Source of the DNA: Dysgonomonas mossii DSM 22836
GTDB lineage: Bacteria; Bacteroidota; Bacteroidia; Bacteroidales; Dysgonomonadaceae
Direction: 5' to 3'
NCBI RefSeq assembly: GCF_000213575.1
Contig: NZ_GL892008.1
Location: 129,584 to 193,583 of the forward strand
Length of the DNA: 64,000 bases
The stretch's first letter is position 1. The number at the start of each line of letters is the position of its first letter. Positions 1-64,000 of the stretch are shown here, piece after piece. A model generated the notes under the pieces. That model was not told where the DNA came from. It saw only the letters and a list, made by a program, of their open reading frames with translations, and searched no databases. The translations under genes were made by a program, and so were the position numbers.

Positions 1-1965
1 ATAAATACCGACAGCAGAAATATCGTGCGTACGATCCTGATTGGCTGCATACCATTTACCGTCATTTATCTTATCTATTTTGCGTTCGCTGCGAGACAGG
101 GTATAACCTACCCAACCATTAAAACGACCGTATTTCTTTTTCAGGAAAAGCTCCAATCCGTAAGCTCTTCCTTTACCAAACAAGAGTTCGGTTTCTATAA
201 CTTCTTTAGCTCTTACGTCTGCCCCATCTTTATAATCTATCTGATTTTGCAGGTCTTTGTAATACACTTCGGCACTAAACTCAAAAATATTATTCTGAAA
301 GTTGCGAAAATAACCCAACGAAACTTGATTCCCCACTTCGGGTTTTATATAATCGGTATTCGATATCCAGCGATCAATCGGGCTAGACAGATTCGATGTA
401 GTGAGTAGATGCAGGTTTTGCCTTGTAAGCGCATAAGCCGCCTTAATAGACGACGACTCGTTTAGCTGATATGCCAGCGAAAGTCGTGGTTCTATGCTCC
501 AATATGTTTTCAGAAACTCCCCCCTTTTGGTGGCAATTGTATCCTTTATAGACTGATCTTCTTCGTTGAAGGTATAATAGTCGCTTCCGCCCAGCACACT
601 GAAAGAAGACAACCGAACACCATAACTAAACTCCAACTTATCACTTAGCTTCATATCATTAGAGGCATATAATGTATTTTCCCATGAATAGCGATGGGCA
701 TACGGCGATACTTTTAGTTGAGTAGGGTCTTTACTTACCAATTCTCCGGGTACAATCTGGTGATAGATAGAGTTGAAGCCCAAGCGTATCAGATTCCTCT
801 CGTTGGGATAGAATACAAAATCCTGATTGAAATTGATATCCCTTATCCGTGACATAACATTAAGCCCTGTTGTGAGGTCTACACTTACATTGTATTTGTA
901 GTCGGTATATGAAAAGGTGGTGGACGAAACTTTTTTCGAATCAAAGATATGGTTCCATTTCATAGCGACGATTGTATTCCCCCAATCCATTGTTGCTATC
1001 TGATCAAGACCTAGCTTGTCCTTTCCATGATAAGCTGTCAGTGTCAGTTTATCTTTATTCGACAAAGCGGAAGTAAGCTTTGCATTCAGATCATAAAAGT
1101 ATAATGTCGACCCTTTTACCTGCTCTACGCCCACCGTACGAGCCAAGGCATCAGCATAAGTCCGTCTGGCAGAAACAATAAAAGATGATTTTTCTTTCTG
1201 TATGGGGCCCTCCAATGTGAGCCGGGAGGAGATCAACCCAATACCTCCATTCATGTGATAGTTTTTCAAATCACCATCACGCATGCTCACATCGAGTGTC
1301 GAAGATAGCCGTCCTCCGTATTGGGCAGGCATAGAGCCCTTATAGATAGTCATATTATCTACAGCATCGGAATTGAATGTTGAGAAAAAACCAAAAAGGT
1401 GAGAAGGATTATACACTGTTGCATTATCGAGCAGTATAAGATTTTGATCGCTGCTACCGCCCCGCACATAAAATCCGATATTGCCCTCTCCCGCAGTTTG
1501 TACGCCGGGCAGTAGCTGAATTGTTTTCAAAATATCCCTTTCACCAAATAATACAGGGATTTTATTTATCGATTCTATTTCCAGCTTTTGGACTCCCGAC
1601 TGCACTCGCTTCACGTTATCGTCCGATTTTACAGCCAGCACCTCTATTTCCTTGAGAGAAACAATGTCTTTTATCAAAACAATATCCTGAGAGAGATCCT
1701 TATCTATTCTGATCTTAAGGTGTTTGGCATCATAACCCAATAGCTTGAATATAATACTGTACTCGCCCGAAGGCAATTGCAGAGAGAAGCTACCGGCAGC
1801 ATCACTAAAACCGGCAGATTGAGTATGCTCTTTTGCAGCGATGGCAACACCGGCGAGCGGAGTATTATCTCCTTCACTATATATTTTGCCACTAAACACA
1901 TATTTTTTCTGAGAGAAAGCGGCAATGCTAGTAAACAATATAATGACAGTAAAGAGATGCTTCAT
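1..1965 (-). CDS. TonB-dependent receptor, C-terminus cut by window edge
   Basis: This is an outer-membrane TonB-dependent receptor that imports an unidentified ligand. The reading frame is open from an ATG at 1965 to the left edge, giving 655 visible residues, and has no stop because the 3' end lies outside the window. A signal peptide (MKHLFTVIILFTSIAAFSQ) is followed by a carboxypeptidase-regulatory-like domain (about residues 20-100). The plug domain has LPGVQTAGEG, YVRGGSSDQN and the NPSHLFGFFSTFN block. Aromatic-rich beta-strand repeats of the barrel follow. It is not paired with a SusD, so it is more like single-gene TonB receptors than SusC. The ligand cannot be told from sequence. 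Confidence 0.9.
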   Translation of the reverse strand, partial: MKHLFTVIILFTSIAAFSQKKYVFSGKIYSEGDNTPLAGVAIAAKEHTQSAGFSDAAGSFSLQLPSGEYSIIFKLLGYDAKHLKIRIDKDLSQDIVLIKDIVSLKEIEVLAVKSDDNVKRVQSGVQKLEIESINKIPVLFGERDILKTIQLLPGVQTAGEGNIGFYVRGGSSDQNLILLDNATVYNPSHLFGFFSTFNSDAVDNMTIYKGSMPAQYGGRLSSTLDVSMRDGDLKNYHMNGGIGLISSRLTLEGPIQKEKSSFIVSARRTYADALARTVGVEQVKGSTLYFYDLNAKLTSALSNKDKLTLTAYHGKDKLGLDQIATMDWGNTIVAMKWNHIFDSKKVSSTTFSYTDYKYNVSVDLTTGLNVMSRIRDINFNQDFVFYPNERNLIRLGFNSIYHQIVPGELVSKDPTQLKVSPYAHRYSWENTLYASNDMKLSDKLEFSYGVRLSSFSVLGGSDYYTFNEEDQSIKDTIATKRGEFLKTYWSIEPRLSLAYQLNESSSIKAAYALTRQNLHLLTTSNLSSPIDRWISNTDYIKPEVGNQVSLGYFRNFQNNIFEFSAEVYYKDLQNQIDYKDGADVRAKEVIETELLFGKGRAYGLELFLKKKYGRFNGWVGYTLSRSERKIDKINDGKWYAANQDRTHDISAVGIY

Positions 1966-2452
1966 ATTAGCTTACTTCATCCGTGGAATTTATATATCAA
2001 ACGGAACAGAAACTGTCTTATTTTCCAATGACATATTTTGAGGCCGGAATAACACAAAGATAAAATTAAATTATTAAGAACCTGTTTATTTCATTTCGAA
2101 CAAGCTTTTATTTTTTCTAAAATTATCAAAATTTTCTCTCACCCCTTGCCTCTTTTTAACATTTAAAAAATATGTACCAAAAATGAAATACTTTTCATCT
2201 TTACTTCATAAGCAATCAAAGATGGACAATAACATGTTCTAAATACAATTCTGATTTATTTCAAATAGTTAATTCGGCTCAATAAGCCTAAGAACTGGTT
2301 AAAAAAAAGCAATAAATCGATTATTCGAATATTTTTTAATTAAAATAAATAACTTTACAATCTCAAATAAATTGCCTAATGATTCTGTCTGTGTTTGCAG
2401 ACAAACAATATGTTAATAATTAAATAATTTAATATAGTAATCTAATAGAACA
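1966..2452. other. AT-rich divergent intergenic region
   Basis: This 487-nt gap separates two divergent genes, so it must hold both promoters. On the minus strand TATCTTTG (2055-2062) fits the Bacteroidetes -7 element but has no good -33 partner. On the plus strand only TAACTTTA near 2350 is close. A small 6-bp hairpin (2386-2403) precedes the GH92 gene. No ORF is supported here. Confidence 0.5.
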
Positions 2453-4735
2453 ATGACATTTAATTTAATCAGAATGACGAAGGCCATCTCAATATGGCTT
2501 ATTTTGTGTGGATTTTTAAGTTCTTGCGAGGGGACGAAACAATTGGATGCGACACCAAATCTAACACAGTTTGTCGATCCGTATATCGGAACCGGCGACC
2601 ATGGACACGTATTTGTAGGAGCAAATGTACCTTTCGGATTGGTTCAGTTAGGACCAACAAACTATTCGCAAGGATGGGATTGGTGCTCGGGATATCATAT
2701 TTCAGATTCTACTATTATCGGTTTTGGACATATGCACCTTAGTGGAACCGGCATCGGTGACTTGGGCGATATTTCATTTATGCCTGCAACAGGTAACGTA
2801 ATTCTAAAAAGAGGAGATCTTAAAGACCCTAAATCAGGAATATATTCTTTATTCAGACGTGAGACCGAAAAGGTAAAAGCTGGATATTATGCTGTTCACC
2901 TCGACAGATTTAATGTTGATGTGGAGTTAACCGCAACCAAAAGAGTTGGGTTCCACAAATATACATTCCCTCAATCAGACTCTGCAAAGGTAATCATCGA
3001 CCTACAACATGGTATCGGTTGGGACACCCCAATGGAAGGATACCTTGTTCAAGAAAACGACTCTGTAATATCAGGATACCGCTATTCGAAAGGATGGGCT
3101 GTAGACCAACGCATATTCTTCACAGCTGTATTCTCTAAACCAATGAAGCAATTTGTAGTATCAGATTCTACAGAGGTTAAAGCAGGAAATAGCATCAATG
3201 CGAGAAAAGCATACGGACAGGTATTGTTCGATACAAAGGATAAAGAAAATGTATATGTTAAGGTAGCTATTTCTCCGGTAAGCATCGAAAATGCAAAATT
3301 AAACATGCAAGCCGAACTACCGGGATGGAACTTTGAACAAACAATTGCAGATGCAGACAAAGCATGGAACGAAGAGTTGAGCAAGATACAGATAGAAACA
3401 AACGATGCAGTCGCTAAACGTGTGTTCTATACAGCTCTTTATCACACAATGATTGCTCCATCTGAATTTTGCGATGTAAATAACGATTACAGAGGTTCTG
3501 ACGGGCAAATGCACCAGAAGGGAGCTTTCAAGAATTACACTACATTCTCTTTGTGGGATACTTACAGAGCTGCTCACCCATTGATGACTATTATCCATCC
3601 TGAAAAGATGAGCGATATCATCAATACAATGCTTACAATATATCAGCAACAAGGCAAGCTTCCTGTATGGCACCTGATGGGTTGCGAAACAGACTGTATG
3701 GTTGGTAACCCGGGTATATCTGTTGTGGCAGATGCTATCTTGAAAGGTTATGACGGGTTTGATAAAGACCTGGCGTATGAAGCTATGAAAAAGTCGGCTA
3801 TGCTAGACGAAAGAGGCTTGAACTATCTAAAACAGTACGGCTATATCCCTTACGATAAAGGAAACGAAAGTGTTGCTAAAACAATGGAATATGCTATTGC
3901 AGACTGGACTATTGCTCAGGTGGCTCAAAAAATGGGAAAAACTGAAGATTATGAATATTTCTTGAAACGCAGTAAAGCATACACTCACTTTTTCGACAAG
4001 TCAACAGGCTTTATGAGAGGTCTTTCTTCTGATGGAAAATTCAGAACACCATTCAATCCGTTCGAATCTGTTCATCGCGAAAACGACTATACAGAAGGAA
4101 ATGCTTGGCAATATACATGGTTAGTCCCTCATGATGTACAAGGACTTGTAGACCTGTTTGGAAGCAAGGAAAAATTTGTACAAAAACTGGATTCTTTATT
4201 CATCGTAGAAGGATCGTTAGGGAAAGATGCTTCTCCTGACATCAGTGGATTGATCGGTCAATACGCTCACGGAAACGAACCTAGCCACCACGTAGTTTAT
4301 ATGTATCCATATGTAGGTCAACCATGGAAAACAGCAGAAAGAGCTCGTGAAGTGATGTCTGTGATGTATCATGATCAGCCTGCAGGCCTTTCAGGAAATG
4401 AAGACGTAGGACAAATGTCGGCATGGTATGTATTGTCTGCTCTTGGATTCTATCAGGTTGAGCCTGCCGGAGGAAAATATATCTTCGGTAGTCCGATTGT
4501 AGACAAAGCTACTGTGAAGGTTAAAGATGGCAAGGTATTGAACATTGTAGCAAAAAACAACAGTGCTGCAAATAAATACATCCAGAGCGTAACACTCAAC
4601 GGACAGCCTTACGATAAATATTACATCAACTTCAATGATATTATCAACGGCGGTACGCTGGAGTTTACAATGGGTGACAAACCTTCCGAAACTTGGGGTA
4701 CAACTGTAGATGTTATACAAGCAAGTGCGAAATAA
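2453..4735 (+). CDS. GH92 family alpha-mannosidase-type lipoprotein
   Basis: This is a predicted exo-acting alpha-mannosidase of glycoside hydrolase family 92, a calcium-dependent inverting family that trims mannose from N-glycans or mannans. The N-terminus carries a lipobox (LSSC, Cys25), so it should be lipid-anchored at the cell envelope. The N-terminal beta-sandwich runs from about residue 35 (FVDPYIGTGDHGH, SQGWDWCSGYH). The (alpha/alpha)6 catalytic domain contains EGNAWQY (Glu548), HGNEPSHH (Glu609) and GNEDVGQMSAWY (Asp651). By position I equate Glu548 and Asp651 with the acid and base described for the family. Length (760 aa) is normal. It stands alone, with a terminator just downstream, and is not part of a SusC/D locus here. 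Confidence 0.93.
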   Translation: MTFNLIRMTKAISIWLILCGFLSSCEGTKQLDATPNLTQFVDPYIGTGDHGHVFVGANVPFGLVQLGPTNYSQGWDWCSGYHISDSTIIGFGHMHLSGTGIGDLGDISFMPATGNVILKRGDLKDPKSGIYSLFRRETEKVKAGYYAVHLDRFNVDVELTATKRVGFHKYTFPQSDSAKVIIDLQHGIGWDTPMEGYLVQENDSVISGYRYSKGWAVDQRIFFTAVFSKPMKQFVVSDSTEVKAGNSINARKAYGQVLFDTKDKENVYVKVAISPVSIENAKLNMQAELPGWNFEQTIADADKAWNEELSKIQIETNDAVAKRVFYTALYHTMIAPSEFCDVNNDYRGSDGQMHQKGAFKNYTTFSLWDTYRAAHPLMTIIHPEKMSDIINTMLTIYQQQGKLPVWHLMGCETDCMVGNPGISVVADAILKGYDGFDKDLAYEAMKKSAMLDERGLNYLKQYGYIPYDKGNESVAKTMEYAIADWTIAQVAQKMGKTEDYEYFLKRSKAYTHFFDKSTGFMRGLSSDGKFRTPFNPFESVHRENDYTEGNAWQYTWLVPHDVQGLVDLFGSKEKFVQKLDSLFIVEGSLGKDASPDISGLIGQYAHGNEPSHHVVYMYPYVGQPWKTAERAREVMSVMYHDQPAGLSGNEDVGQMSAWYVLSALGFYQVEPAGGKYIFGSPIVDKATVKVKDGKVLNIVAKNNSAANKYIQSVTLNGQPYDKYYINFNDIINGGTLEFTMGDKPSETWGTTVDVIQASAK

Positions 4736-4758
4736 GCAAATACGATAATTATTTATAT

Positions 4759-4797
4759 GAGAAAAGCGAGAGTATAAACTTTCGCTTTTCTTTTTTT
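4759..4797 (+). terminator. Intrinsic terminator after GH92 gene
   Basis: GAAAAGCGA and TCGCTTTTC form a stem around a short loop, followed by a run of T residues. It ends the GH92 transcript before the acyltransferase-like gene. Confidence 0.75.
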
Positions 4798-4850
4798 ATA
4801 TCTTTGTCTTTTAGCAAAATAGAATCTTAATAATCTAACCTGACTACTCT

Positions 4851-6038
4851 ATGACTTCTGTGCCCACGGAAAAACCCAAACGTATAGCATCGATAGATAT
4901 ATACAGAGCTTTGACAATGTTTTTTATGATTTTTGTGAACGACCTGTGGAGTGTGAGTAATGTACCCCATTGGCTCGAACATGCTGCAGCAAATGAAGAC
5001 ATGCTCGGCTTTTCGGACATTGTTTTTCCTTCGTTTCTCTTTATTCTAGGAATGTCTATTCCTTTAGCTATTGAGATAAGGAAGAAGAAAGGTGATTCGA
5101 ACAGTGGAATTTTGAAGCACATCATTATTCGTTCTATCGCTCTTTTGGTGATGGGTTTGTTTACCGTAAACCTTGAATCGGGCGTAGCGGCGAGCATAGG
5201 CATCAGCAAACCTATATTTACACTAATTATGCTTTTGGCTTTTTTCCTTATCTGGAATGTATACCCAAAAACAGAGAATAAAACAAGGCAGAATTTATAT
5301 TCCGGATTCAAAATTATAGGCATAGTCATTCTGGCTATATTAGCTTTTATGTTTAGGGATGCGGATGGTGGAGTTTTTCAAACTCGTTGGTGGGGCATAC
5401 TGGGACTTATCGGATGGACATACCTGCTGTGTGCTATTTTGTATCTATTCCTAAACAAAAATAAAGGTTACCTCATTGTTGCCCTCTTTGCTTTTATACT
5501 ACTATGCATTGGCGGGTCGAATCATTGGCTGGGTATCTTTGATGGAATTATCCCAGGCAATGGATGCTTTCATGCTTTTACGATGAGTGGGATGCTTATA
5601 TCTCTGCTTTTCAATGAATCTGAACTAGGTATCGGCATAAAGAAAAAAATGCTAACATCGACCTTTATCGGTATTATATTCATCCTAGGCGGATTTGCAG
5701 CTCACAGCTTTTGGATTATCTCCAAAATACAAGCGACACCTACATGGCTATTCTTGTGTACAGGAATTTCCATCCTTTTATACGTATTGATGTATTGGTT
5801 GACCGACATTCAAAATAAAGCATCTTGGTTTGGCATTATAAAACCGGCAGGGACAGCCACGCTTACCTGCTATCTGATCCCTTATTTTTTATATGCTATT
5901 TTCGTATTAACGTCATTTTCTCTTCCCGAATCGCTGACAACCTCTCCTATCGGATTAGTAAAATGTATCATTTTTGCATTTTTGACTATCGGGATTACAG
6001 CTCTATTGGGGAAAATACATATAAAACTAAAAATATAG
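4851..6038 (+). CDS. Membrane acyltransferase-like protein (DUF5009 / heparan glucosaminide N-acetyltransferase type)
   Basis: This polytopic inner-membrane protein of 395 aa belongs to the DUF5009 / HGSNAT-like group, relatives of lysosomal heparan-alpha-glucosaminide N-acetyltransferase. A short cytoplasmic N-terminus leads into RIASIDIYRALTMFFMIFVND and FSDIVFPSFLFILGMSIP, the conserved opening of this group. About ten hydrophobic segments follow. The likely role is transfer of acyl groups from acetyl-CoA across the membrane to a glycan, known for the eukaryotic homologue but only inferred here. It follows the GH92 gene on the same strand but is separated from it by a terminator. Confidence 0.8.
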   Translation: MTSVPTEKPKRIASIDIYRALTMFFMIFVNDLWSVSNVPHWLEHAAANEDMLGFSDIVFPSFLFILGMSIPLAIEIRKKKGDSNSGILKHIIIRSIALLVMGLFTVNLESGVAASIGISKPIFTLIMLLAFFLIWNVYPKTENKTRQNLYSGFKIIGIVILAILAFMFRDADGGVFQTRWWGILGLIGWTYLLCAILYLFLNKNKGYLIVALFAFILLCIGGSNHWLGIFDGIIPGNGCFHAFTMSGMLISLLFNESELGIGIKKKMLTSTFIGIIFILGGFAAHSFWIISKIQATPTWLFLCTGISILLYVLMYWLTDIQNKASWFGIIKPAGTATLTCYLIPYFLYAIFVLTSFSLPESLTTSPIGLVKCIIFAFLTIGITALLGKIHIKLKI

Positions 6039-6147
6039 GGATTTGTCGTATTTTTAGTAAGCAACTGGAAAATAGACCAATAAAAAACAACCTCTGAATA
6101 GCGCATCAAAATTTAGATACTTTTTCTAAAAAATGTATGGAAATTGT

Positions 6148-6177
6148 TTTGTAGAATAAAAAAATTAAATACCTTTG
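6148..6177 (+). promoter_or_regulatory. Promoter of tRNA-Val
   Basis: TTTG (6148-6151), an 18-nt spacer and TACCTTTG (6170-6177) match the Bacteroidetes -33/-7 consensus almost perfectly. The tRNA starts 34 nt after the -7 element. Confidence 0.75.
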
Positions 6178-6210
6178 CATCGCATTTGAGAGAAAATGCA
6201 ACCCCAACAA

Positions 6211-6285
6211 GGGCGTTTAGCTCAGCTGGTTCAGAGCATCTGCCTTACAAGCAGAGGGTCGGCGGTTCGAATCCGTCAACGCCCA
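6211..6285 (+). tRNA. tRNA-Val (anticodon UAC)
   Basis: The 75-nt sequence folds into a full cloverleaf. The acceptor stem GGGCGTT pairs with AACGCCC, and the discriminator is A. The D arm has GCTC/GAGC. The anticodon stem TCTGC/GCAGA encloses loop CTTACAA, giving anticodon TAC. The T arm is GGCGG-TTCGAAT-CCGTC with one G-U pair. CCA is not encoded. A tyrosine-recombinase remnant lies 130 nt downstream. Confidence 0.96.
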
Positions 6286-6297
6286 CCGATGATAATC

Positions 6298-6331
6298 AAG
6301 TAGTTAATTGAAAAATTAGCTACTTTTTTTG
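6298..6331 (+). terminator. Terminator of tRNA-Val
   Basis: AAGTAGTTAATT and AATTAGCTACTT form a 12-bp stem with one G-U pair around a GAAA tetraloop, followed by seven T residues. Confidence 0.85.
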
Positions 6332-6412
6332 TTTTTATGCCTATTGGATTTGTAGGGGTTTAGGAGGGGTTTTACATGACAAGTTAAACCATGACTTAAA
6401 CCGAAAACTCAC

Positions 6413-6517
6413 ATGAATGCTACAGTTAATGCGGTTTGCTACAAGTCAAAGACACTAAAAAACGGAGAACATCCAATTATGCTACGTATTTGTAAGCAAG
6501 GAAAGGAATATTCTTGA
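6413..6517 (+). pseudogene. Truncated tyrosine-recombinase (integrase) N-terminus
   Basis: Starting at ATG 6413 the frame reads MNATVNAVCYKSKTLKNGEH and continues PIMLRICKQGKEYS before a TGA. This closely resembles the N-terminal arm-binding segment of Bacteroidetes integrases (typically VCYKSKTLxNGEHPLMLR). The core-binding and catalytic domains are absent. After the stop the same frame runs KWENLISN for a short way and then enters the 3' end of the oppositely oriented methyltransferase gene. Its position just downstream of a tRNA suggests a scar of an element once integrated there. Confidence 0.7.
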
Positions 6518-6542
6518 AAATGGGAAAACTTAATTTCTAATA

Positions 6543-7238
6543 TCAACTTCTTTTCAGACAAAACCAACCATGTATAAATGCCATCTGATAGAACTGCACA
6601 GGTCTTTCAAAACCTGCTGATTGTATAATTTTTGAAACTTCTTCCTGAGCCAATAATGAAACTCCGTCCTTATGGCTTTGACGAATTTTTTCAATGCTTT
6701 GCGGAACGCCTCCTTCTGACATCATTTTTGACCAAACATCCAATATATGCTCATATTCATAAGATCCTATTTCATTTGACAGGTCGGCATTTATGAGAAT
6801 TCCTTTACTTTTAAGATGTCTTTGAATATTTCTAAAAAAGCCGATACGGGAATCTTTTTCATCTATAAATTGTGAAACAAGAATAGAGGTTGCGGCATCA
6901 TAAGTATCGGGTAATGATAGATTCTCTAAATAATCGGCATAAAATTCACATCGATCTTCCATTCCTAAATCAGACAAACGTGTACGGCAAACATCAAGCA
7001 TAGCCGAAGAGGGATCAACAGCAATAAAGTTCCAAGTTGGAAACCTTTTTGCCAGATAGATTATTTCAGCTCCCGTACCTGCTCCGACACAAAGTATTTT
7101 CGCTTTTTCAGGCAACTCTGAAAGGATCGCTCCCATCAATAGATGTAGAGAGTTACTAATCGGGCTGAGTTTTTCCCATGTTTTATCGTAAGAATTAGCT
7201 GTAGTATCGAAAATCTCTTTTACTTTATCTTTCTTCAT
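6543..7238 (-). CDS. Class I SAM-dependent methyltransferase
   Basis: This is a Rossmann-fold methyltransferase of unknown substrate. The SAM-binding motif I reads ILCVGAGTGAEI, followed by an acidic AVDPSSAML motif II and a DAATSILVSQF post-I region. The overall layout (TANSYDKTWEKLSPISNSLHLLM start) resembles CmoA/UbiE-like small-molecule methyltransferases. I chose ATG 7238 because the upstream in-frame residues (from 7280) are unlike the family. It follows the LuxR-type gene by about 70 nt on the same strand and is probably co-transcribed with it. Its 3' end abuts the integrase remnant. Confidence 0.82.
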   Translation of the reverse strand: MKKDKVKEIFDTTANSYDKTWEKLSPISNSLHLLMGAILSELPEKAKILCVGAGTGAEIIYLAKRFPTWNFIAVDPSSAMLDVCRTRLSDLGMEDRCEFYADYLENLSLPDTYDAATSILVSQFIDEKDSRIGFFRNIQRHLKSKGILINADLSNEIGSYEYEHILDVWSKMMSEGGVPQSIEKIRQSHKDGVSLLAQEEVSKIIQSAGFERPVQFYQMAFIHGWFCLKRS

Positions 7239-7306
7239 TATCTCTTTATACTTTATTTTTAATGATAAGTGCAGGTTCAATATTATAAGGCTACACTACA
7301 ATTTTC

Positions 7307-8044
7307 TTAGCTGATCAGTCCTAATGCAGATGCATACTTAACAGCCTCCATAGAATTATTTACATCTAACTTCTCTAATATTCTTTGTCGATGCGTATTA
7401 ACGGTGTGGACACTAATAAACAACTGTTCTGAAATTTCCTTGCTCAGTAAGCCTTCTTTTATTAACTGTAGAACAGCTATCTCTCTAGTGGTAAGATCCG
7501 ATGCTTTTGAGGATAATAGGTTTTCAATAGGGAAAAACGTATTTTCTTTTACATTTAAGATATGGCCTCTCACCGTTTTAAAAGAGCTCTGGTCTGGAGA
7601 TAAATCCAAAACACTTAACGATAACCATGCATTTCCCGACTTATCCTTTTCCAATAAGGTGTATTGTTCCACCACTCTCACATACTGACCGATAGCATTG
7701 CAAATACGAAACTCCGAGATCATTTTATAATCCTGTAAGTTTTCTTTATTCGCATGTAAAAATTTGAGCGCTGCAATACCGTTTCTAATTAAAGAACGTA
7801 AATCGTCAGGATGCACACGCTCATCTATACCTTCTTTACAATCGCCAAATATTCCTCCAAAATTGAACGATGTATATACATGCGTCCTCTTATACATATC
7901 AAAAACCGTTATCCCGCTATTCGACACTCTAGCCAAATGAGAGAGCATTTGCTTATGATATTCGAGTAGAGAGTAATCAAGATCAGCTTCATTAAAACTC
8001 TGCAATGATAAAAGCCGTGCATGTTCCTTCTGTAAATCTTCCAT
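7307..8044 (-). CDS. LuxR-type transcriptional regulator with PAS-like sensor domain
   Basis: This is a 245-aa cytoplasmic DNA-binding regulator. The C-terminal LuxR/GerE helix-turn-helix (about residues 178-240) is clear: LTTREIAVLQLIKEG, LSKEISEQLFISVHTVNTH, RQRILEKLDV. The N-terminal ~170 residues look like a PAS fold (ITVFDMYKRTHVYTSFNFGGIFG, then EFRICNAIGQYVRVVEQ), which would bind an unknown ligand. There is no receiver domain. It is divergent from the TonB receptor at 8126 with only about 80 nt between starts, so it may control that receptor. Confidence 0.85.
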   Translation of the reverse strand: MEDLQKEHARLLSLQSFNEADLDYSLLEYHKQMLSHLARVSNSGITVFDMYKRTHVYTSFNFGGIFGDCKEGIDERVHPDDLRSLIRNGIAALKFLHANKENLQDYKMISEFRICNAIGQYVRVVEQYTLLEKDKSGNAWLSLSVLDLSPDQSSFKTVRGHILNVKENTFFPIENLLSSKASDLTTREIAVLQLIKEGLLSKEISEQLFISVHTVNTHRQRILEKLDVNNSMEAVKYASALGLIS

Positions 8045-8125
8045 ACGGGCAATATAATGATAAATCAGTATTGATCTCCTAAGGGACAGTTTCTTACTTT
8101 GTACAAAACAAAAGTAGGTAAAATC

Positions 8126-10456
8126 ATGAACAAAACGTTACTATTTCTTTTATTAAACGTCCTGTCGTTAGGTATATTATATGCACAATCATCTCAGAAT
8201 ATACGAGGTATGGTATATGACAAAGAATCGAATAACCCTATTGAATATGCAACTGTAGCTGTACTAAATAGCAAAATTCCCTTAGGTGTAAGTACAGATA
8301 GCTTAGGACAATTTAAAATACAAAATGTTCCGATAGGACGCTATGATATTCAGGTGACATTAATCGGCTATAATCCTATTATAATAAAAGAGCAGCTACT
8401 GTCTTCATCTAAAGAATTGTATCTGGAAATTGCAATGGTTGAGAACTCGAAACAACTTGATGAGATTGTTGTCACTCCTCAGATAAATAAGTCACAACCC
8501 ATAAATAATATGGCATTAGGCAGTGCCCGTATGTTGAGTGTAGAAGAAGCAGGCCGGTATGCAGGAGGGTTCGATGATCCGGCAAGATTAGCAACATCTT
8601 TTGCCGGTGTAACAAGCAGTGTCGGGAATAATGGTATTGTTGTCAGAGGAAATGCACCTAAATTTCTACAATGGAGAATGGAAGATGTTGAAATTCCCAA
8701 TCCCAACCACTTTGCAGAAGTAACTACTTTCGGAGGTGGAGGGCTATCGGCATTAAGCAGTTTTGTGCTAGGCAATTCTGATTTTATGACAGGAGCATTC
8801 CCCGCTGAATATTCAAATGTTTTATCAGGAGTATTGGATATGAATTTACGGACAGGAAACAACCAGAAACGGGAAAATACAGTACAACTCGGTTTAGTGG
8901 GAATAGATGTTGCTTCCGAAGGCCCATTCAAGAAAGGGAGCAATTCTTCTTATATTTTCAATTATCGGTATTCAACACTAGGACTGCTCTCTTCTATGCT
9001 ACCCGAAGATGCAGAGAACACAAAATATCAGGACTTATCTTTCAAGCTTAACTTCCCGACCAAAAGTGCCGGTGTATTTTCCATCTGGGGAGTAGGTTTG
9101 ATTGATCGCTCGGGGCAAAAGGCAGAAACCGACCCTAGTAAATGGGAATATATGCAGGATAAAGAAGATCAGGATGTAAAACAATATATGGGAGCTTTGG
9201 GTCTGAATAACAGACTAAGAGTGTGGAAAAATGCAACCCTTAAAACATCTTTAGCTACTACTGTTAGCGGTCTTGATATGCATACTGAAAGAATGGATGC
9301 GAATGTAAAACCTATTCCACAAAACTTAATCAAATCTACCAATTGGAACTTTGTATTCGCTTCATCACTAAATAAGAAATATAGTGGGATACACACTAAT
9401 AAAACAGGCTTAAGACTTACAGGGCTTAAATATAATCTGTTATTAGAAGAAGCCACACATCAACAGCCAATGAATACCATAACCGATGAATCAGGTTTCA
9501 GTTCTTTACTATCAGCATATACGAACTCATCTTTACAATTTTCGGATAAATGGACACTTAATCTTGGTATCAATACGCAATTATTCACACTCAATAATAA
9601 CTATACGATAGAGCCCAGAGCAGCGTTGTTATGGAAATTTAAACCAAATCAATCTTTAGCTCTTTCTTATGGGCTACATAGCAGGCTTGAAATGTTGAAT
9701 TATTACTTTACCAAATCGAAAGAGGGTGAACTTATTAACAAAAATATGGATTTTACAAAAGCTCATCATATAGTCCTATCTTATGATCTTAATATCGGGA
9801 ATGATTATCATCTAAAAATCGAACCTTATTTTCAACAACTATACAGTGTTCCTATTATAAGCGATAGTACATTTTCGTTTATAAATCTTCAAAATGACTG
9901 GTTCATAACCAATAAGCTTTCGAATAAGGGAAAAGGAGTGAATTATGGTATTGATATAACCTTTGAACGGTATATGTCAGAAGGTTATTACTATATGCTC
10001 ACCGGATCTCTCTTCGATTCTCGTTACAAAGTAGAAGATAATAAATGGAGAAACACAAGATACAACAGAAACTTTGTATTCAACGTATTAGCAGGAAAAG
10101 AGTGGATGGTAGGACGCAGTAAACAAAATATGTTCAATGCTAATATTCGATTATCTTATCAAGGAGGAGACAGATACTCACCTGTCAATCTAGATGCATC
10201 TCATAAAGAGGAAGATGCTATTTATGATGAGAGTAAAGCCTTCTCGAAACAGTTATCCCCGGCATTTCTGTTACACTTTAATGTAAGCTACAAAATTAAC
10301 AAGAAGAGTTTATCTCATGAATTTGCTATTAAAGTGCTAAATGCAACTAGTTACAAAGACTACCAAGGTCATCGCTACAACTTTAAGACGCATTTGGTAG
10401 ATCCCGAAAGAGAGGCTATTATTATCCCAAATATTAGTTATAAGATTGAATTTTAG
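8126..10456 (+). CDS. TonB-dependent receptor with carboxypeptidase-regulatory-like domain
   Basis: This is an outer-membrane receptor of about 776 aa. I start it at ATG 8126 because MNKTLLFLLLNVLSLGILYAQ is a good signal peptide; an upstream in-frame ATG at 8099 would add nine residues. A CarboxypepD-like domain (IRGMVYDKESNNPIEYATV) precedes the plug (GSARMLSVEEAGRYAGGFDDP, GIVVRGNAPKFLQWRMEDVE, SDFMTGAFPAEYSNVLSG). The barrel ends in IPNISYKIEF with a terminal Phe. It is divergent from the PAS/LuxR regulator and has no SusD partner. The ligand is unknown. Confidence 0.9.
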   Translation: MNKTLLFLLLNVLSLGILYAQSSQNIRGMVYDKESNNPIEYATVAVLNSKIPLGVSTDSLGQFKIQNVPIGRYDIQVTLIGYNPIIIKEQLLSSSKELYLEIAMVENSKQLDEIVVTPQINKSQPINNMALGSARMLSVEEAGRYAGGFDDPARLATSFAGVTSSVGNNGIVVRGNAPKFLQWRMEDVEIPNPNHFAEVTTFGGGGLSALSSFVLGNSDFMTGAFPAEYSNVLSGVLDMNLRTGNNQKRENTVQLGLVGIDVASEGPFKKGSNSSYIFNYRYSTLGLLSSMLPEDAENTKYQDLSFKLNFPTKSAGVFSIWGVGLIDRSGQKAETDPSKWEYMQDKEDQDVKQYMGALGLNNRLRVWKNATLKTSLATTVSGLDMHTERMDANVKPIPQNLIKSTNWNFVFASSLNKKYSGIHTNKTGLRLTGLKYNLLLEEATHQQPMNTITDESGFSSLLSAYTNSSLQFSDKWTLNLGINTQLFTLNNNYTIEPRAALLWKFKPNQSLALSYGLHSRLEMLNYYFTKSKEGELINKNMDFTKAHHIVLSYDLNIGNDYHLKIEPYFQQLYSVPIISDSTFSFINLQNDWFITNKLSNKGKGVNYGIDITFERYMSEGYYYMLTGSLFDSRYKVEDNKWRNTRYNRNFVFNVLAGKEWMVGRSKQNMFNANIRLSYQGGDRYSPVNLDASHKEEDAIYDESKAFSKQLSPAFLLHFNVSYKINKKSLSHEFAIKVLNATSYKDYQGHRYNFKTHLVDPEREAIIIPNISYKIEF

Positions 10457-11041
10457 CCCATTCCTTTCATTGAGCATAGTTTGTTTTATTGAGCGATGTA
10501 GAATTGTTAAATAAAACAAACTATGTAAATTATACCAGAAAACCCGACATATCTTCCTCATATATCAGCCTTAACCGGTGGATAGTTCATGTAAGAGCAA
10601 CACAAAACGTGCCGCGATCTATTTCTGTGTGGTAATTCGATTTGTTCACTAATGAGACTATTACTTCATCAAACTCTAATCCTTTGACTATATGTACCAA
10701 AGTGATAAGTCCTGATTAATTAGGACTCTAAAATTTACTTTCAAAATCAAGTGAAAGAAGGAAAAATAAAACCGTGAGTCTTTTTTGTTGTTATCTATAC
10801 CTATTTCGACGAGAAACATTGCCTAAAATTATACAAAAGCTTAACTTTACAACGAATTCACAACAGCAGTTCTATAAATGTGCTGCACTCTGTATTCACA
10901 TTAAGAACTATCTACTGAGAAAATCAGAAGTGCCTGTTTGTTCTCTATTTGCCCTCTTGAAGATATATTCGGAGTCGGCTTTATCAGTATCAATCATTGT
11001 ATCGTTGATGTATAAATTAAATTCTAGCCTTGTCTAACCAT
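10457..11041. other. Intergenic region with a 16-bp perfect inverted repeat
   Basis: This gap has no supported gene; an 87-codon frame at 10774-11037 has no family features. Its notable element is a perfect 16-bp inverted repeat, CATAGTTTGTTTTATT at 10475-10490 and its complement at 10510-10525, 19 nt apart. It lies 18 nt after the receptor stop codon and probably acts in 3'-end formation, although it lacks a U tract. Confidence 0.6.
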
Positions 11042-13021
11042 ATGAGAAACAGATTGAGTATTCCCTATCTATTTGTATTCTTTGTATTAACCTGTTTTCA
11101 AACTCTTTCTGCTCAAATGCAAAAGGTGGATAGTCTTGAAAATGTATTGAGGCGGCACGCTTCAAACAACCGGGAGAAGGTAGACATAATGAATGAAATA
11201 GGCTACATTGTATATTCGAAAGATACCCAAAAAGCAATGAAATACGCCTCTCAATCAGCCCGGCTGTCAGATCAGTTAAATTACACCAAAGGGAAGGCCG
11301 TCAGCCTGTGGGTAAAGGGATTGGCTTATATCAAAAACGATAAACAGTCCTCCCTCAATTATTTTCGACAAAGCCTCGTGATGGCAGAAGTCATCAAAGA
11401 ACAAACGGTAATATGCAATTGTCTGATTGCAATAGGAAACGTATACAAGGAACTTGGTGACATCCCCAAAAGTGATGAATCATACGAACGTGCTCTTAAA
11501 ATAGCGAATGAAATAAATGATAAGAATCTTTTACTGAAATGCCTCGTAAATGTAGCACGAAGCCATAGTACAAAAGGAGAATATACAAAAGCTATCGAAA
11601 TACTCGAAAGAACCATTCTCTTGGGCGAAGAACTAAAGGATTATCCCGTTCTGTCAAAAGCATTAAACAATTTAGCATGGATCTATGGCACTCAAGGTAA
11701 TTATACAATAGCACTCGAATACCATTTGAAAGCTTTGAAGATTAACGAGCAACTCCGTGATAAGTCGGCAATGGTAGCGAATTATGTTAACATTGCCGGA
11801 ATACAATCCGACCAGAGAGAATATAAAGACGCACTGGACTATCTTCATAAAGCATTAAAGATTTCCGAAGAAATAAAAGACAATTTTAAGATATCCTCGT
11901 GTTTGGCTAACATAGGTCATATATATATGAACATGAACGATCCTCGCGCATTGGAATACTACGAAAAATCTTTAAAAATTGGAAGAAATAGTCAACTAAG
12001 CTTGACTATTAACATTTTAGTCAACATGGGTACTATATATACCCGAGAGAAAGAATTTCCTAAAGCGCTTGATCATCTCAATGAAGCATTTCATCTTGCC
12101 GAAAAAATAAATTTAAAGCGAGCAAAAGCTGAGATATGGGTAAAAATGGGATTGATCTATATTCAAGAAAAACATTATGCCCAGGCATTAGATTATACCA
12201 AAAAGGGATTGAAGATAGCCAATGAATTGAAATTGCTGAGTCTTCAAAAAGATATTTATGGACAACTATCGGAGATCTACGCCGCAACAAATAATTATCA
12301 GGCAGCATATCAGAATCATATCCTATACAAATTATATAACGACAGTATATTCAACGAAAATAACATAAAGAAACTTGCAGACTTAGAGAGTGCTTATAAA
12401 TACGATAAGGCAAAACAAGTCTACGAAATAGAAGCTCAGAATAAAGGATTAAAAATAAAAAGCCAACGGGCTGTTATCCTCTTCCTGATTGTAGCCTTCG
12501 TTCTTTTATTGTTACTCGTTATAATGACTACCCGTTCATATAGACTTAAGAAGCAACTTCTTAGCTTGGAGCTGGAAGATATCAATGCCGAATTGGAGAA
12601 AAATCAAAAGGAAATGACCTCAGCAACCCTTAAACTCGTACAAACTGCCGAACGTGATGTTCGCAGCATAAAGATGCTAGAGAATATCGAGAAGAACACA
12701 ACTCCGGAAGTAAGAGACGATATAAAGTCTTTGATTTTCGATTATAGATCACAGACATATAACTCCAACTGGGAAGAGTTTGAGATTTTATTTCAAAAAG
12801 TGCATCCATCGTTTTATAAAAATCTTAATGACCATTTTCCAATGCTGACTCAGAATGAACGTAAGCTATGCGTATTTCTCAAACTGAATATGACGAACAA
12901 ACAAATAGCCCAAATAACATTCCAATCGGAGGAAGCACTCAAAAAAGCACGGCAGCGTTTACGAAAGAAACTCGAGATTGAGCGAGACACCAATCTCGTA
13001 TCATTTATTCAAGGCATATAG
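11042..13021 (+). CDS. TPR sensor protein with transmembrane segment and LuxR-type HTH
   Basis: This is a regulator with a Bacteroidetes-typical layout. A signal peptide (LSIPYLFVFFVLTCFQTLSAQ) leads to about nine tetratricopeptide repeats over residues 40-440. A transmembrane helix (VILFLIVAFVLLLLLVIM) and a coiled-coil-like stretch follow. The C-terminal helix-turn-helix reads LTQNERKLCVFLKLNMTNKQ then EEALKKARQRLRKKL. The TPRs would sit in the periplasm and the HTH in the cytoplasm. I start at ATG 11042, since the upstream extension begins with TTG. The C-terminus resembles the truncated regulator at the right edge. The target is unknown; the next gene downstream is the bactofilin unit, beyond a terminator. 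Confidence 0.85.
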   Translation: MRNRLSIPYLFVFFVLTCFQTLSAQMQKVDSLENVLRRHASNNREKVDIMNEIGYIVYSKDTQKAMKYASQSARLSDQLNYTKGKAVSLWVKGLAYIKNDKQSSLNYFRQSLVMAEVIKEQTVICNCLIAIGNVYKELGDIPKSDESYERALKIANEINDKNLLLKCLVNVARSHSTKGEYTKAIEILERTILLGEELKDYPVLSKALNNLAWIYGTQGNYTIALEYHLKALKINEQLRDKSAMVANYVNIAGIQSDQREYKDALDYLHKALKISEEIKDNFKISSCLANIGHIYMNMNDPRALEYYEKSLKIGRNSQLSLTINILVNMGTIYTREKEFPKALDHLNEAFHLAEKINLKRAKAEIWVKMGLIYIQEKHYAQALDYTKKGLKIANELKLLSLQKDIYGQLSEIYAATNNYQAAYQNHILYKLYNDSIFNENNIKKLADLESAYKYDKAKQVYEIEAQNKGLKIKSQRAVILFLIVAFVLLLLLVIMTTRSYRLKKQLLSLELEDINAELEKNQKEMTSATLKLVQTAERDVRSIKMLENIEKNTTPEVRDDIKSLIFDYRSQTYNSNWEEFEILFQKVHPSFYKNLNDHFPMLTQNERKLCVFLKLNMTNKQIAQITFQSEEALKKARQRLRKKLEIERDTNLVSFIQGI

Positions 13022-13056
13022 ATTAATTAGACAAAGCATAGGATTAAAAAACGAAA

Positions 13057-13094
13057 GAACGGGGTTATCCAAACATTGGGTAACTCCGTTCCTT
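13057..13094 (+). terminator. Terminator-like hairpin after TPR regulator
   Basis: GAACGGGGTTA (13057-13067) pairs with TAACTCCGTTC (13081-13091) with one G-U pair. The T run after it is short. Confidence 0.55.
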
Positions 13095-13336
13095 TATTAA
13101 AACCTATTATTTGATAGAGTATTCTCATCCATTCGCCTCTCTTTAGATGTTTTTATACACAAATACTAATCAGACGTATACAACGATAGGACAATAATAT
13201 TTTTGATTGTCCCCTTTTTGTCCCACTCCCTTTTTTAGACCTACTAGATGATTATACTCTAATTTAGTGCTAGCAATTATTTATCCCAGAAACATCCCTA
13301 TTCTTTATATATACGAAGATAAGTGAATAGTATATC

Positions 13337-13711
13337 ATGATAAAAAAACAAACAGAAAGAAACGATCAACCCGATGATCTAGCCTCTTTAGTACCGACAG
13401 TAATTTGTGAAAAATTTACTCTTCGAGGCAATATAAAGCAAACTCGAGCGATTCGTATCGAAGGTACTATAATAGGAAACATTGAACAAGCTGAAACGGT
13501 GGTAATAGGAATGACAGGGACAATAAGAGGAAATGTGAATACAAAAAAACTTATTGTCTTTGGGCATATCGAAGGAGACATATTGGCTACCGAATCTGTA
13601 CGAATAAAGTGTTCGGGACAAATAACAGGGAGAATCAACACAGAAAATCTGAGTATGGAAGAGGGTGCTATGTATGAAGGCGAAATAATAATGAAGCCAT
13701 CCTCACTATAA
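13337..13711 (+). CDS. Bactofilin family cytoskeletal protein
   Basis: This 124-aa bactofilin has a beta-helical DUF583 core from about residue 20 to 115. The repeating pattern is visible: FTLRGNIKQTRAIRIEGTI, IGNIEQAETVVIGMTGTIRG, NVNTKKLIVFGHIEGDI, RINTENLSMEEGAMYEGEI. Bactofilins polymerise without nucleotide into membrane-associated filaments that organise cell-shape or polar functions. The tails here are short and there is no transmembrane helix. It is the first gene of a three-gene unit with a ParM-like actin and a second bactofilin, 61 nt before the actin start. Confidence 0.9.
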   Translation: MIKKQTERNDQPDDLASLVPTVICEKFTLRGNIKQTRAIRIEGTIIGNIEQAETVVIGMTGTIRGNVNTKKLIVFGHIEGDILATESVRIKCSGQITGRINTENLSMEEGAMYEGEIIMKPSSL

Positions 13712-13772
13712 GAAATATATAAAACATATAACGCTATTATTTTAATTGTTAAACACTTTTTTGAAAAAACCT

Positions 13773-14789
13773 ATGTATGAAATCCAATCCTTTCCGAGTT
13801 TAATTGAGATCAACAACACAGTTCTATCCCAAACCTCTAAAGATTTACTTCATGGTCTGAAGATTCAGCACAATGACAAATGGTATATCTGTGGTGATCT
13901 AGCCTTGAACGAAGGACAGTTACCTCATAAGCTGATAAACTCCTCTCCTGATGATATCGATTATCAGCTTCTTGCCAAAGCATCAATCCTGCTAGCACAG
14001 GACAAGATAGAACAACCGCTAACAATTACAACAGGCTTCCCCTATTCAACCTATTATATTTATAGAGATAAAGCTGTTGAATTCTTCAAAAAAACACACC
14101 TACTCGATTATGATGCATCAACCCACAATGCAGGGAATAAAAAGAAAGTTGTGCTGGATGTGCAAAGAGTTGAAGTCATTCCCGAAATTGTAGGATGCAC
14201 AATTGCAATACGAAAAGGACAGCCCAATGTTTCGGGAAGTTTTTTTGTATTTAGTTGCGGCTTCGGCACTTTCGAGTCTATCTTAAGCACCGATTCGGGA
14301 ATCGTAGAACAGGCAATGGTAAGTACACACGGAATCCGCTATGCTGTAAATCTGATGATCAACGAACTGAGGAGTAAATATTATCTCGAGTTGAGAAATA
14401 TAAATCAGCTGGACGATGCTTTTCAGCGAGGATATATCTTCTTAAATCGTCAGAATGTTGATTTAAGAGAAATTCGCAAAAATGTTATCCAGACATACTA
14501 TCAAGAAGTCATATCGCCCAATCTACGGAACATTATCAATGACTCCAACCTAGTGAAAACGAATCGGATATACTTATGCGGAGGTGCGATGTATTATCAG
14601 GAGTTGGTAGACTGTTTTATTGCAGAATTTGGACACTTCACAGAAATAACGGTATTGGATAATCCGGAAACACTCGCTAGCAAAGGATATGCTCTCAACT
14701 CTTTACGCCTCAGTGGCAGAAAAAGCTCGGCCCTTGGGATTGATATAGGCAATGCAACTACCGTGGTGACAAATTTCATAGGTGAATAG
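13773..14789 (+). CDS. ParM/StbA-like actin ATPase, apparently circularly permuted
   Basis: This 338-aa protein aligns by eye with ParM-type actins but with its motifs rotated. FPSLIEI and WYICGDLAL open the protein, followed by LTITTGFPYSTYY and VEVIPEIVG. The phosphate-2 region is FVFSCGFGTFE (near 158-168), the adenosine motif YLCGGAMYYQELVD (near 267-280), and ETLASKGYALNS comes after it. Only then, at residues 322-330, comes the phosphate-1 motif GIDIGNATT, which actins carry at the N-terminus; the protein stops eight residues later. Joining the C-terminus to the N-terminus recreates a canonical ParM start. Ser161 sits where the family has a catalytic Asp. I start at ATG 13773, since the nine-codon extension begins with TTG. 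It lies between two bactofilin genes. Confidence 0.8.
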   Translation: MYEIQSFPSLIEINNTVLSQTSKDLLHGLKIQHNDKWYICGDLALNEGQLPHKLINSSPDDIDYQLLAKASILLAQDKIEQPLTITTGFPYSTYYIYRDKAVEFFKKTHLLDYDASTHNAGNKKKVVLDVQRVEVIPEIVGCTIAIRKGQPNVSGSFFVFSCGFGTFESILSTDSGIVEQAMVSTHGIRYAVNLMINELRSKYYLELRNINQLDDAFQRGYIFLNRQNVDLREIRKNVIQTYYQEVISPNLRNIINDSNLVKTNRIYLCGGAMYYQELVDCFIAEFGHFTEITVLDNPETLASKGYALNSLRLSGRKSSALGIDIGNATTVVTNFIGE

Positions 14790-14809
14790 TATAAATAGAG
14801 AATAAAAGA

Positions 14810-15385
14810 ATGTTTTTCATCAAACGAAAAAAAGTCAAACCTATAGAAAAAGAAACAGCAGAAGAAATAGCTGTATCAAATCAAGATAAAGTTGTTTTAG
14901 GTGCATTTTGCTTTACAGGAATGCAAAAAGGAAACTTTTTTGTAAAAGATAGGGCTATAGTAGATCCTGCTGCTACTGTTGATGGAAGCATAACGGCTAC
15001 CGATTGCACAATCGGTGGTTTGGTTAAAGGGAATGTATTTTGCTCAAACACCTTACAGCTTAGCAGTTCGGCAGTTATAGAGGGCTCAATTATGGCGAAA
15101 AAGGCTATTTTGGAAACGGGATGCAGAATTAACGGGTCGGTATCATTCGCTCCAAAAGTAGAAGTTTCAATGTTAGCTATAAAGCTTATAGAGGCTGAAA
15201 AAATTATAGCAAACAAAAAGATTTCTAAAACTCCAGAGCTTCTTACAGAAGAAGCGTACATACCCCCAAAAAGCCCTCCTATACCTGAAACAATGCCAGT
15301 GGGTAAAGAACAGAAAAAAATAAATACACAAAAGCCTGAATCAACAATAGCTCAATCCGTAGATAATGCTAATAATTGGTGGTAA
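14810..15385 (+). CDS. Bactofilin family protein with C-terminal tail
   Basis: This is a second bactofilin, 191 aa, starting 20 nt after the actin-like gene. The beta-helical core spans about residues 22-120 (FVKDRAIVDPAATVDGSI, TATDCTIGGLVKGNVFC, AVIEGSIMAKKAILETGC, RINGSV). Unlike the first copy it has a basic N-terminus (FFIKRKKVKP) and a ~65-residue low-complexity tail with PPKSPPIPE ending in NNWW. The tail may bind a partner such as the actin-like protein. A strong terminator follows, so the unit ends here. Confidence 0.85.
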   Translation: MFFIKRKKVKPIEKETAEEIAVSNQDKVVLGAFCFTGMQKGNFFVKDRAIVDPAATVDGSITATDCTIGGLVKGNVFCSNTLQLSSSAVIEGSIMAKKAILETGCRINGSVSFAPKVEVSMLAIKLIEAEKIIANKKISKTPELLTEEAYIPPKSPPIPETMPVGKEQKKINTQKPESTIAQSVDNANNWW

Positions 15386-15420
15386 GTGAATTTTTTAGTA
15401 AACATTAGGCGAAAAACTTT

Positions 15421-15470
15421 GTTCCGGAGTGATCTTATATTAAATCATCACTTCCGGAACAGTTTTTTTA
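15421..15470 (+). terminator. Terminator of bactofilin/actin unit
   Basis: GTTCCGGA plus GTGAT pairs with ATCAC plus TCCGGAAC across a one-base bulge, followed by seven T residues (15463-15469). Confidence 0.8.
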
Positions 15471-15490
15471 TTTATAATTAAATATTTATA

Positions 15491-15697
15491 TATCTTTGCC
15501 GGATGACTAAGATTTTACAGAAATCGGATTTGGTATTGTAAACAATCTGTCCTTTCAAAACAGATTGTCCTTTCGTTTACTCTCAAATAAACCTTTTTGA
15601 GAGGAATATTCATATTATTATAATTTAATTTTAACCTGCGTACATTAGTGCTACAGCATTGTCATGTTTGTATATGTGCGCTAATACAAATAACGAA
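15491..15697 (+). promoter_or_regulatory. Promoter and structured leader of methyltransferase-rsgA operon
   Basis: TATCTTTG (15491-15498) fits the -7 consensus; the -33 partner is weak. The ~195-nt leader before ATG 15698 contains two clean hairpins: ACAATCTGT/ACAGATTGT (15542-15568, 9 bp) and CTCTCAAA/TTTGAGAG (15580-15603, 8 bp). TGTCCTTTC is repeated inside and after the first. I do not recognise a known riboswitch. Confidence 0.45.
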
Positions 15698-16477
15698 ATG
15701 AATAACGAAAATAAAACAATTCACGATTTCGATTTTAATTTAATCTGCGAGTTTTTCTCTAGCATGGAACGTCAGGGCCCCGGCAGTACCGATGCAACGC
15801 TCACCGCACTTCGCTTTATTGACAACCTAACCGACAAGTCCCTTATTGCCGACATTGGCAGTGGTACAGGAGGACAAACAATGACACTTGCCAAGCATGT
15901 TGAAGGAAAGATTACTGCACTGGATTTATTCCCCGACTTTATCGATATTCTAAATCGTAATGCAAAGCAGCTAGGCGTACAAGATAGAGTGAAAGGAATT
16001 GTAGGCTCAATGGATAATCTTCCTTTTCAGCATGAGGAGTTAGACCTGATTTGGTCAGAAGGTGCTATTTACAATATTGGATTTGAACGAGGGTTGAACG
16101 AATGGCGTAAATATTTGAAAACAGGAGGGTACTTGGCTATCTCCGAGAGTTCATGGTTTACAGACGAACGTCCGGCAGAAATAAATGATTTCTGGATGAA
16201 TTCATATCCTGAGATAGATACGATCCCCAATCAGGTAGCCAAAATACAGAGGGCGGGATATCTGCCTGTGGCTACATTTATTTTACCCGAAACGTGTTGG
16301 ACGAAGTATTACTTTGCACCCAAAGCTACTGCTGAAGAAGTTTTCATGAATAAATATGCAGGAAATAAAGCTGCTGAAGACCTGGTTGCGTCTCAACGCT
16401 ACGAAGCGGAATTATACAGCAAGTATAAAGAATTCTATGGCTATACATTTTTCATCGCAAAAAAGATAAAGCTATGA
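15698..16477 (+). CDS. Class I SAM-dependent methyltransferase
   Basis: This is a ~260-aa methyltransferase. Motif I is [17 protein letters not shown], motif II is [12 protein letters not shown], and the post-I region is [25 protein letters not shown]. The substrate is unknown. The start ATG 15698 ([14 protein letters not shown]) is preferred over an in-frame TTG at 15659 and an ATG at 15674, because typical homologues begin near HDFDF. Its stop overlaps the rsgA start codon as ATGA (16474-16477), which indicates translational coupling with a ribosome-assembly GTPase. Confidence 0.85.
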
Positions 16478-17529
16478 TCGATCTAAACACTTATGGCTGG
16501 AGCGATAAATTAAGCCAGCTAAAACAAGAATCAGTCCATAAAGCGTTGCCTCACGGACGGGTATCTATAGTCCATCGGACATGCTATGAGGTTATCTCTG
16601 AGAATGGAATATTCCAATGTGAACTGACCGGAAATATGATGTTCGGTAGATCAAGCTTCGATTTGCCTTGTGTGGGCGATTGGGTAATTTTTCAGCCATT
16701 CGATGACCAGAAAGGAATTATAGTTGATATGCTACCACGTGAACGGACTTTGTTTCGAAAGAAAAGTGGAACAGTATCTGACAAACAAGCCATTGCTTCG
16801 TACGTTGACAAAGCTTTTATTGTACAAAGTTTGGATGATAATTTCAATGTCCGTCGGGCTGAACGTTTTATGGCTCAGATAGAGGAAGGAAACATCAGCC
16901 CCATACTGGTACTCAACAAAGCTGATTTGGAGTTTGAGAAGGAGAGTATAAGCAACGCTATCAAGCACATTGGGGATCGGATGCCTGTATTGTTTACGAG
17001 TATCCACCAGCCTCAAACAATTATTCAGCTACGAGAGTTTATCGCAGAAGGAGAAACGGTTGTGTTTGTCGGCTCTTCGGGTGTTGGGAAAAGTTCTCTG
17101 GTGAATGCACTTTGCGAAGAATCAATATTGCTAACCTCTGATATAAGCTCATCTACAGGAAAAGGAAGGCACACATCAACACGTCGGGAAATGGTATTAA
17201 TGAAAGGATCGGGAGTACTAATTGATACTCCGGGCGTTCGAGAATTTGGATTGGCTATTGAAAATCCGGACTCCCTTTCGGGAATGCTTGAAATTTCTGA
17301 CTATGAAGGGTTATGTCGTTTTAAAGACTGTGAGCATACAAACGAACCAGGCTGTGCTGTCTTAGAAGCAATAAATAATGGGACATTAGATCGTAAAGTT
17401 TATGAAAGCTATCTGAAACTAAGGAGAGAAGCTTGGCACTTTTCTACTTCGGAACATGAAAGACGTAAAAGAGATAAATCTTTTTCGAAACTAGTAGACG
17501 AAGTCAAGAAGCATAAAGAAAATCTCTAA
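16474..17529 (+). CDS. rsgA: Ribosome small-subunit-dependent GTPase A
   Basis: RsgA (YjeQ/YloQ) is a late-stage 30S ribosome assembly GTPase. An N-terminal OB-fold precedes the circularly permuted G domain. G4 (NKAD, residues 148-151) comes first, then the P-loop GSSGVGKS (200-207) and G3 DTPG (251-254). The C-terminal zinc-binding part has Cys281, Cys286, His288 and Cys294. The length of 351 aa and the motif order are normal for the family. It is co-transcribed with the preceding methyltransferase through an ATGA overlap and ends at a bidirectional terminator. Confidence 0.96.
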
Positions 17530-17539
17530 CATTCAATTT

Positions 17540-17576
17540 AAATAATGCAGGCATTGTAAAATACCTGCATTATTTT
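17540..17576. terminator. Bidirectional terminator
   Basis: AAATAATGCAGG (17540-17551) pairs perfectly with CCTGCATTATTT (17564-17575). A-rich and T-rich flanks let it serve both rsgA (plus) and the secreted-paralogue cluster (minus). Confidence 0.8.
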
Positions 17577-17621
17577 ATAAATATAAAAGTTAAGAGATTA
17601 ATCTCAATAGGGAAATACTCT

Positions 17622-18575
17622 TTATAGTTTCCAAAAAATTAAACTGGTTCTCATTGGTGTTATCTGTAAAGGTGCGGCTCTGGGATACCCCGTATATATA
17701 CCGGATGTTGTAGTGGCACCAATACGAAACGAAATCTTGTCTCCTTTATTTCCACTAGCCGTAAGAGTTAGCGTAGTAGTCAACTGACTGGCTGTGGGAT
17801 AGGCTGTCATATTTATCTCTGCTCCGTCTTCAAGAGTAACGTTCGAAGGTAAGTTATCGGCAGGCGTGAAATTATTGTCGCCTTTGAGTGCCCACAAATA
17901 CAACAATCCCCTGTACCTGTTAGAAGCAGCATTGGCCGATTGATCCATGTATAATCTGAAGGAGAATACATAAGATCCGGTTTCGGGTAAAGTAATAAAT
18001 GGTTCGTTCGTTTTGCCGGTAGCGGGATCAGCCCAAAGTAAAATTCTCGAACGAGCAGGTCTCTCATGGGCTTTTGAATTTGTTTCGGGCTGTACACGAT
18101 TACCCGACGCAACCCATAAATCTCTTCGCTCGATAACAGACGCAACTTCTTTTGTCTGTATTTCATTCCATTTATTATTGAAGAAGGTATATAAACCCGG
18201 TTCAAGTCCTATTCCCGGATTGTTGGTAGTATTATAAACTATCATTCCAGCTACAGGGTTGGCTACAGTAATATTGTCAGTAACACTTTTCAAAGCTATT
18301 CTGTTTGGTAGAAAAGCACTCTTAACTCCACCTAGTTGCAACTGTAGATTCGAATTATCTTCAGGAATAGCACCTACACCGACAGTCATACTACCCAAAG
18401 ACGAATTGACTGACAAGTCATCCTTTTTTTGTGCTTCCTGTATTGTACCGCTTTGAGGATTGTTCGCTGCTCCATCGATATGCAATGCTCCTTTAGGGTT
18501 TTGTGTTTTTATTCCGACCTGCCCATGAACATATAAAACACTTAAGCTGACAATCAATAATATTATTATTTTCAT
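17622..18575 (-). CDS. Secreted protein of tandem QVGI-type family (copy 4)
   Basis: This is a 317-aa exported protein of unknown function. The signal peptide MKIIILLIVSLSVLYVHG is followed directly by QVGIKTQNPKGALHID, a motif seen at the mature N-terminus of many Bacteroidetes surface proteins. A shared middle block has AFLPNRIALKSVTDN, GMIVYNT and EPGLYTFFNNKW. The C-terminal ~130 residues (TGSYVFSFRLY, GNKGDKISFRIG, TSLIFWKL) have the alternating pattern of a C1q/TNF-like jelly roll, which is my inference. It is last in a leftward row of four paralogues, 19 nt after the next one, and ends at a bidirectional terminator. Confidence 0.75.
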   Translation of the reverse strand: MKIIILLIVSLSVLYVHGQVGIKTQNPKGALHIDGAANNPQSGTIQEAQKKDDLSVNSSLGSMTVGVGAIPEDNSNLQLQLGGVKSAFLPNRIALKSVTDNITVANPVAGMIVYNTTNNPGIGLEPGLYTFFNNKWNEIQTKEVASVIERRDLWVASGNRVQPETNSKAHERPARSRILLWADPATGKTNEPFITLPETGSYVFSFRLYMDQSANAASNRYRGLLYLWALKGDNNFTPADNLPSNVTLEDGAEINMTAYPTASQLTTTLTLTASGNKGDKISFRIGATTTSGIYTGYPRAAPLQITPMRTSLIFWKL

Positions 18576-18594
18576 TTTTTCTGATTATTAAAAT

Positions 18595-19506
18595 TTACTG
18601 TATCTTCCAATATACAAAAGTGGTTCGGTTTGCCTCATTTTTGTTAGTACTACCACGAAGATCCCAATTCAGTGCGCCATTCCTACGTCCTATCTTTATA
18701 ATAATTTCATCATTTACTCTAAGATAGGGCGTGTACATTATTGGAAAGTAGGTGTTATTGGAGCTGCTGCTGGCAGCTTTGCCTACAACCATATCGACCC
18801 TACTCAATAAGACTTCGTTATCAGCTACTTTCTTAAACAAGTACAAATAGTAATCATCAGCTACCTGCCCCGTATTATTGGTATTACTGGCAGTTTTCAT
18901 ACTTCCGTATAGCCTAAAAGAAAATATATATATTCCTGCATCATTTATAATAATGCTTTGATCGAGAGGAAACAGATTTGCACCTGCTCCTGTAGTTATG
19001 TTTGTAAGGGGGGTGGCTGATACATTAGAAGCCAACGCTCCGATTTTTGAAACAGTACTTGTTCCACTGTCTTCATAGTCGATAAGCCTTAGCCATTCAT
19101 TATTCATATTCAGATAAGTACCCGGGCTGACATCATCTTCCTCCGACCCTGCGGTATTTGTATTGAAAACGATCATTCCATCATGCGGAGAGGGTACAGT
19201 ATTATTATCCGATGCCGACTCCAAAGCAACTCTATTGAGAAGCAAAGCTTTATCCGGGGCATTCAATTCGAGGGATGCTTCCTTATTCAAAGGTTCGCCG
19301 CCTATTACAAGATTTGCTTCGTTATTTGCATTCAGCTTGAATATTAAGTCATCTTTTAATTGACTACCGGTAGGGGTGGTCGAATTATTCTTTAGTACAT
19401 CTACATTAAGAATTCCAATCGGATTTGCAGTGCCAATTCCTACCTGAGCCGTACATGTGCCTGCTAATAAAATAGCAAGGAATAAAAATTGTATATACTT
19501 ATTCAT
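18595..19506 (-). CDS. Secreted protein of tandem QVGI-type family (copy 3)
   Basis: This is a 303-aa exported protein. I start at ATG 19506 (MNKYIQFLFLAILLAGTCTA), as the longer frame from 19566 overlaps the preceding gene and would bury the signal peptide. The mature end is QVGIGTANPIGILNVD. ALLLNRVALESASDN, GMIVFNT and PGTYLNMNNEWLRL match its neighbours. The C-terminus shows GIYIFSFRLYG, LRVNDEIIIKIGR and TTFVYWKIQ, a likely jelly-roll module. Function is unknown; gene order and shared blocks indicate duplication within one operon. Confidence 0.75.
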   Translation of the reverse strand: MNKYIQFLFLAILLAGTCTAQVGIGTANPIGILNVDVLKNNSTTPTGSQLKDDLIFKLNANNEANLVIGGEPLNKEASLELNAPDKALLLNRVALESASDNNTVPSPHDGMIVFNTNTAGSEEDDVSPGTYLNMNNEWLRLIDYEDSGTSTVSKIGALASNVSATPLTNITTGAGANLFPLDQSIIINDAGIYIFSFRLYGSMKTASNTNNTGQVADDYYLYLFKKVADNEVLLSRVDMVVGKAASSSSNNTYFPIMYTPYLRVNDEIIIKIGRRNGALNWDLRGSTNKNEANRTTFVYWKIQ

Positions 19507-19517
19507 TTGCTTCTTTT

Positions 19518-20414
19518 TTAGATTTTGAAAAAGACAATTGAAGTTTCTCCCGGCTTTAAAGTCCACGAAGGAGTACCTTCATATGAAGCAATCCGTACCG
19601 AAATCCTTTCTCCCCGATGAGCATCAAATCCTAAAGTAAGCGGATATGTGACACCCCCGGTTCTGCTTCCTTGCGAAAAGGCGGTGGGGTCTATTTCGGC
19701 TATATCTAAGACTTTATCTACAGTCCCATCACTTTTTAGTGAGACGGCAGCAACATATATCGTCATTTTCTGAAAGGATGAAACAGAGGGTATAGCCCCT
19801 GATAAGGTAAGCATCATAGCATAAGCTGCATCCGACATTACTTCTATATAATTGGTAGGGGTAGATGCACCTACAGCTACGAGATTTAAAGGGGCAAAAC
19901 CGGCTGTCCCGTTTGCGGAATTATATAACTTTGTAGTTGGCAGAGTCAGCTCAGAATAAAGTGTATATATCTTCGTCTGCCTGTTGCTTGATTCTGTAAG
20001 ACAATACATCCATTTATTTAGAGCACTATTGAAAACATATAAGCCGGGGATAACGTTATTGGGCACCTCTCCTCCTCTAGCCGTATTATAAACAACCATT
20101 CCGTCCACAGGATTTTTAATAGGATTACCTGCTGCATTTCCCCGAGCATCAACAAGGGCTACAGAGTTAGGAATAAAAGCTTTATTATTGGCTCCTAAAC
20201 TAACCGAAGCCGAAGGGTGTTCGACATCATTTATTGAAACCGAAAGTCCGTCACTACCATCACTACCTACCAAAACTCCTTTGTTGTCGGCAGGCAATGT
20301 TAGGCTTTTTATATGCAGTGCGCCTTCGGGTGACACAGCATTGATACCAACTTGAGAATAAAGTGAATAAGCACTAAAAACGAAGAGTAGTCCACAAAAA
20401 ATTATTTTTTTCAT
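19518..20414 (-). CDS. Secreted protein of tandem QVGI-type family (copy 2)
   Basis: This is a ~298-aa exported protein. I prefer ATG 20414 (MKKIIFCGLLFVFSAYSLYS) to the upstream ATG at 20438. QVGINAVSPEGALHI follows the signal peptide. The shared blocks are KAFIPNSVALVDARGN, GMVVYNTARGG and PGLYVFNSALNKWMY. The C-terminal domain (YAMMLTLSGAIP, GFDAHRGERISVRIAS, SIVFFKI) resembles that of copies 3 and 4. The stop lies 11 nt before the start of copy 3. Confidence 0.75.
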   Translation of the reverse strand: MKKIIFCGLLFVFSAYSLYSQVGINAVSPEGALHIKSLTLPADNKGVLVGSDGSDGLSVSINDVEHPSASVSLGANNKAFIPNSVALVDARGNAAGNPIKNPVDGMVVYNTARGGEVPNNVIPGLYVFNSALNKWMYCLTESSNRQTKIYTLYSELTLPTTKLYNSANGTAGFAPLNLVAVGASTPTNYIEVMSDAAYAMMLTLSGAIPSVSSFQKMTIYVAAVSLKSDGTVDKVLDIAEIDPTAFSQGSRTGGVTYPLTLGFDAHRGERISVRIASYEGTPSWTLKPGETSIVFFKI

Positions 20415-20441
20415 TTCGAATCTATGTTGAGTTTTCATTCA

Positions 20442-21233
20442 CTATCTAATAAAATATGATCCCGAGACAACAATTATGTCATTGGTTACAATTGTTCCCA
20501 TATTCATAAAGGTTCCTACACTCTCGCTTACATTTTGAATATAAATATTTCCATCGAAATCAATTGTGGACTCTGCTGTAGTTGATATATTTCTTGCAGG
20601 GAAGTTCACTAAACAATTTATATTCATATCACTCTGACTCGTCACTGTTGTAGAAGCAAAGGGTTTATATGTATCTTTATCTGTTCCGCTTGATATTTCA
20701 GCTATCTTCTGCGAATTATGAGCAGTATTCCAAACACTAATATTTGCTCCTATTCGTTTTAGTTTGACAATAAAGTTAACAGCTTTACCATAACTTCTAA
20801 ATTCTTGGCTTATTATCGACCAGCCGCTAGTAGCCTGCCAAAGATTAGCGAGTACCACATCAGGTATTTCAATATCACCAGCTCCTGATCCTACTCGTAT
20901 CCACTGAGTTCCATCATTATAGTAACACCCTTCGAAAACGTCGTCATCTATATCTTTTGTGTTATATACGAGCATTCCTTTAACATGCTCATTAAGTGGG
21001 CTCTTATTATTCAATGCGATCAGCTCAACACGAGGGAGTAATAGACCTTTTGTTGCTGTCCCATTACTATTTTCTTTCAGATCGAGCAACGCATCTTGAT
21101 GCGGAGAAACACTAGTACCGATTGTTACTTGCCCTTGTATGTGTTGCGGCATAAAAAGTAGAATCCCAAATAGTAACAACACTCCGGACACTGTCCATCC
21201 ACGTTGTTTTTGATTAAAGTTTGTTTGTTTCAT
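20442..21233 (-). CDS. Secreted protein of tandem QVGI-type family (copy 1, divergent)
   Basis: This 263-aa protein is the promoter-proximal gene of the row. It has a long signal (residues 13-34, VSGVLLLFGILLFMPQHIQG) and QVTIGTSVSPHQDALLDL. LLLPRVELIALNNKSPL, GMLVYNTKD and GCYYNDGTQWIRV correspond to the shared blocks. Its C-terminal ~130 residues differ from the others and end GTIVTNDIIVVSGSYFIR, more like a tail-fibre or adhesin end. Function is unknown. The gap to copy 2 is about 27 nt. Confidence 0.72.
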   Translation of the reverse strand: MKQTNFNQKQRGWTVSGVLLLFGILLFMPQHIQGQVTIGTSVSPHQDALLDLKENSNGTATKGLLLPRVELIALNNKSPLNEHVKGMLVYNTKDIDDDVFEGCYYNDGTQWIRVGSGAGDIEIPDVVLANLWQATSGWSIISQEFRSYGKAVNFIVKLKRIGANISVWNTAHNSQKIAEISSGTDKDTYKPFASTTVTSQSDMNINCLVNFPARNISTTAESTIDFDGNIYIQNVSESVGTFMNMGTIVTNDIIVVSGSYFIR

Positions 21234-21775
21234 GTAGTTTAACTGTTTTTTATTTATTTAATACTTCGAATCTTCCTTATAAAATCTGAATGTTCTGGGT
21301 TACATTTCAAACCACGAAGAAAATAAAGAGTAAGACAATTCATATATCTCATCAATAAAGCATTAAGGTTTTCCTCTTAATAAGCTTACTTTAGGAACAC
21401 GATTCGGGTAATAAATGGCTGCAGAAACAACCAAATGCAAAAAATAAAACTATTTGTTTACAATTATAAAATCATAAACATTTAGATATAAATGCAGAAT
21501 CGTCGAAAAGAGATTGCGTTAGATATTACGAACTCTCTAAAAATAGATTTATAGTTTGCTAAATAAGTAGAAAAAGTAATGTTATAAGCATAAGTTATTT
21601 TTGATAGTTTTGTCTTTATTGATAGTTTTGTCCTTTGGGTGTAAAAATAGTACTTTTTATAAGACAATATGACAATTTTATATTATTTAACAAATATGAT
21701 GTTTGCTTTTTAAATGAGATATTATTGCAAAGGGTATAAAACTTCCAGTAGATCTGTTAAATTAACTATTTAACA
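21234..21775. other. AT-rich intergenic region upstream of secreted-paralogue row
   Basis: No gene is supported here; a 61-codon minus-strand frame at 21482-21667 has no features. A 14-nt direct repeat TTGATAGTTTTGTC occurs at 21601-21614 and 21619-21632. The promoter of the leftward row must lie here, but I see no convincing -33/-7 pair. Confidence 0.5.
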
Positions 21776-22207
21776 TCATACCACAACTTCCCATTCCTCA
21801 ACGTCTCCTTCTATTATTTTAAACAAAGGGTGTGGATTTAAGTTAGCCAATATTGGTAATTTATCTAACAGATCGGGGCTTCGTTTTTGAAGTTTTCGCC
21901 TCAGATGTTCAAACTCATATTCCAACTGCCCTTTTGTGACAGAAATTGGTCGTATATTTTCAACGAGACGTATCTTTTCTTTCCTGTAATTATAGTTTCG
22001 CCTTACGGCCTCTTTATATATTTCGGTAAGAAAGGCGTCGATATAAAGAGTGGGATCGGGGCTATTCTTAAAGCGGATTAGCTGAGGATGATTCGTATAC
22101 CCTTTCGTATTCCCTAAAAGCACATTCTTGGCTAATAACCCTTCACGCCAAGAAGCATTAAGCCCTGCCGAGTCAAGATACATCGGATGTAAAGACCATA
22201 GTCGCAT
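21776..22207 (-). CDS. Pyrimidine dimer DNA glycosylase / endonuclease V-like protein
   Basis: This 143-aa protein matches what is usually annotated as a pyrimidine-dimer DNA glycosylase (T4 DenV-like). Recognisable stretches are MRLWSLHPMYLD, LNASWREGLLAKNVLLG, TKGYTNHPQLIRF, and a later conserved YKEAVRRNYNY. Such enzymes excise UV photoproducts or are structural relatives with untested activity. The N-terminal residue after Met is Arg rather than the catalytic Thr of phage DenV, so activity is uncertain. It follows the glutathione peroxidase gene after 3 nt, so the two are one transcript. Confidence 0.65.
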   Translation of the reverse strand: MRLWSLHPMYLDSAGLNASWREGLLAKNVLLGNTKGYTNHPQLIRFKNSPDPTLYIDAFLTEIYKEAVRRNYNYRKEKIRLVENIRPISVTKGQLEYEFEHLRRKLQKRSPDLLDKLPILANLNPHPLFKIIEGDVEEWEVVV

Positions 22208-22210
22208 ATA

Positions 22211-22690
22211 TTATTTTTCTAATAGTTTTTCGATAGTGCCTGAGATTTTTGACGGATTGGTTATCGGAGCATAACGATCAACGATATTCCCTTCCCTATC
22301 AATCAAAAATTTAGTAAAGTTCCATTTTATAGAATCACCTAAAAAACCTTTACTATTTTCTTTCAGATATTTATACAGAGGATCGGCACTGTCTCCGTTT
22401 ACGTCAATTTTCGCAAAGGTGGTAAATGTCGTTTTATACTTCATCTCGCAAAAGGAGGTAATCTCTTCATTTGTTCCCGGGGCCTGTTTTCCAAACTGAT
22501 TGCATGGAAAGTCCAATATTTCGAAACCCTTATCTTTATACTTAAGATATAAATTCTGCAAATCTTTATACTGCGGAGTAAAACCACAGGCTGTAGCAGT
22601 ATTAACTATCAGCAGAACTTTCCCTTTATAGTTGGATAAAGGAACATCATTATCTTTACTATCCTTTACGGTAAAATCGTATATATTCAT
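22211..22690 (-). CDS. Glutathione peroxidase family thiol peroxidase
   Basis: This 160-aa Cys-type GPx probably reduces peroxides with thioredoxin rather than glutathione. The peroxidatic Cys35 is in [12 protein letters not shown]. Gln69 in FPCNQFGKQ and Trp123-Asn124 in KWNFTKFL complete the tetrad. Cys81 in SFCEMKY is a candidate resolving cysteine. I start at ATG 22690 ([10 protein letters not shown]), because the upstream extension from 22723 is unlike the family. It is co-transcribed with the DNA-glycosylase-like gene, a plausible damage-response pair. Confidence 0.93.
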
Positions 22691-22762
22691 AATTCGTTCT
22701 TTTACCATATACAACAAACTCAACCGCTTTTAGATTAAATTATAACAAGTTTTAAAATATAA

Positions 22763-22888
22763 TTATTTTAATAACCGTTCTCTTTCTTCCCACATATATA
22801 ACAAAGCCGATTTCAAAGCCTGCTGGGATGACTTCGGATTAAAACCGAGTTCTCTTCGGGCTTTAGATATATCAAAATCCTCTTTACA
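22763..22888 (-). pseudogene. C-terminal remnant of an NAD-dependent epimerase/dehydratase (SDR)
   Basis: A 41-codon open stretch has no start codon and is preceded by an in-frame TAG. It reads KEDFDISKARRELGFNPKSS, then QQALKSALLYMWEERERLLK and a stop. This is the typical C-terminal end of extended SDR epimerases, with the DxSKARRELGFxP motif. The rest of the gene is missing. Confidence 0.65.
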
Positions 22889-22938
22889 CTAAAAACAAAG
22901 TAAATCTCGACACATGTTATATACTGTTTAAAACATTA

Positions 22939-22966
22939 CAGGTTCCTGCATAACTGCAGAAACCTG
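22939..22966 (-). terminator. Terminator after GH27 gene
   Basis: CAGGTT-C-CTGCA pairs with TGCAG-A-AACCTG around loop TAAC, with one mismatch. On the minus strand a TTTT run follows shortly. It would end the long leftward PUL transcript. Confidence 0.55.
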
Positions 22967-23025
22967 AATGTGAGAGTAAGCAGAAGAAAAATATCTACAC
23001 TCAATTATTTTGTATTAATCAGCAT

Positions 23026-25020
23026 CTATTTTTTAGGCGTAACTTTTACAAACTTCACTCCATGATATGGAATATCAGCTTGAAATTTATTTTTAAAATT
23101 ACCTAAGTCCTTTTGCCGCCAAAGGTCTCGAACAGTTACTTCACCCTGAATACCAAGCTTAGAGAAATCTAATTGCATTTTATAAGTCTCATTTTGTATT
23201 GCTTCTGCACTATCCTGATCCCACAGGATGAAATACGGATCTACATGAAAAAGACCTACAGCATAAGAACCATCATATAACTTCTTATACCAGACTTGTC
23301 CATTTTCTGTCATAATTTTAACGGCAGGAGCGACAAGAGGATCTTGATCGACAGCAATAACTTCTCTGTTTGTCAGCAGATTTAAAGTAAAGTCATCTAT
23401 ATTCGCCATATCGCAACCGATGAGCAATGGAGCAGAAAGTATACTCCAAAGAGAGAGATGTGAATATTGTTCATCGGCTGTCAGATATGAGTCGTGAACC
23501 TTTTCTCCCCAACCTTTTCCAAGCTTACCTATTACCAGCATGTCGGGGTCATTGTACTTGCCGGGCGCTGTTGCCGGAGCACAAACATCCTGAAAGAATC
23601 CGATCGCTGTAACAACATTCCACTCATCGGTAATGTCACGGGTAGTACGCCACTGATTACCTCCGGCTTGTTCTCCCCAGTTCCATACATTGGGTGCTCC
23701 ATAGCCAACACAGTAGACGATATCTCTATTTACTTTGTCCAAAGCTTTTCTCATCACGATATATGGCTCCTGAATTGATTTTTCTTCAGAATCTTTCTGT
23801 ATTTCCAAGTAACCGCAATGGTCATATTTTAAATAATCAACGCCCCATTTCTCCCATATTTTTGCATCGATCTCCTCATGCTGATAGCTTCCTACATGAC
23901 CACCACAGGTTATATGTCCGGGCGAAGAATAAATACCGAACTTTAATCCTAAGGAATGGATATAATCGGTTAAGGCCTTGAAATTAGGGAATTTCTCATT
24001 TGATAGGATTTCACCTTGTTTTGTCCGCTCTTTGGCTTCCCAACCATCGTCAATATTAACGTAAGTCCATCCGTATGCATGTAATTTATCATTCATCATT
24101 CGGGCGGCGTCACGTACTTTTTCGTCATCTACCGATAGTCCCCAACAGTTCCAGCTATTCCAACCCATGGGTGGAGTTAAAGCGATTTCATCTCCAATTT
24201 TAAAAAGAACCTCTTTTTCATCGCGCCCTTTATCATTGCTAGCTTTTAGCAATACTTTATATTCTCCTTTTGTTTTTGCTTTACCTGTAATAAATCCTGT
24301 TGTCTGGTCTAGCTTTAAACCATCAGGTAGCCCTGATGCCTCAAACGTCATCGGACGCTGACCTGTAGCCATTATTGTCCATAAAAATGGATTACCGGGA
24401 CGAGCTCCATAAACCAGCGGATTGTTTATGATTGGATGTTCGGGCGATTGAGGTGTTAAAATATATTTCTCTTTAGAAATAGCTTTAGGCCATGCAGGAA
24501 TGGGTTTTACTTCGCCTCGTGTAGTCACTTTCACATTGATCCAATCTGCATGATCGTACATGATGCCATCTCCACATTCTTCTACAAGTAGCAATACCTT
24601 ATCTATTCCTGTCAAGTCAATATTAAATTCTTGAATAGGATCACCTTTCTTCACAACACCGCTTTTCCAAAGCTCTTTACGATCTCCTATAATCTTGAAC
24701 TGAAATTTTCCCGCATAAAGATTATTATCATCAGCTCCAGCCAGTCCGGATATGGATAATGCTTTACCATCCAAATCGAAAAGCATACGTCCGATTGAAT
24801 GCGCCCCGATACCTCGTTCGTAAACCACTCCGTTTACGGTTAGAGGAGTCCATACTACAGATTTATTAATTTGAGGGGTTCCCCAGTCTTGCACATAACA
24901 CGAGCTAGAGCCTAGTTCATCTATCCATACTTCTTTTATGGGACCATTATTACAAGATTGTATACTCAGAAAAACTGCCATTATCGCAGCCAAAAGTGTG
25001 AAGTTCCTTTTTTTTCTCAT
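23026..25020 (-). CDS. GH27 glycosidase lipoprotein with NPCBM and Ig-like domains
   Basis: This 664-aa enzyme is the distal member of the first PUL. The lipobox ends at Cys23. An NPCBM galactose-binding-like module follows (about 28-170, VYERGIGAHSIGRMLFDLDG), then an Ig-like putative domain (about 195-275, GLPDGLKLDQTTGFITG). The GH27 barrel begins at LTPPMGWNSWNCWG. The nucleophile is Asp400 in YLKYDHCG, and Asp462 in RTTRDITDEW is the likely acid/base. Family members are alpha-galactosidases, alpha-N-acetylgalactosaminidases or beta-L-arabinopyranosidases, and specificity cannot be read here. A hairpin separates it from the glycan-binding gene. Confidence 0.92.
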   Translation of the reverse strand: MRKKRNFTLLAAIMAVFLSIQSCNNGPIKEVWIDELGSSSCYVQDWGTPQINKSVVWTPLTVNGVVYERGIGAHSIGRMLFDLDGKALSISGLAGADDNNLYAGKFQFKIIGDRKELWKSGVVKKGDPIQEFNIDLTGIDKVLLLVEECGDGIMYDHADWINVKVTTRGEVKPIPAWPKAISKEKYILTPQSPEHPIINNPLVYGARPGNPFLWTIMATGQRPMTFEASGLPDGLKLDQTTGFITGKAKTKGEYKVLLKASNDKGRDEKEVLFKIGDEIALTPPMGWNSWNCWGLSVDDEKVRDAARMMNDKLHAYGWTYVNIDDGWEAKERTKQGEILSNEKFPNFKALTDYIHSLGLKFGIYSSPGHITCGGHVGSYQHEEIDAKIWEKWGVDYLKYDHCGYLEIQKDSEEKSIQEPYIVMRKALDKVNRDIVYCVGYGAPNVWNWGEQAGGNQWRTTRDITDEWNVVTAIGFFQDVCAPATAPGKYNDPDMLVIGKLGKGWGEKVHDSYLTADEQYSHLSLWSILSAPLLIGCDMANIDDFTLNLLTNREVIAVDQDPLVAPAVKIMTENGQVWYKKLYDGSYAVGLFHVDPYFILWDQDSAEAIQNETYKMQLDFSKLGIQGEVTVRDLWRQKDLGNFKNKFQADIPYHGVKFVKVTPKK

Positions 25021-25086
25021 TTTTATGTTTTTCTAATATTATAAGTTATTCATAGATGTAGGCAGTATCTGTTTTGCCTGAAAACA

Positions 25087-25120
25087 TCAGAGGCGATGAC
25101 GATCGCATCATCGCCTCTGA
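25087..25120 (-). terminator. Attenuator/terminator hairpin inside PUL 1
   Basis: A 13-bp perfect stem (TCAGAGGCGATGA, 25087-25099, with 25108-25120) encloses an 8-nt loop and is followed on the minus strand by TGTTTT. It lies between the surface glycan-binding gene and GH27, so it probably lowers GH27 expression relative to SusC/D. Confidence 0.7.
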
Positions 25121-25185
25121 GCAAACCAAATTTATCTACCTGCAATAAACTTTAACCACAACTAAAAATCTTCAATAATTTGTAG

Positions 25186-26316
25186 TCAATCACCTTTTTT
25201 GCATACCCGTATGTTATCAAAAGCAAAATTACGCGCTATACTTTGATCTATTTCAATCCTCATATTGAAGGAATGATAGTACATATTCTCCTTATAGGTA
25301 TCAGAATAATTTCGCTTGAAAGGTAACGTAATAGTTTCCCAGCGGTTGAAATTCTGGAATACAAAATCAGAAGGTTTCCATTCCATTGGTGCAGCATCCC
25401 AGAAGAGGTAATTGAAGAACTTAATCTTACCATCAACAAACTGGTTGGCGGTATAAAACTCACATTTTATAACATACTGATCCGAATGATCTAACATGTC
25501 GTCTGTTAGGGGCGTATTCCCTATTTCTATTATATACCACCAGCTACTCCAAGCAGACTTTTCATTTATATGCAAGTAATTACCACTCAATCGGTTTTTA
25601 TCTTTCGGATCGGTAACTACATTGGTCATACTGCTTGGTACACGATTATCAAAGTCTACAATCATACATTCGTTGTCATAGTATCGTCCCGGACAAGTAG
25701 ACTCTATCTCATATTTTAAAGACTTCACCTTTACTTTGATATTTTTATCTACATCAAGAGGAACTCTTGCTGTCAGATAGTTATTCGCCGATTTGATCAC
25801 ATTCGATGATTTGCCATTGAAATCAACTACAGCACTTACTGAATCAATTTCATAAAGATTAAAGAAGTCTCCATAAATCATGATTGTATCACCCGGCTGT
25901 GTATATTCATTAAACATACGAACAAGCTTAAGGTCGGGAGCAATAGTCTTTAGAGGATAGTCTTGACGACCCAGTTTATTATAAATATAAACCTTATCAG
26001 TAGGCTCAAGAGATAGTTTAACCGGCACCTGCATATACAAGACATCCTTCTCTGTATATACTTCTACCATATCAACTTTAGATTCATTCACATAAATAGA
26101 ATCTATATTATGAATATCCAATCCCGTTCCATGAATAGCGATAAAATCTCCTAGTTTGGCTTCGGTAATCGGGGTGTTCAGATCATTTATTGTTGTTATG
26201 CCTGATATTTGAATTGCAGTAGCATTATTTTCATCTTCCGAACATGCTGTAAAAAACAATCCGAGAAGCAAAGCTGCACTCAAGCATAAGCTTTTGATAT
26301 TAAATATTTTTTTCAT
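25186..26316 (-). CDS. Surface glycan-binding lipoprotein (SGBP-B / IPT-TIG type)
   Basis: This 376-aa lipoprotein follows SusD by 32 nt, the normal place for a cell-surface glycan-binding protein. The lipobox is FFTAC. Two or three IPT/TIG-like Ig repeats occupy about residues 35-210 (KLGDFIAIHGTGLDIHNIDS, QPGDTIMIYGDFFNLYEIDS). The C-terminal ~160 residues form a jelly-roll-like binding domain rich in Trp (SAWSSWWYIIEIG, AAPMEWKPSDF, NRWETITLPF) ending FDNIRVCKKG. It should capture the PUL substrate at the outer surface. Confidence 0.85.
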   Translation of the reverse strand: MKKIFNIKSLCLSAALLLGLFFTACSEDENNATAIQISGITTINDLNTPITEAKLGDFIAIHGTGLDIHNIDSIYVNESKVDMVEVYTEKDVLYMQVPVKLSLEPTDKVYIYNKLGRQDYPLKTIAPDLKLVRMFNEYTQPGDTIMIYGDFFNLYEIDSVSAVVDFNGKSSNVIKSANNYLTARVPLDVDKNIKVKVKSLKYEIESTCPGRYYDNECMIVDFDNRVPSSMTNVVTDPKDKNRLSGNYLHINEKSAWSSWWYIIEIGNTPLTDDMLDHSDQYVIKCEFYTANQFVDGKIKFFNYLFWDAAPMEWKPSDFVFQNFNRWETITLPFKRNYSDTYKENMYYHSFNMRIEIDQSIARNFAFDNIRVCKKGD

Positions 26317-26348
26317 TGATCAACTTATTAATAATTAATAAATCAGAA

Positions 26349-28061
26349 TTACCATCCAGGGTTATTCCTATCGATATAAGGATTGGTATTTACAACATCC
26401 AAAGGAAGTGGTAATAAAAGATGTTTCTCTTCACGACGTTTAATAACATCATTCTCGTCTGTTACACCAATAGCATTCATCACTTGCAAATAGATACCCC
26501 ATCTCAATAAGTCGAATCGGCGAATACCTTCAGCAGCAAACTCTTTGGATCGTTCTTCCAAGATGTAGGAACGGAAAGATTCTTTTGTAAATGGAACTTT
26601 AGCATTACGAGCTGAAGCGGTTGTACTATTGTTTCTTGCATTGAGCCAACCTATCTTTTCAAAAGCATCGGCAGTCGGGCCATTCAGTTCATTATCAGCC
26701 TCGGCATAGATCAACAATGTTTCAGGATAACGCATGTAAGGCCAATTCCAATCGGAACGTGTACCATCCAAAGGAGTAGTAATTGCGGCAAACTTCAAGA
26801 GTTTAGATCCATAAGTTACAGCAGAATTAGCTACTACATCACTTGGATCATAGCCTTTTTCGCCTTTGCGTACATATACACTATCACGCTCAGGATAAAA
26901 CTGATAGGTCATTTTTCCGGTCTGTTTGTTATAAGTAGTAGGAATACGGTGCATTACACCCCAAGTGATACGTTCATCGTTCCAATCATCAAACAATTGC
27001 AACCAGTGATCTCGCTGAATATAGTAACCACTCGACCATTCACCATTATTTTCAGGTTTAGGATAACCCAAATAGTCAGATGTTACATAGTTATAGAACA
27101 ATGTTCCGTCTGAAGAAACAGTCTGTAAACAAAACTGGAATTCTGGTCCATTCTTATATCCTGCACTCCATAGTGTTTCTTGATTTGGAGCCAGACTAAA
27201 TTCTTTTTCAGCAATAACCTCTCCCGCTTTTTCCTTAGCCAAGCGGTAATACTCTTGAGAATCAAAATCTTCGTAACCTGCTACCAAATTCTTTTGGTGT
27301 GTAATAGGAACAGGCATCAAGCGAGATGTTGTTCCATCAGGATTTGTCTTCTTTCCGGGGCCACCTTTCACTGTTATCTGACCACTCTTCATAGATGCAG
27401 AAGCAATAGTAGCATATACCTTAGCCAACAAAGCCTTAGCAGTACCTCGGCAAACATGTCCCTGTTTGTATTCAGAATCTGTACGTGGCATCAAAAGCTG
27501 TTCGGCTTCCAATAGTGTTTCTATAATATGCTCATATACTTCTTTTACCGATGAGCGAGGCAGCTCTATCGCATTACCTTCCGATATCGATATTTTATAC
27601 AACGGAATTGGTCCATAAAACTGCACCAGATTGAATTGTGCCCATGCCTTCAGGAAACGGAGTTCGCCCATAGCATTTTTGCGTGTTTTGTCGGGTACGG
27701 AAGTCATTTTACCAACCAAAGAGTAATGATAGTTAGCTCTATGGATAGTCTGAGAGTAATATTTATAGAAATTATTATTTGATCCCTCATCATAGAAGTT
27801 TCCGGCTCCGATAGAACCAAAAGCCCATGTAGGTCCTGATTGGTAATCAGTATCAAAATTCACAATGTTATGATAGTTTCCCCACTCGAAAGGAAAATGC
27901 AGAGTATTATATGCTCCAGCAACTAATTCTTCATATTTTCCCGCAGCAACCAATTTATCGTTAGAAGAGAATGCATACACTTCTTCATCCAAATCGCAAG
28001 AGGTCATCAGAAACAAACTTGTCACACAGATGCCCAATATTTTAGTAAGTTTCATATTCAT
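26349..28061 (-). CDS. SusD/RagB-family nutrient-binding outer-membrane lipoprotein
   Basis: This 570-aa SusD-like lipoprotein forms the lid of the SusC transporter. The signal peptide and lipobox (SLFLMTSCDLDEE) are clear. The TPR-like helical scaffold (ELRFLKAWAQFNLVQFYGPIPLY) and the C-terminal signature (EERSKEFAAEGIRRFDLLRWG, PLPLDVVNTNP) are typical. It starts 12 nt after the susC-like gene stop and is translated with it. Ligand is unknown. Confidence 0.96.
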   Translation of the reverse strand: MNMKLTKILGICVTSLFLMTSCDLDEEVYAFSSNDKLVAAGKYEELVAGAYNTLHFPFEWGNYHNIVNFDTDYQSGPTWAFGSIGAGNFYDEGSNNNFYKYYSQTIHRANYHYSLVGKMTSVPDKTRKNAMGELRFLKAWAQFNLVQFYGPIPLYKISISEGNAIELPRSSVKEVYEHIIETLLEAEQLLMPRTDSEYKQGHVCRGTAKALLAKVYATIASASMKSGQITVKGGPGKKTNPDGTTSRLMPVPITHQKNLVAGYEDFDSQEYYRLAKEKAGEVIAEKEFSLAPNQETLWSAGYKNGPEFQFCLQTVSSDGTLFYNYVTSDYLGYPKPENNGEWSSGYYIQRDHWLQLFDDWNDERITWGVMHRIPTTYNKQTGKMTYQFYPERDSVYVRKGEKGYDPSDVVANSAVTYGSKLLKFAAITTPLDGTRSDWNWPYMRYPETLLIYAEADNELNGPTADAFEKIGWLNARNNSTTASARNAKVPFTKESFRSYILEERSKEFAAEGIRRFDLLRWGIYLQVMNAIGVTDENDVIKRREEKHLLLPLPLDVVNTNPYIDRNNPGW

Positions 28062-28073
28062 AATTTTTTTTAT

Positions 28074-31000
28074 TTAAAAAGCTAATTGAACACCCAAATT
28101 AAATGTACGGGCACTTGGATATGAAGACATATCTACACCCCTGCGTGTAGGATCACTACCAAATGCATTTACATCCGGATCATACCAATCATATCCCGAA
28201 ATAGTAAACAGATTGGATACACTAGCTACCACATTGAGATATTCTATGTATTTTACAGGAGATGGCCATCTGTAACCCAAACTGATATTCTTACAGCGGA
28301 GGTATGAACCATCTACAACATAACGGTCTGACGCTTTCATAGAACGGGTATATGTTCCATCGGCACGAGGCCATAGTGCATTATCTCTATTGTCTGCTGT
28401 CCAACGATTATCCCAAACAAATTTCGGCATGTTACCTGAACCTGCCACATCAAAGCTTCTTAGGTTGGTATTCAAAATATCATTTCCTTGTGTTCCTTGC
28501 AGCAAGAAACTGAACGTCCAGTTCTTATAAGTTAATGTACTTGTCAAACCATATTGGAAATCAGGATTCGTATTTCCTATAATCGTTTTATCGCGTTCGT
28601 CAATCACCGGATCATCATCCATATTCTTATACTTAATCTGCCCTACTATACTCTTTATCTTAGAGTCTGAGTATGACTGTGTTTTATAATAAGGATCGGC
28701 ACGAACCTCTGCTTCGTTGTTATAAAAGCCGTCTTCAACATAACCGTAGATAATTCCAATAGGCTGTCCGTTTCGTCTCAGGAACATACTTTCCATACCC
28801 CATACTACATCTGAGAACTGATCGGCATTTAATCCTCCGATTACATTCTTATTAAATGAGATATTAGCATCCAAAGTCCACATCCAATCGGATGTTTTTA
28901 CAGGCATAAAGTTTCCACTAAGCTCGAGCCCCTTGTTTACTACATTTCCATAGTTACATGCTAATTCGCTGAATCCGGAACTGGCATCTATATATCTGTA
29001 TTGAAGCAGATCGGTAGTTTTCTTATAATAATAATCTGCTGTTAGATTAACCCGGCTGTTGAAGAAAGATACATCTAATCCCAAGTCATATTGATTTGTA
29101 GTTTCCCATTTGAGATCTACAGCAGCAGGTCCTCCCCAACGGTCTTCTGCCATACCCGATGTTTGGGTACCATCAAAGGGATAGTTCTGGAAGGTAAAGC
29201 GAGAACGCGTTGCATATGCATTGATCCCTTGATTACCTGTTTGCCCCGCACTCAAACGAAGCTTCAGATTGTCAAAGAAATTTAGATTCTTGATGAATGC
29301 TTCTTCTCCCAAACGCCAAGCAATAGCTCCGGAATAAAAGTTAGACCAACGGTTTTGTAGAGCAAAGCGGCTCGATCCATCACGACGATATGATGCTGTA
29401 AACAAATATTTATCTCTCAGGTTATAATTACCACGCACCAAATAAGACATTAACTGGGATTTCCATTTGCCACTACTTATTTCTCGGTCTTTAATACCTG
29501 CGTTGATATCATTATCTTCGGTGTCATCCGTTGGATAATTTTTACTACTCATCGATTTACTTTTACCCATCGATTTTTCATAAGTCATACCCACCACAGC
29601 ATTAACAGCATGTATGCCAAATGTCTTATTGAATGTAAGCAAAGACTCGGTGGTAAGACCTTCGTAAGCACTATCGTCTTTTCTTCCATAACCATTTGTA
29701 GGAGATTGCCCTGCTCCTGTCCATCTGTTGTAATACTGATTGCGCTCATAAGAATTGTAACCATATCCCACATTCTGACGGAATTTTAACCAATCTGCAA
29801 AAGTAACTTCTGCAAACCCGGATGTGTATACAGCTAAAGATGTCAGAATATTTTTTTCAGTATGAGCTGTTAGATAAGGATTAGCCAAACCGCTTGAAAA
29901 GTCTTCAGAGAAACCAGAGTCAGCTTCAGGATCAAAAACGGGACGAGTAGGATTAAATCCAATAGCTGATTCAATTACTCCATAATTTTCACTGTTGGTA
30001 CGAGCCAAACGGTTATCTGATTTAGAGAAAGTTATATTATTTCCTATCTCGATCCAGTTATTTATTTTGCGTGTATTATTGGCACGTACATTGTAACGTT
30101 TGTAATAAGAGTTAACAATAATTCCTTGTTGATCCAGCATTCCCCCTGAATACATAAAAGAACCATTTTTATCACCACCTGAAACACTCAAGTTATACTC
30201 CTGACTAGTGGCAGTATGAAATATTTGATCTTGCCAGTTTGTACCATAAAATAATTTACCATCCTGATTTCGGTCATACCCATTCCTAAAGTCATCAGGA
30301 CTTGGCAGATACTCTCTCTTTATTACAATTTCTTGACCTGTAATAGGGTCTTTGCCTTTGGTTTCTGACCAACGTCCCGGAATTGGATAAGGAAGATTGG
30401 CAGCATCAACATAGCTTTTGCCATCATACAGATAGCCATTGATAACCAACTCATTTCTGTATTCGGCATATTCGGCAGCACTTAGTACCGGAATTTTTTT
30501 AACGGCAGACGCTACATTAAAATTAGAGCTGAATACTACTTTTGTTTTTCCTCCCGAACCGGACTTAGTAGTAATGATAACAACACCATTTGCAGCACGA
30601 GATCCGTAAATAGCGGTCGCTGATGCATCTTTCAACACCTCAATAGATTCAATATCATGGGGACTGATCATACTTAACGGGTTGTTTTTTTGTTTTGTTC
30701 CATAGTCGGTTTCAGGTGCCTCACCTGTAGTGAAAGGGATACCGTCTACAATATAGAGAGGTTCGGTACTTGTAGTAAATGAGTTAGCTCCACGAATCTG
30801 GATACTAATCCCTGAACCGGGAGCACCATCTGCTTGCGATACAGAAACTCCGGCCATCTTACCTTGCAAACCCTGATTGATACTCACCGGATTTGTTCTA
30901 AGTAATTCATCGCTTTTCAATGAAGAAACGGATCCGGTAAGGTCTCTTTTCTTTACTGCACCATAACCGATAACCACAGTTTCTTCGAGCATTTGGCTAT

Positions 31001-31328
31001 CTTCTGTCAATACAACATTAATGGTATTTTTACCTTTTATAGCTACTTCTTGCGTTTGATAGCCTATAAAGGAGAAGATAAGCGTTCCGTTCTTGGGAGC
31101 ATCAATCGAGTAACGTCCGTCAATCTCTGTGATTGTCCCCACATTTGCATTTTTTACACGGACCGTAGCACCAATAACAGGACTCCCTGATTCATCAGTA
31201 ACCACACCTGTAATTTTTACTGATTGAAGAGCTTCTGATGTAGTAGCCTCCAAACTGTCCGGAACAAATATCAGTGCTATAATAAGCACCCATATGATTC
31301 CAGATATAGAACCGAATAGTCTTTTCAT
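28074..31328 (-). CDS. SusC/RagA-family TonB-linked outer-membrane transporter
   Basis: This is a 1084-aa SusC-like porin that imports oligosaccharides with its SusD partner. After the signal peptide there is a CarboxypepD-like domain (ITGVVTDESGSPVIGATVRV, EIDGRYSIDAP) and a TonB-box-like ETVVIGYGAVKKRDLTGSVS. The plug has QGLQGKMAGVSVSQ, YIVDGIPF, IESIEVLKDASATAIYGSRA and ANGVVIITTKSG. The barrel ends ARTFNLGVQLAF. No SusR or extracytoplasmic sigma pair is adjacent. The 203-nt gap upstream is long enough for its own promoter, but I see no consensus there. Confidence 0.96.
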   Translation of the reverse strand: MKRLFGSISGIIWVLIIALIFVPDSLEATTSEALQSVKITGVVTDESGSPVIGATVRVKNANVGTITEIDGRYSIDAPKNGTLIFSFIGYQTQEVAIKGKNTINVVLTEDSQMLEETVVIGYGAVKKRDLTGSVSSLKSDELLRTNPVSINQGLQGKMAGVSVSQADGAPGSGISIQIRGANSFTTSTEPLYIVDGIPFTTGEAPETDYGTKQKNNPLSMISPHDIESIEVLKDASATAIYGSRAANGVVIITTKSGSGGKTKVVFSSNFNVASAVKKIPVLSAAEYAEYRNELVINGYLYDGKSYVDAANLPYPIPGRWSETKGKDPITGQEIVIKREYLPSPDDFRNGYDRNQDGKLFYGTNWQDQIFHTATSQEYNLSVSGGDKNGSFMYSGGMLDQQGIIVNSYYKRYNVRANNTRKINNWIEIGNNITFSKSDNRLARTNSENYGVIESAIGFNPTRPVFDPEADSGFSEDFSSGLANPYLTAHTEKNILTSLAVYTSGFAEVTFADWLKFRQNVGYGYNSYERNQYYNRWTGAGQSPTNGYGRKDDSAYEGLTTESLLTFNKTFGIHAVNAVVGMTYEKSMGKSKSMSSKNYPTDDTEDNDINAGIKDREISSGKWKSQLMSYLVRGNYNLRDKYLFTASYRRDGSSRFALQNRWSNFYSGAIAWRLGEEAFIKNLNFFDNLKLRLSAGQTGNQGINAYATRSRFTFQNYPFDGTQTSGMAEDRWGGPAAVDLKWETTNQYDLGLDVSFFNSRVNLTADYYYKKTTDLLQYRYIDASSGFSELACNYGNVVNKGLELSGNFMPVKTSDWMWTLDANISFNKNVIGGLNADQFSDVVWGMESMFLRRNGQPIGIIYGYVEDGFYNNEAEVRADPYYKTQSYSDSKIKSIVGQIKYKNMDDDPVIDERDKTIIGNTNPDFQYGLTSTLTYKNWTFSFLLQGTQGNDILNTNLRSFDVAGSGNMPKFVWDNRWTADNRDNALWPRADGTYTRSMKASDRYVVDGSYLRCKNISLGYRWPSPVKYIEYLNVVASVSNLFTISGYDWYDPDVNAFGSDPTRRGVDMSSYPSARTFNLGVQLAF

Positions 31329-31531
31329 AGATTTAATTTTATAAAATGAGGTTTTTCACTGTATTAAAAGAATTCTCATAAAGTCTCGAATTTACCTTAT
31401 AGATTATTAGTAAATTTTACACTATTAGCCTGATTCTATTTAATAGTTTAATAGTTCAATGATTTTTTCGTTTCGTATTTGTATGGGTGACTTCTTCCCC
31501 ATACCGTGGTTTTTTCTGAGACATTCATACT

Positions 31532-33088
31532 TTATCTGATTTTCGGATTAATAAATAATTCATCAACATATACTTTCTGAGGGGCGTCGAAAGCGACTTT
31601 GATGTATCGTGCATTTTCATTCAATTCGTCGAATAGTACTCCATCAATCCAAGCATCATGCTTGTTGTTTGGGAAGTATGGTGCGTCTTTGATAGATGCG
31701 AGTTGATATTTTACTCCATCATTGGAGGTGAAGACGTAAACTTTATATGGTGTTCCTATTTCCTCCTGATTGTAGTTGAGGCTCCGCATCAAGATTTTTT
31801 CAATCTTGGTTTTGTTCTGCAAATCCACAACTATTTCGTGATGTCCTTTTTCAAATTTTACCCAACGGCTATCCAAGCTATTCTCTTCTGCAACTTGTCC
31901 GTCAAGGAGATTTTTCAATCTTGTATCATCTATCATTTGAGGAGTAGCTGAGTTTTCCAACTTTTCTTGCAAAGCCGCTTCAAATAGCTTCCAGTATGTG
32001 CTACCGTTTTTCCATGCCATATAATTATTATATAGTTCGTTAGACCAAACAGGCTGACCTAACTGAAAGGGTGATTTTGGATCTTCGATAATACCTCCAA
32101 ACATGAATGAAATAATCTTATCGACATGGGCGGAAGATGCTGCAACTTGCTGCGACAGTAAACGGGAATAAGCTGCGGGAGTCAAGGCTGAATTACGGTC
32201 ATTGGTTTTTTCCTCCCATGTAAAAGTTTCACAATTAGCCCAAAGTTCTATATTCAATCTATTGTGAATATCACGCATCCTTTGCCAGTTCTTTTTCAAT
32301 CGTGGAAGTGTAAACTTGTCTCGTACGCATCCCACTTCGTCCTGATAGGCAATGATATCCACTTTGAGTTTTGCCAATTGCTTCTCATAATCGGGATTAT
32401 CGAATTCGGATAGTCCTATTCCATAGGGAGAAATCAATGTTTTCTTTCCGGGTGTCAATGCGTTTGCTTTTTCTGTCAATGTATTCACAGACAGTACAGC
32501 ATGTTCGGCAAATATCGGACATAAGCAATCTTCTACAGGCAAATACCAACCGTAAAAAGCTTTATGATTTTTGTATAGAGTTGCCAGTTCTTCCATTATC
32601 TGAAGCTGACGTTTTTTAATCTCTGGGTCAAGCAAATTATCATCCTGATCTTTTGCCCATCCTGTGCTCATAAATACTTTCATGTTATGCTTTGCAGCTT
32701 CATCAAGGATGGCTTCTACGGGACTCTTTACGCTCTTATCGTACAACCAAGGCATCAGTTTTGATGGATAATAGGCTTTACCTTCATTGGCTACCTCCAT
32801 AAAGACTAAATACTCAATACCCATAGCCGACAATTCTCGTACTTTAGCTTCCCATAGCTTAGGGCTGGTATTATCAAAATTTTGAGGATTTGTATATTTG
32901 TTCCTAACATCTTTATATGCTAAATTTATCCACGTACCGATAATAGGTTGTACACCTACAGCTGCTTTATCATTTTTCTCACTTTTTTGTTTATTGGGCA
33001 CACCATTATCTGCATGTAATGTGTTACCCGGCAGTATCGCAAGTATTGCCAGTAATGCAATTACAACTTTACAAAAATTTTGCCTCAT
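31532..33088 (-). CDS. DUF4434 TIM-barrel protein with C-terminal F5/8-type-C-like domain
   Basis: This 518-aa exported protein has a Sec signal. Residues ~45-370 are a DUF4434-type barrel starting IIGTWINLAYKDV. Conserved blocks are FYGWYLPVE (Glu186), IIAYQDEVG (Asp250) and ELWANCETF (Glu287). The two Glu residues fall where clan GH-A barrels place acid/base and nucleophile (strands 4 and 7), so a glycosidase role is inferred. The C-terminal ~140 residues (HHEIVVDLQNKTKIEKILMR, YKVYVFTSNDG, ARYIKVAFD) resemble a discoidin-like carbohydrate-binding module. It lies between the permease gene and SusC. Confidence 0.8.
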   Translation of the reverse strand: MRQNFCKVVIALLAILAILPGNTLHADNGVPNKQKSEKNDKAAVGVQPIIGTWINLAYKDVRNKYTNPQNFDNTSPKLWEAKVRELSAMGIEYLVFMEVANEGKAYYPSKLMPWLYDKSVKSPVEAILDEAAKHNMKVFMSTGWAKDQDDNLLDPEIKKRQLQIMEELATLYKNHKAFYGWYLPVEDCLCPIFAEHAVLSVNTLTEKANALTPGKKTLISPYGIGLSEFDNPDYEKQLAKLKVDIIAYQDEVGCVRDKFTLPRLKKNWQRMRDIHNRLNIELWANCETFTWEEKTNDRNSALTPAAYSRLLSQQVAASSAHVDKIISFMFGGIIEDPKSPFQLGQPVWSNELYNNYMAWKNGSTYWKLFEAALQEKLENSATPQMIDDTRLKNLLDGQVAEENSLDSRWVKFEKGHHEIVVDLQNKTKIEKILMRSLNYNQEEIGTPYKVYVFTSNDGVKYQLASIKDAPYFPNNKHDAWIDGVLFDELNENARYIKVAFDAPQKVYVDELFINPKIR

Positions 33089-33116
33089 AATAGTTTATAT
33101 TATATTAATAAAAAGT

Positions 33117-34127
33117 TTAATTACCACCAGATAAAATTATCAGCACCAAACCTGAAATAAAGAGAATCAACATCACTGTGAGTAATAGGTTGATAGACTT
33201 TGGTGCTCCTTTAAATTCCTTCCATACAAATAGTCCCCACAAGGCTGCAACCATTGTTGCTCCTTGCCCCAGTGCGTAAGATATGGCTGGTCCTGCTTTT
33301 CCTGCGGCAATATAACTGCACGCAGTACCCAAAGCCCAAATACCTCCGCCAAGAAGACCTATCAGATGGGTTTTCATATTGCCTTTGAAGTATTGGCTAA
33401 ATGATATAGGCTCGCCAACAAATGGCTTCTTCATGACAAGGGTATTGAATAGGAAGTTGCTGACAAAGATTCCTATTGCAAACACAAACAGAGCTGAATA
33501 AGGAGTCAGCATACCACTGGTTGGAACCTCCAAATTTTCAAGATCCATAGACGCTGCAACAAAACGGTAGAAGAACGACATCAGTATACCGGCGCAGATA
33601 GCAATCACGATTCCTTTTTTTCGAACGCCCTGATCTGATGAAGCCTTGGCAACCTTGCTTGATGCAAATCCATTAAAGATGATAGCCAAAACGATCAGAA
33701 ATACTCCTAAAAATAAAACGACAGGATCTCCCTTAGGTGTACTGAAATAATTGACAAATACCCCTAATACCAAAGCCAAGCCTACACCTACCGGAAATGC
33801 AACAGACATACCGGCGAGCGATACAGACGATGACAACAGTATATTAGAAGCATTGAATATAACACCCCCAAGCAACGCACTCCAGAGATAGTCGGGGCTA
33901 GCCTGCAGCAAATCTTCTACAAATCCTCTTCCATTTTCACCGAAACTACCTAATGTTAGTCCCCATACCAAAGAAAAGAGAAGTATACCGATAACATAAT
34001 CCCAATAAAACAGCTCGTACCGCCATGTTTTAGCCGCAAGTTTTTGTGTATTACCCCAAGAACCCCAACAAAACATTGTCACCCAACATAAGGCTACAGC
34101 TAATCCATAATTTTCAACAATATACAT
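33117..34127 (-). CDS. Ten-TM sugar permease (GRP/DMT-like)
   Basis: This 336-aa inner-membrane protein has about ten hydrophobic helices. ALCWVTMFCWGSWGNTQKLA and WRYELFYWDYVIG at the N-terminus, and ISYALGQGATMVAALWGLFVWKEF near the C-terminus, match Bacteroidetes proteins annotated as GRP-family sugar transporters, often encoded next to ribokinase genes. It should bring a released mono- or nucleoside-like sugar into the cytoplasm, where the ribokinase-like and AGE-like enzymes of this operon act. The substrate is inferred only from context. Confidence 0.75.
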   Translation of the reverse strand: MYIVENYGLAVALCWVTMFCWGSWGNTQKLAAKTWRYELFYWDYVIGILLFSLVWGLTLGSFGENGRGFVEDLLQASPDYLWSALLGGVIFNASNILLSSSVSLAGMSVAFPVGVGLALVLGVFVNYFSTPKGDPVVLFLGVFLIVLAIIFNGFASSKVAKASSDQGVRKKGIVIAICAGILMSFFYRFVAASMDLENLEVPTSGMLTPYSALFVFAIGIFVSNFLFNTLVMKKPFVGEPISFSQYFKGNMKTHLIGLLGGGIWALGTACSYIAAGKAGPAISYALGQGATMVAALWGLFVWKEFKGAPKSINLLLTVMLILFISGLVLIILSGGN

Positions 34128-34133
34128 AACTGC

Positions 34134-35708
34134 TTATTTATAGGTTAATTGATTCGATTGATCTGAATAGATAAGAGCCTCTCCGAAATAGACCTGTGCA
34201 TCATTGCGTGGATTAAGCCACTTGTAACTTACATTGTGTGTACTCTTTGGTAATTGGTATCTGTGAAATAGATCTACTCTGCGGTTATCTATAGAAGTCG
34301 CTTTTGCCACCGGGAGATTTGCTGTTTCAATCAGATTTCCATCTATATACATTTCTACTTTCGCTACATACGATTCATCTGTGCATTTCACATAACCTTT
34401 TTGGACAAAACCGATCCCATTAAAAGTAAAATCAAGCTTATCTTTTAATGTTGCATTAATTTCCATTTTTTCAACAGGGAAATGACCTTCGAAAGATTTT
34501 TCATATTTTACAGCGACAGGTTTCTGAGTTTTAATCGTGATTTGATTATTTTCTACTTTACCACCTTCTTTTTCGATTACCTGCAAAGCGTGTTTTAGAC
34601 CTAGGTCATACAATTTGTTCAATGATACATCGGTATATGCAAATGGTCTGTCTTGTATCTCAGAAAGGCTTTCTTTCCAAGATTCAGGAATATTGGAATA
34701 CCCCAAAATTGTACCTAAAATTCCTGCTGCCGTTGCTGCATTACAATCAGAGTCTTGCCCGCAGCGAGCTGCGATATCCATTGTAGAAAAGAAATCTTTC
34801 TTGCCGTACAATAAACCGATCAAGACATAAGCGCTGTTGATTTTTGCATCAATATTAAAAGGCAAGAATACTCCATCGGGACACCCCACTTCCGAAGACC
34901 ATTTTTTTTGGCATTCAAACCATGTTTGTTTCCAATCGTTCGGATATTGTTTGTGCCAGTTTATAATGTCTTTCATGCAGAGATAGAAGTCGCTCTTTTC
35001 GGGAATCGTTTTTAAAGCCTCAGTCACAATAAACTCCACATCGTCTGAAACAAAAGACATAGAATACAAAGCCCCGGTATATACTCCTCCATACCATCCA
35101 TCTCCGTAGGTAAAAATATGTCCTACCTTATCAGATATCTCTGATGCCGCATTGGGCATTCCGGGAGTCATTAAACCGGCAAAGTCCGCTTCAATTTGAT
35201 AATCAATATCATCTGCATGCGGATTGTTCAACCAATGTCCCGACAGTGGTGGCATAATACCTTGTTTGATATTATATCTGGCCACCTGATTGGCATGCCA
35301 AAGAGGGAACTCTGTATTGGCAAAACTGACAGCAAATGAATCGGCAGGTGCTTGTAAACCTAAACGTTCAAATACATTAACGAAAATAATATCTACATAT
35401 AGATCATCATAGAGTCCCGGGAAAGTATCAAAATAATGCTTCACCCTGTCCTTCGACCATTTAATCGGAGTATAATCCTGAATTATAGTGCCGTTGTGTA
35501 TAAATTCCACAGGCCCTCCGTACGTGCAGCCAATCGTTTTAGCTGCCCAACCTCCTTTTATTTTGTCTGCCAATACCTCTTTGGTCATAGAGACCTCCGA
35601 TGGAACTGAGGACTGAGTAACAGCAGAGCTACAAGCTGTTGCCAATCCAACAACAAAACAAATGCAGATGAGAAGAAGTGTGTTTTTCATAATTTCAATC
35701 TTATTCAT
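34134..35708 (-). CDS. ADP-ribosylglycohydrolase-like lipoprotein
   Basis: This 524-aa protein is an ADP-ribosylglycohydrolase-fold enzyme, unusual in being exported: the lipobox is GLATAC (Cys26). The metal-binding motifs are present in altered form, YDDLYVD (100-106) and GQDSDCNAATAAGILG (from residue 317; Asp319, Asp321). The classical intracellular enzymes cleave ADP-ribose from proteins. Here a secreted copy inside a PUL suggests hydrolysis of a glycan or furanosyl linkage, which is inference. The C-terminal ~150 residues form a beta-rich accessory domain. It sits 6 nt upstream of the permease gene. Confidence 0.8.
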   Translation of the reverse strand: MNKIEIMKNTLLLICICFVVGLATACSSAVTQSSVPSEVSMTKEVLADKIKGGWAAKTIGCTYGGPVEFIHNGTIIQDYTPIKWSKDRVKHYFDTFPGLYDDLYVDIIFVNVFERLGLQAPADSFAVSFANTEFPLWHANQVARYNIKQGIMPPLSGHWLNNPHADDIDYQIEADFAGLMTPGMPNAASEISDKVGHIFTYGDGWYGGVYTGALYSMSFVSDDVEFIVTEALKTIPEKSDFYLCMKDIINWHKQYPNDWKQTWFECQKKWSSEVGCPDGVFLPFNIDAKINSAYVLIGLLYGKKDFFSTMDIAARCGQDSDCNAATAAGILGTILGYSNIPESWKESLSEIQDRPFAYTDVSLNKLYDLGLKHALQVIEKEGGKVENNQITIKTQKPVAVKYEKSFEGHFPVEKMEINATLKDKLDFTFNGIGFVQKGYVKCTDESYVAKVEMYIDGNLIETANLPVAKATSIDNRRVDLFHRYQLPKSTHNVSYKWLNPRNDAQVYFGEALIYSDQSNQLTYK

Positions 35709-35727
35709 TTAAGAAATTAATATTTAA

Positions 35728-37911
35728 TTATTTTGCTTTATTTTTTTCAGATTCGTCTTCCATAATATTGTAAGTCGAAACTTCGTATACATTGTTTACA
35801 TTCCCATCCTTATCGATGAAAGACAGCGGAGTTCGGGTTTGATATATCTGAAGTTTCTTTATCAACACGCCATCTCTATAAATATTAAACCCATCTACAG
35901 ACTTAAATTCTGTTGGAATCCATTTGATTTCGATTCCGTTCGACACTTTCTGAAAGCTCACATTAGATACACTTTGAGGTTTATTTATTATAGGTAGTTT
36001 GCCGTCTTTACAATACTGTAAATAAGCCTGATGGTATTCCGGGTTTACGACATAAGGACTATTATAGTGACTGTATGCAAAGCAGATAATATTACTTACA
36101 TATCCATTTACAATATCTAGTTGCTTCTTTACACGTGTAAGTGGTGCACTTGTCCAATAACGCTGATCGAACGTTTCTATATTTCCCCAAAACTTCAGAC
36201 CCGGTTTACTATTGACTGCTTCCCTCAGGTTTTGGAACCATTCTGATAAATTATCAAGATTGAGACCACCAGCTCCAACACAATCTTGAGGGGAGAAAAT
36301 ATCTCCGATTCGAAAATGTGTTTGTTCGAATACATTTTTCCACATTTTCGAATATTCCTTAGCATCTCCGCCTACCTTATGATTCATGAAAGGGGATAGC
36401 ATAAAAGGCATATCGGGTGTAATCTTAGTAAGGTAATCTAAGTTTGTATTTAATGCCTGTGCCAAAATGGACTGACGCTCTGCTGTCATACAATTTAAAT
36501 TATCAACCTCCCAAACCCAATACCAACCATACATGGCATCGTTATATTTTTCTTTATATAAGGCAACCAGTTCTTCAGCCACTTTATTTCCTATCTCCAT
36601 CTGCCCAATCAGCCAACTCGCATCATAATCGACTTTCCACCATCTGTCGTTAAAATTCAACCCGACAAATACTCGTATCCCATTTTTTTGAGCACTACGA
36701 AGGCAATTCTCTAATGTATTATTTTGGTTCTTTTTAGCTGTTAGAGTAGAAGGATAAGTGGAAGAAACCTTACCTTGTTCATTTGTTAGCAATGCCGGCG
36801 CATAAATAAGGTATTTCATTCCGCCTTCTTTAAGCATCTGCATCTCCTTGTCCCAACGGCTATCATCCCAATTGAGAACAAGCGATTCTTGTATAAAAGA
36901 ACCATTAAAATGAGGAATACCAGAACCTTCATTCTTTTGCTCGAATGTATAGTGGGTGTAAGTTCCTTTAAGGTCTCTTATGTAAGAGTCGTATCTGGCT
37001 TCGTTTTCGAACAGATTAATAACACGCACTCCTCTACTAAGAGTTTCGGTGTAAGCCGCAGGGTAACCTGTTTTGCGTCCAAAAGCGAGTGCTATATTAC
37101 CGTTTAAGTCAACCATATAATCATTGTTATGGTCGTGTCCTACAAAGACTCCAATCACATCTTTCTTTTCGATAAAAGAGGAAAACAACCCGGAGTTTAC
37201 ATTTGATGCGGCTACACCTTCTTGCTTTTCACCAAATTCGCGATATGACCATCTTGCAGTTTCATGCTCTGTCAATGGTATATGAAAAAAAGCCAGCGAA
37301 GGAAGCTTGTGATTATTACGTTTGGTAAACTCATCACTTGTTTTTCGATACCAATCTATCTGGTCGTGTTTAATCCAGTCATAGTATCCGAAGGACCTAT
37401 CACTTGATAAGTTATGAGAGTCTAACAGATAGAGTACCCATTTTTCAGACCGTCCGTCAGAAGACAGAATAGGAAGCGCGCAGTTACCCGATCCTGAAAG
37501 CTTTCCCCCTTCTGCATCATAAGTCAGGTTGTAAGGAACAGTGCGCAGGTAATTTAGAATTTCAGATTTAGTCATATCTGTTTCATCATCATGATTTCCG
37601 AAGGTTACGGCAAAAAAGGTTTTCTCTTTGGCAAAGAGATCTGCTAGCTTCGTCCAAGCCTGTAATGCGCTCGATGACACAACAATGTCCCCGGTGAGAA
37701 TAACAAGATCCGGATGCTCTAAGCGAATAACTTCTCGAATCAAGTTACAAGTACTGTCATTTTTGTGCTTATAAGATTCACTTTCTACCCAGTGTAGATC
37801 TGTTAGTTGTACAATTTTAAATTTACCGTTGTTAAATTTTAAATTTGTAACCTGTCCGAAACCTGAAAAGCATATTAGCCAGCTAAATATAAAAAGTATA
37901 TATTTTTTCAT
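35728..37911 (-). CDS. Metallophosphoesterase-DUF4434 fusion protein
   Basis: This 727-aa exported protein joins two enzymes. Residues ~25-310 are a calcineurin-like phosphoesterase with all metal motifs: TDLH (37-40), GD75, GNHD (105-108), FFHIP (His210) and GHDH (258-261). Residues ~340-630 are a DUF4434 barrel with YGWYWVWE (Glu468), SPQDCVG (Asp543) and FWGNIETF (Glu579). A fibronectin-III-like end follows (IEIKWIPTEFKSVDGFNIYR). The fusion suggests removal of a phosphate or phosphodiester and cleavage of a neighbouring glycosidic bond. Its start overlaps the upstream gene as ATGA. Confidence 0.85.
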   Translation of the reverse strand: MKKYILFIFSWLICFSGFGQVTNLKFNNGKFKIVQLTDLHWVESESYKHKNDSTCNLIREVIRLEHPDLVILTGDIVVSSSALQAWTKLADLFAKEKTFFAVTFGNHDDETDMTKSEILNYLRTVPYNLTYDAEGGKLSGSGNCALPILSSDGRSEKWVLYLLDSHNLSSDRSFGYYDWIKHDQIDWYRKTSDEFTKRNNHKLPSLAFFHIPLTEHETARWSYREFGEKQEGVAASNVNSGLFSSFIEKKDVIGVFVGHDHNNDYMVDLNGNIALAFGRKTGYPAAYTETLSRGVRVINLFENEARYDSYIRDLKGTYTHYTFEQKNEGSGIPHFNGSFIQESLVLNWDDSRWDKEMQMLKEGGMKYLIYAPALLTNEQGKVSSTYPSTLTAKKNQNNTLENCLRSAQKNGIRVFVGLNFNDRWWKVDYDASWLIGQMEIGNKVAEELVALYKEKYNDAMYGWYWVWEVDNLNCMTAERQSILAQALNTNLDYLTKITPDMPFMLSPFMNHKVGGDAKEYSKMWKNVFEQTHFRIGDIFSPQDCVGAGGLNLDNLSEWFQNLREAVNSKPGLKFWGNIETFDQRYWTSAPLTRVKKQLDIVNGYVSNIICFAYSHYNSPYVVNPEYHQAYLQYCKDGKLPIINKPQSVSNVSFQKVSNGIEIKWIPTEFKSVDGFNIYRDGVLIKKLQIYQTRTPLSFIDKDGNVNNVYEVSTYNIMEDESEKNKAK

Positions 37912-39326
37912 TTTTTTCTGTCTGTTCTAAATGGCGCCAAAGGCAACCCGTTAATATCAAATAAATTGGGGATAGCATCATTCGCAAAGCAGTAGCGCAC
38001 AGCTATGGGTTCTTTTATTTTGGAAGAGGATACACTTATCTCACCACTCTTCTCTATTTTTGCATCAGCAGGATATATATTTCCTTCTTTATCTACAACT
38101 TCGAAATTTCGTATAACTTTATCTTTACAAGTAAGTTTTCCGATGGCAGTTGTAGCCACAACAATTTTATTCTTTTCTATACGTATCGAGTCTAGTTGAG
38201 GTGAATAAGGTTTTATGTCTTTTTTACCATAAGTTTTATATAGCGCCATATTTGCCAAGCGCACTCCGACCTGTTTTTTCAAACTCGGATGTATATCTGA
38301 TATATCGTTTACCAGATCACCAACAACAACCATTCCTGTATTTTTTAGTGTAGCTGCAACATCGGATTGTTGCTCTCGCAGATAAGCCGCATTTTTGTCT
38401 GCATAACCATTCCATGGAGCTATTTGCACAAAATAGAATGGAAGGTAACGATGAAATTCGTTTCGCCAGCCTCTTATCATACCATCAAGCAATGTACCGT
38501 AACTTGCAGCACGTTCGTTATTCCCCTCCCCTTGATACCAGATGACCCCGGCAATGGTATAATTTTTAACAGGATGAATCATTGCATTATAAATAGAAGA
38601 ATTTGCCGTAGGTGTCCAACTCTCAGGATGTTGCTTTGGTGATAGGGCGTATAACTCTTTCTCATGGTTGAAACTGAATTGATCGATCCACGGCTCTATT
38701 GAAGTACCTCCCCAGTATGAACCGATGAGTCCTATCGGGATATTTAGATTTTCGTTAAGGTGTTGCCCAAAAAAGAAAGCAACCGCACTAAAGTCTTTAT
38801 AGGTATCGGGGGAGCAAACGACCCATTTTCCTTCAATCCGTTCAACCGGATATTTGGATGTAGCTTTAGATACTTTAAAGAAACGCAGATTTTTATTTTC
38901 TATCGCTTTTGTAATATCTCCCGCATCTAATACAGGATAACTCATCAAGTACTCCATATTAGACTGCCCGGAGCATAGCCAAGTTTCACCCATTAAGATA
39001 TCATTAATCTCCCTCTCCAATTTGTTTTCCCAACCATAGAAACGAATACTATGCGGACCTGTGAGATCCGGAGTTTGTATATAAGCTTCCCATGCACAAT
39101 ATTCGTTCGACTTTGCATGTATAGTGTCTTGTGGTGCCCAGCTACATACAATTTTCAAATCCCATGCACCGGGACACCATCCCCAGAGTTTTACCTCCGA
39201 GTTGCGTTGCATTACAGCATGATCACTAATAATAGATGGCAATATAAATTCGGGGGTTTGTCCCCAAAGAGAAGTGAAAAACTGAATTGAGATTATAATT
39301 GCAAATATTCGTTTCATATATTTCAC
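37908..39326 (-). CDS. Sialate O-acetylesterase-like SGNH esterase
   Basis: This 472-aa exported SASA-family esterase removes O-acetyl groups from sugars. The nucleophile Ser122 is in CSGQSNMEY, and the Asp/His pair is in DIHP (Asp344-His347 region). VIWYQGEGN and GSYWGGTSIEPW are further family blocks. The N-terminus carries the usual beta-sandwich (LPSIISDHAVMQR). It overlaps both neighbours by 4 nt (ATGA), so it is translationally coupled to the DUF4434 gene before it and the fusion gene after it. Substrate need not be sialic acid. Confidence 0.9.
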   Translation of the reverse strand: MKYMKRIFAIIISIQFFTSLWGQTPEFILPSIISDHAVMQRNSEVKLWGWCPGAWDLKIVCSWAPQDTIHAKSNEYCAWEAYIQTPDLTGPHSIRFYGWENKLEREINDILMGETWLCSGQSNMEYLMSYPVLDAGDITKAIENKNLRFFKVSKATSKYPVERIEGKWVVCSPDTYKDFSAVAFFFGQHLNENLNIPIGLIGSYWGGTSIEPWIDQFSFNHEKELYALSPKQHPESWTPTANSSIYNAMIHPVKNYTIAGVIWYQGEGNNERAASYGTLLDGMIRGWRNEFHRYLPFYFVQIAPWNGYADKNAAYLREQQSDVAATLKNTGMVVVGDLVNDISDIHPSLKKQVGVRLANMALYKTYGKKDIKPYSPQLDSIRIEKNKIVVATTAIGKLTCKDKVIRNFEVVDKEGNIYPADAKIEKSGEISVSSSKIKEPIAVRYCFANDAIPNLFDINGLPLAPFRTDRKK

Positions 39327-40393
39327 CGTTTGAAGTTTTGCTTTTTATACCAGCTCATATACTGGTTATACAATCTTACTGTTTCGTCGCGCAAACCGGC
39401 ATGAGCCAGAGAGCCCGGCTTGTTCATTATACCCAGATACTGATAAACCAGAATTTTCTCTACAAAAGGAGAAATAGCCTCCATTTGGTGAATAATCCGG
39501 GTTTCGAAATCGGCAGCAATTAAACTTCCATGGGTTGTTTGCTCAAAGTAAAAGAGTTCCATGTCTGCCCATATTTTTGAGCGTCCTGCTTTTTGATGAG
39601 CTTTACTTAAATTTTCGAAGAAACGTGCAGAGTCACTTAACTTTGTAGCACCTACCCCTACACCATCCTGATAGGCTACTATTTCTATATCAAGGTCTTC
39701 AAGTTGCTTAACAAAGGTGTCGTCACATTTCTGAGCTTTAATGTTATAAGGAGCAATTAGATTAACACAATTGGCATTCATCGACTTTGCAATCAGGGCA
39801 CATTCGTTCACATAAGGAATAACATATTCTCCGAAATATGGTTCCAGCCACGATTCGTTAGGGAAATACCAGCCATAGAAACTCTTATGGTGACCATATT
39901 TAGCAAATATTTCTTCCATACATTTAGCTCGCTTTTTGCCCAGTTCTTTATCTGTCATCATCTTGAGAGCATCAAGATCGATAGACCAGAAATCGTTGCT
40001 GACAAAAAACTTAACGCCAAACTCATCGGCGGCAGCCAAAACCGTTTCGATAGGATCATCACAGCCCATTTTAAACTTCGGTGCTAACTCGCTATCATAA
40101 AAAGCCAGCCCATGAGCAGCAACATTCATCATAACGAGATATTCCATGCCGGTTTCACTAATCTCACGGATTTTCTCACGCCACTGAAGAGCCGTAAAGT
40201 TCCTTAAATCGTTATCCCAGTATACACCTTCCTTTCCTCCGGGATGCTGAAATTCGAACCAAGAACCGGCTATCGGTTTGATCTGTGATATACCGGCAGA
40301 TTCTATAGAAGTTCTTCCTAAGCTTATATTAGGAAGCAACATTCCGGCGGCTCCTGCACCTAAAGTTGTTAAGAAATTGCGTCGATCCATCAT
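39323..40393 (-). CDS. DUF4434 TIM-barrel protein with twin-arginine-like signal
   Basis: This 356-aa protein is a single DUF4434 barrel. The N-terminus MMDRRNFLTTLGAGAAGMLL looks like a Tat signal, implying export after folding. Conserved blocks are FYGWYFPNE (Glu180), IVAYQDGVG (Asp243) and KIWADMELF (Glu279), matching the other copies in this locus. I infer a glycosidase. It is coupled to the SGNH esterase by an ATGA overlap and follows the ribokinase-like gene by 14 nt. Confidence 0.8.
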   Translation of the reverse strand: MMDRRNFLTTLGAGAAGMLLPNISLGRTSIESAGISQIKPIAGSWFEFQHPGGKEGVYWDNDLRNFTALQWREKIREISETGMEYLVMMNVAAHGLAFYDSELAPKFKMGCDDPIETVLAAADEFGVKFFVSNDFWSIDLDALKMMTDKELGKKRAKCMEEIFAKYGHHKSFYGWYFPNESWLEPYFGEYVIPYVNECALIAKSMNANCVNLIAPYNIKAQKCDDTFVKQLEDLDIEIVAYQDGVGVGATKLSDSARFFENLSKAHQKAGRSKIWADMELFYFEQTTHGSLIAADFETRIIHQMEAISPFVEKILVYQYLGIMNKPGSLAHAGLRDETVRLYNQYMSWYKKQNFKR

Positions 40394-40407
40394 GTTGATA
40401 TCTATAG

Positions 40408-41307
40408 TTATACTAATTCGCTTCGGTGAGGAATAGACGACTGTGCGCCCATTCTCGTTACAGCTATTGAAGAGGCTTGCGAAGCCATCTTTACAGCTTG
40501 TTTAAGTGGCATATTTTCTGCTATGCCTACACACAATGCTCCATTGAAGGTATCTCCGGCAGCCGTGGTATCTACAGCTTTCACTTCGAAAGAGTCTACA
40601 CTGTAAGAGTTATTACCTTCTCTTACGAAACATCCTTTTGAACCTAAGGTTATAATTACATTTTTCACCCCCTTCTTGCTTAGTTTTTCTGCAGCCAGAG
40701 CAATATCCGAATCATTATTAATTTTTATACCTGTGAGCATTTCTGCTTCGATCCGATTGGGTGTAATCATATACAAGTAATTAAATAAAGACTCGGGTAA
40801 GTGCTGAGCGGGAGCAGGATTAAGTATGACTTTCATCCCTTTTTCAAAAGCTTTTTTTGCTGCATACTCTACTGTGGCGATAGGACTTTCTAATTGCATA
40901 AGAAGAATATCTCCTTCACTCATTTCACCTTCGATCTTGTCGATATCTGATTTGTCTAATAGTAAGTTGGCTCCGGAAGCAACAACAATCGTGTTTTCGG
41001 CTTTTTCGTCCACATTTATTAAGGCAACACCCGAAGGATGCATCTTATCTCGAGTAATATATTCTGTACAAATTCCCTCTTTTGCCAAGACCTCTATCGT
41101 TTGATCTCCAAAAAGGTCATTACCCAATCGGGCTACGAATATAAGATTACCTCCCATCCTTTTTACTGCAACAGCTTGATTAGCCCCCTTGCCTCCTTGA
41201 GTCATTAGGAAATTTCCGCCGAGTACGGTTTCCCCTGGGCCGGGAAGATGGGAGGATTTTACCACCATATCTGTGTTAGAACTGCCAACGACTATTATCT
41301 TTTTCAT
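40408..41307 (-). CDS. rbsK: Ribokinase-like PfkB sugar kinase
   Basis: This 300-aa cytoplasmic kinase of the PfkB family is closest in motifs to ribokinase. GGKGANQAVAVKRMGG is the N-terminal signature, and DTTAAGDTFNGAL holds the catalytic Asp (AAGD in place of the usual GAGD). NVDEKAENTIVVASGAN is also ribokinase-like. I start at ATG 41307 (MKKIIVVGSSNTD), since the longer frame to 41400 overlaps the upstream gene. It would phosphorylate the monosaccharide imported by the permease; whether that is ribose is uncertain. Confidence 0.88.
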   Translation of the reverse strand: MKKIIVVGSSNTDMVVKSSHLPGPGETVLGGNFLMTQGGKGANQAVAVKRMGGNLIFVARLGNDLFGDQTIEVLAKEGICTEYITRDKMHPSGVALINVDEKAENTIVVASGANLLLDKSDIDKIEGEMSEGDILLMQLESPIATVEYAAKKAFEKGMKVILNPAPAQHLPESLFNYLYMITPNRIEAEMLTGIKINNDSDIALAAEKLSKKGVKNVIITLGSKGCFVREGNNSYSVDSFEVKAVDTTAAGDTFNGALCVGIAENMPLKQAVKMASQASSIAVTRMGAQSSIPHRSELV

Positions 41308-41321
41308 TATGCTACTAATGT

Positions 41322-42497
41322 TTATTTTTGATTCAGAATACTTTCTAAAACGGTCCAACATTGGTACAAGCCGCGTGGAACATGAAAACATCCTTTCCAT
41401 TTACCTCCCTTCAGCGGAAGCAATACTTCTCCTTGCCTGTTGAGGTATCCAAACCACTCGGGATGTTCGTGATCTTTAAAGTGTTCCCATGTATAAGCAT
41501 GCACTTTTTCAAACCATTCGAGACATTTAATATCTCCGGTCAGTTGATATCCTTTAAGTAAGGAAATAAGAGATTCGATATGTACCCACCAGAGTTTCTG
41601 ATCCCATTCTAACTGTTGAGGCGGATAACCCAAACGATCCATATAATAAAAAACACCTCCATATTTTTTATCCCAACCATATTCGAGCATTGTCAGAGTT
41701 GTATTCTTCGCTTTCTCTATTAGTTCGGGTCTATTCAATCGCTTACCCAAGTCCATTATAAACCACATTGCCTCTATAGCATGCCCGGGGTTCATCAATC
41801 TACCTTCGAAGGAATCGGATAAATCTCCGTTATCCAGCACGTTCTCTACAATGATTCCACCGAGTTCAGGACGATAGAACACATCCATCACTTCGTGGAT
41901 ACAACTATCTATTACTTTATTGAGATATTCTTCGGTGAGTAGATGCTCGATCTCCAAAGCCAGATTACACAGAATCATTGGTAGCGCAAAGTTTTTGAGG
42001 TTACGAGTACCGGGATAAAGCTTGTTCCATTTACCTTTCGGATTGTCCACTTTGGAAAGAATTACCTCAAATGTTTTGCGGGCTATATCTGCATATTCTT
42101 CATTGCCTGTAGCAAGGTTGAGCTGACCAAAAGCCATTGTGGCAAAGGTATACGAGAATATATTATAAGGTTCAACCAAAGGGTTGCCTTCACGATCGAG
42201 AGAGAAATACCAATTGAAATTTCCGTCATGACCATATTTTTTAAGAAATTCGCCCCCTTGGATAGCGCATTCCAACCACTCTTCGCGTTTTTCCACTTTG
42301 TTGTAAAGCATTGAGAACATCCAAACTTCACGGCCTTGCAACCAAATAAATTTGTCAGTATCAAAGACATTACCTTCGCGGTCAAGACATGTAAAATATC
42401 CACCAAACTCTTTGTCTTGAGAGTGTTTTATCCAAAAGGGAAGAACATTTTCTAACAATTCTTCTTTATAAAGATCTGCTAATTCCTTAAAATTCAT
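41322..42497 (-). CDS. AGE-family N-acylglucosamine 2-epimerase-like protein
   Basis: This ~391-aa (alpha/alpha)6-barrel protein belongs to the N-acylglucosamine 2-epimerase / cellobiose 2-epimerase superfamily. WIKHSQDKEFGGYFTCLDRE, DKFIWLQGREVWMFSMLY, PGHAIEAMWFI and CFHVPRGLYQCW are typical blocks, with His residues that could act in proton transfer. I start at ATG 42497 (MNFKELADLYKEEL); in-frame ATGs at 42509 and 42563 are possible. It has no signal peptide and so acts on a sugar inside the cell, next to the kinase encoded 14 nt downstream. Confidence 0.85.
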   Translation of the reverse strand: MNFKELADLYKEELLENVLPFWIKHSQDKEFGGYFTCLDREGNVFDTDKFIWLQGREVWMFSMLYNKVEKREEWLECAIQGGEFLKKYGHDGNFNWYFSLDREGNPLVEPYNIFSYTFATMAFGQLNLATGNEEYADIARKTFEVILSKVDNPKGKWNKLYPGTRNLKNFALPMILCNLALEIEHLLTEEYLNKVIDSCIHEVMDVFYRPELGGIIVENVLDNGDLSDSFEGRLMNPGHAIEAMWFIMDLGKRLNRPELIEKAKNTTLTMLEYGWDKKYGGVFYYMDRLGYPPQQLEWDQKLWWVHIESLISLLKGYQLTGDIKCLEWFEKVHAYTWEHFKDHEHPEWFGYLNRQGEVLLPLKGGKWKGCFHVPRGLYQCWTVLESILNQK

Positions 42498-42591
42498 AAT
42501 TTTATACATATTTATATCTTCAACATCAATGTTATAGGCAACTAGTTTATTTGAGCTTTTCATATTTTAGCTGTTATAATTAGATTATCTG

Positions 42592-44034
42592 TTAGTGTTT
42601 GTCAGTAGAAACTTTTTGTTTATATATATTTCCAAAACGGTCTGTTACCTTTATTTCAATCATTGCATTCTTATCTATAGGAGTTGCCCTAAACAAATGA
42701 TCCGTTTTGATCGGTGTTATCCAATCATATTCTACCCGTTCTCTATCCGAGCAAATAATTTTAGCTTCAGGATCATATCCTTCGAAGTGGTTCATTGTTC
42801 CCATATATTTACCATTTTCGTACCACTCTACTTTCCACAGCTCATCCCAATTCCAAACATTTGCAATAATATCTTCAGGATAATCTTCAGAAGAAGCAAT
42901 TGGATATCCTTTAAACTGATATGTATCAAGGTATCCCATACTCTTATATTTCCATATAACTTTATTCCCTTCTACTTCATAGACGCCACAACCGCTAGGG
43001 GTTCCGTCTGTACATATATCTGCTTTCCAGAAAGTCCCGCATACAGCAGCAGTGTTATGTTCCATTAGTCTGTTATTGAACACAACATTACCATTGTAGT
43101 GAGTATGTCCTGAAAATATATGAGCATCATAACCTTCTAAGAGATCATAAAGGCTGGAAGCATTACTGGTTTCATCGGGCAATAAGGCATTGAATTTTAT
43201 ATCTTTTGTTGAGCTGGAAGGAATATGCATAGCCACAAATACGAGATGATCTTTGGGAACATAGGATAAGTCTTTCTCTATCCATTGCAAGGTGCGTTCG
43301 TCTATATATCCTATATAACGGTAATGCCTATTAATGTAAAAACAGTTGTTGAGAACGATGTAATGTGCCTTTCCTCTATTGAAAGAATAATATATCGGGC
43401 CAAAGAAATTTTCAAAAGTTTTGTATGAATGCTCATGAGAGCGTACACCATATTCCATATCATGGTTACCAACACTCCTATAAAATGGAAGCCCTAAAGC
43501 ATCCGAAGCCTGAATATATGAAGGGTATAATGATGGAGTATTACCTACTATATCTCCACAGTCTAAAACAAAAACGTCACTGTTTTTCTTTTTCTGATCA
43601 ATATATTGACGAAGATCTTTTAAGTATTGTACATATCCTTCTATGTCCTTTTCTTTAGACACCTGAACATCTGCCTGAACGATGAAAGTATGTTTATTGT
43701 CGTTCCGGGAATTCTTTATCAGATCAAAATCATAGGCTTTATCAGAACTTTCTATATTCTGAAAAAAGCAAGGAATGCTTCCTTTCGTTTGTGGCAAATA
43801 GCCGGATGGAGTTGATATATATACAAACTTAACATTGGCATTTTGCGGTAAGGAATAATTACCGTCTATATCAGTAAGGGTAAAGTCGTAGCCATTAGAT
43901 ACAACTACATTTGCGAGTTTTTCTCCCTGACATTTTATTTGCCCCTTTATTATATCTTGCGATTGCAAGGTCAGATTAAACCCGAGCAAATATAAAATAC
44001 CAATAAATGATTGTTTGAGTAGAAATTTCATCAT
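42592..44034 (-). CDS. Exported calcineurin-like metallophosphoesterase, three-domain
   Basis: This 480-aa exported protein is the first gene of the leftward PUL transcript. It has the MetallophosN / Metallophos / MetallophosC layout. A CarboxypepD-like N-domain (about 28-105, TLTDIDGNYSLP) is followed by the catalytic core and a C-terminal domain. Metal motifs are ADVQ (Asp122, with Gln where DxH is usual), GD161, GNHD (189-192), AMHIP (His270) and GHTH (309-312). It should hydrolyse a phospho-mono- or diester on the PUL substrate. Together with the fusion protein it makes two phosphoesterases in one operon. Confidence 0.85.
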   Translation of the reverse strand: MMKFLLKQSFIGILYLLGFNLTLQSQDIIKGQIKCQGEKLANVVVSNGYDFTLTDIDGNYSLPQNANVKFVYISTPSGYLPQTKGSIPCFFQNIESSDKAYDFDLIKNSRNDNKHTFIVQADVQVSKEKDIEGYVQYLKDLRQYIDQKKKNSDVFVLDCGDIVGNTPSLYPSYIQASDALGLPFYRSVGNHDMEYGVRSHEHSYKTFENFFGPIYYSFNRGKAHYIVLNNCFYINRHYRYIGYIDERTLQWIEKDLSYVPKDHLVFVAMHIPSSSTKDIKFNALLPDETSNASSLYDLLEGYDAHIFSGHTHYNGNVVFNNRLMEHNTAAVCGTFWKADICTDGTPSGCGVYEVEGNKVIWKYKSMGYLDTYQFKGYPIASSEDYPEDIIANVWNWDELWKVEWYENGKYMGTMNHFEGYDPEAKIICSDRERVEYDWITPIKTDHLFRATPIDKNAMIEIKVTDRFGNIYKQKVSTDKH

Positions 44035-44218
44035 GTTCCTTTTTAAATACTTTCTTCAATACCTATTTATAAAATATTAATTTCAATATCTATAGAAGCT
44101 TCTCTGTTTACTATATCTGAGTGTATGTTTTTACTATTATATCTATATTATAATAAAAGAAGGGATTTGTTTACAATATAGACTCTTCAGTTAACCATAT
44201 TTTATTAATACAACGAGA

Positions 44219-44248
44219 CAAATATACATATATTTATTAAATACACAA
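44219..44248 (-). promoter_or_regulatory. Promoter of leftward PUL 1 operon
   Basis: On the minus strand TTG (44248-44246), a 19-nt spacer and TATATTTG (44226-44219) match the Bacteroidetes consensus. The first gene starts about 185 nt downstream. The 12-nt motif TTTATTAAATAC (plus-strand reading) lies inside the spacer, a good place for a repressor such as the ROK protein. Confidence 0.5.
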
Positions 44249-44430
44249 TATATAATTAAATATTTTATTATTAAGTTTGTTTTAAGATTTAGAATTTAGG
44301 AAGCAAATTACCCTTTCAGAAATATTTTCATCGCTCCAATATCAAGCTCTATATATAATTGGAGTCAAAAAAAGATAAGATAAAAATGTAAGCCCAAGCG
44401 ACCTCTTTTGTTTAAAGAGAATAAATACAA

Positions 44431-44481
44431 AAACCGAAAAGCTTTTAAATCACAGAAGTGTATTTAAAAGCTTTTCGGTTT
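44431..44481 (-). terminator. Terminator of ROK gene
   Basis: A perfect 20-bp stem (44431-44450 with 44462-44481) encloses an 11-nt loop, with T-rich flanks on either strand. It lies 63 nt after the ROK stop codon and insulates it from the PUL operon. Confidence 0.85.
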
Positions 44482-44544
44482 CTTTTTACTTGATAGAGTA
44501 TCTCTACTTCAGCAAGATATAGAATATTTTGACTACAATATCAA

Positions 44545-45789
44545 TCAATATATCTCAAACAACCTTGTACGTGCCAACAGACATGCCCCTACAACGCCGG
44601 CTTTATCTTTCAGCTTCGAGATACTAATCGTTGAATCTTTATTTACAAGGTTTAGAGAATATTTTCGTATCGCAGTTTTGATAGGTTGCATAATATAATC
44701 CTCGGTCATAGATACAGTCCCCCCTATTATAACCATCTCAGGATTAAAGACATTAATCAATCCGGCTATTTGCTCTCCCAATTTTCTCCCTATCTCCTCT
44801 ACAAGATCTATACAGAGAACATCCTCTTTGTTTACTGCAGCTATAATTTCATCCAGCGTAACATTATCTCCTTTTAATATCTTCTCCGACAGCAAAGAAG
44901 AACCTCCTTCTTGAGCGAGTTCGAATAAACGGCGATGCATAGCATGCCCCGAAGCTTCTGTCTCAAGGCATCCTTTTTTACCGCAATGACAGATAATTTC
45001 ATTGTCATATATTTTCATATGACCAAACTCTCCGGCAAACCCAGATTTCCCTGTATACACCTTACCATCAATGATAATACCGATGGCGAGCCCCCAACTA
45101 ACATTTACAAAAATGATGTTTTTCTCACTATTTACACAGCCTGCAAGATATTCTCCATAGGTCATGGCTCGCGTATCATTATCTATGGTCACTTTATATC
45201 CGTTCAATTTTTCGGATATAATATCCGCCAATGGCCTTTCCTCAAAATAAAATATACTGTAACTATAACCGGATTCAGGGTTAACACGACCAGATATATT
45301 CACATTGATATTCAATATCTTATTCTTATCAACAGTCTGCTTATCTATAAAATCAAGAATTATATTACAAAGCCTATTTAAAGCTTCCGGAGTATTTTGC
45401 ATCTGATACGACACCCCCATCGTCAGATCTATCATATCCCCCTTGAAGTTTATAAGACCTATATTTACAGCAGATTGCTTTATATCAACTCCGATAAAAT
45501 ATCCCGATTCAGGATTAAGCCCATAAAGATTAGGATATCTGCCTCCCGTTGTTTCCAACTTCCCATAGTCATTTATATACCCATCATCGTACATCTCACC
45601 TATAAGCTTGGTTACAGTAGGAATACTTAAATCCAGTTCTTTTGACAGCTCAGTTATCGTAGAGCTACCATTCTGAATATAGTAGTTTATTATATTCTTC
45701 TTAATCAGAGCACTTTTTGTACCTCTCTCAATCTCCTGAAGCAGCTGTATATTCATATCTTTTTGATAATTATTGTATTTTTCTTGCAA
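44545..45789 (-). CDS. ROK-family transcriptional regulator (NagC/XylR type)
   Basis: This 414-aa protein has an N-terminal winged helix (ITELSKELDLSIPTVTKLIGEM) and a C-terminal ROK sugar-binding domain. The zinc motif is CHCGKKGCLETEASG, and VDIKQSAVNIGLINF opens the ROK fold. Such proteins repress sugar operons and release DNA on binding a sugar or sugar phosphate. It sits between the leftward and rightward halves of PUL 1 and is the natural candidate for their control. An alternative start is ATG 45756 (MNIQLLQEIERGTKSAL). Confidence 0.9.
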   Translation of the reverse strand: MQEKYNNYQKDMNIQLLQEIERGTKSALIKKNIINYYIQNGSSTITELSKELDLSIPTVTKLIGEMYDDGYINDYGKLETTGGRYPNLYGLNPESGYFIGVDIKQSAVNIGLINFKGDMIDLTMGVSYQMQNTPEALNRLCNIILDFIDKQTVDKNKILNINVNISGRVNPESGYSYSIFYFEERPLADIISEKLNGYKVTIDNDTRAMTYGEYLAGCVNSEKNIIFVNVSWGLAIGIIIDGKVYTGKSGFAGEFGHMKIYDNEIICHCGKKGCLETEASGHAMHRRLFELAQEGGSSLLSEKILKGDNVTLDEIIAAVNKEDVLCIDLVEEIGRKLGEQIAGLINVFNPEMVIIGGTVSMTEDYIMQPIKTAIRKYSLNLVNKDSTISISKLKDKAGVVGACLLARTRLFEIY

Positions 45790-46211
45790 AGAAATATCTA
45801 AGCAGAAAACAAATATACTAAAAAAAATTATTAACCATTTATTTCCAACTCTCCCCCTTATGTATTAAATGACTTTTACCTAACTATTACTAATCGGCGT
45901 TCTTCAATAAAGCAAATGCCTTTTCCAGACTCATAAATGAGAGATACCCATCAAACAAACATAATAAATATAAAAATAATACACGACACATATAATTAAT
46001 ATTTTTATTAAATACGATTGATATAAAAAATATATTTACTACATTTGTTTTTGAAAAGCTAAGAACACATTTCTTCTCTATTAAAAAAAACCAGAAAAGG
46101 ATTATTAGACGTGATGATCCTTGAAATCATCTCGAAGTACTTATATTTATTTTATAAACATCAAGTCTTCCCGAATAATAAAATACAATATATTTAACCA
46201 AATGTAATATA
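45790..46211. other. AT-rich divergent region upstream of ROK gene and DUF4434 gene
   Basis: This gap contains TATATTTG on the minus strand (45810-45817), a possible -7 for the ROK gene, and a strong plus-strand promoter at 46018-46047. The 12-nt motif TTTATTAAATAC is at 46004-46015. No gene is supported. Confidence 0.55.
46018..46047 (+). promoter_or_regulatory. Promoter of rightward PUL 1 operon
   Basis: TTG (46018-46020), exactly 19 nt, then TACATTTG (46040-46047) fit the Bacteroidetes consensus. TTTATTAAATAC ends two nt before the -33 element. Confidence 0.65.
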
Positions 46212-47315
46212 ATGGAAGCAGATAATCGCAGAGATTTTTTGAAAAAGGTTGCACTGGGCGGGGCCTCGGCAATGGCAATTCCGGCAATCACTTCGTGTAG
46301 AGGCTCAACCTCAACAGATAGTAAAATATTAGAAGCTGACACTTTTATCCATAGTAACCTGATCGTACCCAAAGAAAATGGTATTCGAATAACTGGAACT
46401 TTTTTGGATGAAATATCCCACGATATACCTCATCAAAATTGGGGAGAGAAAGAATGGGATATGGATTTTCGACACATGAAAAACATTGGGATCGACACCG
46501 TCATACTGATTCGTTCGGGATACCGCAAGTTTATCACATATCCTTCGAAATATCTATTGAAAAAAGGATGCTACATGCCATCAGTAGATTTGATAGACAT
46601 GTATTTGCGATTAGCTGACAAATACGGAATGAAATTTTATTTTGGGCTTTACGACTCGGGAGAGTATTGGGACACAGGCGACCTCTCATCCGAAATAGAA
46701 CATAATAAATATGTAATAGATGAAGTTTGGGAAAGCTATGGAGAAAAATATAAAAGTTTCGGAGGTTGGTATATTAGTGGAGAGATAAGCAGGAAAACAA
46801 AAGGGGCTATTGACGCTTTCTCCGCAATGGGAAAACAATGCAAAGATGTATCGAATGGTTTACCAACGTTTATTTCCCCATGGATAGATGGCAAGAAAGC
46901 TGTTATGTCCGCATCAGGACAGTTAACCAAAGCCGAATCGGTTTCGGTACAAGAACATGAAAAGGAATGGGGCGAAATATTCGACGGTATAAAAGGCTCT
47001 GTTGATGCATGTGCCTTTCAGGACGGACATATCGATTATGATGAACTTGATGCATTCTTTGAGGTGAATAAGAAACTGGCAGACAAATACGGATTGAAAT
47101 GCTGGACAAATGCAGAAACCTTTGACAGAGATATGCCGATCAAATTTTTACCGATCAAGTTTGATAAACTTAGGATGAAACTCGAAGCTGCCAAGCGTGC
47201 CAATTATGACAAAGCCATCACTTTCGAGTTTTCTCATTTTATGAGTCCACAGTCAGCATATCCTCAGGCTGGACATTTATATAACAGGTATAAAGAATAT
47301 TTTGATATAAAATAA
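46212..47315 (+). CDS. DUF4434 TIM-barrel protein, Tat-type lipoprotein signal
   Basis: This 367-aa protein is the fourth and most divergent DUF4434 barrel of the locus. NRRDFLKKVALGGASAMAIPAITSC combines a twin-arginine-like motif with a possible lipobox Cys29. Conserved blocks are FGGWYISGE (Glu191), ACAFQDGH (Asp271) and KCWTNAETF (Glu302), so the putative catalytic pair is kept. It is transcribed rightward, away from the ROK gene, with the sugar symporter 17 nt downstream. Glycosidase activity is inferred. Confidence 0.78.
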   Translation: MEADNRRDFLKKVALGGASAMAIPAITSCRGSTSTDSKILEADTFIHSNLIVPKENGIRITGTFLDEISHDIPHQNWGEKEWDMDFRHMKNIGIDTVILIRSGYRKFITYPSKYLLKKGCYMPSVDLIDMYLRLADKYGMKFYFGLYDSGEYWDTGDLSSEIEHNKYVIDEVWESYGEKYKSFGGWYISGEISRKTKGAIDAFSAMGKQCKDVSNGLPTFISPWIDGKKAVMSASGQLTKAESVSVQEHEKEWGEIFDGIKGSVDACAFQDGHIDYDELDAFFEVNKKLADKYGLKCWTNAETFDRDMPIKFLPIKFDKLRMKLEAAKRANYDKAITFEFSHFMSPQSAYPQAGHLYNRYKEYFDIK

Positions 47316-47332
47316 TAACAAAAATTAGTTTT

Positions 47333-48733
47333 ATGAATTCTAGTATAAATATAAGGTACATCAGCTTCTTATCTGTTGTTGCAGCATTAGGAGGTTTCCT
47401 TTTTGGGTACGACACTGCTGTAATATCAGGAACAATAGCGCAGGTGTCGGCACAATTTTCGTTAGATTCTCTTTCTCAAGGCTGGTATGTTGGCTGTGCA
47501 CTTGTGGGCTCTATACTCGGAGTAATGAGCGCAGGGGTTCTCAGTGATAATTTTGGTCGTAAAAGAACACTATTAGTAGCAGCTATCCTCTTCACTATAT
47601 CAGCTTTTGGATGTGCCATCTCATCCGATTTCGATCATTTGGTAATAGCTCGCATTATTGGAGGCATAGGTATCGGTGTGGTATCGATTATTTCTCCGCT
47701 TTATATCTCAGAAATCTCAGTTGCCGAATACAGAGGGCGATTAGTCTCACTGTATCAGTTAGCAGTAACTGTAGGATTTTTAGGTGCATATCTGGTAAAC
47801 TACGGGCTGCTTAATTATTCGGTAAACGGAGCAGAGCAACTCACCAACCCAACATTGTATCATATATTTCATAGCGAAGTGTGGCGAGGTATGCTTGGTA
47901 TGGCAGCTATACCTGCAATATTATTCTTTATTGTAATTTTCTTCATTCCGGAAAGTCCGAGATGGCTAATATTAAAAAATCAAGAAACAAAGGCTAAGTC
48001 TATTTTGGCACACATCTATGGTTCTACAGAGTCGGCAATACATGAAATGAACGAAACAAAAAGAGTAGTAGGCAGTGAAACCAAATCAAATTGGCGATTA
48101 CTTCTTAAACCCGGTATAATGAAGGCTGTGCTTATAGGTGTAGCGATAGCCATGTTAGGACAGTTTATGGGAGTGAATGCCGTTCTTTATTATGGTCCTT
48201 CTATTTTTGAGAGTAGCGGTTTGTCAGGAGATGACTCATTATTTTATCAGGTGATTGTAGGATTAGTAAACATGTTAACAACAATTCTGGCCATATTTAT
48301 TATCGACAAAGTAGGACGAAAAAAACTGGTTTACTATGGAGTATCGGGCATGATCGTTTCCCTTGTTCTTATTGCGTTTTATTTCATCAAAGGGAATGAT
48401 TTGGGTATATCAAATATATTCCTATTAATATTCTTCCTTGCATACATCTTTTTCTGCGCAGTATCTATTTGTGCTGTTATTTGGGTGTTATTATCCGAAA
48501 TGTATCCTATCAAAGTGCGTGGTCTGGCTATGTCAATCGCCGGATTCTCTTTATGGATAGGCACATATCTGATTGGACAATTAACGCCTTGGTTCTTACA
48601 CAATCTGCGTCCCGAAGGCACATTTATACTTTTTGCGGTGATGTGTGTTCCTTATATTCTGATTGTATGGAAACTAGTGCCTGAAACAACAGGAAAAACA
48701 TTAGAAGAAATAGAAAAATATTGGGAAAGCTGA
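47333..48733 (+). CDS. MFS sugar/H+ symporter (sugar porter family)
   Basis: This 466-aa, 12-helix major facilitator belongs to the sugar porter family (XylE/GalP-like). Signatures are GYDTAVISGT, DNFGRKRTLLVA, PESPRWLILK, DKVGRKKLVYYG and PETTGKTLEEIEKYW. It would import a monosaccharide made by the DUF4434 enzyme of the same operon. It is the second inner-membrane sugar carrier of PUL 1. A strong bidirectional terminator follows. Confidence 0.94.
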   Translation: MNSSINIRYISFLSVVAALGGFLFGYDTAVISGTIAQVSAQFSLDSLSQGWYVGCALVGSILGVMSAGVLSDNFGRKRTLLVAAILFTISAFGCAISSDFDHLVIARIIGGIGIGVVSIISPLYISEISVAEYRGRLVSLYQLAVTVGFLGAYLVNYGLLNYSVNGAEQLTNPTLYHIFHSEVWRGMLGMAAIPAILFFIVIFFIPESPRWLILKNQETKAKSILAHIYGSTESAIHEMNETKRVVGSETKSNWRLLLKPGIMKAVLIGVAIAMLGQFMGVNAVLYYGPSIFESSGLSGDDSLFYQVIVGLVNMLTTILAIFIIDKVGRKKLVYYGVSGMIVSLVLIAFYFIKGNDLGISNIFLLIFFLAYIFFCAVSICAVIWVLLSEMYPIKVRGLAMSIAGFSLWIGTYLIGQLTPWFLHNLRPEGTFILFAVMCVPYILIVWKLVPETTGKTLEEIEKYWES

Positions 48734-48790
48734 TAGCTTCGAATAAAATATTCAGAATAGCAATACAATATTCTCATTTCATCTAAAAAC

Positions 48791-48829
48791 AAAACACTCG
48801 TAGTGCATAAATCACTACGAGTGTTTTTT
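48791..48829. terminator. Bidirectional terminator between the two PULs
   Basis: ACACTCGTAGTG (48794-48805) pairs perfectly with CACTACGAGTGT (48813-48824) around CATAAAT, with A4 before and T5 after. It serves the symporter (plus) and the GH43 gene (minus). Confidence 0.88.
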
Positions 48830-48858
48830 AGTTACAACTAAAACTACCAAAAAATCCT

Positions 48859-50610
48859 TTATAAAGCCTGAGCCCTAGTCCACTCAGATGTGCCATTCTC
48901 ATTAATTGCCTCTATCGCAAAATAATAAGGCCTTGTTTTATCCATACCCGCATAATAGTATTCATTTACATTATATACCATTACACTGTTATACAGTTTA
49001 TCAGGCTGTTGTCCGATGTATATATTATAAGCATAAGCTCCGTCTACAGGCTTCCACTTCAGCCATCCATTGCGTTTGTCTGTCATGTCTGAACGTAAGA
49101 CAATGAAGTCTTCCACTGCTTTGGGCTTATCTCCTTTTCCTAATCCAAAGGCTCTGAATCCTGATATTGCAAATTTACCGGTTGGCATATGTATATTCTC
49201 AAGCTTCAGATAACGAGCTTCAACAGGTTTTGCCAACTCCACATAATCGTGAGGCACATCTTTCTGATTTTTACTCTTATCAATCAGCACGCTCCACTTC
49301 TTCCCATCCAAAGAATAATAAACCATATACTGATGACATGTTCCTGTTTGCTTACCCATAAGCTCTACATCCTGATCGGCATAATTGATCTGTATGGCAT
49401 GTACAGTAGAAATTTGCCCCAGATCGGAGATCAGCCATTCTCCTTTGTTCGCTGTCTGAGCACTCCAATATGTTTTCACATTTTCGTCTACTATATTATT
49501 TGCATAAAAAGCCCCAAGAGTAGATGATACTTGCACCGGCTTATTATAATTCAACAGCATCCAGCCTGTAAATCGGCTCTGCAAGTGATCTGCTTCACCA
49601 TTTGGTAAATAGTGAGGATAATCTCCAAATGCAGTATTACAATACATCACATCATCTTTATCGAATCCGGCAGGCCAAATACCAACACGACGCTCAAAGT
49701 TATTTTTCACATTGATCACCATTGTAGAAGTATGCCAGTAGTTTTTCCAATTGTCCTGAAATGTAGCTCCATGTCCAGCACCTCTTATAAAACCTCCGGC
49801 CTTCATACTTAGCGGGAGAGATACATGCTCAAAGTATCCTAGAGGACTGTCACTGACTGCTACACCGTCTCCATAGTGACTGAATTCAGTACCCGGACCA
49901 CCCCATTGCAGGTAATATTTTCCATTATGCTTTGTCATCCATGCACCTTCCATAAACGGCTTTAGGAAAGTATTATCCATATGTTCTCCAAACCGATGCC
50001 AACCGATCCGCTCATCATCAAGCAGTAAGAGTTCTTTGCGTGTTCCTATGGGCTGAAAATTGCTGCGATTGAGCTCTATGCCATACAATGGATATACATT
50101 ACTACTGCCATTATACATATAAAGACGCTCGTCATCGTCAACAAAGAAAGCCGGATCCCAGCCCCCGATATCGAATCGTTCTACGGCTTTACTCCACTCA
50201 TTCCCCTTGGGGTTGGTACTCACCCAAATAGGAAAAAGACGAGAATAAGTAGAACCGAATACACAGAGCGAGTCGCCTTGTACCCATGCTGCAGGAGCAC
50301 AAAGATCGTCCCACTTGTTTGGCGTATTGTCAATAGCCTCTTGAGTAAGGAAATGACGTGATACAAAATGCCAGTCAGACATATCGCTACTCCACCAATA
50401 CCCTGTCTGATTGGTAGAAAACAGATAGTAATCTCCTTTATAATTCACAATTGCAGGATCTGCCGTGGCACGATGCTTTCCCCAAGTCAGAAAGTTGGGA
50501 ATAGGACCATATCCATAATCAATATTGATAGGATTACAATATGTTTTTTGCTGCGCCGACAGCCAGAAAGTCGCTGTAATAAATAACAATAATATACTTA
50601 ATCTTTTCAT
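48859..50610 (-). CDS. GH43-family glycosidase with discoidin and FnIII-like domains
   Basis: This 583-aa exported protein is the last gene of PUL 2. The five-bladed propeller (about 20-350) has ATADPAIVNYKGDYYLFST with the candidate base Asp, GGWDPAFFVDDD, and EGAWMTKHNGKYYLQW with the candidate acid Glu. An F5/8-type-C-like module (about 355-485, TYWSAQTANKGEWLISDLG) and a fibronectin-III domain follow. GH43 enzymes usually cleave arabinosides, xylosides or galactosides, so its place behind GH144/GH3 genes is not fully explained. The gap from the GH144 gene is 16 nt. Confidence 0.87.
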   Translation of the reverse strand: MKRLSILLLFITATFWLSAQQKTYCNPINIDYGYGPIPNFLTWGKHRATADPAIVNYKGDYYLFSTNQTGYWWSSDMSDWHFVSRHFLTQEAIDNTPNKWDDLCAPAAWVQGDSLCVFGSTYSRLFPIWVSTNPKGNEWSKAVERFDIGGWDPAFFVDDDERLYMYNGSSNVYPLYGIELNRSNFQPIGTRKELLLLDDERIGWHRFGEHMDNTFLKPFMEGAWMTKHNGKYYLQWGGPGTEFSHYGDGVAVSDSPLGYFEHVSLPLSMKAGGFIRGAGHGATFQDNWKNYWHTSTMVINVKNNFERRVGIWPAGFDKDDVMYCNTAFGDYPHYLPNGEADHLQSRFTGWMLLNYNKPVQVSSTLGAFYANNIVDENVKTYWSAQTANKGEWLISDLGQISTVHAIQINYADQDVELMGKQTGTCHQYMVYYSLDGKKWSVLIDKSKNQKDVPHDYVELAKPVEARYLKLENIHMPTGKFAISGFRAFGLGKGDKPKAVEDFIVLRSDMTDKRNGWLKWKPVDGAYAYNIYIGQQPDKLYNSVMVYNVNEYYYAGMDKTRPYYFAIEAINENGTSEWTRAQAL

Positions 50611-50626
50611 ATCTTAAAATAACACA

Positions 50627-51982
50627 TTACTTCAAATGAGGGGATTCATATCCCAGTTTCTTCAATCCGCTTTGCACATCCGGATGACTCATAAACAGAT
50701 TCCACAATAATCCTGTTCGGTAATTTTCGAGCATTACCACAGTTGTACCCTGATCTATCGCCAAATACTTCTGAGGGTACCAGTTGTCTGTTTCACTAAA
50801 GGCATCATAAAAGCCATAAGCCCCCATCAATTTATCTCCCATGCTATAGAGTTTCCTCATCACCTTCATTGATTCTTCGGGAGTGTATACAATAGAAGAT
50901 AGTGCAGCAGTAGGCGTAATCACCCCAAGATCTCCTTTTTCGGTTGGCTCATGAGCCGAATATCCTTTTACCGAATAGCTGGCAGTCAGCCCCCAACAGT
51001 CATCACCATAACCTTTATATCCTTTTGGGTTTCGAATGCAATACGCTCTGTTTATCAGCGTATAATTTTTCATTTCTTCAAAATAATCTGCATACTTATC
51101 CTTTAGTCCTCTTGGGTCTAAGCCTAAGAAAGAATAATGTGCCCAGAACAAAGGCCCTACCTCTGTACCCTGATAACGCATATTCAACTTGTAACCTTCT
51201 ACCTCATGCGGGCCGATAATCTTTCCATTTTCTCCCCATCCTTCCTCATAAACAGCAGCAGGAACACCATGAGTAGGAGATGAAGCGGCAAGAATAAATG
51301 TTATAAGACATTCATTATAACCATGTATAGAGAAATTCATTTCCCAAGAATGCTCAGGACTCCAGTGCCAGTACAATTGGTTTGTACCATTGCGATGCCA
51401 GTTCCAGTCTACAGCCTTCCAAAGTTTATCAATACGTGCCGCAAGAGCTTTTTCCTCTTCTGTTCCGTTTATATAATACTGATGCACAGCAAGAAGCCCT
51501 TGAAAAAGAAATGATGTTTCCACCAAATCTCCACCATTGTCTTTATCACTGAAGCCTACTACTTTACAGGTTTCTCCATTCCACCAGTGAGGAAACACAC
51601 CATGAAAAGAGTCTGCTTTTTCGAGAAAACCAACTATTTTATTAAATCTCTCGAGGCCTTGTGCTCTGGTTATATATCCTCGCTCTATGCCGGAGATAAT
51701 AGCCAGTATCCCAAAACCACTACCACCTGATGTTACCGTATTTTTGTCATATTTGCCATAGTCTCCATCTACATGGAAACGTTCACGAGCCATGCCGCTA
51801 GTAGGCTCTGCCCCATCCCAGAAATATTGGAATGTCTTCCGCTGTACCGTATCTATTAATGCTTCATCAGATATTGCAGAAGCTTCCTCTGCTACACTTT
51901 TATCTTTATTATTAGCACAGTTTAATAGACAGAGAGCAAGTCCGGAAACAAAAATAGCCTGTATTATTTTCATAAGATTCAT
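50627..51982 (-). CDS. GH144-type beta-1,2-glucanase lipoprotein
   Basis: This 451-aa lipoprotein (lipobox LLNC) is an (alpha/alpha)6 'glucoamylase-like' protein of the GH144 type. FQYFWDGAEPTSGMARER, GSGFGILAIISGIERGYITR, LVETSFLFQGLLAVHQYY, YWHWSPEHSWEMN, GDDCWGLTASYSVKGY and VVMLENYRTGLLWNLFM are family blocks. Characterised GH144 members hydrolyse linear beta-1,2-glucan to sophorose or short sophoro-oligosaccharides. Its start codon overlaps the GH3 stop (TAATG), so the two are coupled. Confidence 0.87.
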   Translation of the reverse strand: MNLMKIIQAIFVSGLALCLLNCANNKDKSVAEEASAISDEALIDTVQRKTFQYFWDGAEPTSGMARERFHVDGDYGKYDKNTVTSGGSGFGILAIISGIERGYITRAQGLERFNKIVGFLEKADSFHGVFPHWWNGETCKVVGFSDKDNGGDLVETSFLFQGLLAVHQYYINGTEEEKALAARIDKLWKAVDWNWHRNGTNQLYWHWSPEHSWEMNFSIHGYNECLITFILAASSPTHGVPAAVYEEGWGENGKIIGPHEVEGYKLNMRYQGTEVGPLFWAHYSFLGLDPRGLKDKYADYFEEMKNYTLINRAYCIRNPKGYKGYGDDCWGLTASYSVKGYSAHEPTEKGDLGVITPTAALSSIVYTPEESMKVMRKLYSMGDKLMGAYGFYDAFSETDNWYPQKYLAIDQGTTVVMLENYRTGLLWNLFMSHPDVQSGLKKLGYESPHLK

Positions 51983-54264
51983 TATTTCAACGTAAATCTT
52001 GCATTTTTAACATCACGGCTATTGCCCCCGATCATCACATCAAAGTCTCCGGGCTCGAATACAAAGTTAAGATCATAGTCATAGAACTTCAACATTTGGG
52101 GTGTTATCTTAAAGTTGACTGTCTTAGACTCTCCCGCTTTGATGAAAACTTTCTCAAAACCTTTCAGTTCTTTTACCGGACGGGTTACACTTCCCACAAC
52201 ATCGCGAATATATAGTTGCACCACTTCCGCTCCGTCTACTTTACTCTTATTCGTTACTGTTACACTTGCAGTCAGTTCCCCATTTGCATCTATCTGTGTC
52301 GAACTAAGTTTCACATCACTATAGTCGAAATTACTGTAGCTAAGTCCAAAGCCGAACGGATACAAAGGATCGTTTGATACGTCGAGATAATTGCTGCGGA
52401 ATTTTTCAAACCATTTACCATCAGCTAATGGGCGACCTGTATTTTTATGATTGTAATACAATGGTATTTGCCCTACATTCTGAGGGAATGTGGTAGTAAG
52501 CTTTCCACTCGGATTTACATCTCCGAACAGTACATCACCAATAGCATAGGCTGCTTCAGTTCCGCCAAACCACACATTGAGTATTGCAGGAACATTTTCA
52601 TTTTCCCATGTAAGAGTCAACGGACGGCCTGTAAACAAGACTAAAACGACAGGTTTTCCTGTTTTTAATAGCTCCTTTAACAAGCGTTGTTGAATATCAG
52701 GAATGCCTATTTCGGAACGACTGCTCGACTCGCCGCTATACTCTGATGATTCGCCCAATGTAGCTATAATTACATCCGCATTTTTGGCTATTTGTAATGC
52801 TTCATTTCTTAATTCTTCTTCTGTACGGCCATCACGTTGCAAGTCTCTTCCAAAAAGAGTTGCTCTTTGTTCCAGCACCGGATCGGTAGTTAAGTTACTA
52901 CCCTTTGCATATACTACATTCGCTTTGTTGCCAACTACCGCTTTTAGTCCGTCAACTACTGTTGTCGCTTTATTGAAATCTGCCGCTACACTCCATGTTC
53001 CGGGCATATTTTCACGGGTATTTCCTAATGGCCCAACAACGGCAATCGTACCCTTTTTACTCAATGGCAACACATTTTCATTTTTAAGCAAAACAAAGCT
53101 TTCTGACGCTATCTTGCGGGCAAGAGCACGATGTTCGGGTGTATATACCTCTTTCTTTACCCTGCTCACATCGCAATATTTATAAGGGTCGGTAAATAAT
53201 CCTAACTTATATTTTGCTTCAAGGATAAGACGACATGCCCTATTTATATCTGCTTCGGTTATTTTCCCTTCATCTAACGACTTCTTCAAAGTTGTAAGAA
53301 AACCTTCTCCAACCATATCCATATCGATACCAGCACGAAGAGCACGAGCCGATACGGTTTGTAAATCGCCGATACCATGATCTACCATTTCGTTGATCCC
53401 TGTAAAGTCTGTTACCACAAACCCATTGAATCCCCATTGTTTGCGCAAAACGTCTGTCATCAACCACTTGTTGCCCGTAGCAGGAACCCCATCTACTTCG
53501 TTGAAAGATGCCATTACGCTACCTACTCCCGCATCTACTGCTGCCTGATATGGGTAAAAATATTCATTATACATGCGTTGGCGACTCATGTCTACCGTAT
53601 TATAATCACGTCCCGCTTCTCCTGCTCCATACAGTGCGTAATGCTTTACACACGACATAATCTGATTGTTAGTCGTAAACGTTTTGTCTCCTACCCCCTG
53701 ATAACCTCTTACCATAGCTTTGGCTATTTGCCCGCCCAAGTAAGGGTCTTCGCCATTGCCTTCAGATACACGCCCCCAGCGAGGATCTCTTGATATATCA
53801 ACCATCGGGCTGAATGTCCAGCAGATACCATCGGCACTGGCCTCGATCGCTGCGATGCGTGCTGATTTTTCAACAGCATCCATGTCCCACGAGCAAGATA
53901 ATCCCAATGGAATTGGAAATACCGTTTCGTATCCGTGAATAACATCCATCCCAAAAATAAGAGGAATACCTAAACGACTTTGTTCAACGGCAACACGTTG
54001 CACATCTTTTATTTTTTCAACGCCTTTTATATTGAAAAGGCCTCCGACAAGCCCTTTTTTAATCTTGCCTGCAATATCGCTGTTCTTTGCCTGTCCTGTA
54101 ACAATATCTCCCGAACCCGGCAAGTTGAGCTGACCTATTTTCTCCTCAATAGTCATTTTACTCATCAGATCATCTATAAAGCGATCCATCTTTGTGTTTT
54201 GGTTCTGCTGTGCATTAGCGATTAGGGTACACCCAAGCAAAACAGTTGTAATAAGTTTCTTCAT
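51982..54264 (-). CDS. GH3 beta-glucosidase (exported)
   Basis: This 760-aa exported GH3 enzyme has a Sec signal (LITTVLLGCTLIANA). The TIM barrel has KIGQLNLPGSGDIVTG, MDVIHGYETVFPIPL, DISRDPRWGRVSEG and VKHYALYGAGEAGRDYN. The nucleophile is Asp286 in GFVVTDFTGI. The second domain (GESSEYSGESSSRSEIGIP) supplies the acid/base loop, and a C-terminal FnIII-like domain ends the protein. With GH144 next to it, the likely role is removing glucose from sophorose or sophoro-oligosaccharides. Confidence 0.92.
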   Translation of the reverse strand: MKKLITTVLLGCTLIANAQQNQNTKMDRFIDDLMSKMTIEEKIGQLNLPGSGDIVTGQAKNSDIAGKIKKGLVGGLFNIKGVEKIKDVQRVAVEQSRLGIPLIFGMDVIHGYETVFPIPLGLSCSWDMDAVEKSARIAAIEASADGICWTFSPMVDISRDPRWGRVSEGNGEDPYLGGQIAKAMVRGYQGVGDKTFTTNNQIMSCVKHYALYGAGEAGRDYNTVDMSRQRMYNEYFYPYQAAVDAGVGSVMASFNEVDGVPATGNKWLMTDVLRKQWGFNGFVVTDFTGINEMVDHGIGDLQTVSARALRAGIDMDMVGEGFLTTLKKSLDEGKITEADINRACRLILEAKYKLGLFTDPYKYCDVSRVKKEVYTPEHRALARKIASESFVLLKNENVLPLSKKGTIAVVGPLGNTRENMPGTWSVAADFNKATTVVDGLKAVVGNKANVVYAKGSNLTTDPVLEQRATLFGRDLQRDGRTEEELRNEALQIAKNADVIIATLGESSEYSGESSSRSEIGIPDIQQRLLKELLKTGKPVVLVLFTGRPLTLTWENENVPAILNVWFGGTEAAYAIGDVLFGDVNPSGKLTTTFPQNVGQIPLYYNHKNTGRPLADGKWFEKFRSNYLDVSNDPLYPFGFGLSYSNFDYSDVKLSSTQIDANGELTASVTVTNKSKVDGAEVVQLYIRDVVGSVTRPVKELKGFEKVFIKAGESKTVNFKITPQMLKFYDYDLNFVFEPGDFDVMIGGNSRDVKNARFTLK

Positions 54265-54268
54265 GTTT

Positions 54269-56512
54269 CTATTTTAATGTAAATTCTGTTTTTAATTTCG
54301 TATCGGAACTTCCTCCGACAAAAAGATGGAAATCTCCCGGCTCGTAGACATATTCAAGCTGTGAGTTATAGAATCTCAAATCATTCACCGACAAGGTAAA
54401 ATCTATTACTTTAGACTCTCCGGCTTTTAAGAATACTTTTTTGAATCCTTTCAGTTCTTTCACAGGGCGGGTAACACTTCCTACCAAATCGCGAGTATAT
54501 AGCTGTACAACTTCCTCTCCGTCATATTCGCCCGAGTTGGTAAGTTTTACGCTTACTTTAAGCGGATTTTCTTTTGTTATCTCTTTTGACGATAACGTTA
54601 AGTCTGAATAGGTAAATGTTGTATAGCTCAGTCCATATCCAAATGGATAAAGAGGTTCGTTAGAAACGTCCCAATAACGAGATCCATACGCAAATTGAGG
54701 AACATTGGGATCATAAGGACGACCCGTATTTTTATGATTATAAAATAAAGGAATTTGTCCTACATTTTGAGGGAATGTCATTGTTAGTTTCCCAGACGGA
54801 TTGTATTTTCCTGTCAACACATCAGCAATAGCTGCGCCTCCCATTGTACCGGGAAACCAAGCCTCTAAGATTGCATCCAGATTGTCCTTTTCCCAGTTTA
54901 TAGTCAACGGCCGTCCATTCATCAAAACAAGAACTACAGGCTTTCCGGTCTTTTTTATCGCTTTGAGTAAATCCACTTGAACACCGGGAAGTGATAAATT
55001 TGTGCGGGAATTATTTTCTCCCGACATATTATGAAACTCGCCCATTACCATCACCACAACATCAGAAGCGGAAGCTACTCTAACAGCTTCGGCAAACCCT
55101 TTTGTATCTTCACTTTGTATATCGCAGCCTTTAGCATAAGAGATTTTGTCTTTACCGATGGCTTCAACCAAACCATCATACACACTTACGGGAATCGTAT
55201 CACGATTTCCCATTGCAGACCAACACCCCAATATTTCATACTTATCTTTCACCAAAGGGCCAATCAATGCAACCCGCTTATTTTCTTTCAATGGCAAAGT
55301 TTGCTTGTCATTCTTTAAGAGAACCATCGATTTGCGTGCCATGTCCCGAGCCGCTTCTTTATTTGCAGGCGTGAGAATATCGGTTTTCTCTCTGTTGGCG
55401 TCACAATATCGATACGGATCTTCAAACAGTCCTAACTTATATTTTATTTTCAGAATTGCCCGAGCCGCCTCGGTCACATCTTTTTCCGAGACTTTTCCTT
55501 CCTCTATAAGAGTTTTCAAGTGATTCATATACACACCACCCTGCATATCCATATCTACACCCGCATTCATCGCTATTTCAGCAGAATGCTTCTCATCGTT
55601 AGCATATCCGTGCGGTATCATTTCATTGATAGAAGTATAGTCTGTAACTACAAATCCATTGAAATTCCATTTATCACGAAGAATGTCCTTCAGCAAGTAT
55701 TTATTTCCCGTGGCTGGTATTCCGTTCAAATCATTGAAAGAGGTCATTATCGTACCACATCCGGCATCGAGTGCAGCCTTGAATGGAGGAAGATATGTAT
55801 TCCACAGTTCATTGAGAGACATATCCACGGTATTGTAATCTCTCCCTGCCATAGTCGCCCCATAAGCTGCATAATGCTTCACACATGCAACTACAGTATT
55901 TACAGCCGATAGATTGTCTCCTTGAAACCCTTTCACACGTGCTGCTGCAATTAATGAACCTAAGTAAACATCCTCACCCGCTCCTTCGGCTACACGTCCC
56001 CAACGAGGGTCACGAGAGATATCGACCATCGGAGCGTATATCCAGTTTATACCTTCGGCTGTAGCCTCGGAAGCGGCAATTCTTGCCGAACGTTCCATCG
56101 CTTCGAGATCCCAACTGCATGATTCGGCAAGGGGAATAGGAAAGATAGTTCGCTGTCCATGAATTACATCATAACCAAAGATGAGAGGTATACCTAAACG
56201 GGTTTCTTCTACAGCTATCTTTTGCAGACTACGTGTATAGTCCGCACCCACAGCATTAAAGATACCCCCAACCATTCCTTTCTTGAGGTATTCTTTGTAG
56301 TTTGGGTCAACTGTAGGGCCTGTTATAACATCATAACCGCTGGTATATAAAACCGTTTGCCCGATTTTTTCTTCCAGAGTCATTCGTCTAAGCAAGTCAT
56401 CAACAAATTTATCCACCTCAGCATCCCTCTGATCTTTGTCTTTACCACAGCCTGCAAGTATAAGCAGACAGAGCAAAGCAAAAGATGTAATCCAATTCAA
56501 TCTCATCTTCAA
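54269..56512 (-). CDS. GH3 beta-glucosidase (lipoprotein)
   Basis: This 747-aa GH3 lipoprotein (LILAGC, Cys22) is a paralogue of the next GH3 gene, sharing the same motif order. DISRDPRWGRVAEGAGEDVY, VKHYAAYGATMAGRDYNTVD and GFVVTDYTSI (nucleophile Asp291) are present, with GEFHNMSGENNSRTNLSLP in the second domain. It lacks a cleavable non-lipid signal, so the two GH3 copies probably act in different places, one envelope-anchored and one soluble in the periplasm. It is separated from the second GH3 by 4 nt. Confidence 0.92.
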   Translation of the reverse strand: MKMRLNWITSFALLCLLILAGCGKDKDQRDAEVDKFVDDLLRRMTLEEKIGQTVLYTSGYDVITGPTVDPNYKEYLKKGMVGGIFNAVGADYTRSLQKIAVEETRLGIPLIFGYDVIHGQRTIFPIPLAESCSWDLEAMERSARIAASEATAEGINWIYAPMVDISRDPRWGRVAEGAGEDVYLGSLIAAARVKGFQGDNLSAVNTVVACVKHYAAYGATMAGRDYNTVDMSLNELWNTYLPPFKAALDAGCGTIMTSFNDLNGIPATGNKYLLKDILRDKWNFNGFVVTDYTSINEMIPHGYANDEKHSAEIAMNAGVDMDMQGGVYMNHLKTLIEEGKVSEKDVTEAARAILKIKYKLGLFEDPYRYCDANREKTDILTPANKEAARDMARKSMVLLKNDKQTLPLKENKRVALIGPLVKDKYEILGCWSAMGNRDTIPVSVYDGLVEAIGKDKISYAKGCDIQSEDTKGFAEAVRVASASDVVVMVMGEFHNMSGENNSRTNLSLPGVQVDLLKAIKKTGKPVVLVLMNGRPLTINWEKDNLDAILEAWFPGTMGGAAIADVLTGKYNPSGKLTMTFPQNVGQIPLFYNHKNTGRPYDPNVPQFAYGSRYWDVSNEPLYPFGYGLSYTTFTYSDLTLSSKEITKENPLKVSVKLTNSGEYDGEEVVQLYTRDLVGSVTRPVKELKGFKKVFLKAGESKVIDFTLSVNDLRFYNSQLEYVYEPGDFHLFVGGSSDTKLKTEFTLK

Positions 56513-56513
56513 T

Positions 56514-58682
56514 TTATTTAATAAACACTTCTTTTACCATTCGCTGAACATCGGGGTCTTTCATAAACAGATTCCAAATAAGCCCTGTACGATAATTCTC
56601 TATCATCACTGTTACTGGCGCTTGGTTAAGTCCCATATAAATGTTCGCACACCAATTCTCATTCAGATTGAAAGCATCACGGAAACCATACTCACCCCAC
56701 AGGAAAGAACCATAGTTACGATAGTAATTCTTCAATGCCGCCATCGATTGTTCGGGCAGATAAGGGAATGAAGCCAAAGCTCCTGTAGGTGCCATCGTTC
56801 CTACATCCTGATGATCTACCGGCTCGGCAGCACGATAGCCCCAAGGCCCGTCACTTGCGGTAAGCCCCCAATTATCTACTCCATATCCGATATTCTTTTT
56901 AGGATTCTCTACACAATAACGGTAGTTTATAAGAGCTATATTCTGAAAGTTTTCGAAGTAATTTCCAGAAACATATTTATCTTTTATCTTGTGCGGATCA
57001 AGCCCCAAGTATGAATAGTGAATAAAAAACAATGGTCCTCCATTAGACACTCCCACATCGAGTTTTACTCCGAAATATGTATTTCCGTTCGAGTACATTG
57101 CCCCATCACGTGTTTGTCCCCAGTCGGCACGATAATCCTGTGCCAGCTTTTCCTGACTAGCCCATCCCGAATAATACATGTCTTTGCCTATACCGTGAGT
57201 TGGAGAAGCTATTGCCAGCAAATAGGTTATCATTGTCTCATTCCAGCCGATAAGATTGTGATTTATTACCCATTCCTGATCGGGAGACCAATGCCAATAT
57301 AAATATTTACTGTCTTTTGTCTTTTTGAACCAATCCCATTCTATATTTTCCCACAGTTTGGTGATTGTATTCCTGATGTATTTCTCATCATCACTGTTCT
57401 TGTCAAAGTATTGACGGGCAGTCAATAACCCTTGAAACAGAAAAGAGGTTTCTACCATATCGGCTCCATTGTCACGCATTCCGAAAAATGGTTCTACTTT
57501 ACCTGTCGTTCCATCTATAAAATGAGCATAACCTCCATGAAAAGTTTCGGCTTTGTCGAGAAATGCGACTATTTTTTTGAACCGTTCTGTGGCTTCCTCA
57601 CGAGTAATATATCCTCTCTCTACACCGGTTACAACTGCCATCATCCCAAAACCGGAAGCTCCTGTTGCAATCATATTTCTGCGTCCCGGAATATTTTCAA
57701 GGGCTAGCCCTGAATTTGGTTCTGCTCCATCCCAGTAATATCTGAACGAAGCTTCCTGCACCATATCCAAGAGCTGTTCATCGGTCATATAGCGGGTTGT
57801 TGCTTCTACTATATTAGATGGTTGTGATTCGGAATAGTCATAATTTACACAAGCAATGCGGTAGCTGAATGTCTTATTCGGTTCGTTTGTGAAATCTGCA
57901 TAACGCCCTGTATAAGGGTATTGTATGCCTACCTGCTTAAACTCTCTCCCATCTTCGGAGCGATATATTTTGATATATTTTGTATTTTCCAATCCTGATT
58001 TATCCCACCACAAGTCTACATGACGCTCATAGGCTTTTGCTTTTATCGCCGGCACTATCACGTCTGAAACAGGCTTTTGGATAGGACTTAATTCTACCTG
58101 ATCTATATATAAAGTATGCTCTTTTCCATCTTGTGAATTTTGTTTGAAAAGAACTTCTTTTATTTCTTTTGTATTTGTGTAGCTTAAATTTTTAAATTCA
58201 GATAGAGGGATGGATACTGACACCCATTCCCCTTGTTTGAATTGAGATATATAGTTGTTAAGGTTGAGAAAAGACGATGTAGCTGTTTCTTTCTTGCTAA
58301 TACTACCGATGGCAATAAGAGGCAATTCTTCTGCTTCTGTTCCCGATTTGACAAATAATTTAAAGTCCAATGATTTGCCTTCTTTCACAAAGTCCTTTCC
58401 TCGCCAATCATGATAAAGAATCGACGCCGACCAGCTACCATTGGGTGCAGATACATAGTTCAATAGCAGTGAGTTTTTTGCTGTAAAATATTCCTTTTCG
58501 GATACCGGTAGTTTACTTTCTATATTCTGAATATAGCTAGGAGATGTGTAATCAGCTTTACTGTAATAGTAACGCCCTGTCATCAAACTATTGTCAAAAA
58601 AAATGTGATCGTATTCCTGTTCTTGCGCAGGAGCAGATAGACACCTTATAACTAACAGACAGAAGATTATTCTTAATTTCAT
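56514..58682 (-). CDS. GH144-type glucanase with N-terminal accessory domains
   Basis: This 722-aa exported protein has a signal (IIFCLLVIRCLSAPA), a ~185-residue beta-sandwich (GSWSASILYHDWRGKD, EWVSVSIPLSEF, TLYIDQVEL), a fibronectin-III-like domain (about 200-295) and a GH144-type catalytic domain (about 300-720). Its blocks FRYYWDGAEPNSGLALE, GASGFGMMAVVTGVERGYIT, VETSFLFQGLLTARQYF, YWHWSPDQEW and VMIENYRTGLIWNLFM match the other GH144 copy. The extra modules probably bind glucan. One nt separates it from the GH3 lipoprotein gene. Confidence 0.86.
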   Translation of the reverse strand: MKLRIIFCLLVIRCLSAPAQEQEYDHIFFDNSLMTGRYYYSKADYTSPSYIQNIESKLPVSEKEYFTAKNSLLLNYVSAPNGSWSASILYHDWRGKDFVKEGKSLDFKLFVKSGTEAEELPLIAIGSISKKETATSSFLNLNNYISQFKQGEWVSVSIPLSEFKNLSYTNTKEIKEVLFKQNSQDGKEHTLYIDQVELSPIQKPVSDVIVPAIKAKAYERHVDLWWDKSGLENTKYIKIYRSEDGREFKQVGIQYPYTGRYADFTNEPNKTFSYRIACVNYDYSESQPSNIVEATTRYMTDEQLLDMVQEASFRYYWDGAEPNSGLALENIPGRRNMIATGASGFGMMAVVTGVERGYITREEATERFKKIVAFLDKAETFHGGYAHFIDGTTGKVEPFFGMRDNGADMVETSFLFQGLLTARQYFDKNSDDEKYIRNTITKLWENIEWDWFKKTKDSKYLYWHWSPDQEWVINHNLIGWNETMITYLLAIASPTHGIGKDMYYSGWASQEKLAQDYRADWGQTRDGAMYSNGNTYFGVKLDVGVSNGGPLFFIHYSYLGLDPHKIKDKYVSGNYFENFQNIALINYRYCVENPKKNIGYGVDNWGLTASDGPWGYRAAEPVDHQDVGTMAPTGALASFPYLPEQSMAALKNYYRNYGSFLWGEYGFRDAFNLNENWCANIYMGLNQAPVTVMIENYRTGLIWNLFMKDPDVQRMVKEVFIK

Positions 58683-58738
58683 GATATGGGATTTACGTTG
58701 ATAATAAAGACTTGTTTATAATATATTCAGTATAAGAA

Positions 58739-58781
58739 GAGACGAATACTCAGCACCTTTTCAGACACTGAGTATCCTCTC
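58739..58781 (-). terminator. Attenuator-like hairpin inside PUL 2
   Basis: GAGACGAATACTCAG (58739-58753) pairs with CTGAGTATCCTCTC (58768-58781) with a bulge. It lies between SusD and the first enzyme gene and probably lets only part of the transcripts read through. Confidence 0.6.
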
Positions 58782-58792
58782 CTGATAGTTTC

Positions 58793-60253
58793 TTATTTAA
58801 GATTTGGATTCAAATCTTTTTGAGCTTGAGGTATCGGATAAAATTCGGACTTACCTTCTGTAAATCCCGGAAGTGTTCCGGCAGCCTTACCTGTACGAAC
58901 AAGATCGAAGAAACGTTCGCCCCATTCGCAAGCTAATTCAACTCGTCTTTCTTCCAGTATCTGATCCAATGTAACATTGGTCAATGTTGGCATTTTCGCT
59001 CTGGTTCTCACCAAGTTGAAAGGAGCATCCCCATTCTCATTTTTACGAACTTTAGCTTCGGCATTCAATAGAAGGATGTCTGCATATCTCATCACACGGA
59101 TATTATTACCAAATCCATACCCGGTTCTTCCTTCCGGAAGCTGTGTGCTAGGCAGATACACTTTTCCATTAAATACTCTATCGTTTCCATCTGCTGCTGT
59201 ACTTGGTTTTAGCACATCTCCTTCCTTGGTTGTAGATCCCGCATACAAGAATGTAGTCTCTTTACGTACGGTCTCACCCCTGTCTTGGAATAGTTTTTCT
59301 AAAGAAGCACTAGGAACCATAAAGCCCCAGCCTCCTTCAATATTTGTTCCTACAAATCCATTTCTTGGGCCTTGGAATGCAAACCACGCATCAGATTCTA
59401 TTGCTGTGCTACCAACCAAACCATATTGTAGTTCGAACAAGTTTTCGTTTGATAAGCATCCCGGCTTTTTGAAATAATCATAAAAATCAGGATAGAGCTC
59501 AAACTTGTTACTGTTGATAATCTCATTTGTAGCAGATAGTACAGCATCCCAATTATTAATATCAGAGTTTGCTTTTGCCCTCAATGCCAGAGCTGTATAT
59601 TTAGTGACCTGACCTTTCAGAGGCATTTCGTTCGGACGTAAAGCCGGAAGATTGGCTTCGCAGAAGTCGAGTTCATCATTAATAAACTTGTAGATATCAG
59701 CCCGGGGGGTAACATTAAGTGTACCTAATACTTCTTCGTTATTGGTAACAAGCAATGCATCGCCCCAAAATCTGGTTATCTGAAAATAAGCAAAAGCTCT
59801 GATAAAACGTACCTCTGCCTGATATTGAATATTCAATTTTTTGTCTGCATCAGTTGTTGTATATTCGTTATATCTGCTCAAGTCTACCAAAGCAGAGTTA
59901 CAACTCAACACTAAATTGTATAAGCCTGTCCATGATGAGTTTAATGCCCAATATCCACCAAGTTGATTGTATTCGAATGATTTCGCATAGTTTAACTCTC
60001 CCTGATCGGAAGGTGAAGAACCTTTATTTATATCATCACCTCTTACGCTCAGTAGCCCAAGTCTTCCCCAGAAGCTAAGTCCACTTCCACCACGCATACG
60101 TGCATAGATACCGATAAGCGGCTGGTTCATATTTTCGGTCAGAGTATAATCAAGCCCCTCCACATCTAATACATTTTCGGGTTCCTTATTTAGCCAGTCG
60201 CTACAACTGCTTAATAACAATAATGCTGATATAATGTATATATAAAATTTCAT
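58793..60253 (-). CDS. SusD/RagB-family nutrient-binding lipoprotein
   Basis: This 486-aa SusD-like lipoprotein (lipobox LLSSC) partners the SusC encoded 24 nt upstream. EVRFIRAFAYFQITRFWGDA, RYADILLLNAEAKVR and LEERRVELACEWGERFFDLVRTG are the conserved helical and C-terminal signatures. It should bind the beta-glucan oligosaccharide and close over the transporter. No separate SusE-like binding protein is encoded in this PUL. Confidence 0.96.
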   Translation of the reverse strand: MKFYIYIISALLLLSSCSDWLNKEPENVLDVEGLDYTLTENMNQPLIGIYARMRGGSGLSFWGRLGLLSVRGDDINKGSSPSDQGELNYAKSFEYNQLGGYWALNSSWTGLYNLVLSCNSALVDLSRYNEYTTTDADKKLNIQYQAEVRFIRAFAYFQITRFWGDALLVTNNEEVLGTLNVTPRADIYKFINDELDFCEANLPALRPNEMPLKGQVTKYTALALRAKANSDINNWDAVLSATNEIINSNKFELYPDFYDYFKKPGCLSNENLFELQYGLVGSTAIESDAWFAFQGPRNGFVGTNIEGGWGFMVPSASLEKLFQDRGETVRKETTFLYAGSTTKEGDVLKPSTAADGNDRVFNGKVYLPSTQLPEGRTGYGFGNNIRVMRYADILLLNAEAKVRKNENGDAPFNLVRTRAKMPTLTNVTLDQILEERRVELACEWGERFFDLVRTGKAAGTLPGFTEGKSEFYPIPQAQKDLNPNLK

Positions 60254-60277
60254 AACTATAATTTCTTATTTCTTTAA

Positions 60278-63200
60278 TTAATATACCAATCTGAAACCAA
60301 TACTGTAAGTTGAGGTTAGAGGATAAACATTGTTATCTATCCCATCAGCCACATCTGTAGTGAATCCATTATAAGAGAAGAAGTTGAATGGTCTCTCTGC
60401 CGTAAAGCTTACTCTCAAACTAGACTTGTTTCCACTCTGAGGGAAAATGTTCTGGAAAGTATATCCCAACTGTATGTTCTGAATAGTAAATGTATTGGCA
60501 CTTTCAACAAAGAATGAGTTGAAGCGGCTATATGTCCATGTATGTCCCAAAGCTGCGCCTGATACATATTGGTTTGTAGAACCTTCACCTGTCCAACGGT
60601 TTTTAACGATATCTTCGTCGAAATTTATATCAGTTTGTTTTTGTCTTAAGAACCGTTTCTGATTCAAGATCTTATGACCAAATTGCCCTTGGAATGCTGT
60701 ACTAAAGTCAAAAGCTTTGTAAGTGAACCCGATATTACCACCCAAGAAAAACTTAGGCAGTGGGGAACCGAGCAAAGTTCTGTCTTGGTCTGTCAGTTTT
60801 CCGTCGCCATCTATATCTTTAAACTTAATGTCTCCCGGAACCGGTTTGCTGGCAATATCCGTTAAAGTTTTATCATTATCAATTTCTGCCTGATTCTGAT
60901 AAATACCTTCCATTACATATCCATAGTAAGAGTCTACTGTCTGACCAATCTGTCTGATACGACCATAGTCTCCGGATGTAATTATGCGTTCCAAACCATC
61001 AAGGTGAGTCACTTTATTTTTTAAAGTTGACATATTCACACCCACATTGTAAGTAAAATCACGTCCGATCTTATCTTCCCAGTTTAGAGATACTTCTACT
61101 CCCGAGTTTTGGATCTCACCGTTATTCATTAATAATGAACCTGCTCCTAACTGAAGTGTTTTCAAGAACACGGCATCTTTTGTTGTACGTTTGTAATAAT
61201 CAAGTTCTCCGGATAAACGGTTATTCAGGATAGTAAAGTCCAAACCAAAATCCAATTCTTCTACTTTCTCCCATTTCAGTGAAGAGAAGAACGAAAGGCT
61301 GGATGTACCCGGCATAATCTGTCCGTTGAAATATCCTGTTTCTTGTGTAATAGAAGCAAAACCGTCATTTCGCTGTATCTTATCGTTACCTAGCATACCC
61401 CAGCTTCCTCTTAATTTCAGGAAGTCAAATACTTTTTGATTCTTCATAAAGTTTTCTTCCGAAAGCACCCATCCAAGACCTACAGAAGGGAAATATCCCC
61501 ACTTTTGTTGATACTTAGAGCTACCATCGGCACGGAATGTAGCAGATAATAAATATTTGCCTGCATAGTCATACATCAAACGACCGAAAAACGAAGCACC
61601 TCTGTTTTCCTCTGCATTGTCGTACCAAGTATCAGCGTCTGCTCCTTGTTCGACAATAGAACCGTTGTGTAAGTACCAGTACTCGTCTCTTCCATCAGGG
61701 ATACCTTCAGCCTGCAAGCGCATTCTTTCCCATCTCTCTTTTCTTATAGAATTACCTGCCATCAGAGTCACATTGTGTTTCTCGGCAAAAGTGTCTCTAT
61801 ATGTCAAGATATTATCTATCAACCAATTGTTTGTATATTTCTGAGATTTAGTCAACTGTGTTTTCTTATTTTGTTGACTGGCCGAAACGGTATATATCGG
61901 CAAGAATAAACGATTGCGCTGGAAAGACAAATCCTGATTGTAAGAAGTTCGGAATGTCAACTTATTTTCTAAGAAAGATAACTCCATGTAAAGTGCCGGA
62001 AGAACTTCTGTCGTCCCCACTTTGTTGTTGTAATAATCAGCGATAGCCACCGGATTCCAAAAGTAGTTTGTTAGCCCTACATCTTGTGCCGATCCATATT
62101 TGGTTGGCGATGCAATGCTATTGTTCGGATCATAAGCCGGATATATAGAAGGGGATGTATACGCATTACCAAAAGCACTGTTATTAGCAAGCTTTTGATC
62201 ACTGTTTACAACAATAAAGCTACCTCCTACTTTCAACCAGTTGGTGATACCTATATCTACTTTAGAACGGATATTTAATCTCTCATAACCATTGTCGCTA
62301 TCCAATATACCTTTCTGATTCAAGTAGCTGATACCGATTGAATACGTTGTTTTTTCTCCACCTCCGTTAACATTTATAGCATGGCTATGCATTGGTGCTA
62401 CTCTCAATATTTCGTCATACCAATCGGTATTTACAGCAGGAATACCATTAGCACCACCAAACTTAGCGATAGACTGATCGATAGTATTTGTATTACCGAT
62501 TTCTTTCATCACAGTGGCATATTGCTGAGAGTTAGCCATCTTTACCAGGTTAGACGCCTTTTGCAAACCAAAGTAACCATCGTAAGTAACCTGAGGTTTT
62601 CTGTCTGTCAAGCCTTTTTTAGTTGTCACAATGATAACTCCATTCGCAGCACGTACTCCATAAATAGCAGCAGAAGAAGCGTCTTTGAGCACGCTCATAT
62701 TTTCGATATCACTGTTATTCAAGAAGTCGATATTATCGAAGAACATACCATCTACAACATACAAAGGGCCGGTTTTAGAATCATCATAGTTTCCGACACC
62801 ACGGATACGCACTTTAGGCGAACTACCCGGTTGACCGGTGTTAATCACCTGTAGTCCGGGAACTTTACCCTGCATTGCTTGCATCGGCGATGCTGTAAGA
62901 TGCCTGTTGACATCATCCCCTTTGATAGTCGCAATAGGAGATGTCAAATCTTTCGCTTTTGCACTACCATAACCTATAACCACTGTTTCGGCAAGCATCC
63001 GACTGTCGTTTTTCATAACGATATCGATACTTGCTTGTGAGCCAACGGTTACTTCTTGTGTTTGCATTCCCACATACGTAAATACTAAAACATTGCCTGT
63101 AGCTGCAGCAAGGGTATATCTACCATCAATATCGGTAATGGTACCATTACTTGTTCCCTTTATTTGTACAGTAACGCCAATCAGCGGTTCATTGGCTTCG

Positions 63201-63340
63201 TCCTTTATAATTCCTGAAATAGTTTTCGTTTGAGCATAAATATTTCCTGTGGTTGATAGGAAACAAAACAGGAATAATAAATACCGCAAAATCAGTGAAT
63301 TCAGATTCCCTGAAATAAAGTCTTTTTTGGATTTTTTCAT
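60278..63340 (-). CDS. SusC/RagA-family TonB-linked outer-membrane transporter
   Basis: This 1020-aa SusC-like transporter heads PUL 2. The CarboxypepD-like domain (ISGIIKDEANEPLIGVTVQI, DIDGRYTLAA) is followed by the TonB-box-like AETVVIGYGSAKAKDLTS. The plug has QAMQGKVPGLQVINTG, YVVDGMFF, ENMSVLKDASSAAIYGVRA and ANGVIIVTTKKG. The barrel ends TYSIGFRLVY. It is paired with the SusD gene and is expected to carry short beta-1,2-glucan chains into the periplasm. Confidence 0.96.
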   Translation of the reverse strand: MKKSKKDFISGNLNSLILRYLLFLFCFLSTTGNIYAQTKTISGIIKDEANEPLIGVTVQIKGTSNGTITDIDGRYTLAAATGNVLVFTYVGMQTQEVTVGSQASIDIVMKNDSRMLAETVVIGYGSAKAKDLTSPIATIKGDDVNRHLTASPMQAMQGKVPGLQVINTGQPGSSPKVRIRGVGNYDDSKTGPLYVVDGMFFDNIDFLNNSDIENMSVLKDASSAAIYGVRAANGVIIVTTKKGLTDRKPQVTYDGYFGLQKASNLVKMANSQQYATVMKEIGNTNTIDQSIAKFGGANGIPAVNTDWYDEILRVAPMHSHAINVNGGGEKTTYSIGISYLNQKGILDSDNGYERLNIRSKVDIGITNWLKVGGSFIVVNSDQKLANNSAFGNAYTSPSIYPAYDPNNSIASPTKYGSAQDVGLTNYFWNPVAIADYYNNKVGTTEVLPALYMELSFLENKLTFRTSYNQDLSFQRNRLFLPIYTVSASQQNKKTQLTKSQKYTNNWLIDNILTYRDTFAEKHNVTLMAGNSIRKERWERMRLQAEGIPDGRDEYWYLHNGSIVEQGADADTWYDNAEENRGASFFGRLMYDYAGKYLLSATFRADGSSKYQQKWGYFPSVGLGWVLSEENFMKNQKVFDFLKLRGSWGMLGNDKIQRNDGFASITQETGYFNGQIMPGTSSLSFFSSLKWEKVEELDFGLDFTILNNRLSGELDYYKRTTKDAVFLKTLQLGAGSLLMNNGEIQNSGVEVSLNWEDKIGRDFTYNVGVNMSTLKNKVTHLDGLERIITSGDYGRIRQIGQTVDSYYGYVMEGIYQNQAEIDNDKTLTDIASKPVPGDIKFKDIDGDGKLTDQDRTLLGSPLPKFFLGGNIGFTYKAFDFSTAFQGQFGHKILNQKRFLRQKQTDINFDEDIVKNRWTGEGSTNQYVSGAALGHTWTYSRFNSFFVESANTFTIQNIQLGYTFQNIFPQSGNKSSLRVSFTAERPFNFFSYNGFTTDVADGIDNNVYPLTSTYSIGFRLVY

Positions 63341-63462
63341 AGTTCAAATTACTTTAATTAACTGTTAACCAATTAATCTAAATAATAAGGCAGGAGTAAT
63401 GTTTACAATAGCCAACCGGCTATAGAGTGAGGTGACTCTTTCCATGATATTTAGATTTATGT

Positions 63463-63496
63463 CAAATTTAGAGCACACAGACAAGATCATGCAAAA
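63463..63496 (-). promoter_or_regulatory. Possible promoter of PUL 2
   Basis: On the minus strand TTTTG (63496-63492) and TAAATTTG (63470-63463) match the consensus, although the spacer is 21 nt rather than 19. The SusC start lies about 120 nt downstream. Confidence 0.35.
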
Positions 63497-63603
63497 GGAA
63501 GGTTCACATCAAATACGCACACACTCTATTTAACATACATTAACAATGCACATTTTCCACTCTCACAAATTTAAAAATCTGTATTATAGAATATTAATTA
63601 AAA

Positions 63604-64000
63604 TTAATCGAGATTTAAAATAAAATCATTTAGATTCTGTGTAGACCTGAGGTTAAGTTTCTTCCTTAATCTATAACGATTGTTTTCGACCGATCTCGTC
63701 GACAAATTCATAAGAGAGGCAATGTCTTTTGTCTCGAGATTTAGCTTCAAACATGCGCAAAGCTTAAGATCGTTGGGGGTGAGTTCGGGATAAAGAATTT
63801 TCAATTTCTTGAAGAAATTGGTATGCTTTTGTTCAAACTTTATCAATAAAACTTTCCAGTCGTTATCATTCTCCAGATTATTGTTTAAGATAGGCAATAC
63901 CTTCTGATACAAAAGCTTCAAGGTCTTATTATCGCTTGAAAGACAGAACTCATCAATCACGTCTTTTATAGATAGTATAATCTCATTTTTCTGAATGGTA
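63604..64000 (-). CDS. C-terminus of LuxR-type HTH regulator, cut by window edge
   Basis: The frame is open to the right edge (132 visible residues) with no convincing start; a GTG at 63960 is internal. The C-terminal helix-turn-helix is clear: LTPNDLKLCACLKLNLETKD, IASLMNLSTRSVENNRYRLR, KKLNLRSTQNLNDFI. It is preceded by a helical stretch (WKVLLIKFEQKHTNFFKKLK) that matches the corresponding part of the TPR regulator at 11042-13021. The full protein is therefore probably a membrane sensor with periplasmic repeats. It lies directly upstream of the PUL 2 susC gene and is likely its regulator. Confidence 0.8.
   Translation of the reverse strand, partial: TIQKNEIILSIKDVIDEFCLSSDNKTLKLLYQKVLPILNNNLENDNDWKVLLIKFEQKHTNFFKKLKILYPELTPNDLKLCACLKLNLETKDIASLMNLSTRSVENNRYRLRKKLNLRSTQNLNDFILNLD

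Follow-up and report, generated by a model that had tools for sequence, protein, structure and literature searches.

What does it mean for a protein of the actin family if its phosphate-1 DxG hairpin, the first chain element in ParM/ALP proteins, is located at the opposite end of the chain? The question is raised by a gene in the window, i.e., the whole stretch of 64,000 nucleotides of Dysgonomonas mossii DSM 22836 that was analysed here. It translates into 338 residues with a single stop at its end (Table 1), and in contrast to ParM/ALP proteins the hairpin is found at the C-terminal end in all 33 members of the family alignment, from which one split copy (in genome G010) was left out. The permuted order in every aligned relative, together with the usual position of the gene beside bactofilin genes, suggests a two-part bacterial skeleton.

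Table 1. Features of the actin-bactofilin locus, given in positions of the window
Feature	Position	Strand	Basis
Bactofilin A, 124 aa, directly upstream	13337..13711	+	Pfam Bactofilin E 6.6e-24
Predicted circularly permuted ParM/ALP-type actin homologue, 338 aa	13773..14789	+	ALP_N E 1.3e-11, phrog_691 E 2.1e-17, homologues, model
FPSLI, residues 7-11; probable third strand of the normal fold, now N-terminus	13791..13805	+	S9 in 33/33; alignment with unpermuted ALPs
VEVIPE, residues 133-138, with putative catalytic-Glu equivalent E138	14169..14186	+	E in 33/33; Glu-148 catalytic in PMC3794156
FSCGFGTFE, residues 160-168; predicted phosphate-2 loop without the usual Asp (S161)	14250..14276	+	position 161 across 33 members
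YLCGGAMYY, residues 267-275; predicted adenosine-motif Gly pair	14571..14597	+	G270, G271 in 33/33
Predicted linker, old C-terminal helix to relocated hairpin, residues 315-319	14715..14729	+	modelled helix 298-314, strand 320-324; G305-G322 spacing
Predicted relocated phosphate-1 beta-hairpin, residues 320-333, ALGIDIGNATTVVT	14730..14771	+	G/D/G/N/T invariant in 33/33; model strands; re-joining
Bactofilin B, 191 aa, directly downstream, C-terminus NNWW	14810..15385	+	Pfam Bactofilin E 2e-14
C-terminal WW codons of bactofilin B (proposed docking tail)	15377..15382	+	Trp/Phe in 23/23; background 4 Trp in 244

Motif order and predicted fold

A sequence-only reading of this DNA had listed the motifs in an order that ends with GIDIGNATTVV at residues 322-332, and the translation bears this out: LTITTGFPYSTYY (residues 83-95) lies between FPSLI and VEVIPE, the remaining motifs follow as given in Table 1, and the C-terminal block is in frame. 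An in-frame TTG at 13746, which precedes this start by 27 bases, could serve instead; the protein would then be nine residues longer, with no motif added. The Pfam domain ALP_N (PF17989) matches residues 4-141 on profile positions 18-148 (45.4 bits, cut-off 26.3), and, since the match starts at position 18, the first 17 positions of the domain are missing at the N-terminus. The profile phrog_691, annotated as 'partition protein', covers residues 26-307 on its positions 44-319 of 329. ALP_N homology at an E value of 0.1 or better was obtained for 14 of 16 members.

Re-joining, by which the C-terminal block was placed in silico before the N-terminus, led to an uninterrupted ALP_N match that begins at position 1 in all five proteins so treated (the window protein, L014, L018, L022 and L031), with gains of 6.1 to 8.9 bits over a control of the same run, which was a shuffled tail for two proteins and a native fragment for three. 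For a second profile, 60 unpermuted ALPs were used, including 49 that originate from viral contigs. On this profile, 24 of the 33 re-joined proteins with untrimmed ends reached position 6 or lower at a mean gain of 1.7 bits that included some losses, the largest of 3.7 bits. With the ends trimmed alike, 30 of 33 extended through the join (position 8 or lower) compared to 16 of 3300 shuffled-tail controls. The re-joined score exceeded those of all 100 shuffles in 20 of the 33 and was equalled or beaten by at least one in 13; in the case of the window protein, this was true of 4 among its 100 shuffles. Thus, the earlier claim that re-joining restores a normal ParM opening holds for ALP_N and for the 60-ALP profile, but not for an hhalign comparison with four unpermuted plasmid ALPs, a shallow profile, on which nothing was gained (67.6 versus 67.7).

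When the permuted proteins were aligned with 34 unpermuted viral ALPs, the same arrangement emerged: nearly all of these ALPs carry an extra LGIDIG-type hairpin ahead of the start of the permuted proteins (one row is incomplete), and they end before the C-terminal ALGIDIGNATTVV of the permuted ones. When the family profile was compared to PDB sequences, its pieces fell on BiP in permuted order, the match of the moved piece being very weak (at most 0.5 bits). By re-joining, alignment and the 60-ALP profile, the family segments are rotated, the old ends joined and new ends created. We therefore regard the protein as almost certainly a circular permutation of a ParM/ALP-type actin, in which the first hairpin follows the last helix and the third strand opens the chain. 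As a matter of sequence the permutation is near certain, and as a fold it is likely.

A first AlphaFold model based on five close sequences was poor (pLDDT 41.8) and was discarded. The second, based on 39 rows including the 34 unpermuted viral ALPs, reached a pLDDT of 73.3 and a pTM of 0.76 and ends in a helix (298-314) and two strands (320-324 and 328-333). The mean pLDDT is 65 for residues 321-330 and 47 for 331-338, low to middling over the last 18 residues. Residues 320-338 face gaps almost throughout in the unpermuted rows, so that the placement of the hairpin was not dictated by these rows. Foldseek matched the model to pCBH ParM (TM 0.59-0.62 by query length) and Ta0583 (0.50-0.55), and further to Dh-cParM1, Alp12, pSK41 ParM, ParM R1, MreB3 and Hsp70; among the 50 matches listed, the TM by query length was moderate (0.44-0.62). 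The model thus has an actin fold at moderate TM with the hairpin at its C-terminus, in agreement with what had been proposed from the letters. The sequence-only reading had not taken in the bactofilin neighbours, the breadth of the family, the second permuted group (on plasmids) or the absence of the phosphate-2 Asp.

In such a fold the hairpin would turn back in cis beside the phosphate-2 loop and complete an ordinary ATP pocket, and the new termini would be located at the beta2-beta3 turn of subdomain IA. Alternatively, the hairpin might be swapped and complete the fold of a neighbouring subunit by donor-strand exchange, in which case the permutation itself would be the mechanism of polymerisation. 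This would fit a hairpin that is now a terminal element, a first-hairpin slot that is empty in each chain without it, and the near-constant spacing of 16-17 residues between G305 and G322 in all 33 members. However, the linker proper comprises only about five residues in the model, which favours folding back in cis, and actin folds normally polymerise without swaps. We thus consider a swap improbable and the cis fold fairly probable.

Bactofilin neighbours and a conserved C-terminal residue

The order bactofilin-actin-bactofilin seen in the window recurs at the other two copies of the gene in the same genome (three copies, 100, 91 and 82% identical). Pfam bactofilins were mapped in 25 genomes chosen for having the permuted gene, which comprise 30 permuted loci. 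A bactofilin is located within 3 kb at 23 of these, compared to 0.11 expected from bactofilin density, and two are present at six; the four loci from named records (Parapedobacter koreensis and three Sphingobacterium species) all have two. The permuted actin gene is, hence, linked to bactofilin genes. Seven of the 30 loci have no bactofilin within 3 kb (G073, G094, G191, G428, G231, G263 and G179), and at the five of these seven that were read no Trp-ending neighbour lies directly beside the actin gene. At G073 (L154:1308-5027), a 1239-residue pentapeptide-repeat protein is encoded directly upstream, possibly another beta-helix protein that replaces the bactofilin. In the genome of the window, the three cassettes, on contigs C2, C5 and C7, hold six of the seven bactofilin matches. 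Elsewhere in the window, four consecutive secreted-looking ORFs with similar openings form a tandem family (17622-21233, minus strand).

Genes for M23 peptidases are located upstream in the clusters of P. koreensis, Sphingobacterium alkalisoli and G284, with a Pfam M23 match in three of three; these clusters were picked after their ORFs had been read. Gene clusters of bactofilin and M23 peptidase have been described as a morphogenesis unit, according to the available part of that study (PMC10945521).

The directly downstream bactofilins share a further property. Among the 23 complete cases, which are kin and not independent, 21 end in Trp and two in Phe behind a variable tail, and neither residue occurs at the C-terminus of the ten upstream bactofilins. 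The background, 244 other ORFs of at least 100 codons from the window and 21 loci, includes 4 Trp and 18 Phe ends. The count omits L026, which is truncated where its contig stops, as well as G284, G111 and G405, whose bactofilins are more than 1.2 kb away; that of G284 stands behind a further gene, and its complete bactofilin ends in SP. C-terminal tails of bactofilins are usually short and poorly conserved, and the tail of Myxococcus BacP binds a client, as stated in the accessible part of PMC12448750. The Trp/Phe tail may be a docking peptide. That it docks on the actin itself is conceivable and somewhat doubtful.

The locus looks unlike the parM loci that are usual on plasmids. A genome-encoded ParM-type filament for DNA segregation, permuted by chance and with bactofilins as accidental neighbours or DNA anchors, would agree with the best family matches, ALP_N and the 'partition protein' phrog_691, with a distant plasmid group (see below) that is likewise permuted and followed by a small gene in the parR position, and with the existence of chromosomal ParMs, which is documented in the available part of PMC12270681. 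Nevertheless, the strength of the bactofilin linkage over the expected value, the flanking of the window gene by bactofilins on both sides and the conserved bactofilin tail make such a filament an unlikely explanation. A phage or plasmid origin of the gene in the window was not borne out either, as the protein had no match in phage and plasmid sequences and no confirmed relative in viral contigs. A bactofilin-coupled cytoskeleton of the envelope or of cell shape is, in our view, quite probably the function. It is the best supported one, with segregation and the swapped hairpin as live rivals.

Conservation and active site

The gene is distributed in a patchy manner. A profile search identified it in 24 of 395 genomes and 12 of 171 genera of the phylum, one of the 24 genomes having only a fragment at a contig end (L035), which was dropped; within the genus it is present in 3 of 25 genomes, that of the window included. 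The four named records carry copies that are 73-76% identical. In a class-wide sample the gene was found in 5 of 294 genomes, all of them already known, with D. mossii among them, and no new copy was added. A scan of the genome contigs with the single protein yielded no relative, in contrast to the profile search. A genome-wide search with PF17989 recovered none in 101 relatives, the gene-bearing D. mossii included, and is a negative without weight. The genome search with phrog_691 had matches in all 296 genomes, including one ordinary unpermuted ALP (L049) among the matches listed; we take most of these to be weak hits on other proteins with an actin fold.

Pairwise identity among the 33 aligned members has a median of 42% and a minimum of 35%, and 42 positions are invariant in all of them, including G322, D324, G326, N327 and T330 of the moved block as well as E138, G163, G165, G270, G271 and G305. 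A pattern search of the first 45 aligned residues and of the upstream codons back to the preceding in-frame stop revealed no DxG-like block in any of the 33. An unconserved tail and a normal motif at the N-terminus, which the sequence-only reading had named as the outcome that would speak against it, are thereby excluded, since every member keeps the C-terminal DIGNATT block and lacks an N-terminal copy. Over the 14 codons around the moved block, 2-12 synonymous differences per pair are opposed to 0-3 that change an amino acid (21 pairs from seven copies). Over the whole gene, amino-acid-changing differences between the seven copies are few and synonymous ones many, the latter often saturated. 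This pattern is indicative of strong purifying selection. That the order is permuted and conserved, and that the moved block is under selection, can be read directly from the sequences.

For ParM R1, the available part of PMC3794156 places the phosphate loops at residues 9-13 and 173-175 and names Glu-148 and Asp-170 as catalytic residues. By our reading of the motifs, E138 would be the equivalent of Glu-148, and position 161 that of Asp-170. The catalytic Glu and the adenosine-site Gly pair (E138, G270 and G271) are kept in 33 of 33 members, while the phosphate-2 loop is present with its Asp position occupied by Ser in 30, Gly in two and Asn in one. As the Asp is replaced and the Glu is kept, hydrolysis might be slow or altered. 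An unpermuted ALP from a Clostridioides phage (L080:826-1740) also has a Ser at this position.

The missing Asp might also be taken to indicate an N-terminally truncated pseudo-actin that is free of nucleotide, its DIGN block being an unrelated tail or a stray phosphate-2-like motif, and the tail does have a weak second hhalign match (E 0.041), which falls on the phosphate-2 loop. However, residues 160-168 already provide such a loop, and a truncated actin with an unrelated tail is contradicted by the missing ALP_N positions, which are matched in five of five re-joined proteins, and by the invariant G, D, G, N and T of the block, so that we judge the pseudo-actin very improbable. An artefact of assembly, frame or gene calling, as might be suspected from a relative in G010 (L012:7002-8022) whose gene breaks up into two overlapping frames around residue 262, is refuted by the uninterrupted full-length copies at three places in the same genome and in other genera and by the strong purifying selection, and has next to no probability. 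Candidate causes for the split in G010 are a frameshift, an assembly error or decay.

Proposed mechanism and relation to known systems

Permuted ALPs also occur on plasmids as a distant group (L081:356-1384, L084:5001-6038, L085:2001-3020 and L086:2001-3044). L081, annotated as a hypothetical protein on Aeromonas plasmids, matches the family profile along most of the chain and has the C-terminus GLDIGNAYLKGVFDV, with no N-terminal copy seen; relatives with the same arrangement are encoded on other Aeromonas plasmids (59 and 51% identity) and on a plasmid of Pigmentibacter ruber (35%). A further copy on an Aeromonas media plasmid (L087:1288-3624) is interrupted by an ISKpn9-type element. Behind the plasmid copies, at the place that parR would take, a small gene is located, which measures about 120 codons or, in Pigmentibacter, 93; two such genes that were tested had no Pfam match. 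The copy of pMCR5_045096 is located near mobI and mobH, the MobH relaxase gene. In a tree, the group from genomes forms one side of a branch (93/95), as does the plasmid group (100/100). Since the unpermuted long-branch L080 joins both permuted groups, the tree does not settle whether they have a single origin.

Taken together, we regard as probable a permuted actin in the cis fold that works with a bactofilin scaffold on the envelope or cell shape. Filament formation would be driven by ATP binding, with the slow or altered hydrolysis discussed above. Through its C-terminal residue, the polymerised bactofilin would dock either on the actin or on a partner common to both, by which a bactofilin scaffold at the membrane and an actin that responds to ATP could act together on the envelope or the shape of the cell. 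In some species an M23 peptidoglycan peptidase may join in, and the role would not be plasmid partition. More tentatively, one may envisage a composite cytoskeleton with a filament that the loss of the phosphate-2 Asp would render nucleotide-locked or slowly hydrolysing, which would be attached to the bactofilin scaffold by the C-terminal Trp of the bactofilin and might even exchange the hairpin between subunits; we rate this version as rather doubtful.

If the permutation holds true, it is a natural one within the actin family, which is conserved throughout 12 genera sampled from a single phylum and also occurs in a distantly related group on plasmids. The order of elements in the actin fold would then not be fixed, and the two distant groups would show that the fold tolerates rotation in nature. 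It would also provide a handle on whether a phosphate-1 hairpin at the chain end alters nucleotide sensing and filament contacts. A coupling to bactofilin would physically link two cytoskeletons, for which the conserved Trp/Phe offers a simple test.

No paper on a permuted actin was found in the open-licence PMC literature, in part among the best matches listed only. In CIRPIN, 'ParM' occurs once, as an author name in the references. PMC7203096, which was matched by 'circularly permuted' and actin-like, lacks the former term in its available part, and a term search of the chromosomal ParM survey PMC12270681 returned no word beginning with 'permut', 'Bacteroid' or 'bactofilin'.

Among the known systems, the protein shares with ParM/ALP proteins (pCBH ParM, Dh-cParM1, Alp12, pSK41 ParM and ParM R1) the ALP_N homology, the adenosine Gly pair, the catalytic Glu, a Gly-containing phosphate-2 loop and the overall fold of the model. 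It differs from them in the C-terminal phosphate-1 hairpin, the lack of the phosphate-2 Asp in 33 of 33 members and the bactofilin neighbours. With MreB it has in common the actin fold and, presumably, a shape-related setting; Pfam MreB_Mbl matches eight of 16 members weakly and is below the cut-off in the member shown here. The SrpMRC system of SXT/R391, in which srpM lies beside mobI according to the accessible part of PMC4489591, resembles the permuted ALP of pMCR5_045096 in gene neighbourhood, the small gene on the downstream side included, and that text has no word beginning with 'permut'. The BacA-LmdC clusters of bactofilin and M23 peptidase, whose description in the available part of PMC10945521 does not mention a permuted actin, correspond to the P. 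koreensis, S. alkalisoli and G284 loci in having both bactofilin and M23 genes. In contrast to these clusters, the loci described here encode a downstream bactofilin with a conserved C-terminal Trp/Phe.
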